Positions 1 to 27,453 of a stretch of DNA of 27,453 nucleotides are shown here, in pieces. How positions within the stretch are numbered: position 1 is the first letter of the stretch; each line of letters starts with the position of its first letter. The position numbers were made by a program, and so were the translations under genes. Under the pieces are notes generated by a model. It saw only the letters and a program-made list of their open reading frames with translations. It was not told the origin of the DNA and ran no database searches. Source of the DNA: a virus; IMG/VR virus record IMGVR_UViG_3300021085_000168, positions 1 to 27,453 of that record. One strand, written 5' to 3'.

Positions 1-2
1 AT

Positions 3-122
3 TATGATATGGCTATGAAACATTTAAAAGAAGTTGATCTCAGTAACATTGTAGAAGTTGAAGATGAAACAGATCTTTCAGGTGAATTAGCTTGTGCAGG
101 AGGAGCATGTGAGATAACATGA
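3..122 (+). CDS. nrdA: C-terminal tail of probable class I ribonucleotide reductase large subunit (5' end outside window)
   Basis: The frame is open from the left edge and encodes 39 residues before TGA. The last residues are CAGGACEIT, a Cys-x4-Cys pair followed by an acidic residue and Ile. This closely resembles the mobile redox tail of class I ribonucleotide reductase alpha subunits (E. coli NrdA ends CESGACKI), whose two cysteines relay electrons from thioredoxin or glutaredoxin to the active site. The preceding segment is acidic and looks like the flexible linker of such tails. The family role is reduction of ribonucleotides to deoxyribonucleotides in the cytoplasm; phages often carry it to supply dNTPs. 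An internal ATG at position 9 could instead start a tiny protein, but the tail match makes a truncated long gene more likely. Only the tail is visible, so the family call is moderate. The stop overlaps the next start as ATGA. Confidence 0.5.
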   Translation, partial: YDMAMKHLKEVDLSNIVEVEDETDLSGELACAGGACEIT

Positions 123-280
123 AAAAGCTAACAATAATTGCCGGTCTTAGCATGATGACAGCTGGGACCGGTTATATGGTACATCACAAGAGCGCACCAA
201 GATTTAATATGAATCCTAATACAATGGCAATAGCTACTGGAGGATTTTTTGTTGCGTTTGGTTTAAGTTATAGATTTTAA
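119..280 (+). CDS. Small membrane protein, 53 aa, unknown function
   Basis: Starts at ATG 119, overlapping the upstream stop by ATGA, which suggests translational coupling. The 53 residues contain two hydrophobic stretches: roughly residues 4-21 (after an MKK start) and 35-51, separated by a short polar, basic loop with HHK and PRF. It is therefore predicted to be a two-pass inner-membrane protein, or to have an N-terminal signal-like helix plus one membrane helix. Small two-helix phage proteins can be holins, but nothing here specifically shows that, and no lysis gene is visible nearby. The gene sits in the plus-strand unit ending at the terminator at 346-378, downstream of the probable reductase tail. 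I do not recognise a family. Confidence 0.55.
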   Translation: MKKLTIIAGLSMMTAGTGYMVHHKSAPRFNMNPNTMAIATGGFFVAFGLSYRF

Positions 281-291
281 AATGTAAAGTT

Positions 292-339
292 ATGTGCGGA
301 CTATGTCTAGGCGGTATTTGCGAATATTGCAACAGTTAA
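292..339 (+). CDS. Possible 15-aa microprotein with two CxxC pairs
   Basis: ATG at 292 opens a 15-codon frame, MCGLCLGGICEYCNS, ending with TAA at 337-339, seven bases before the terminator stem. Four of 15 residues are cysteines, spaced C-x2-C-x4-C-x2-C, which could bind a metal ion or take part in thiol exchange. It lies 11 bases downstream of the 53-aa gene. No Shine-Dalgarno sequence is seen, but that is also true of the phage's other genes. A frame this short can arise by chance; the regular cysteine spacing is the only reason to list it. Function unknown. Confidence 0.3.
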   Translation: MCGLCLGGICEYCNS

Positions 340-345
340 AATAAT

Positions 346-378
346 AAAAGGGGAGGTCATTTACGACTTCCCCTTTTT
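346..378. terminator. Bidirectional intrinsic terminator between convergent units
   Basis: GGGGAGGTC (350-358) pairs with GACTTCCCC (365-373) through a six-base loop, with one G-T wobble. The stem is extended by AAAA at 346-349 against TTTT at 374-377. The T run after the right arm serves plus-strand transcripts; the A run before the left arm gives a T run for minus-strand transcripts. It lies between the plus-strand genes ending at 339 and the minus-strand giant gene ending at 425, as expected for a shared terminator of convergent operons. Confidence 0.85.
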
Positions 379-424
379 GGTTACAGGAACTTTTGGGTAT
401 GGTGCCCAGTATTTTTATTGTTCC

Positions 425-3400
425 TTATTTAAATACTTTTTTTCTTCTAGTATTTTTACGCTTTTTTAATCCTCCTCTACTTCTATATCCACCTTTTTTA
501 CCTTTGCTTTTAGATTTAGGCTTAGGTTTTATTTGCCATTCTGGCCAACCTAACAACATTGCTATACTTTCCCAAGTTTCAGTATCTTCAGCTAATGCAG
601 CGTCAATATTATTCACCTTATTATACACTCTATCAACAGGTAAATTAGTTGTAGCTGATATTACCTTACCAGCTGCTTCATAAGCCGGATTATCTAAAGC
701 AAACCCTTTATCATATATTTCTTCTCTACGTTTTTTACTGTCAAACATCCAAGCTGCTTGTCTTATTTTAGATACTTTACTACTTATTGGTGGAGAAAAT
801 TGCAATAGTTTATAAACAGAATCTACATATTCAGGTCTAGTTCTACCTGATCTTTCATATAAATCAAGCAAAAAGTTTTTACCAACCGATACTGCTCCTC
901 CAGCTATACCAAGCCCTCTTAATATAGAATCAGCCATACCATTTGCTACATCAATATATTTTTCTTCTTTTTCTTCATCATCCTTTTCATCGTCACCGAA
1001 ACCTAACATTGTAACTGCTTGCTGCAACACATTAAATATCATGTTCTGCACTGCTGTATAGTATATTATTTTACTAATATTACTTTTTCTATCGCCTCTA
1101 CCTGCTATTAAATCCTGATAAGCTCTTTTAGTTAATCTACCATACTGCATTGGTGTATTAGCAAACGCTAGTAATACTCTACCTAAAGAACTAGCTTGTT
1201 GCTGCGATACTTTATCAGGTCTACTTGATTGTTGAGACTCTTCAGATGTTTCTCTAAAATCTTGGAAAGCTTTAGCTTCAGCATCGGCTTGAGTCATACC
1301 TTGTGATATGTAAGTATTAACTCTATTCCTGTAAAAGGTAGCACCACCAGATGCAATAGCAAAACTATCAGCTATCTGCGTAGGTAAAAATCCTTTCTTT
1401 AATATGTAGTTTAAAACTGCTCTAGCTTTATTCTTAGATGTTTTAGCAGCATCAGCTATCTCTGACTCTGATACGTTTATTTTAAGTCCGTTACGTCTAT
1501 CTACTAAGAAGTCAGAATTCATTAACATTTTAAAATCAGCCCAGTATTGTTTTTGATTAGCAAAAGCTTTGCCGGCTGCATATAAATTGTTGTCATTCCA
1601 GTTTATAAAGTTAATAGAAGATATTAACTGTAACACAGCTGATCTAGTATTAAAGAACATTATTGCACCAACAGATCCATTGATCCAGTCTAACACCCTA
1701 TCACTCATTCTGTTACTACCTTCTATTCTATTTTTACCAGTCTTCATTCTGGTTAACATGTTTTCTAAAGCTTCTCTATAATTACTTCCATGTATAGCTT
1801 CTAATTTGTTTAGATTTTCTTTACTAAATATAGCATCAACATTCTGCTGCCATTGCTGTAAGTATCTAGGTCTTTTAACATCATTTAAACCTTCAATAAG
1901 ATCTGTAGTAATAGTTCCAGCTAACCAGCTTTGAGAAGGTTTAGGGTAGCCATCTTCTTTATTTATCTTTATAAGTTCTTCAGCAAAAGTTTTTAATTTT
2001 TCATTACTTTCAATAATTTTCTTAGCATCAGCTACATCTCTTTTAGAAGCTCCTGGAACTTCCAGGCCTTGAGAATCCCATATATACATACGTAGAGCTT
2101 GCTCATTAGTAAATCCATCAAATGCTTCTTTTTGTAAATCTTTAGGAACATCTAAGCTTTCTTTTAGTGCTTTAAAATCAGCCATCAACTGTACTCTTGC
2201 TGCAGCCAAGCTTTCCATAGCTTTAGAAAAAGGATTAAACAAGTTGTCTTTAAAAAACTTCATTTGAGCATCTCCAGTTTTACCTTTACCTAGTAGTGGA
2301 TATATAAGACCTAGCATATCTTCTGCAGAAAAAGGTATCCAGAATTTACGTTTACCTTTTTGACTACCTATTTGTTTTGCTCTAGCTTCTGAATATACTT
2401 TTTGTCTACCAACACCTTCTGTTTCTTCTATGATTCTATTAAAATCATCACTCATTTGCTTGCTAAATCTACCTCTTGACTCTTGAGTTTTAGATTTAAT
2501 ATCAACCACGTTTAATACTCTTTCAACCGAACTAGATTGTTTTGTTCTAGGTTTAGATATTTCAAAATCAAAACTTCCTGTACCATCCCAATTTGTAGTT
2601 TCCCATATATCTGTTTCCCAACCTAGATCTTTACCTAGTTTTTCCATAAGAGAAGTGTAAAGACTAATTCTACTAGGTTCTGCTTTAGTAGCACTGAACT
2701 CAACTCTTTTTATATTAGGATTTTGTTTTATAGCATTAACTAAACCATTGTAAACTTTTCTAAAAACTGCAACAGCATCTCCGGTTCCTGTTATATCTTG
2801 AGTTACGCCAGTTTTAGTTTTTAATTCAAACTCGTATCTATAATCTCCTTGATCATCTACTGGGTCTAAACTAACAACATAATTTTTATCTTTAATGTTA
2901 AAACTAGATTTAATATTTCCAACTTCATCAGTAGTAAAATCTAATTTAGTCTTAGAAAACTTACCTGGGTTTATTTTATTTTGTTTTACTAATTGAGTTT
3001 TAGATTTTACATCTAACTTAGACATGCTTTCTTTGACAGCTCTTACGTTAGCAAGTGCATCATCTGCAAAATAAAAATCATTATATCCTTCCGCTGCTTT
3101 ACCCACTAACCATTGTGCTTTAGCTTCACCAGTTGAATTACCTAATCCTACTATATTTTGTTTTTTAAATTCTATACCTTGTGATTTTAAAAATTCATAT
3201 ATAGCTTGTTGGGCTTCAGGTGCTCTAGCAGTTAGCACAAATAAGTCTTCATTACCTCTAGCCGCTTTTATTTTTTTAGCTATATCTAAAAGTGGACCAG
3301 GTCTACCTTTGTTTACTTTGTTAAACTCTGAAAAGTCAAATTTGTATCCTTGATCTAATAATTCCTTACCTTGTTTAGCAAACTCTTCAGCGTTTAGCTT

Positions 3401-6400
3401 ACCTTCAGATCCATCAGGCGCGGTAAACAACACATCGCTCTCTGTATAAGCAAGAGTGTCATCAAAGTCAAATACTCTAATTTTTTTAACTGGCTGATCT
3501 AATGAGTTAGCTATAGCTAAAGCTTGATCCATTTTACTAAATTGCTCAAGCATTTCTTCATTAGTCATATTTTTAGGATCTATTACTTTACTAGCGAAAC
3601 CTTCTTGTTTGTTAGCTTTTATAGCTGCTTGCTCATATTGATAAGCTCGCTTTAACTCTTTACCTTTTATTTCTTTTTTGAAAGATATTATTTCTCCTTC
3701 GCTGTCTAACACTGGTGTATATACCGTCATCTCAAAAGGAAATTTACCGTAAGTAGTAGGATTATAATACCTGTCAAATCTACTTGTAGAGTCCATAGGT
3801 ATAGTATCTTTATATCTAATATTAATAGCTTGATCCATTAAATCAGGTATAACGCTTACGGATGCATCAGCAAACTTTTCTTTTAATTTATCTTTATTTA
3901 TAGTATCATTTACAAATTGAGCCATATATATTTGCATAACTCTTACAGGTGGATTATGTTCAAACCTATAGTCTTTAGGATTTATGCTGTCACTTAGCGC
4001 TATACTATCCATGAAGTATGCTGATCTTAAAATAGCAGTCATGTCTCCGGTAGAGTTAACAAAAAACATGCCTATATCGTTTACATCAACGTCAGACTTA
4101 GGATCTTTTTCTTTTGCTTTATACCAATCTAATAATTTTATTATAGCGTTTTGATTACCAATAGCGTCGTTATAACTTCGCTTTAAAGTTGCGTTACTTA
4201 ATTTACCTGTATCTAAAAATTCGTCTAAATATTTTGTAGTAGCAGCAATTGATTGAGGAGCTTTATTTGTTTCTATTAATTCACCACCGTAAGTAAACCC
4301 ACCATGTACTGGTTTTAATTTATTTTCTATATCAAAAGGTTTTAAAAGTACATTATAAAATTCTGTTTTATTATTAAATATACCGTTCCTAATGCCTTTT
4401 CCTTTAGTAGTTTTCTTTCCCTCTACTAATATACCATTTTTAGTCCACACATGATTTGGAAGTCCACCAATTTTAGCAGAACCAGTAAATGTTGTTTCAA
4501 AATGAGTAGTTACATATTTAAAAAACTCTAAGTCACTATCAAAGTCTTGTCTTAAATCTTTAAAATATTCTTTTATAGAACTAACATAAGAAGTTATTTG
4601 TTTAGGACTTCTCCAGTCTAAACCATCTTTATTAATACCTAATATATCTCTTACTAATTCTCTACTTGTTTGCTCAGCAAAAGACTTATGTAGATATTCA
4701 TTTAGTTTTGTTTTATTGTATTTTTTAGATTTGTGTAGAGTTTTAGGAAATTGATCTACTATAGTATTCCAATCTTTTTTAATACTTTTTCTCGTATCAT
4801 TCTCTACTACTTTATCTTTAACTTTTCGAGTTAAAAAATCTGAAGGAAACGCCGTGTCAAAAGCAGCGTCAACACTATAACCACTAGTGATTAATTCTAT
4901 AAAATAAGGGATATTAGCTAAATATGTTTCTTTTCGGCTTTCATTTAACTTACTAAATGTTTTACCTAGATTTTCAGCAGAAAACTGTTTTTCTTTACTA
5001 AAAAATCCAGAAGGCATACCGTCTTTCAAAGTCATAAGTGCTTGCTCAAGCTCACCATCTTCTAACAACTGCTCTCTAACTTCTTGACTAGATATTACTT
5101 GATCAAAGTTTCTAACAAATCCTTTTAGTATGTCACTTACACCACCTTTTTTACTTGGTACTTTTTGATTCCAATTAGCTTGATCTTTACCTATTATTCC
5201 AAAAGCTTCTTTAAATTCAGCATCTGATATATTAGGTTTTTTTATTTGAACTTCTAAACCAGGCCCGGTTTTAGCTCTTACACTACGTTTATTATAAAAT
5301 TTTTCTAATAGTTTATTTACAACACCAGTAGCTTTAAACTCAGAAGTATAACCTTCAAGTAGAGAACCTTTAGACATATCAACATTAGAATTTATAAAGT
5401 TCTGTATAGCTAACATTTCTGGTTTATTAAGGTCAGAGTTTTTCTCTAACTTTCTAAACATAGAATCTGCAAGATCTTTATTATCTCTAGCTATCATGTC
5501 AACTACTTCACGCAAAGCAAAACCTTTTAATTGTTTTACTTTTTTACCTTTCATGTTTTGTTGTTTAGCCTTAGATCTAATAGCTTTTACTACTCTATCT
5601 ACATTGTATATGCCTGGTGTTTTTTCTCTAACCTTAACTCCTTTTCTTTCCGCTTGTCTTATTTCTCTATCAGTTCTAGTGTCTTTGGAAGTGTCTTCTT
5701 CAGCTGCTATTTGTAAGGTGCTTTGGTCAGCTCTTACTTCGTTACTAGTTTGTTTAAAGGTATCTGTAGCTAATTTATTTGCTCTTAAATTAAATAGATT
5801 ACTAGTTTGTCTACCAGCACCTTGCATGTTTACATCCATGTCTTCGTCGTACCCCTTGTATATCTCGGTAAACAACGCTTCTAAATCTCTTTTAAAATCT
5901 TCTCTTGAAACATCCTCTTTGTTCATTTGAGCAGTTCCGTCATAAAGCCTAGATGTTGTTGACTCTATAATGCCTCCAGCTTCTTTTAATAATCTTTTAG
6001 TGTCAAACTCAGAGTCTATATCAAAGTCTGGATTTTTTGAAAACTCATCAATTTTTTTATAAGAGTCAGAAATTTTTTGAGCACTTTTAGCTCCAGTAGT
6101 TCTACCTGCAGTACCCTTTGTTACTATGTCTCCTACTTCACCTTCAAATCCTTCTTGTTTTCCTTCTGCTATACGTTTCGATTGCTTAGCATAGTCTTTA
6201 ACAAAGTTATAAACTTGTCTGCCATCTTTAAAACCTAGTTGAGCATTAGAAAATCCCATAGGTCTTAATACGTTTTCAACTATAAAATTACCTATTTTAG
6301 TAAATACATTTTCATCATATTTAATATCTCCTTTGACAACTCCGTCTACTAAAGCGTTAAAATATTCTTCTGCATTAGCATCTTCTACACTAGTAACTCC

Positions 6401-9310
6401 ATAATCATCTTTTAATCTTTTCTCTACTACCTGTAATTCTTTGCTTGTTAAAGAATTTTTAAATCCTTGTACAGTTTCAGGAGATACGTTTCCTAGTTGT
6501 TTACCTACCACACCGTGAAGTAACTCGTGCTGACCAACTGAAATGTCTCTAAGGTTTTTAGCAGCCTCTCTATTTATATATATATTACCACCATTGTCTA
6601 TGTAACCAGAAGTGCCTTTAAAACCCGCATCATCTTGTTCTCCTAGCTCTTTCATCTTAGCTTCAAACTCTTTAGATGAATTAAACTCTGTAAAAGTTTT
6701 ACCAGAAGCTTCAGTTGTTTCTCTAGCTTGTTCTAAACCAGCCTCAAATGCTGATTCAAAATTGTACTGCAAACTAATAGCTTCTAACTGTTCATTTATT
6801 TGAGTTATATCTTCTCTTTGTTTTTTTACAATAGCTTTATCAGTCGCTTTATCTACTTGCTGTTGTAGTTTTTGTTTTCTTTGTAGTAAAGTGAAAGCTT
6901 TTTTCTCTCCTTCAATAGTCAGACTCATGCCATCTATATCTCTCATCATGGCCCCGTCTTGTTTCAAATCTCTAAGTATTGTACTAGCTTGCTCTTGAGT
7001 CATAGGATCATTAGGGTCCATTACTTTCAATTGCAAATGCTGAGAATAACCTTCTTGAAAACCTTTATTAAGTGTAAAGCCTTTAGCCATTCTATATTGG
7101 CTATCAGATATTTTATCCATTGCTTTAGCTTTACTAGCTCTATGACCTGCAGATATAGTTCCAATAGGTCCACCTGCTAAAAATCCCATAGCTCCTGCTC
7201 TAACCACGTTTGACATAGTTATTTCAGTAGCCATTTTATCAAAAACTTCTTTTTCTTTCCAAGAATTAACACCAGACTTAATAGACATAGTAGCTATTTC
7301 TTGCGCTGCTTCAGTTACAGCTTCAGCGCTACCAGCTTTTAAACCAGCTTTAGTTAAAGCGTATACACCTGTTTCTAATCCTTCTTCTATTATTTCATTA
7401 GTAGCTTTTTTAATGGCGGCTTTAGAAACTTGTTTGCCAGCTAGCTTGCTCATTACTTTACCTAACACACCTTTTCTAACAACTGAACTAACTCCTTTAG
7501 CTCCCATACCACCTATCATACCTCCAAAATAACCACCAGCACCTTCTATAGCACCATTAACAACACCTATTGTCGTAGCTAAACCAAACCTTTCTTTCAT
7601 TGATAACCCTTCAAAGTCTTCACCCATCATCTCTTCCATCTCACCGCCAGCTATAGATAATCCCATTAAAGCTCCATAACCAACAGCTCCAGTGCCTGTT
7701 AAACCAGCGGCTAACATCATGCTACCCATTTCAACCATAGAAGTATACACACCGCCAGCAACAGTAGAATTAAACTCTTGTTCATATTCATTAGTTACAT
7801 CAGCTCCATACTTTTCAGTCATTTTGGATACAGCCATTTGAGCTTCTCTTGCTAAAGCTTTTTTGCCTTGTTCAGGATCTTCACTCCAATACTTTTCAAT
7901 ATCATCCTCTTTTAAAGCTAACATGCCTCCATTGAAATAAGATGTTATTTTATCTCCAACACCTAGTATAGTGTTTGCTGTTATACCAGCTATATTACCT
8001 TTTTCAGCTTCTACTACATATTTTTTAGCATTGACTATTTGAAGTTGCGCTTGTAAGGGTTGTATTTGACTACTGTACATGCTACTTAACCTTTTATCAG
8101 TAGCTAGTATGTCTTGTTCTGTTTTAACTAATAAAGCTTTTCTTTCTGCAATTTCCTCGTTAGATAAATTACCTTGTTTTATTTCGTTTTGTAATTTTTG
8201 TAAATCTAATTTGTAAGTATTAAACGCAGCTTGATTTTGTGAATATTGTTTATTAACGTCTATTAATTGATTGTTTAATTTTTGTGTTTCTTCTTTAACA
8301 ATATCAGCATCATAAATTGAATCAAAGTTTTTTACTACATCTTCAGAGACTTTTTCTTCTTTAAAAATATTAGTAACCCAATCCCAGTCATCTTCACCTT
8401 TTTCATCTTTAGCAATTTTCTCCATTGCTGCTACATCTAAATCTCCATTAGCTATAGTAGCCATCTTCTTAATACTAGTAGGATTATAGTTACCTTTATT
8501 TAAATTTAAAAAACTTTTTAATTTTGCTGCTTGTTCTTTATCACCTACGTTAGTCCAATTATCTAAAGATATTTCAGTTGCCTGGCCATTAGGTGCATAC
8601 ACTTTTATATTGTCTCCAATACCTGTTTCTTCAAAAGTAAAACCATAATCACCATATAAGTTGTTTAGAGTGCCATAAACTTGCTCTTCTTCGTGGCCTA
8701 CAATTTTAGCTCCAAGATCTCCATCTAGCACACTGGTAGGTATTTGACCTTGTTTAACACTAGATAAAGCATTGGATAAATCTTTATTATACTGCCCTAA
8801 TTTATTATCATATGTAGAGCTTTCGTCAAAATTTCTATAACTAGCTATTCCACCAGCAGCTGTGTTAAAACCAACTTCTTTCTGAGCTTCTAAAAACTCA
8901 TTAAAAGATTTGTCTCCTGCTAAAATTCTCTTACCTTCAACACTTATGTTATCCCACTCTCCAGACTTACCTAATTCAAAATCTGAATCTTTAAGTTTCA
9001 TCCTAACTTCAGTAGGTAGATGATCAAAAGATTCTATTAATAAAGCTTTATTAGGATCATACCCAGAAAGTTTATTTTTAATTCTATTTCTATACTTGTC
9101 ATCTGGACTAATTTCAACAACTTCTTCTACAACTGGGTCTTCAGGTATAGGCATATCTGTAGTACTTACCTCTTGCCCACTACCCGTTTCATCTTCTATT
9201 TTTTCTACTATAACAGCGTCTGGATATGTAGACATAAAATCAGAAAAATTACTATCATCTATATCGTGCCACAGTTGGCCTGTGGAATCTCGCATTGTGT
9301 ATTTTGGCAT
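425..9310 (-). CDS. Giant multidomain virion protein, 2961 aa, polyvalent-type, with metallopeptidase-like and HAD-like domains
   Basis: This is the last gene of the late operon and probably an internal cargo protein carried in the head and ejected with DNA. Visible parts in order: acidic N-terminal region (about 1-75); coiled coil rich in Q, N, K and E (about 335-435); Gly/Ala/Met-rich hydrophobic segments (about 514-613 and 702-725); a gluzincin-like zinc peptidase signature HELLH at 928-932 with candidate third ligand E981 or E982; a long unassigned middle with EHNPP at 1784-1788; a HAD phosphatase-like domain with D1948-x-D1950-x-T1952, T2027, K2064 and D2083-D2084; a short alpha/beta region between two repeated linkers (D2100 and D2270); a long helical C-terminal region; and a strongly basic tail (about 2928-2961). 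The layout fits what have been called large polyvalent phage proteins. Start ATG follows the upstream stop by nine bases with no Shine-Dalgarno. Catalytic activity is inferred from motifs only. The stop lies 47 bases from the terminator. Confidence 0.85.
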   Translation of the reverse strand: MPKYTMRDSTGQLWHDIDDSNFSDFMSTYPDAVIVEKIEDETGSGQEVSTTDMPIPEDPVVEEVVEISPDDKYRNRIKNKLSGYDPNKALLIESFDHLPTEVRMKLKDSDFELGKSGEWDNISVEGKRILAGDKSFNEFLEAQKEVGFNTAAGGIASYRNFDESSTYDNKLGQYNKDLSNALSSVKQGQIPTSVLDGDLGAKIVGHEEEQVYGTLNNLYGDYGFTFEETGIGDNIKVYAPNGQATEISLDNWTNVGDKEQAAKLKSFLNLNKGNYNPTSIKKMATIANGDLDVAAMEKIAKDEKGEDDWDWVTNIFKEEKVSEDVVKNFDSIYDADIVKEETQKLNNQLIDVNKQYSQNQAAFNTYKLDLQKLQNEIKQGNLSNEEIAERKALLVKTEQDILATDKRLSSMYSSQIQPLQAQLQIVNAKKYVVEAEKGNIAGITANTILGVGDKITSYFNGGMLALKEDDIEKYWSEDPEQGKKALAREAQMAVSKMTEKYGADVTNEYEQEFNSTVAGGVYTSMVEMGSMMLAAGLTGTGAVGYGALMGLSIAGGEMEEMMGEDFEGLSMKERFGLATTIGVVNGAIEGAGGYFGGMIGGMGAKGVSSVVRKGVLGKVMSKLAGKQVSKAAIKKATNEIIEEGLETGVYALTKAGLKAGSAEAVTEAAQEIATMSIKSGVNSWKEKEVFDKMATEITMSNVVRAGAMGFLAGGPIGTISAGHRASKAKAMDKISDSQYRMAKGFTLNKGFQEGYSQHLQLKVMDPNDPMTQEQASTILRDLKQDGAMMRDIDGMSLTIEGEKKAFTLLQRKQKLQQQVDKATDKAIVKKQREDITQINEQLEAISLQYNFESAFEAGLEQARETTEASGKTFTEFNSSKEFEAKMKELGEQDDAGFKGTSGYIDNGGNIYINREAAKNLRDISVGQHELLHGVVGKQLGNVSPETVQGFKNSLTSKELQVVEKRLKDDYGVTSVEDANAEEYFNALVDGVVKGDIKYDENVFTKIGNFIVENVLRPMGFSNAQLGFKDGRQVYNFVKDYAKQSKRIAEGKQEGFEGEVGDIVTKGTAGRTTGAKSAQKISDSYKKIDEFSKNPDFDIDSEFDTKRLLKEAGGIIESTTSRLYDGTAQMNKEDVSREDFKRDLEALFTEIYKGYDEDMDVNMQGAGRQTSNLFNLRANKLATDTFKQTSNEVRADQSTLQIAAEEDTSKDTRTDREIRQAERKGVKVREKTPGIYNVDRVVKAIRSKAKQQNMKGKKVKQLKGFALREVVDMIARDNKDLADSMFRKLEKNSDLNKPEMLAIQNFINSNVDMSKGSLLEGYTSEFKATGVVNKLLEKFYNKRSVRAKTGPGLEVQIKKPNISDAEFKEAFGIIGKDQANWNQKVPSKKGGVSDILKGFVRNFDQVISSQEVREQLLEDGELEQALMTLKDGMPSGFFSKEKQFSAENLGKTFSKLNESRKETYLANIPYFIELITSGYSVDAAFDTAFPSDFLTRKVKDKVVENDTRKSIKKDWNTIVDQFPKTLHKSKKYNKTKLNEYLHKSFAEQTSRELVRDILGINKDGLDWRSPKQITSYVSSIKEYFKDLRQDFDSDLEFFKYVTTHFETTFTGSAKIGGLPNHVWTKNGILVEGKKTTKGKGIRNGIFNNKTEFYNVLLKPFDIENKLKPVHGGFTYGGELIETNKAPQSIAATTKYLDEFLDTGKLSNATLKRSYNDAIGNQNAIIKLLDWYKAKEKDPKSDVDVNDIGMFFVNSTGDMTAILRSAYFMDSIALSDSINPKDYRFEHNPPVRVMQIYMAQFVNDTINKDKLKEKFADASVSVIPDLMDQAINIRYKDTIPMDSTSRFDRYYNPTTYGKFPFEMTVYTPVLDSEGEIISFKKEIKGKELKRAYQYEQAAIKANKQEGFASKVIDPKNMTNEEMLEQFSKMDQALAIANSLDQPVKKIRVFDFDDTLAYTESDVLFTAPDGSEGKLNAEEFAKQGKELLDQGYKFDFSEFNKVNKGRPGPLLDIAKKIKAARGNEDLFVLTARAPEAQQAIYEFLKSQGIEFKKQNIVGLGNSTGEAKAQWLVGKAAEGYNDFYFADDALANVRAVKESMSKLDVKSKTQLVKQNKINPGKFSKTKLDFTTDEVGNIKSSFNIKDKNYVVSLDPVDDQGDYRYEFELKTKTGVTQDITGTGDAVAVFRKVYNGLVNAIKQNPNIKRVEFSATKAEPSRISLYTSLMEKLGKDLGWETDIWETTNWDGTGSFDFEISKPRTKQSSSVERVLNVVDIKSKTQESRGRFSKQMSDDFNRIIEETEGVGRQKVYSEARAKQIGSQKGKRKFWIPFSAEDMLGLIYPLLGKGKTGDAQMKFFKDNLFNPFSKAMESLAAARVQLMADFKALKESLDVPKDLQKEAFDGFTNEQALRMYIWDSQGLEVPGASKRDVADAKKIIESNEKLKTFAEELIKINKEDGYPKPSQSWLAGTITTDLIEGLNDVKRPRYLQQWQQNVDAIFSKENLNKLEAIHGSNYREALENMLTRMKTGKNRIEGSNRMSDRVLDWINGSVGAIMFFNTRSAVLQLISSINFINWNDNNLYAAGKAFANQKQYWADFKMLMNSDFLVDRRNGLKINVSESEIADAAKTSKNKARAVLNYILKKGFLPTQIADSFAIASGGATFYRNRVNTYISQGMTQADAEAKAFQDFRETSEESQQSSRPDKVSQQQASSLGRVLLAFANTPMQYGRLTKRAYQDLIAGRGDRKSNISKIIYYTAVQNMIFNVLQQAVTMLGFGDDEKDDEEKEEKYIDVANGMADSILRGLGIAGGAVSVGKNFLLDLYERSGRTRPEYVDSVYKLLQFSPPISSKVSKIRQAAWMFDSKKRREEIYDKGFALDNPAYEAAGKVISATTNLPVDRVYNKVNNIDAALAEDTETWESIAMLLGWPEWQIKPKPKSKSKGKKGGYRSRGGLKKRKNTRRKKVFK
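2483..2503 (-). repeat. Linker repeat copy 2 inside giant gene (D-I-K-S-K-T-Q)
   Basis: This 21-base segment matches 19 of 21 bases of the segment at 2993-3013 in the same orientation and codon phase. It encodes DIKSKTQ beginning at residue 2270 and is followed twelve residues later by GRFSK (F2282), just before the long helical C-terminal region. Confidence 0.7.
2993..3013 (-). repeat. Linker repeat copy 1 inside giant gene (D-V-K-S-K-T-Q)
   Basis: This segment encodes DVKSKTQ beginning at residue 2100, immediately after the HAD-like domain, and is followed by GKFSK (F2118). It is the partner of the copy at 2483-2503; the two copies bracket a region of about 170 residues. Confidence 0.7.
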
Positions 9311-9319
9311 AAAATTTTA

Positions 9320-11050
9320 TTATGGATTAGTTATAGTACCTCCACCTTGTTGAGCAGGTTGTCCAGCTTGACCAGGTTTTCCTTGATTTTTGAAAGATTT
9401 AGACGGTGAACTTGCATTTACACCTTGATAATCAGGGTTTAAATATCTTCTTCCTTTATAATTAAAAAATTGTTGATCAGAGCTTGGCTTTGGCTCTACT
9501 GATTTATAAGCTTGTTCTGCAGCTTGAGATCTTCTTTGAGAATATATGGTTTGTTGATCTAGGTTAATACCACCTTCGTCAGCTAAAGCAGCTCTTATAC
9601 CTTCAGCAGTATTAGTTCCTGGTATAATATCTCCTTGTTCATCAACTACAGATCCTATTGGCATTTTGTTTTTATCTGCTAAATCTTTTAAAAACTTGCT
9701 TTTTTCTTCCTTGGTTTTGAGTTCATCATATTCTTCGTTTTTCTCGTCAGTCATCATATCAAGTATGTATGCTTCGTCAATAACGCTATAAGTCTTGCCA
9801 ACCGGATTAACCTCTGTTAAAGCAGATGCTATTTTATCAGGATTACCAACTAACTCATTTGATTTTTCAGCATATACATTGTATCTTTGTTCTCTAGCTT
9901 GATCTGTTAAGCTTGACTCAGCTACTTTGCCTGATCCAGGTGCTTTATATTTTTTAGTAGATTGTATCATCTTTATACCATCAGCCGCAGCATTATCCTC
10001 TATAGACTTGTTAGCCATCCACCTCGCAGCCTCGTCTCTTTGTTTTTTAATATTAGCTTCTGTCTCTTCAGCTGTAGCGCCTTCGACATCCATCCAGTCT
10101 GTGTCTCTACCCATCATATCAGCCCAAACGCTTTGCATACGCTCTTCATCATCTAAGATGCCTTTAAATTGGTTAGAAGTAACCATAGATTCAGCAGCTT
10201 TAGTTCTTTGTTCAGGTGTCATGTATTTAAGCGTAGCTTCTTGATCACCTATTCTCTTTGTTTCAAACATTACTAAATCAGCATTATCTTTACCACCAGG
10301 TTTAACAGTGTTATTATAAACACCTTTTAAAGACTCAGATATATCAGGCACTGTTTTAAAGTATTCTTTGCCACTATTTTCTAATTGAAGCAGCTCATTA
10401 ACGTTTATCATGGCAGGTTCTTTACCATCTTCACCTGGTTTAAATAAACATAATTGACCATTATCATCTACTAACTTTACATTGCCACCTTGAGATAAAG
10501 CTAATAAAACTTCTTGTTGAGCAGTAGGTACTCTAGAGCTTATGGAGCCAGGTTGTCCAGGTGGTATTTTTAAAGCTTCTTGCAGCGCTTTTGTTTGAGC
10601 CATTATAGGAACAATTGACTCTTTAAAAGTGGTAACTTGATTGTTTAAATATGACAAATGTCTATTACCCTCTACTTGAGATATACTACCATTTTGTATA
10701 CCTTTTTTTATTTTAAAGTAGTTTTCTGTTTGATCACCAAAAAAATCATTCATATTTTGATCAAATTTACCATAGCCTGTTTCTTTTATACCTGAAACTT
10801 TATCAAACATACTTCTTTGCTCTGTGTTTTGCTCTGCAAACAATTGCTCTTGAGAAGCTCTTTCTAATTTGTTTTTAGCTATTACACTGGAAACCATTTT
10901 ATCCATTTCTTGAGATAAACTTGGTCTACTTGCTAAAAATTGAGAAAACTGCTCGTTCGTTTGTTGTTGAGGATTAGAGTATGCACCAGTGCTTCTTGAT
11001 GCTGCTCCACCCTTACCTAATCCACCGCCGTAATTTTGTACTTTTGCCAT
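9320..11050 (-). CDS. Probable internal virion (cargo) protein, 576 aa
   Basis: I do not recognise a catalytic domain. The N-terminus is Gly/Ser/Gln-rich (GGGLGKGGAASRSTG), followed by a Q/E/K-rich helical region. The middle is mixed polar alpha/beta with many charged residues, including a DWMDVEG patch and an E-rich segment, and the C-terminus is a flexible Gly/Gln/Pro tail. There is no signal peptide and no membrane helix. It lies between a smaller Ala/Gly-rich protein and the giant protein, in the position where podovirus-type phages keep proteins packed inside the head and ejected before DNA. The stop is nine bases from the giant gene's start and the start is eleven bases after the upstream stop; the leader is A/T only. 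A virion cargo role is inferred from position and composition. Confidence 0.6.
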   Translation of the reverse strand: MAKVQNYGGGLGKGGAASRSTGAYSNPQQQTNEQFSQFLASRPSLSQEMDKMVSSVIAKNKLERASQEQLFAEQNTEQRSMFDKVSGIKETGYGKFDQNMNDFFGDQTENYFKIKKGIQNGSISQVEGNRHLSYLNNQVTTFKESIVPIMAQTKALQEALKIPPGQPGSISSRVPTAQQEVLLALSQGGNVKLVDDNGQLCLFKPGEDGKEPAMINVNELLQLENSGKEYFKTVPDISESLKGVYNNTVKPGGKDNADLVMFETKRIGDQEATLKYMTPEQRTKAAESMVTSNQFKGILDDEERMQSVWADMMGRDTDWMDVEGATAEETEANIKKQRDEAARWMANKSIEDNAAADGIKMIQSTKKYKAPGSGKVAESSLTDQAREQRYNVYAEKSNELVGNPDKIASALTEVNPVGKTYSVIDEAYILDMMTDEKNEEYDELKTKEEKSKFLKDLADKNKMPIGSVVDEQGDIIPGTNTAEGIRAALADEGGINLDQQTIYSQRRSQAAEQAYKSVEPKPSSDQQFFNYKGRRYLNPDYQGVNASSPSKSFKNQGKPGQAGQPAQQGGGTITNP

Positions 11051-11061
11051 AATTTATATTT

Positions 11062-11754
11062 TTAAGGTGTTGTTTTTGGAGGTATAACCGCTCCTAAATA
11101 TTCATTAGCACCACCAGCTCCAAAAGACTGAACACCACCAGCTAAACCGCTAGCCATACCACCTACAGCACCTAGCATCTGTTGATTAGCCGCCATTTTA
11201 ACATTGTTAGCTTGCATAGCCATAGCCTCAGCATTGTCTTGTTCTGTTTGTAATCTATCCATTTTGGATACGTCTCTTGCTTCTTGAGTTTCAAACTTGT
11301 AAGCTTCTCCTTGAGCTTTCAGTTGTTGTACCTGGTTAGCACCTTCAGCTCTAGCCGTGTTATTAGCTTGTTCTTGTTTTTCTATGTCAGCAGATATACC
11401 ACGTTTAGATTCTAAAGCTGCTCTAGCTAAAGCAGTTGCACCGCCAGCTCCACCGCCAGTTTGCATTATAGTATCTAAAGTATTAGCCAGCGCAATATCA
11501 GCTTCTTCAGCAGCAAACTTAGAAGCTTGAGTAGCAACACCAATGTTTTCAAATTCATTAGCCATATTTTCATAAGGATTAATAACTTCTTGCCTGTTTT
11601 TTTCAAGTTCTGCTAATGCGGTTTTTGCATCATTAGCCTTTTGCTCTTGTTTTATTAATTCTGCTTTAGCGTTGTTCTTAGTCATTTGAGCATCTACCAT
11701 TTTGGTGACACCTCCTATTCCCGCTGCTATTGCTATACTTGTTGCTACTGCCAT
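11062..11754 (-). CDS. Probable small internal virion protein, 230 aa, membrane-active type
   Basis: An Ala/Gly-rich hydrophobic N-terminus (about 1-22, ATSIAIAAGIGG) leads into a long helical, Ala/Gln/Glu/Lys-rich stretch (about 25-190). The C-terminal segment (about 193-222) is Gly-rich and hydrophobic (LGAVGGMASGLAGG). Hydrophobic ends around an amphipathic helical core recall the smallest ejected internal proteins of podoviruses (T7 gp14 and analogues in crAss-like phages), thought to insert into the host envelope to form the DNA channel. No sequence match to T7 gp14 is claimed. The ATG is one base after the stop of the acetyltransferase-like gene, so the pair is probably translationally coupled. 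The role is inferred from composition and gene order. Confidence 0.6.
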   Translation of the reverse strand: MAVATSIAIAAGIGGVTKMVDAQMTKNNAKAELIKQEQKANDAKTALAELEKNRQEVINPYENMANEFENIGVATQASKFAAEEADIALANTLDTIMQTGGGAGGATALARAALESKRGISADIEKQEQANNTARAEGANQVQQLKAQGEAYKFETQEARDVSKMDRLQTEQDNAEAMAMQANNVKMAANQQMLGAVGGMASGLAGGVQSFGAGGANEYLGAVIPPKTTP

Positions 11755-11755
11755 A

Positions 11756-12157
11756 TTACAATACTTTTGTTAATTCATAAGAGTGTTTAGTATCTGCTAC
11801 CCACCCTAGTTTTTCATGTGTTTCTATTAGTCCTTTATGTTGCATTACTGCAAATAAATATTTATAATCAAGAGATTTAACTAAGTTTTCAGCACCAGTT
11901 ATAAGAAGCTCTATAGCTGCTTTTCTGTCATCTTCTCTATATTTTGGATTAGACACTATCCATTCTAATAAAGCTGTCTTAGAATTAGTTAAATAAACAA
12001 AACCAGCTACTACTGGTGTATCATTTATTTCTACTATTAAACCTCCTTTACCATTTTCTGGTAAAAAGTCTTTTGTTGGAGCTTTCCACTTAGGCCAATT
12101 ACTCCACCAAGACACTAATGTATCCCAGTCTTTGTCTGTAAGTTTACGTATATTCAA
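11756..12157 (-). CDS. GNAT-family N-acetyltransferase-like protein, 133 aa
   Basis: The protein has the length and layout of a single GNAT fold: an N-terminal IRKLTDKDWDTL strand-helix, a GLIVEINDTPVVAGFVYL hairpin (about 39-56), a central strand LLEWIVSNPKYR (about 63-74), a long helix after the acetyl-CoA loop position, then YLFAVMQHKGLIETHEKLGW, the usual late strand-helix-strand. The family moves the acetyl group of acetyl-CoA to an amine. The loop normally written Q/R-x-x-G-x-G/A reads YREDDRKA (73-80), without the glycines, so cofactor binding may be altered or lost. The start is TTG at 12157; no in-frame ATG lies between the upstream stop and that codon, and starting there preserves the first strand. 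It sits inside the structural operon, two genes from the tail proteins, so it may modify a virion protein or a host target early in infection. Confidence 0.65.
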   Translation of the reverse strand: MNIRKLTDKDWDTLVSWWSNWPKWKAPTKDFLPENGKGGLIVEINDTPVVAGFVYLTNSKTALLEWIVSNPKYREDDRKAAIELLITGAENLVKSLDYKYLFAVMQHKGLIETHEKLGWVADTKHSYELTKVL

Positions 12158-12163
12158 TTTAAT

Positions 12164-14059
12164 TTAATTAGATGATTGCACTTGGTTAGAAGATACTGCA
12201 AATATTTGTTTAACACCTCCAGGATTAGTCGATATATCAGTTGATAATTTAACAGTTGCTGTAAAACCTTTTATACCGCTAGTTGGATAACCTCCGTAAG
12301 AATCAGGTCCAAAAACAACTTCACCAGCTCTTGTACTACTATTACTCTTTAAATTAGCCACATATTTACCTTCTTTTAGGTTAAATCCAGCCCTATATAT
12401 AGGGTGTGTTAAAGCTGCTGGGTATTCATTACCGCTGGTATCATAAGCACCTTCGTAGTAACTATTTACTATTACACTTGTATCGGTATAATTTACATAA
12501 CTAGGGTTAGTTGTGCTTGGATTTACATAGTTGTCTGGAACCTCTTGTAATCCTTGAATATCAGACACGAAGCTTTCACCTTGCCAACCGTTACTTCCTT
12601 CATAACCTAGTGTTAAAAAATTCTTGTTAACATTAGGCTGTGGGTTAAAAACGAAAGTTACAGAAGATTTAGCAGGTGCCTCTCCATAAAAAACATTTCT
12701 ATTGTTAGGTGTGTTGTTAAAGTAATGTTGATATATTTCACCACTATTAGTAGTAAAGTAAGTGTTTTTTAAACTAAACATATTGTTAGGTTTAAAGCTA
12801 AAAAAGCTTGGCCAACCTAATACATCTTCGTCAAAAGATAACGTTTCATAAGTGCTTACGTTATCAGTTAATGTGCCTTTTGCTTTCTGTATAGATAAAG
12901 TATATTTACCATCGTGTATATCCCATCCGCCAACTATTCTATCTTTTTTAAAACTTCTAAATAGAATAGGTGAGTCGTTAGGTATGATGTAAGATATTTC
13001 TTCTGACAATGCAACATAACTTAATGCTGGAGCAGTATTACTATCATAACCTATAACGTAGCTATTAAATTCTATACCATTTATAATTAATTGAGATCCT
13101 ATTTCTATATCAACAGGAGTTGTTATGGTAATATAAGGAGACGCAAAAACAGTGCCACCAGATTGATCATTACCATATACAGCTGAAACATCTATAGCTT
13201 CTGGATTTTCATTTATATTCTTTAGCTCATCTCTAAAAAAGTTAGACATGCCATATTCTGATATTTCAGTCATACCGTCGTGAGATAATCTAAGTATAGA
13301 ACCTCTATCTTTGTCTGCAAAATATTTCCTAAAGCCATAAACAGCAAATGACTCTGGATTTTTACTTATTCCAAACTCGCCTCTATATGGTGTTATTTGA
13401 CCAATAACAGTTCCTGGAGGTAAAGTTTGAGTACCACCTTCAGATGTGTATATTTGATCTTTATCTATTAAAGCTCTATTTACTTTATCTTCTTGAAAAA
13501 CTATCAAGTTAGTATCTTCAGCATATAATTTCTGTATACTACCTCGTTGTGGATCAACAGCTTTGGTTATAGACTCACCAACGGAAAAAACATTTGTCTG
13601 GTTTAATCCTGTTCTAGAGTTGTACACACCTGAGTATATTAAAGCATTAGGCCTGACTTCTTGATTGTTATCATCTTCTTTTAAGTAAGCTTTAGCTCCA
13701 AAATCCATAGAAACATTATTATATCCTCCTTGATACCTAGACTCTTCTATAAACCAATTTTCAGTTTCATCAAACGGATATGTAGATATGCTAGGAGTTG
13801 GTGGAGCAGTTTGATATCTCTGTGTCTCGCTTCCACATCCTGACGGGTAAGTTGGAAAACCGGTTGGATTCCAAGCAAGTCCAGGGAAATTAGAACCTTG
13901 ACCACCTCTATATTCTTGAGGAAGTGTAACTCCTGCATCTGGATCAGTGCCACCAGCGTCGTAGTTATATGGTATACTACCTGTAGTTGGTGTTCCTAGA
14001 TATATAGCTTTTTTTAACCAAAAAGTGTTATAATAAGATACTTCTATTGTATACGCCAT
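12164..14059 (-). CDS. Tail/muzzle-like structural protein, second part, 631 aa
   Basis: The protein is rich in aromatic residues, Asn, Ser, Thr and Gly and is predicted to be mainly beta structure. It contains RPNALIYSGVYNSRTG (about 136-151) followed by a segment with GSIQKLYAEDTNLIVFQEDK and ALIDKDQIYTSEGG. From memory, these resemble the C-terminal half of large tail stabilisation or muzzle proteins of crAss-like and marine phages, in which they continue directly from a module like the one in the upstream gene. Its start lies two bases after the upstream stop (TAA, AT, ATG), so the two ORFs may encode one functional tail component as two chains. The C-terminal 250 residues are beta-rich and could face outward. 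No enzyme motif is seen. It is probably part of the short tail tube or nozzle. Confidence 0.6.
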   Translation of the reverse strand: MAYTIEVSYYNTFWLKKAIYLGTPTTGSIPYNYDAGGTDPDAGVTLPQEYRGGQGSNFPGLAWNPTGFPTYPSGCGSETQRYQTAPPTPSISTYPFDETENWFIEESRYQGGYNNVSMDFGAKAYLKEDDNNQEVRPNALIYSGVYNSRTGLNQTNVFSVGESITKAVDPQRGSIQKLYAEDTNLIVFQEDKVNRALIDKDQIYTSEGGTQTLPPGTVIGQITPYRGEFGISKNPESFAVYGFRKYFADKDRGSILRLSHDGMTEISEYGMSNFFRDELKNINENPEAIDVSAVYGNDQSGGTVFASPYITITTPVDIEIGSQLIINGIEFNSYVIGYDSNTAPALSYVALSEEISYIIPNDSPILFRSFKKDRIVGGWDIHDGKYTLSIQKAKGTLTDNVSTYETLSFDEDVLGWPSFFSFKPNNMFSLKNTYFTTNSGEIYQHYFNNTPNNRNVFYGEAPAKSSVTFVFNPQPNVNKNFLTLGYEGSNGWQGESFVSDIQGLQEVPDNYVNPSTTNPSYVNYTDTSVIVNSYYEGAYDTSGNEYPAALTHPIYRAGFNLKEGKYVANLKSNSSTRAGEVVFGPDSYGGYPTSGIKGFTATVKLSTDISTNPGGVKQIFAVSSNQVQSSN

Positions 14060-14061
14060 AT

Positions 14062-17000
14062 TTAATCAGTTATTTCAATTTTTAGAGAATAATAAGTTTC
14101 ACCACAGCCAGATATTCCTTGAGCATCTTTTGCTACTATTTTTAGCACAATAGGAGTATCTTTATTTACATAAGTATAAACAATAGGATCATCATCGGTG
14201 GTTAAGGTTAAAACATTTCCATTTTGAGTCATTCTAAAAAATACATCTGTTGTAGAGTCTGCTGGTTTTTCTACTACCATTTCTAAATTATCTAAATCAG
14301 TGCCAGCTGATCCATTAAAAGCTTGAGTTGTTAAATCTATAGTACCTAAAACATCGCCTATATGTCTAGGCCCTGGTGTAGAAACATGTATAGGATAAGT
14401 AATATTTCCTCCACTATCTCCATCAGCCCATGTAAGAGAGGTTGCTGAAGGTATGGGATTTAAGCTAGGATCAACATTACTTAGTAGCAACTGCTTAGTA
14501 ACTAAGTTGTCACCATTAGCTAATATTCTCAATGTAATATTAAAAGTCCTATCATTACTATCTTGTCCCCAGTAAAAATATTGAATAGCTCTAAGTCTGT
14601 ATTTAAAGCCTGTTGTATTTACTAATTCAAAAGGAGTAGGTGATATAGTCGCACCATTACCATTTGTTACACTAACCAACTCTATACTTCCAACGCCTAT
14701 TAAAGTATTATTACTATCAACAGCTTGAAACTCAGGGCACACCCAAGCACTATTCCCTGGCACTATATCTTCAGAAGCTGTTAAACTTATAGGTTCTGGA
14801 TTTGCAACTGGTGTAGCAATGTCAACACCAATTCCACCACTACTAGATGATATGAGAGTGTTTAAAGGTTTTATTAGTCCAGAAGTTGTGGTTTCGTTGT
14901 ATATTTCTATTTTAGATTCAACAGCATTTGTTTCAAACACATTTAAATTCTTAGAAAAACTAGGAGGATTAGATGAGTCTATTCCGTTTTGTAAAAAAGG
15001 TGAAAAACCTACTAAAAAACTTGTTTCAATTTGCGCTACAAACGGGTTGCTACTCGCTTCTAAATATAAAGGGTCTATATATGAAGTACTAGAGGTTGAG
15101 AAATTGTTAGGATAAGAAGATTTATCAGCATATTTACCTCTTCCTGACGTCCAAGGACCTAAATCATTAAATGAAATTATAGAGTTCACTGTAAATTCGT
15201 TTTTCTGATACACTTGAGAAGACTCAGTTTTAGCTAAAGACGGTTCCCAAGATGTAGTCCAATTAGTTGGAGATACTATGTATTTAGTAACAACTCTAGG
15301 GTACAACAACGTTTCACTGCCATATATTTCCTCTGTAGGTCCAACATCTGCTAACTCTTTTGGTACTTTGTTTATGTTATCACCATATAAAGCTATATTA
15401 CTTACATTATTTGCTCTTTTGTAAGATGGCTTATCACCTGTTACGTTACTGTCACCAACTTCGCCTATAAAAGTTATTTTACCAGAAGTAGCACCCGGCA
15501 CATATACATTGTAATACTCTTGCTCTAATTGTTGTACTACAGCTTTATAAGTTAAATAACCTAGTGGATTGACAGGGTTATTTCCAGATTGTATTCCATT
15601 AAATATACCTGGATAACCATCTGTCTTGTTATTTGGTATTATATCACTAAAAGTTATTTTTAAATTATTGCCTGGCCAGTTTAAAGTACTGGCAACGTTT
15701 TCGTAAGGGGCATAAACACTAGATTTTTCACCTGCTAATCCTAGACTTATTGAATCATCTCTTAATATAACATTAGAAGATCTACCATATCTATCAACTA
15801 AAACAATACCAACCTTATATGATCTGTTTTGTTTTAATGTGTGATTTATATATTCTTTTCTACTGTAGCTATAACCACCTGCTGGGTTTCCAATTGCTTT
15901 CTTTTCACTAACACCTAGGTAGTAATTTAAATTTTCAGGAGATGCATGCTTTTCTACAAAGTTACCATATATAATTCTATTACTTGCGGTTGCTTGAGCA
16001 GCAGCTCTAATAGGCACTTTATCGTGTATTCTAGTTGCAACAGCATCTGGTAAAGTTTTAAAAGGTTTGAAAGAATCATAATTATAAGAGTAGTACCTAT
16101 CAGTTGTTGAAGTTAGCTGATCTTCAACTATTATATCGTCTACGACTTTTATAGCTAACCCATCAGATTCTTTAGCTAGTATCTGTATTTCTTTTACTTT
16201 AAAATTGTTAAAAAACTCAGATTGCAAAGGACTAGAAGTTGGACTTGCTACATCTATATTATACCTTGGTGGTAAGTCTATCTTTAAAGAAGCGCTAGTA
16301 ACCTGATTTTCCATAAATTTTACTATACCACTATCTGCTGTATCTTTTTCGTTTCTATGTGTTTCTCCGTCGTACCCACTATCTAGAAAGTAGCCAAAGT
16401 TTTTTGGTATAAATAAAGCTTGGGTAAAAGGAGCCATTAAAGAATACTCTCCATCATCATATTTAAATCTATAGCTAAATCTTACAAATTTATCTTTTAA
16501 ATATTCTTCATCACCGGCATATAGTGAATCATAATCAGGATTAACTTGTTCAAATTGCAATATATCATTTTGTTCAAAGGCTAATGATCCAGATTCTATA
16601 TAAGCTGCAGCAGCAGCGTTAGCCTCATTAACAGCGTCAACATTAGTTTTGCCAGATCCTATAGGATATTCAAAGTTCAAAAGCTTTTTATTTGCTTGAA
16701 TGTTTGTTAACTTAAAGTAACCTAATTCTGGTTTACTTATATTCATAAACCTAGTAGAAGGAGTCACAGCTATATCATCATTTGCAAACTCTAAGTCTAT
16801 TTGAGACGTAGTTAAACTACTAACAACTGAAGTAGAGTGAGATGGCAAGTACTCTGACACGTTATCTTTCATAGTATTGTTATTACTATTGTCTAAAAAA
16901 GATATAGGGGAAAAAGGCGCAAATTTAGCTACTGAAATATGATCCTCATTAAAATAGTAACTAGAATCTGCTATAGCTGTTTCAACATTTATTTTTCTAG

Positions 17001-17499
17001 GCTGGTTTCTATTATCTGTAAAAAACAATAGATCTTCTAAAAGATCTACACCTAACATAGGATGAGTTTTTGAAAAGTTTAGAAAACTTCCTTCAATTAA
17101 AATACTAAAAGCAGGTGATGTAGAATTATTAAAAGGACCTTGAATATATGCTATATAACATTTTGATCCTGGTATAGTACCACCTGCTGGGTGAGGTACA
17201 TTATCTACTGGAAAATTACTTAATTGATCTTGAGATGAATCTGTGAAGTTAGTAGCAAATACATAAATTCTATCCTTATCGGTGTCAACATAGCTACCTA
17301 TTATCTCTGTATTAATTGCAAAATTAAAATTAGAATATTTTATATTTCCTAAAATGTTCTCTATAACACCTTCATCAGGACCCTCGCTCTTGCTTACAGA
17401 TATATTTCTACCATCCCTGTATTCACCATTAGGTAAAAGTCTTTCGTCTAAGTCTTTGTTCATTTTAGACTTGACAAATACGTTTCTTACTTCTGCCAT
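14062..17499 (-). CDS. Tail/muzzle-like structural protein, first part, with cadherin/Ig-like C-terminus, 1145 aa
   Basis: The N-terminus (FVKSKMNKDLDERLLPNGEY, then DGRNISVS and NILGNIKYSN) matches my recollection of large phage proteins annotated as tail stabilisation, tubular or muzzle proteins, which begin a beta-propeller-like region. The first 700 or so residues are beta-rich with SYRFKYDDGEYSLMAPF and later VGIVLVDRYGRSSNV, both typical of that family. From about 900 to the end, two consecutive beta-sandwich-like units occur. The last has a cadherin-like pattern: NGNVLTL near 1093, then VLKIVAKDAQGISG and YYSLKIEITD. Such domains in tail proteins usually act in stability or surface adhesion. 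ATG follows the preceding stop by one base. The cadherin-like module falls where the family would normally continue into the segment encoded by the next ORF, suggesting gene fission or domain insertion. Confidence 0.65.
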   Translation of the reverse strand: MAEVRNVFVKSKMNKDLDERLLPNGEYRDGRNISVSKSEGPDEGVIENILGNIKYSNFNFAINTEIIGSYVDTDKDRIYVFATNFTDSSQDQLSNFPVDNVPHPAGGTIPGSKCYIAYIQGPFNNSTSPAFSILIEGSFLNFSKTHPMLGVDLLEDLLFFTDNRNQPRKINVETAIADSSYYFNEDHISVAKFAPFSPISFLDNSNNNTMKDNVSEYLPSHSTSVVSSLTTSQIDLEFANDDIAVTPSTRFMNISKPELGYFKLTNIQANKKLLNFEYPIGSGKTNVDAVNEANAAAAAYIESGSLAFEQNDILQFEQVNPDYDSLYAGDEEYLKDKFVRFSYRFKYDDGEYSLMAPFTQALFIPKNFGYFLDSGYDGETHRNEKDTADSGIVKFMENQVTSASLKIDLPPRYNIDVASPTSSPLQSEFFNNFKVKEIQILAKESDGLAIKVVDDIIVEDQLTSTTDRYYSYNYDSFKPFKTLPDAVATRIHDKVPIRAAAQATASNRIIYGNFVEKHASPENLNYYLGVSEKKAIGNPAGGYSYSRKEYINHTLKQNRSYKVGIVLVDRYGRSSNVILRDDSISLGLAGEKSSVYAPYENVASTLNWPGNNLKITFSDIIPNNKTDGYPGIFNGIQSGNNPVNPLGYLTYKAVVQQLEQEYYNVYVPGATSGKITFIGEVGDSNVTGDKPSYKRANNVSNIALYGDNINKVPKELADVGPTEEIYGSETLLYPRVVTKYIVSPTNWTTSWEPSLAKTESSQVYQKNEFTVNSIISFNDLGPWTSGRGKYADKSSYPNNFSTSSTSYIDPLYLEASSNPFVAQIETSFLVGFSPFLQNGIDSSNPPSFSKNLNVFETNAVESKIEIYNETTTSGLIKPLNTLISSSSGGIGVDIATPVANPEPISLTASEDIVPGNSAWVCPEFQAVDSNNTLIGVGSIELVSVTNGNGATISPTPFELVNTTGFKYRLRAIQYFYWGQDSNDRTFNITLRILANGDNLVTKQLLLSNVDPSLNPIPSATSLTWADGDSGGNITYPIHVSTPGPRHIGDVLGTIDLTTQAFNGSAGTDLDNLEMVVEKPADSTTDVFFRMTQNGNVLTLTTDDDPIVYTYVNKDTPIVLKIVAKDAQGISGCGETYYSLKIEITD

Positions 17500-17500
17500 T

Positions 17501-18688
17501 TTAATGCTTTATCCATTTAGATTTACCTCTCATGTTTTGTATCATTTCACCTAGCTTCATATTGCTTAATCTTATTTTAGTATTTCTAAGTTTAGCTGAT
17601 CTATCTCTTTTAAATCTTTGAACTACATATTCTTGAACTCCAGATCTTGAAGCTAAGATAGAATAAGCTATATGCATGTACATCGCTTCTTCCGCCATTT
17701 TAGGTAGCTTAGTGTCTAAATCAGATGCTAAGCCATCAGATATGTATTCTAATATTATAAGTCTATCTCTTAGATCACTTGAAAATGATATTTTATTTTG
17801 TCTATTATCTATATTAAACCAGCCATTACCCTGTGAAGTAACAGGATCTAAACCATATCTTTGACCATAAGATTTACCCCACCAATTTTGACCATAAACA
17901 TTAGCATTATACATGTATTGATCAAACTCACCTGTTATTAGTTTGTCATTAGTACTTTCCCATCTAGACCTTGTTTCAGACTGTAAAGCTTCAGTGTTTT
18001 GGCCATCCTCATCTTGAAGAAAACTTCCATCCTTAGATTGTAATGGAACTGATGTTGGATCTGTAGTTAAATTATTAGCTGGGTATATAGGATGTAAAAC
18101 ACCTAAGCTATCAACCCATGACATTCTGACGTAGTTAACGTAGTCTTGAGGTATTATAACAGACATACTTAAAGGTAAATCTAGTTCTAAAGATTTTATA
18201 CTATTTAAAGTGTCATAACTAAATTCTTGCAAACCTCTTTTAGCGTGAAATATAACATCAGTTCTTTTAACACTCGGTATAAGTTTACCATCTCCAACAT
18301 AAGCAATTAGAAAATTATTTACAATATCATTTAGCTTTATATATTGATAACTTCCATAGTTGTTCCAAAGAGTAGTAGCTTTTAATACGACTCTAACTAA
18401 TGTGCTTGGCGTATTAGGAACTGCTGGGTTTAAGGTTATAGTCTGTTTGTTGAAAGGTGGTTTATCAATATTATTATTTGACACAGAAACAATCGCACCA
18501 CTATAATCAGAGAAAGTAGTTCCACTATCTGTGCTAACTTGTACTTTGAAGTTAGTTGGCTCTGTGGAAGATGACAAATGTAGATCTGGTTCAAATGTGC
18601 ACTCAAAAACAGTTTGAGGCGCGGCCGTTACAGCAAACATTTTTTCACCTGCGTAATATTCTTCGTTAGTTTGATTAATTAAACTCAT
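17501..18688 (-). CDS. Head-tail connector/ring-like protein with extra N-terminal domain, 395 aa
   Basis: The conserved-looking core starts near residue 116 (IKLNDIVNNFLIAYVGDGK, then VIFHAKRGLQEFSYD and SVIIPQDYVNYVRMSWVD). This resembles, from memory, the ring or adaptor proteins that follow the capsid gene in crAss-like and related phages and sit between portal and tail. The C-terminus is helical and very basic (QRFKRDRSAKLRNTKIRLSNMK). The first 110 or so residues form a separate Ser/Thr-rich, beta-type region (VQVSTDSGTTFSDYSG) that looks like an added small domain. ATG lies three bases after the upstream stop, and the stop is one base from the muzzle-like gene, giving tight coupling. 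Its function as a neck component is inferred from gene order and recalled similarity. Confidence 0.6.
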   Translation of the reverse strand: MSLINQTNEEYYAGEKMFAVTAAPQTVFECTFEPDLHLSSSTEPTNFKVQVSTDSGTTFSDYSGAIVSVSNNNIDKPPFNKQTITLNPAVPNTPSTLVRVVLKATTLWNNYGSYQYIKLNDIVNNFLIAYVGDGKLIPSVKRTDVIFHAKRGLQEFSYDTLNSIKSLELDLPLSMSVIIPQDYVNYVRMSWVDSLGVLHPIYPANNLTTDPTSVPLQSKDGSFLQDEDGQNTEALQSETRSRWESTNDKLITGEFDQYMYNANVYGQNWWGKSYGQRYGLDPVTSQGNGWFNIDNRQNKISFSSDLRDRLIILEYISDGLASDLDTKLPKMAEEAMYMHIAYSILASRSGVQEYVVQRFKRDRSAKLRNTKIRLSNMKLGEMIQNMRGKSKWIKH

Positions 18689-18691
18689 TGA

Positions 18692-19426
18692 TTATTGTTT
18701 TTGATTTACTCTTTCTGCTTGCAGTTGCCCTGCGGCGGCTTGAACTATTTGAGGATCTCTTATTATTATACCAGCATACATAAGTATAGATAATACAACT
18801 TCTGTAAACTCAGAATTATGTAATTCAAAATCTACAGTTGGAGGCGTGCTTGCATTAAAAATAAATTGACCTAAATTACCCACTGTATAAGCCCAGTTAA
18901 TATCATCTGGAACTTTTATATATTGAACAGCTACATTAGCAGTAGCAGCATTGGCTTTGGTGTTTATAATATTTGGATATGCTTGTAGCTTATTGTTTTC
19001 AAACAAGTATATAGGAAATTGCTCGCTTGGAGTTACTAATGGAGATAGTCTTAGGTTATAAAACTCACCTCTATCAACTCTCTGCATTTCAACTGGCAGT
19101 CTATTAGCATCTTCATAAGTGACAGATCCTACTATATGCGTGCTTGTTGGTAAAGTAAAATTATTGTCGGCAGGAACATAAGTAGCATTACCATCTCTTT
19201 TAAATATGTTCATTTTTTCATTTAGGTTCATTAACCTATTAGCGTAATCCACATCAGTCTGCGGCATTCTAGTATATTGATTTAAATCTTCAAAATACTT
19301 TTCAAAGATTTCTCTTTGGACTTGCGTACCTATTCTATTAAACTCTTCAGGTGTCATATAACCTCTTTGTTCTTTATTTAGTATAAGTAACACAGTTTTA
19401 TATACTTTATTTACGCTTATTGCCAT
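18692..19426 (-). CDS. Head-tail connector/adaptor-like protein, 244 aa
   Basis: The N-terminal half is helical (VNKVYKTVLLILNKEQRGYMTPEEFNR, then QVQREIFEKYFEDLNQYTR), followed by a beta-rich middle (YVPADNNFTLPTSTHIVGSVTY) and a C-terminal helix ending in LQAERVNQKQ. The opening pattern, N-x-V-Y followed by a G-Y-x-T-P-x-x-F motif, is one I recall from small neck/structural proteins of marine and Bacteroidota phages, encoded just before the larger ring protein, as here. The probable role is docking onto the portal or first ring. The ATG is only 12 bases after the T run of the terminator at 19439-19465, so its mRNA must either read through that hairpin or start almost at the ATG. No Shine-Dalgarno is present (leader AAAAAGATTAAA). 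Confidence 0.6.
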   Translation of the reverse strand: MAISVNKVYKTVLLILNKEQRGYMTPEEFNRIGTQVQREIFEKYFEDLNQYTRMPQTDVDYANRLMNLNEKMNIFKRDGNATYVPADNNFTLPTSTHIVGSVTYEDANRLPVEMQRVDRGEFYNLRLSPLVTPSEQFPIYLFENNKLQAYPNIINTKANAATANVAVQYIKVPDDINWAYTVGNLGQFIFNASTPPTVDFELHNSEFTEVVLSILMYAGIIIRDPQIVQAAAGQLQAERVNQKQ

Positions 19427-19438
19427 TTTAATCTTTTT

Positions 19439-19465
19439 AAAAAAAAAGGGTGGCGTAAACCACCC
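19439..19465 (-). terminator. Intrinsic terminator or attenuator between unassigned gene and tail operon
   Basis: On the minus strand GGGTGG (19465-19460), loop TTTACG, CCACCC (19453-19448) form a perfect six-pair stem followed by nine T residues (19447-19439). It lies downstream of the stop at 19484 and only 12 bases before the next ATG, so it also forms part of that gene's leader. Confidence 0.85.
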
Positions 19466-19483
19466 TAAGTTATAATCACTTGT

Positions 19484-20299
19484 TTATTTTAGTTTTTTCA
19501 TTATTGAGTTGTAAACCTCTACACCTTCGTCAGTTTTAAACCAAGCAGCCATTGCTGAGTATGGGTTTTCGTCGAAAGGAATTTTCATTAATTTCTTATT
19601 GTTACTAGCCCATGAAAAACTTCTTTGATCATTAGATAATTGAACTATACCTGATTCTACCGATATAATAGCAATATTTCTAAGTTCAACGTTTTCATCT
19701 TCTGCTAAATCTATAAATAAACCTGGGTTTCTTTTAGCAAACAATAATAAATCTCTTTTTAATTCTTTAGAAGCTAATTTATTAACTTCAGAGCCTATCT
19801 CTGTTCTTAATATAGCTTCAGCTTTACTAATGTCCATTTCGTAAGCCATGTTCATCGCAGCTATTTCTAATTCTAAATAATCATATTGATCTTCAGCTTG
19901 CTCTACAGCATCAAATTCTTCAAATAGTAAACCTTTATGTGGGTGACAAGCTAGAAACTCTTGTAAATTTCTTTTTTGTTTAGAAACCATTAGGTGACCA
20001 TTCTCAAAAACAATATGTTTTAAAGTTACTTGACCTTTTTGTTCGTCAACAAATATTGATTTTTGATTAGTAGCATACCTCAACTCTCTTTCATATCCTT
20101 TTTCTGAGTCAAACCAGACTAAAGGATATCTAGCAGAGTGCTTACTAGGTATAGTATGAGTTAAAGGGCTTTTATTTCCCATTAGATAGTAGTTTCTATC
20201 TTTATATTCCCAAGTATCTTTTTTCACTTTAGGAGTTTCAACAGTTTTTTCAACTGTTTTTACAGCTTTGGCTGTAGTTTTCTTTTCTTTTGTTTCCAT
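19484..20299 (-). CDS. Unassigned protein next to capsid gene, 271 aa
   Basis: The N-terminal 30 residues are Lys/Thr/Val-rich and probably disordered (KTTAKAVKTVEKTVETPKVKK). A compact middle follows (YYLMGNKSPLTHTIPSKHSAR, WFDSEKGYERELRYATNQKS, then FVDEQKGQVTLKHIVFENG), and a helical region (about 125-200) rich in E, A and L. The C-terminus contains AMAAWFKTDEGVEVYNSIMKK. There is no signal peptide, membrane helix or catalytic motif that I recognise. It is transcribed alone between two terminators, just after the major capsid gene. Position suggests a capsid accessory, decoration or head-completion protein, but a non-structural late protein is equally possible. The start ATG directly abuts four TATTA repeats, marking it as the start despite the absence of a Shine-Dalgarno. 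Confidence 0.7.
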   Translation of the reverse strand: METKEKKTTAKAVKTVEKTVETPKVKKDTWEYKDRNYYLMGNKSPLTHTIPSKHSARYPLVWFDSEKGYERELRYATNQKSIFVDEQKGQVTLKHIVFENGHLMVSKQKRNLQEFLACHPHKGLLFEEFDAVEQAEDQYDYLELEIAAMNMAYEMDISKAEAILRTEIGSEVNKLASKELKRDLLLFAKRNPGLFIDLAEDENVELRNIAIISVESGIVQLSNDQRSFSWASNNKKLMKIPFDENPYSAMAAWFKTDEGVEVYNSIMKKLK

Positions 20300-20318
20300 A
20301 ATATAATATAATATAATA
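20299..20318 (-). repeat. Four tandem TATTA pentamers forming the leader of the 271-aa gene
   Basis: On the plus strand the unit reads TAATA four times without error, the first T being the end of the start-codon complement. On the minus strand this places a run of TATTA units immediately before ATG. A similar three-unit array precedes the scaffold-like gene at 23079-23093. The array probably acts as an unstructured A/T-rich ribosome landing site; a chance low-complexity run is the alternative. Confidence 0.7.
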
Positions 20319-20320
20319 AT

Positions 20321-20346
20321 AAAAAAGACCCCGCCTAAGCGGGATC
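20321..20346 (-). terminator. Intrinsic terminator after the major capsid gene
   Basis: On the minus strand GATCCCGC (20346-20339) pairs with GCGGGGTC (20334-20327) through a four-base loop TTAG, eight pairs with one T-G wobble, followed by six T residues (20326-20321). It starts 18 bases after the capsid gene's end and ends 21 bases before the next ATG. The GC-rich stem stands out in this AT-rich sequence. A strong terminator directly after the capsid gene is common in phages that need excess capsid protein. Confidence 0.9.
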
Positions 20347-20364
20347 CTTTATTTTAAATAGCTA

Positions 20365-21867
20365 TTAAGCTCCTTTGAATAATACAAAGTTGTTAGCAGC
20401 TTGAGTTACTAAACATCTTTCAGATAAGAAGTTAACTCTCATAGCATCAAGATCAGAAGTATAAGCACCACCGACAGAACCAGTGATCCAAGACTTATAA
20501 CGTCTGTCTTCAGTTTCAGAAGCTCTATATCTTACATGTAAGAAAGGACGTCTGATATTTACACCCATCATTTGGTCATAAACAGTTGTAGTACCAGCAG
20601 GAACCATAACACCATCAATAGCATTATCTAATCCTCTAGTAGTAGCATCGTTTAAGTATTTCCAGTCAGTTTTGTAGAAGTCATAAGAACCTCTTCTAAA
20701 TCCTGAAAATCCAAAATTAAGAGCCATATCTTCTTCATTGTCAAATAGACCGTAAGAAGCGCCAGTTTGATATCCAGCATTTACAGCGGCTATCATATTG
20801 TCAAAATCTAAAGCAGTAGATCTAGATAAGAAAAGCATGTTTTCTTCAATAGCTCCTTGCTTGTCTAATTGCTTAAGAATGTTATCAAAATCCTGTAATG
20901 CGCCAGATCCACCTGCAGCGGGTGCAGCAAATCCAGAATATACATTACCTCTTGCTTCGATAGCAGCGAATAAACCTTCAGATCCTTTAACTACAGTAGC
21001 TCCAGAGTTTCCATAAGCAAAAGCTTCTTCAGCTCTACCACCAGTAGTATCATATTTAACTGACTCAACCATAGACATTTCTAGGTAATCGTCAAATCTT
21101 AATCTTGTTTCAGATTCAGACTTTAAATACCATAAGTATCCAGAAGTTCCTTCTTCAGTAGCAACCTCAACCCATCCAATTTGAGCAGTGTCAGATCCAT
21201 TAATCTCAAAGTTATCTTTAAGAATAATTGGTGAATTTGAAAACTGAGAAAATTGTGGTTGAATAGTTCCATTCATTCCAGTAGAACCTTTAGCAAACTC
21301 AGAACCGTACACAAACAATGTAGCTATGTTGTCTCCCTTTAGACCAGTAGCTAAAGCAGCGTAAGTAGTCTCATATAAAGAGCAAGTCAAGATATCTTGT
21401 TTTGTACCAGATGTATTACCGATAGACTGTACTAAAGCTTTAGCAGTTACTAAACCTGTAGCTCTATCAGAAAGCAATATAGATTGCCCAACTCTAACAG
21501 CTCCACTTGGTGAATCAGCACCAGGAGCAGCAGCAGCTAAATCTAATGTTACTTTTATCTGGTTAGCTTGTCCAGATACAGCAGCTGTATCAGCATTTTT
21601 GTAAGCTACGTGTAGTCTATTTTGTTCAGACCAAATTACTTGATCAGACGTCATAGGCATTTCAGCTCCTACCATTCTCAAGAAACCACCTAAAGTTCGG
21701 TTTCCGTATCTTTCTACTTCCGCTTCGTAAAGCTCAGGTAGATATTGTTGCGCAAAATCATTAGCACCACCTGTAAAATCTAGGTAGTTATCGTTAAGTG
21801 CTAATCTTTTCTGTGCAGGCTTAATTTGAGCAGGAAAACTCCCGCTTGTTTCAAATCCAATTGGCAT
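20365..21867 (-). CDS. Major capsid protein, 500 aa
   Basis: This is the shell protein of the head, presumably of the HK97 fold. The evidence is position after portal and scaffold genes, length within the usual range, and an organised sequence with no low-complexity regions. The N-terminal arm (MPIGFETSG, then QIKPAQKRLALNDNYLDF) is followed by a helix with QYLPELYEAEVERYGNRTLGGFLRMVG (about 40-66), a region rich in Ala and Gly that may be an inserted beta domain (about 95-200), a central backbone, and a C-terminal beta segment (FLHVRYRASETEDRRYKSWITG). There is no sign of a fused protease, nor of a cleavable prodomain beyond the short arm. ATG lies six bases after the scaffold stop, and a terminator follows the gene. 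Sequence-level family placement is not certain, but the role is well supported by context. Confidence 0.8.
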   Translation of the reverse strand: MPIGFETSGSFPAQIKPAQKRLALNDNYLDFTGGANDFAQQYLPELYEAEVERYGNRTLGGFLRMVGAEMPMTSDQVIWSEQNRLHVAYKNADTAAVSGQANQIKVTLDLAAAAPGADSPSGAVRVGQSILLSDRATGLVTAKALVQSIGNTSGTKQDILTCSLYETTYAALATGLKGDNIATLFVYGSEFAKGSTGMNGTIQPQFSQFSNSPIILKDNFEINGSDTAQIGWVEVATEEGTSGYLWYLKSESETRLRFDDYLEMSMVESVKYDTTGGRAEEAFAYGNSGATVVKGSEGLFAAIEARGNVYSGFAAPAAGGSGALQDFDNILKQLDKQGAIEENMLFLSRSTALDFDNMIAAVNAGYQTGASYGLFDNEEDMALNFGFSGFRRGSYDFYKTDWKYLNDATTRGLDNAIDGVMVPAGTTTVYDQMMGVNIRRPFLHVRYRASETEDRRYKSWITGSVGGAYTSDLDAMRVNFLSERCLVTQAANNFVLFKGA

Positions 21868-21873
21868 AATTTA

Positions 21874-23079
21874 TTAATTTTTAAGTTTTATTTTTTTTGT
21901 TGTTTTTATTTTTAACCTAGAGCTATCAACACCAGAAATAGCTTTTACTTTAAATCCTCCTACAAAAACATCTCCTTCAGACGCTGGCGTCCTAGATTCA
22001 ATGTTTATATTTTTAGATTTAGCTACTACATCTTTAACAGCATCGGCTTTACCTTGCTCATAAAAATGTTTTGCTATAGTATCTGCGTTTTCTGCCGCAT
22101 AAATAGCTTTATGATAACCAACATGATCCTTTACACTTCCATCTTCGTTTAAGAACTTCTTAACAAAATGAGATAAGTTTGATTGGCTCTTAGCAACTTC
22201 CTGAGGGTTTGAAACTCCATATCTAAATCTTTTTTCTCCAACATTAAATTCAAAACCTTTGAATTCATCAGAGAACATTTGATTAGTTTGCTTTTCAAAA
22301 TCAGCATGTTGCTTTGTTGCTACATCTTGCTCTTTGTTATATCTATTGAAAAAGTCCATTGCTCTCTGTTGCTCTTGAGTAACGCCCGGTCTCAACTTGA
22401 TCTCGTCGTAATATTTACTCTTTGTTTGCTCCAGAAAGTCACGTGCTTTGGCAATTTCTTCTTTATAAGCTAGCTTTTTCTTTTTAATTGCTCGCTCTTC
22501 ATCCACGTCTTCGTCCCAAGAATAATTGTCTTCTAATATAAAGTCAACTTCTTCTCTGTCCAAATGTGGTTTAGTCTGTTTGTAATATTCTCTAAGTAAA
22601 ACGTCTTCATTGATATTAGTGTAATCTGCATTTAATCTAACATAATCATTAATATCACCACCTGTTTCCTCCATGAATGAAACTAATTTTTCGATGTTTT
22701 CTGGTAAAGGTTTCCCTGTTACTTTTTCATCTCTTATAGCTTCTTTTAGTTCTTGTTCTACAACTTTAGTTTCTTGCTTAACTTCTTCTTCAGTTATTTC
22801 AGATACTGGGCTTACGATTTCTTTGGTAGATTCTTGCTCTTCGTGTGTTTTTCCCACTTCTTGCAGTTCCAGCTTTTGTTCTTCTTTCGTCTCATCAGAC
22901 TGTAGCACAACTTTCTTTGTTTCTGGCTCTTGAACGGCATCTTCTTGTTTTTTACTTAAGTCTAATTTTACTGGTTTAGTGACCTTGTTTAGTTTTTTTG
23001 GTCTACCTATTTTTTTCTTTAATTTCAAGCCTTCCTTACCTTCGTTAGTAGGAGGACCCTTTTCTACTTGTTTTGACAT
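21874..23079 (-). CDS. Scaffold-like capsid assembly protein, 401 aa
   Basis: The gene lies between portal and major capsid protein, the usual place for a scaffold. The first 120 or so residues are low-complexity Lys/Glu/Gln/Val (KKIGRPKKLNK near 23-33, then many E and K), the middle is helical and strongly charged (RAIKKKKLAYKEEIAKARDFLEQ), and the C-terminus ends in a basic stretch (SRLKIKTTKKIKLKN) of the kind scaffolds use to contact capsid protein. No Ser-His-Asp protease signature is evident, so a maturation protease fused to it is unlikely. The KKIGRPKK segment resembles the GRP core of AT-hook DNA-binding motifs. Its ATG directly abuts three TATTA repeats after a 27-base gap from the portal stop. 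The family is not recognised by sequence; role from position and composition. Confidence 0.65.
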   Translation of the reverse strand: MSKQVEKGPPTNEGKEGLKLKKKIGRPKKLNKVTKPVKLDLSKKQEDAVQEPETKKVVLQSDETKEEQKLELQEVGKTHEEQESTKEIVSPVSEITEEEVKQETKVVEQELKEAIRDEKVTGKPLPENIEKLVSFMEETGGDINDYVRLNADYTNINEDVLLREYYKQTKPHLDREEVDFILEDNYSWDEDVDEERAIKKKKLAYKEEIAKARDFLEQTKSKYYDEIKLRPGVTQEQQRAMDFFNRYNKEQDVATKQHADFEKQTNQMFSDEFKGFEFNVGEKRFRYGVSNPQEVAKSQSNLSHFVKKFLNEDGSVKDHVGYHKAIYAAENADTIAKHFYEQGKADAVKDVVAKSKNINIESRTPASEGDVFVGGFKVKAISGVDSSRLKIKTTKKIKLKN

Positions 23080-23093
23080 AATATAATATAATA
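23079..23093 (-). repeat. Three tandem TATTA pentamers forming the scaffold gene leader
   Basis: The plus strand reads TAATA three times from the start-codon complement outward, then diverges. It is the same unit, phase and distance to ATG as the four-copy array before the gene starting at 20299. It probably works as an unstructured A/T-rich translation leader in the 27-base gap after the portal gene. Confidence 0.65.
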
Positions 23094-23106
23094 GTTAATA
23101 AAAAAA

Positions 23107-25518
23107 TTATTGTGGAGCAAATTGCTCTAATCCAAACCCACCAAGGTTGTCATTACCTGCGGATTCAAAGTTTGTTGGTAATAAATCATTTTTCTTTTGA
23201 TCTATCATTTGACTCTGTTGAGTGCCTATAAGTTTAGCTCGTTTATCTTTACGATCTTCTATAAAATTTTCTTTGTTTCTTTCAGCTTCACCTTTAGCTT
23301 GAGTTAACTGTATATTAAAGTCAAATTCAATTTGCATTAATTGTCTTTTAATTTCAGCCTCTCTTTCCATTCTTTGTATTTCGAACTGTGATTTACCTTG
23401 TTCGATCGATAAAGTAGTCTGTGCTAAAGCCTCTTGCTTTTGCACCTCTGCCATTGCCGTTCTTTCAGCTGTCTCAGCTTGAGCAGCAGCTTGGGCTTTT
23501 ATGTTAGATTGTTGAGCTTCTTGATCTTGTTGTTGTTTTTGTTTTCTTCTTTGTTTCAACAATTGATTAGCAAGTTTTAAGTTGTTAACTTGCCTAATGT
23601 CTATAGCATCTTCTAAAAATATTTGACCACCTTGTAAAGCTACTTGAATATTTTGTTCTAGTTGAGCTTTTTCTTCTTCGTCAGGTACTAAATCCAAAAA
23701 TATACCAAAGTCGTATAGATGCAGGTTATATATATCCTCGAGCGTTCCTACGTTATAAGAACTTATGCTTGACTTTAAAGCATCTTTAGTTAAATCAAAC
23801 TCTAAGCAATCTCCCACTCTAAGAGCTATGTTCTCGCAAGTTCTAAGAGTTAAGTACAAACTAGCTTGAACAATATGTCTAGTTGCTGTATTTGAATTAG
23901 CAATAGCTAACTTTTGTAGCCCAACTAAAGAGTCACTAGAAGGAGTACTTCCATCTCTAGCTTCGTTAAGACCGGTTACATCTCTTATCATTTGTAAATA
24001 ATACTGATAAGTTTGTATAAGACCTTGTATCTTATTCATGCCACTAGAAGTAGAAAGTTCTTGTATAGGAACTTTACCAGGGTTTTGGCCACCATCTTGA
24101 GTCATTGACCTACCTATAATACTACCAGTTTGAAAGTACATGTTTAATGCTTCTTGTGGATTGTAGCTTGTTCCGCTACCTAAATCTATTTCTGCTAAAC
24201 CGTCCGCATCTAGATATATACCGTCAGGTACTATTCTAGACATTACCTGCTGCAACTTTAAATGAGTTAATTGAATCATGTCAGCAAAACCAGTTATTCT
24301 ACTAACTAAAGATTCTATTCTACCTTTATACATTTTAGGAGCACATATGTTATAATTCATATTTACTTTAACCAAGTTAGACTCAGGTCTTGTCATATTC
24401 CTAGCTAACTCCCATTGTAAAAGATTTTCATGTCCTAGTATTTTAGCTCCAGAGTATAACACTTCAATTGACCTAGAAACTCTATCAAAGTTGTCATTAG
24501 GTTGTGGATTAAATGTATCTGGTTTTTCAAGTGCTTTTTCTAAACCGCTAGATGTTTCTTTAATCTTAAACACTTGTTCACTATAAGTCTTATATTCAAA
24601 ATATAAAACATACACGCTATTATTATCGTCTCTACCGTTCCAGTCAAATATATAATTACTGTTTCCAGGATATTTTTGTATCTTTTCTAACTCTTCAGAA
24701 GTTAAATTTGGAAATTCTTGTTTAAGATCTGATAAACTAATTCTTTTAACCTCACCAACATACCATATATCTTCAAAGTTAGGATCTTCAGTGTATGAAT
24801 AAACTAATCTAGACGGATCAACGTAGTCTACAGTTATGCCTTCAGCTTTGTTAAAGCTTGTTTTAGTACAACCTATACCTAGTATAACTAAATCTTCATT
24901 AATTCTTCTTCTGGTTAACTCGTATCTATTTCTATCTAAAGTGTTGTTAATTAACTCTTCTTCAGCTATTTCAACAGATTGCTTGTAATCAAGCTGCATA
25001 TGAAGTTCTAGCTCCTCTTTGTTTTGAGGTAAGTCTTCAGGATTGTCTGTAGAGTACAGGTTTAAACCTAAAGCTCCTTGTATATTATCTAAATATTCTT
25101 TCGTCTCTATATCTCTTAATATTCTATTAGCATACTCAGTTCTTGATTTTATAGATTCAGGATCTTGTGCATAAGCTTTTATTTCATAAAGCTTTTCAGA
25201 CATGCCATTAACAACAATATCTACAAACTTAGGTATTACAGGAACTGGCTTCCAGTCTAGATTTAAATAAGATAAATCACCATTTATAGCTAATTCGTCT
25301 TTATACTTCTGAACAGCTTGCTCACCTCTTGCATAAAGCCTTAAGTTTCTAAAATTATTAAAGTTAGTAGAGTATCTATTACCTAAACCAGTTCTAGTAC
25401 CACTAAACCACTCACCTTCTATAGCTTTGCCAACTTGCATGCCATAGTCATAGCTTGATTTTACTTCATCAGGAACAACTTGGTCTGGGAAAATACTATT
25501 ACTATCAGTTACAACCAT
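23107..25518 (-). CDS. Portal protein, 803 aa
   Basis: This is the dodecameric ring at the packaging vertex through which DNA enters and leaves. Supporting features: position directly after the large terminase; portal-type length; an N-terminal region with VIPKFVDIVVNGMSEKL (about 94-110), which I recall from portals of crAss-like and Bacteroidota phages; a central segment with YVDPSRLVYSYTEDPNFED; and near residues 512-535 VTGLNEARDGSTPSSDSLVGLQ, a typical portal stem-region signature. The last 160 or so residues form a long Gln/Glu/Lys/Ala-rich helical segment (KQRRKQKQQQDQEAQQ onward), consistent with an extended barrel inside the head, followed by a Gly-rich end. ATG directly follows the terminase stop with no gap, so the two are translationally coupled. 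Confidence 0.88.
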   Translation of the reverse strand: MVVTDSNSIFPDQVVPDEVKSSYDYGMQVGKAIEGEWFSGTRTGLGNRYSTNFNNFRNLRLYARGEQAVQKYKDELAINGDLSYLNLDWKPVPVIPKFVDIVVNGMSEKLYEIKAYAQDPESIKSRTEYANRILRDIETKEYLDNIQGALGLNLYSTDNPEDLPQNKEELELHMQLDYKQSVEIAEEELINNTLDRNRYELTRRRINEDLVILGIGCTKTSFNKAEGITVDYVDPSRLVYSYTEDPNFEDIWYVGEVKRISLSDLKQEFPNLTSEELEKIQKYPGNSNYIFDWNGRDDNNSVYVLYFEYKTYSEQVFKIKETSSGLEKALEKPDTFNPQPNDNFDRVSRSIEVLYSGAKILGHENLLQWELARNMTRPESNLVKVNMNYNICAPKMYKGRIESLVSRITGFADMIQLTHLKLQQVMSRIVPDGIYLDADGLAEIDLGSGTSYNPQEALNMYFQTGSIIGRSMTQDGGQNPGKVPIQELSTSSGMNKIQGLIQTYQYYLQMIRDVTGLNEARDGSTPSSDSLVGLQKLAIANSNTATRHIVQASLYLTLRTCENIALRVGDCLEFDLTKDALKSSISSYNVGTLEDIYNLHLYDFGIFLDLVPDEEEKAQLEQNIQVALQGGQIFLEDAIDIRQVNNLKLANQLLKQRRKQKQQQDQEAQQSNIKAQAAAQAETAERTAMAEVQKQEALAQTTLSIEQGKSQFEIQRMEREAEIKRQLMQIEFDFNIQLTQAKGEAERNKENFIEDRKDKRAKLIGTQQSQMIDQKKNDLLPTNFESAGNDNLGGFGLEQFAPQ

Positions 25519-27453
25519 TTATTTAATTATTTGTGAAAAATTTCCTTTGTTATTATATCTTTTAATACCTAGGTTAATACTTTTTAAAGATCTATCAGCC
25601 ACTGGTTTGTATAAATTTTTATTACAAGCCATAATAGCTAAACCTGAGCTTATTGAAGCATCGTGCTTTGTTCTATTGTTAATATTGAACTTAGCCCAAT
25701 CTTCTAATGTCTTTTGATGATACATGTCTCCATAATCATCTTGTTTTAACCCTACATATGTTTCTATATAAGATTCAATAGCAGCAGCATGCGCTTGCTT
25801 AATATCTTCGCTTGAATTAGGTATTCCACCTATTTCTTTTTCAGTTGTAGATAGTTTGTTCCATATTTTATCAGGTCGATTCATAGAGAAGCCTCTATAA
25901 CCTCTTCGTTTTAGATAATATAAAAACCTAGGTTTGTTATTTTCAGCTAGTATAGGCATTCCGTAAAATACACAAGCCATTAACACATCTTCAAAGAATA
26001 TTTCAGCGGTCTGTGGTCTTGATATATATTCTAAAAAAAAATGATTAGCCGGAACTTCTTCCATACTAAACTTTGTTAATCCATGTAAAGCACCGTTAGA
26101 TCCTTTACCATCTACTGTACCTGATATATCGTAACTATCTAAACCAAAAGCGCCAATATGTTCATTACCAGGTGATTTAACCCCATTATTAAGTATCACT
26201 CGGTTTTGTAGATTTTTAGATGGAATCCAACTTACATTAAATCTACCATTATTATTCGGTACAAAAACAACCGACGTGTCTTTAATTCCGTCCTGCCATT
26301 GAAAGCTACCAGTTGTAACTGCTGTTGAATTATTTAATTCTGCGTTATAATCTATTTGCTCGTATATTTTAGTTAGATTAAATAAACTATCTTTAGTTTC
26401 ATCTCTGAACGCGTGAGCTTCAGTTCTTGGAAACTGTCTGTAATATTCATTTAATCCGTCGGAATCTTGCTTTAGTCCATCGACTTCGTTTTCCCAGTGT
26501 TCAATAACTCCGATTGTAATTGACTCACCATCAACTCCTTTGACTGGACTCTTTTGTCTAGTGAAGACAGGAAGTCCAAAAGTATCCATGAATCCTTCGT
26601 AGTTCCATTCCATAGGGATGAAAAGAGAGTAGAGGCCAGAAGATGTTTGTCCGTTTCTATTTCTTTTAGTAACGTCTGAATTGTTGTAAAGTTTTTTGAA
26701 ATTGTCTCCACCTTTATCTAAAGCATTTGAAGTTGAGCCCATCATACATTTACCTACGATTTTAGACCCTAGTCTTAATGTAGTTTTTGTAACTCTCCAG
26801 TTATTTAATATGTTATCAGGTCTCTCCCATTTACCACTCTCATCATGAGCTAGTATTTTTAGCTTTTCACCATCATAAGAGTTGTCACCTGTATTTTTCC
26901 AGTCAATAGTTGTATCAAGTCCTTCTAATTCTTTAAGTTGCTCATTAGACTCAAGTTTTCTTCTAGTAAGCTTTGATGCTGGTACTCTATAAGCCAATTC
27001 AGTTTTAGGTCTGTCCATACCGTCTTGTATTGGTTTAAAGAAGAAAGGGTAATTAACGGATATTGGGACAACTTTATCTGTAAACATTTTTTTGGCATCA
27101 GCTCCAGACTTGGATAATATACCGAATCTACAATCTGAAGAAATAGTTGCTTGATTAACAAGTTCCGCTGACGACATGAAAGAGAATCCAGATCGTCTGT
27201 TCTTAAGATAACACATTCCGTAACATCTTGTATCTGCTTTACATGCTTCCCAAAATATAAAGAAGAGTCTATTTGATTCTCTATAATCTGGTGCGCCAAC
27301 GTCAATTTTTGACCATTGGAGGTACATATAATGAGTGCCAGTAATGTAGTTAGCCAAGCCGTTATTATAAAACCAATAACCATTTTCTCGCCTTTTGAAT
27401 TCTTCGTCGATGTAATCATACCACTTTTCTTTAAATTCAGCTGGATATTCTTC
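25519..27453 (-). CDS. terL: Terminase large subunit (5' end outside window)
   Basis: This is the packaging motor ATPase plus nuclease. Numbering from the first in-window codon, 644 residues are visible. ATPase motifs: a deviant Walker A, KNRRSGFS (84-91), with the lysine at the front as in lambda gpA; Walker B ILAHDE with D204-E205; coupling motif GSTSN (239-243). The RNase H-like nuclease has candidate acidic residues D439 (GLDSYD), E504 (ILAENN) and D598 (KHDASISS), each at the expected place. Upstream of the TTG at 27357 the frame stays open to the window edge and encodes WFYNNGLANYITGTHYMYLQ, a conserved terminase N-terminal pattern, so TTG is internal and not the start. It cuts concatemeric DNA and drives it through the portal encoded next. 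Confidence 0.92.
   Translation of the reverse strand, partial: EEYPAEFKEKWYDYIDEEFKRRENGYWFYNNGLANYITGTHYMYLQWSKIDVGAPDYRESNRLFFIFWEACKADTRCYGMCYLKNRRSGFSFMSSAELVNQATISSDCRFGILSKSGADAKKMFTDKVVPISVNYPFFFKPIQDGMDRPKTELAYRVPASKLTRRKLESNEQLKELEGLDTTIDWKNTGDNSYDGEKLKILAHDESGKWERPDNILNNWRVTKTTLRLGSKIVGKCMMGSTSNALDKGGDNFKKLYNNSDVTKRNRNGQTSSGLYSLFIPMEWNYEGFMDTFGLPVFTRQKSPVKGVDGESITIGVIEHWENEVDGLKQDSDGLNEYYRQFPRTEAHAFRDETKDSLFNLTKIYEQIDYNAELNNSTAVTTGSFQWQDGIKDTSVVFVPNNNGRFNVSWIPSKNLQNRVILNNGVKSPGNEHIGAFGLDSYDISGTVDGKGSNGALHGLTKFSMEEVPANHFFLEYISRPQTAEIFFEDVLMACVFYGMPILAENNKPRFLYYLKRRGYRGFSMNRPDKIWNKLSTTEKEIGGIPNSSEDIKQAHAAAIESYIETYVGLKQDDYGDMYHQKTLEDWAKFNINNRTKHDASISSGLAIMACNKNLYKPVADRSLKSINLGIKRYNNKGNFSQIIK

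Follow-up and report, generated by a model that had tools for sequence, protein, structure and literature searches.

A 2,961-residue protein encoded by a marine phage represents a new family of polyvalent, presumed virion proteins that is unusually well defined, and the protein is probably packed in the head of the virus and injected with the DNA. The window, which is the complete stretch of 27,453 bases of the virus record IMGVR_UViG_3300021085_000168, contained the single open reading frame (ORF) described in the initial annotation, and the strand, which had not been given there, could be added.

425..9310, minus strand: ORF of the giant polyvalent-type protein, ATG start, 2961 aa, over 100 relatives

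The reading favored here, with moderate confidence, is that of a large internal, ejected virion protein of a Bacteroidota podovirus, belonging to the polyvalent class and having the predicted domain activities outlined below. Domain order, conservation of the active sites, swapping of modules, nesting of a kinase, and gene position could be shown by comparison of the sequences and models of the relatives; packaging, ejection, enzymatic activity, and target are inferred.

Scans of IMG/VR yielded 60 loci with the C-terminal part of the protein and 258 loci with its HAD domain, 80 of which were kept. The relatives collected comprised 121 distinct ORFs, mostly 2100 to 3600 aa in length, or 95 after removal of near-duplicates, and all counts of relatives take in related contigs. 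More than 100 of these metagenomic relatives were built on the same frame, a variable N-terminus followed by one HExxH zincin, a variable middle part, the HAD, and a helical C-terminus of about 650 aa. All 93 members for which the three landmarks were scored had them in the order HExxH, HAD, and C-terminal core (93/93). The active-site residues of zincin and HAD were fixed across about 100 diverged relatives while the remaining sequence drifted. No relative of the giant protein was found among 50,697 phage records, and no cultured phage in this collection carries the full protein. Matches in bacterial assemblies were mostly in bins labeled Bacteroidota, and several of the matches were likely mis-binned. 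Searches with the whole protein in Pfam, NCBI PDB sequences, and PDB folds gave no usable match; Pfam matches to Gemini_V2 and TusA (E 0.01 to 0.02) were below the cut-off and taken as chance. Two parts of the protein were modeled with AlphaFold2 (mean pLDDT about 72, pTM 0.60 and 0.45), and neither model had a Foldseek hit below 1e-3 in the PDB.

The first fixed element of the frame is the zincin.

6071..6694, minus strand: zincin-type metallopeptidase domain, residues 873-1080, from conserved residues and the AlphaFold2 model
6515..6529, minus strand: HELLH zinc-binding motif, residues 928-932, one HExxH per relative
6365..6367, minus strand: E982, predicted third zinc ligand, invariant in 110/110 aligned rows

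The HELLH motif noticed initially is present at residues 928 to 932, one HExxH being seen where a shuffled copy of the protein would be expected to contain 0.006. Exactly one HExxH occurred in about 109 to 110 of the 115 relatives longer than 1500 aa, and six of these 115 had none, three of the six being truncated. The two middle residues of the motif came in 34 variants among the relatives, and such a number of combinations, above 30, means that HExxH is held by selection and not by close kinship. In the 110 rows aligned to the window protein, H928, E929, and H932 were invariant, and E982 was the sole further fully invariant column. A zincin fold is expected to provide its third zinc ligand from a later helix, which is where E982 is located (PMC5512222). 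In the AlphaFold2 model of this part (pLDDT about 80 to 90), a helix and a small beta sheet of three strands precede the HELLH helix, and E982 is carried by a helix further downstream, as is expected of a zincin. By sequence and model, residues 873 to 1080 are a zincin metallopeptidase with E982 as the expected third zinc ligand, and proteolysis is its predicted activity. The giant protein of Elemovirus contains a homologous zincin at residues 1459 to 1660 (E 1e-12). None of the Pfam LPD or MPTase models scored over threshold. The complete giant proteins L156, L112, and L052 possess no HExxH and are natural zincin-less members, which could show the purpose of the peptidase.

Upstream of the zincin, the protein is variable, and each of the N-terminal modules is common to only 4 to 9 of the 121 members.

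8306..8758, minus strand: N-terminal module, residues 185-335, common to the giant protein of phage MW202828 and 7/121 relatives
8021..8323, minus strand: predicted coiled coil, residues 330-430, top heptad periodicity in the protein
7031..7753, minus strand: Gly/Ala-rich, mildly hydrophobic segment, residues 520-760, no clear membrane span

The module at residues 185 to 335 was 29.7% identical to its counterpart in the MW202828 giant protein (E 1e-8). Calling the following region a coiled coil was fair, because the best heptad periodicity of the whole protein falls at about residues 330 to 395. The glycine-rich hydrophobic segments announced initially were real with respect to their glycine content but just mildly hydrophobic: the best 21-residue Kyte-Doolittle mean between about residues 520 and 760 was 1.30. 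A segment of at least 1.4 upstream of the peptidase was present in 45 of 100 relatives only, and the designation of this part as “membrane-like” is weak for these two reasons. A membrane span in this segment was unsupported by the hydrophobicity values.

The middle part between zincin and HAD and the region behind the HAD contain further modules, as expected from the suggestion that the large unassigned stretches may hide additional domains; this suggestion held for a GNAT-like module at residues 2120 to 2265, described below, and for a conserved module at about residues 1740 to 1910.

4991..6043, minus strand: middle module A, unassigned, residues 1090-1440, present in 42/121 relatives
3581..4093, minus strand: middle module C, residues 1740-1910, with an “EHNPPV” motif, present in 76/121 relatives

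Module C, located before the HAD, had no family match despite its conservation. Module exchange was seen in pairwise comparisons. The window protein and the relative L002 have an identity of about 94% as far as residue 1455, are unrelated from there to about residue 1890, and become similar again behind it; compared with L003, identity jumps at residue 1081 from about 25% to 96 to 100%. Such abrupt junctions, that to L003 near residue 1081 (about 25% to 96%) included, are also what a chimeric assembly artefact would produce. That the giant ORF is such an artefact is nevertheless extremely improbable and is refuted by the recurrence of the same order in more than 100 independent contigs, with no internal stops.

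The second fixed element is the HAD.

2996..3493, minus strand: HAD domain, probably of the polynucleotide-kinase-phosphatase type, residues 1940-2105, from motifs, PHROG, hhalign, and model

The set of HAD motifs was complete, as had been stated, with DFDDT at 1948 to 1952, T2027, K2064, and DD at 2083 to 2084. Invariant residues were T2027, R2029, K2064, D2083, and D2084 in 100/100 aligned members and D1948 and D1950 in the 98/98 members with aligned letters at these positions. In the AlphaFold2 model (model numbering for the elements), D1948 ends the strand 44-49, T2027 ends the strand 124-128, D2083 and D2084 follow the strand 179-183, and K2064 is in the helix 162-174. This is the canonical HAD layout, in which motifs I (DxD), II (T/S), III (K), and IV (DD) sit where the Rossmannoid strands end. 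The parts around HELLH and DFDDT are separate domains with active-site residues invariant in about 100 diverged relatives, and the single continuous fold that would have spoken against the initial interpretation was not seen. In the AlphaFold2 models, H928, E929, H932, and E982 fall on the helices and the invariant residues of the phosphatase-like part on the strands and helix where a zincin and a HAD, respectively, would have them.

The HAD appears to resemble the 3′-phosphatase of T4 Pnkp. PHROG 415 (polynucleotide kinase) matched the window protein with 1.1e-6 and 8 of 15 relatives, the best of them with 5.8e-9. An hhalign comparison of the HAD with seven T4-Pnkp-type proteins gave an E of 2.6e-4 at a probability of only 43%; the alignment with T4 Pnkp pairs the S-G-R/T-A-R, K, and DD motifs. 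Mouse PNKP was among the weak PDB matches (E about 1). A HAD of this kind suggests a role in healing nucleic acid ends more than that of an unspecific phosphatase effector. The window protein contains the phosphatase only, a P-loop kinase being absent from it.

In relatives, a kinase is present, and it is inside the HAD. A P-loop kinase was located between HAD motif I and motif II in L068 (residues 2130 to 2535, DNA positions 8795 to 10012), L048, and L064, with a Pfam AAA_33 match of 3.4e-13 and a match to the T4 Pnkp kinase with an E of 1.4e-11. In a dedicated kinase scan (L200 to L223), no fewer than 17 loci had the kinase flanked in one frame by motif I immediately before it and motif II immediately after it, some of these loci overlapping with the first three contigs. 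The site of entry corresponds, in the model, to strands 61-64 and 70-73, which form the flap hairpin behind motif I; C1 caps are inserted into HAD proteins at this place. The window protein has a plain hairpin there. T4 Pnkp itself is a 301-aa enzyme with the kinase first and the phosphatase second. The nested kinase is homologous to that of T4 Pnkp (PseT) and the HAD catalytic motifs align, but here the phosphatase belongs to a giant protein, and any kinase that accompanies it within the HAD interrupts the phosphatase after motif I. In L207, L210, and L211, the kinase was outside the HAD or the HAD was missing. Other inserts occupied the same hairpin in L072 (residues 2040 to 2200), L054 (2010 to 2200), and L061 (2000 to 2140). 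Their Pfam matches to ART-PolyVal were weak (E 0.017 for L072 and 0.010 for L054, both below the cut-off, and 0.031 for L061), so that an ART-like insert may tentatively be assigned to L072 and L054 and more weakly to L061. L055 had been considered a further carrier, but its aligned segment failed to match.

Instead of healing ends, the HAD may be a nucleotide or sugar phosphatase acting, for example, on cyclic-nucleotide or ADP-ribose signals of defense systems. HAD substrates are hard to predict from the sequence and the direct score between HAD and Pnkp was modest; a small-molecule substrate is nevertheless somewhat unlikely in view of the Pnkp-type kinase nested in the same HAD in at least 17 relatives and of the PHROG polynucleotide kinase matches.

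Between HAD and C-terminal core, the window protein contains an additional module flanked by two copies of a linker.

2516..2953, minus strand: GNAT-like module, residues 2120-2265, not present in L004 and L005, phrog_16075 E 5e-8
2951..3016, minus strand: linker copy 1 (LDVKSKTQ...KFSK), residues 2099-2120, from sequence comparison
2459..2512, minus strand: linker copy 2 (VVDIKSKTQESRGRFSK; VVDIKSKTQ...RFSK), residues 2267-2284, from sequence comparison

GNAT acetyltransferases have a beta-alpha order with a GxG loop for acetyl-CoA ahead of alpha3. Residues 2120 to 2265 look GNAT-like in sequence and model, with a similar order of strands and helices, an invariant ITGxG, and GNAT structures among the weak PDB matches (E about 1); there was no Pfam hit, and phrog_16075 is a family of unknown function. 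The module occurred in 10 of the 121 members. L004 and L005, without residues 2105 to 2280, have a single linker copy at this place. The tripeptide FSK occurred 8 times in the window protein, compared with 1.4 expected, mostly at module borders. Among the relatives, K/R-F-S was enriched 1.8-fold and K/R-F-S-[KRLE] 3.6-fold, concentrated in linkers: the frequency of K/R-F-S per 1000 residues was 13 at the HAD/C-terminal junction, fell to 2.5 ahead of the HAD and to 1.5 behind the zincin, and was 0 to 0.3 inside domains. A single motif at which the zincin cleaves was not adopted as explanation, most of the signal coming from the one HAD/C-terminal junction, so that shared linker ancestry may explain the enrichment. 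K/R-F-S could mark a site of cleavage or a patch for recombination, or the linker may simply be a shared one.

Self-processing is not the only candidate function of the zincin. It may be a host-directed effector protease, for instance against a defense or transcription protein, as the N4 virion RNA polymerase is packaged uncleaved despite its MPTase domain (PMC5512222). That the zincin is universally present, whereas the other effector-like modules vary, points to a role bound up with the giant protein, and the K/R-F-S motif is almost confined to linkers; a host target may be considered possible but not likely.

The frame ends with the C-terminal core and a basic tail.

530..2470, minus strand: C-terminal core, residues 2281-2927, predicted to be all-helical, found in nearly all members, from model and fold matches
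428..523, minus strand: polybasic tail, residues 2930-2961, from charge count

Residues 2281 to 2927 had no sequence family match. Their model, compared with the predicted viral structures of BFVD, gave 53 hits below 1e-3. The top matches were four close uncharacterized relatives with 31 to 36% identity. Further matches covered about 770 columns at 10 to 15% identity and carried names such as ART-PolyVal-like, large polyvalent protein-associated, MuF C-terminal, or nuclease; E values of the LPD, ART-PolyVal, and MuF-type phage proteins went down to 1e-13. These matches would tie the protein by its fold to the polyvalent class, but with a global rmsd of 8 to 29 angstrom, they concern the arrangement and not the detail. 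The polybasic tail, noticed initially in the one protein, is a family feature: 53% of the relatives had a charge of at least +8 in their last 30 residues, compared with 0.24% of internal 30-mers.

The position of the gene is that of an ejected protein. The giant gene closes the structural module of a podovirus, which is transcribed in the order terminase, portal, scaffold-like, major capsid, ring/stabilization-like genes, and the genes for a 133-aa, a 230-aa, a 576-aa, and the giant protein.

9320..11050, minus strand: 576-aa partner protein at the position of T7 gp15, a gene for 358 to 786 aa being there in 117/121 relatives
11062..11754, minus strand: 230-aa partner protein at the position of T7 gp14, homologous to elemo_203 and Panino gp72
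11756..12157, minus strand: 133-aa acetyltransferase-like protein, 39% identical to UOF82511 of MW202828

Both partner genes, for about 230 and about 576 aa, were directly upstream of the giant gene in 111 of the 121 relatives. In T7, the internal core proteins gp14, gp15, and gp16 form the ejectosome. As in T7, three consecutive genes for about 200, 550, and more than 1000 residues close the structural module, and the small protein has a hydrophobic start and a coiled-coil-like body. A profile search of the 230-aa family against solved T7 core proteins gave no sequence match, and, different from T7, no peptidoglycan hydrolase was found while the large protein carries peptidase and HAD. The place of the giant gene corresponds to that of an ejected protein like T7 gp16. 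The small acetyltransferase-like gene at 11756 to 12157 lies between tail and ejection genes and is kept in MW202828, where UOF82511 is annotated as an N-terminal acetyltransferase subunit.

The closest phages by capsid and portal were MW202828, Maribacter phage Panino, Elemovirus, Callevirus phi38:1, and phi13:2 of the Pachyviridae, with giant genes for 3859, 1829, 3694, 1691, and 1990 aa, respectively, at the equivalent locus. The order from TerL, portal, scaffold, and MCP to the 230-aa, 576-aa, and giant proteins was common to MW202828, Elemovirus, phi38:1, and phi13:2. The 230-aa protein matched elemo_203 (E 3e-5) and Panino gp72 (E 9e-4), and these Elemovirus and Panino counterparts matched phi38:1 gp99 and phi13:2 gp124. 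The giant genes of Elemovirus, phi38:1 (Pervagoviridae), and phi13:2 are annotated “structural protein” in their records, as is each of gp99, gp100, and gp101 of phi38:1. The passages considered from a methylation proteomics study of phi38:1 leave the giant protein unmentioned (PMC13288928). The giant proteins of Elemovirus, phi38:1 (gp101), phi13:2 (gp127), and MW202828 (UOF82488) share locus and partners with the window protein, that of Elemovirus also the homologous zincin and UOF82488 the N-terminal module, but unlike the window protein all four are without HAD and C-terminal core. Neither HExxH nor HAD was found in the giant proteins of phi38:1 and phi13:2, which counts against the favored reading. 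A DUF3293 domain (E 1e-12) was seen at residues 1323 to 1392 of the Elemovirus giant virion protein (L010).

These data would also agree with a purely structural component of the ejectosome or core, similar to T7 gp16 or a tape measure protein, with the zincin as nothing but a head maturation protease and HAD and GNAT-like modules as inserted passengers that matter little. Position and partners are as in T7, conservation is highest in the helical C-terminal core, and MPTase domains linked to the head have precedents in P1 DdrB and the N4 vRNAP (PMC5512222). The HAD catalytic residues are invariant in about 100 diverged proteins, however, and kinase, ART-like, and GNAT-like modules are present in some members and missing from others, which is the pattern of an adaptive effector and not of a scaffold. 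A solely structural role is, on balance, unlikely.

The initial interpretation as an ejected effector package was supported in part, disarming of the host being a putative role. The favored reading of an ejected polyvalent protein leads to the following mechanism. The giant protein would be packed in the head with its partners of about 230 and about 576 aa and would travel into the cell together with the DNA, its domains strung along a single flexible chain; the helical C-terminal core and the basic tail may serve assembly or DNA contact. Inside the cell, the zincin would act, most likely by self-cleavage in linkers and less likely on a host protein, and the HAD would act as a 3′-phosphatase on nucleic acid ends left by host defense nucleases. 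In relatives, the nested T4-Pnkp-type 5′-kinase would complete the end-healing pair, and GNAT-like module and, in relatives, ART-like inserts would modify host proteins. A more daring version is an injected end-repair machine in which the Pnkp-type phosphatase is a socket, its flap hairpin accepts kinase or ART, and the zincin frees the modules at the K/R-F-S linkers. We regard this version as rather doubtful; if true, the phage would undo tRNA or DNA cleavage by host defenses before expressing any gene.

The likeness to the polyvalent proteins of phages and conjugative elements (Iyer et al. 2017) concerns the very large multidomain phage protein itself, here with zincin, HAD, and GNAT-like module in one polypeptide and kinase and ART-like modules in relatives, the HExxH zincin hub with its downstream helix glutamate, the GNAT- and ART-like modules, the shuffling of modules, and a C-terminal fold that appears to be shared with LPD and ART-PolyVal proteins (PMC5512222). 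The main text of that paper does not mention a phosphatase or polynucleotide kinase; here, zincin, HAD, and helical core are fixed in about 100 proteins and enzymes are plugged in, some inside the HAD. The N4 virion RNA polymerase is likewise a single polypeptide of about 3500 aa in the virion with an MPTase domain (PMC5512222), but Pfam and PHROG profile searches found no RNA polymerase domain in the window protein.

With no isolate in the phage collection carrying the protein, this is a common marine family that has so far gone unstudied. Polyvalent proteins were described from scattered architectures, whereas the approximately 100 relatives here display one fixed frame with swappable parts, and the roles of frame and cargo are therefore separately testable. 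T4 makes its end-healing enzymes after infection. Jumbo phages possess HAD phosphatase-polynucleotide kinase fusions among the RNA repair enzymes that reverse host tRNA cleavage (PMC7824862), and here such an enzyme pair would arrive with the virion. A Pnkp-type phosphatase with a nested kinase, placed in a protein that is presumably ejected, suggests that the end healing of RNA or DNA is carried into the cell by some phages, and whether ejected proteins act against defense by nucleases thereby becomes testable in a concrete way.
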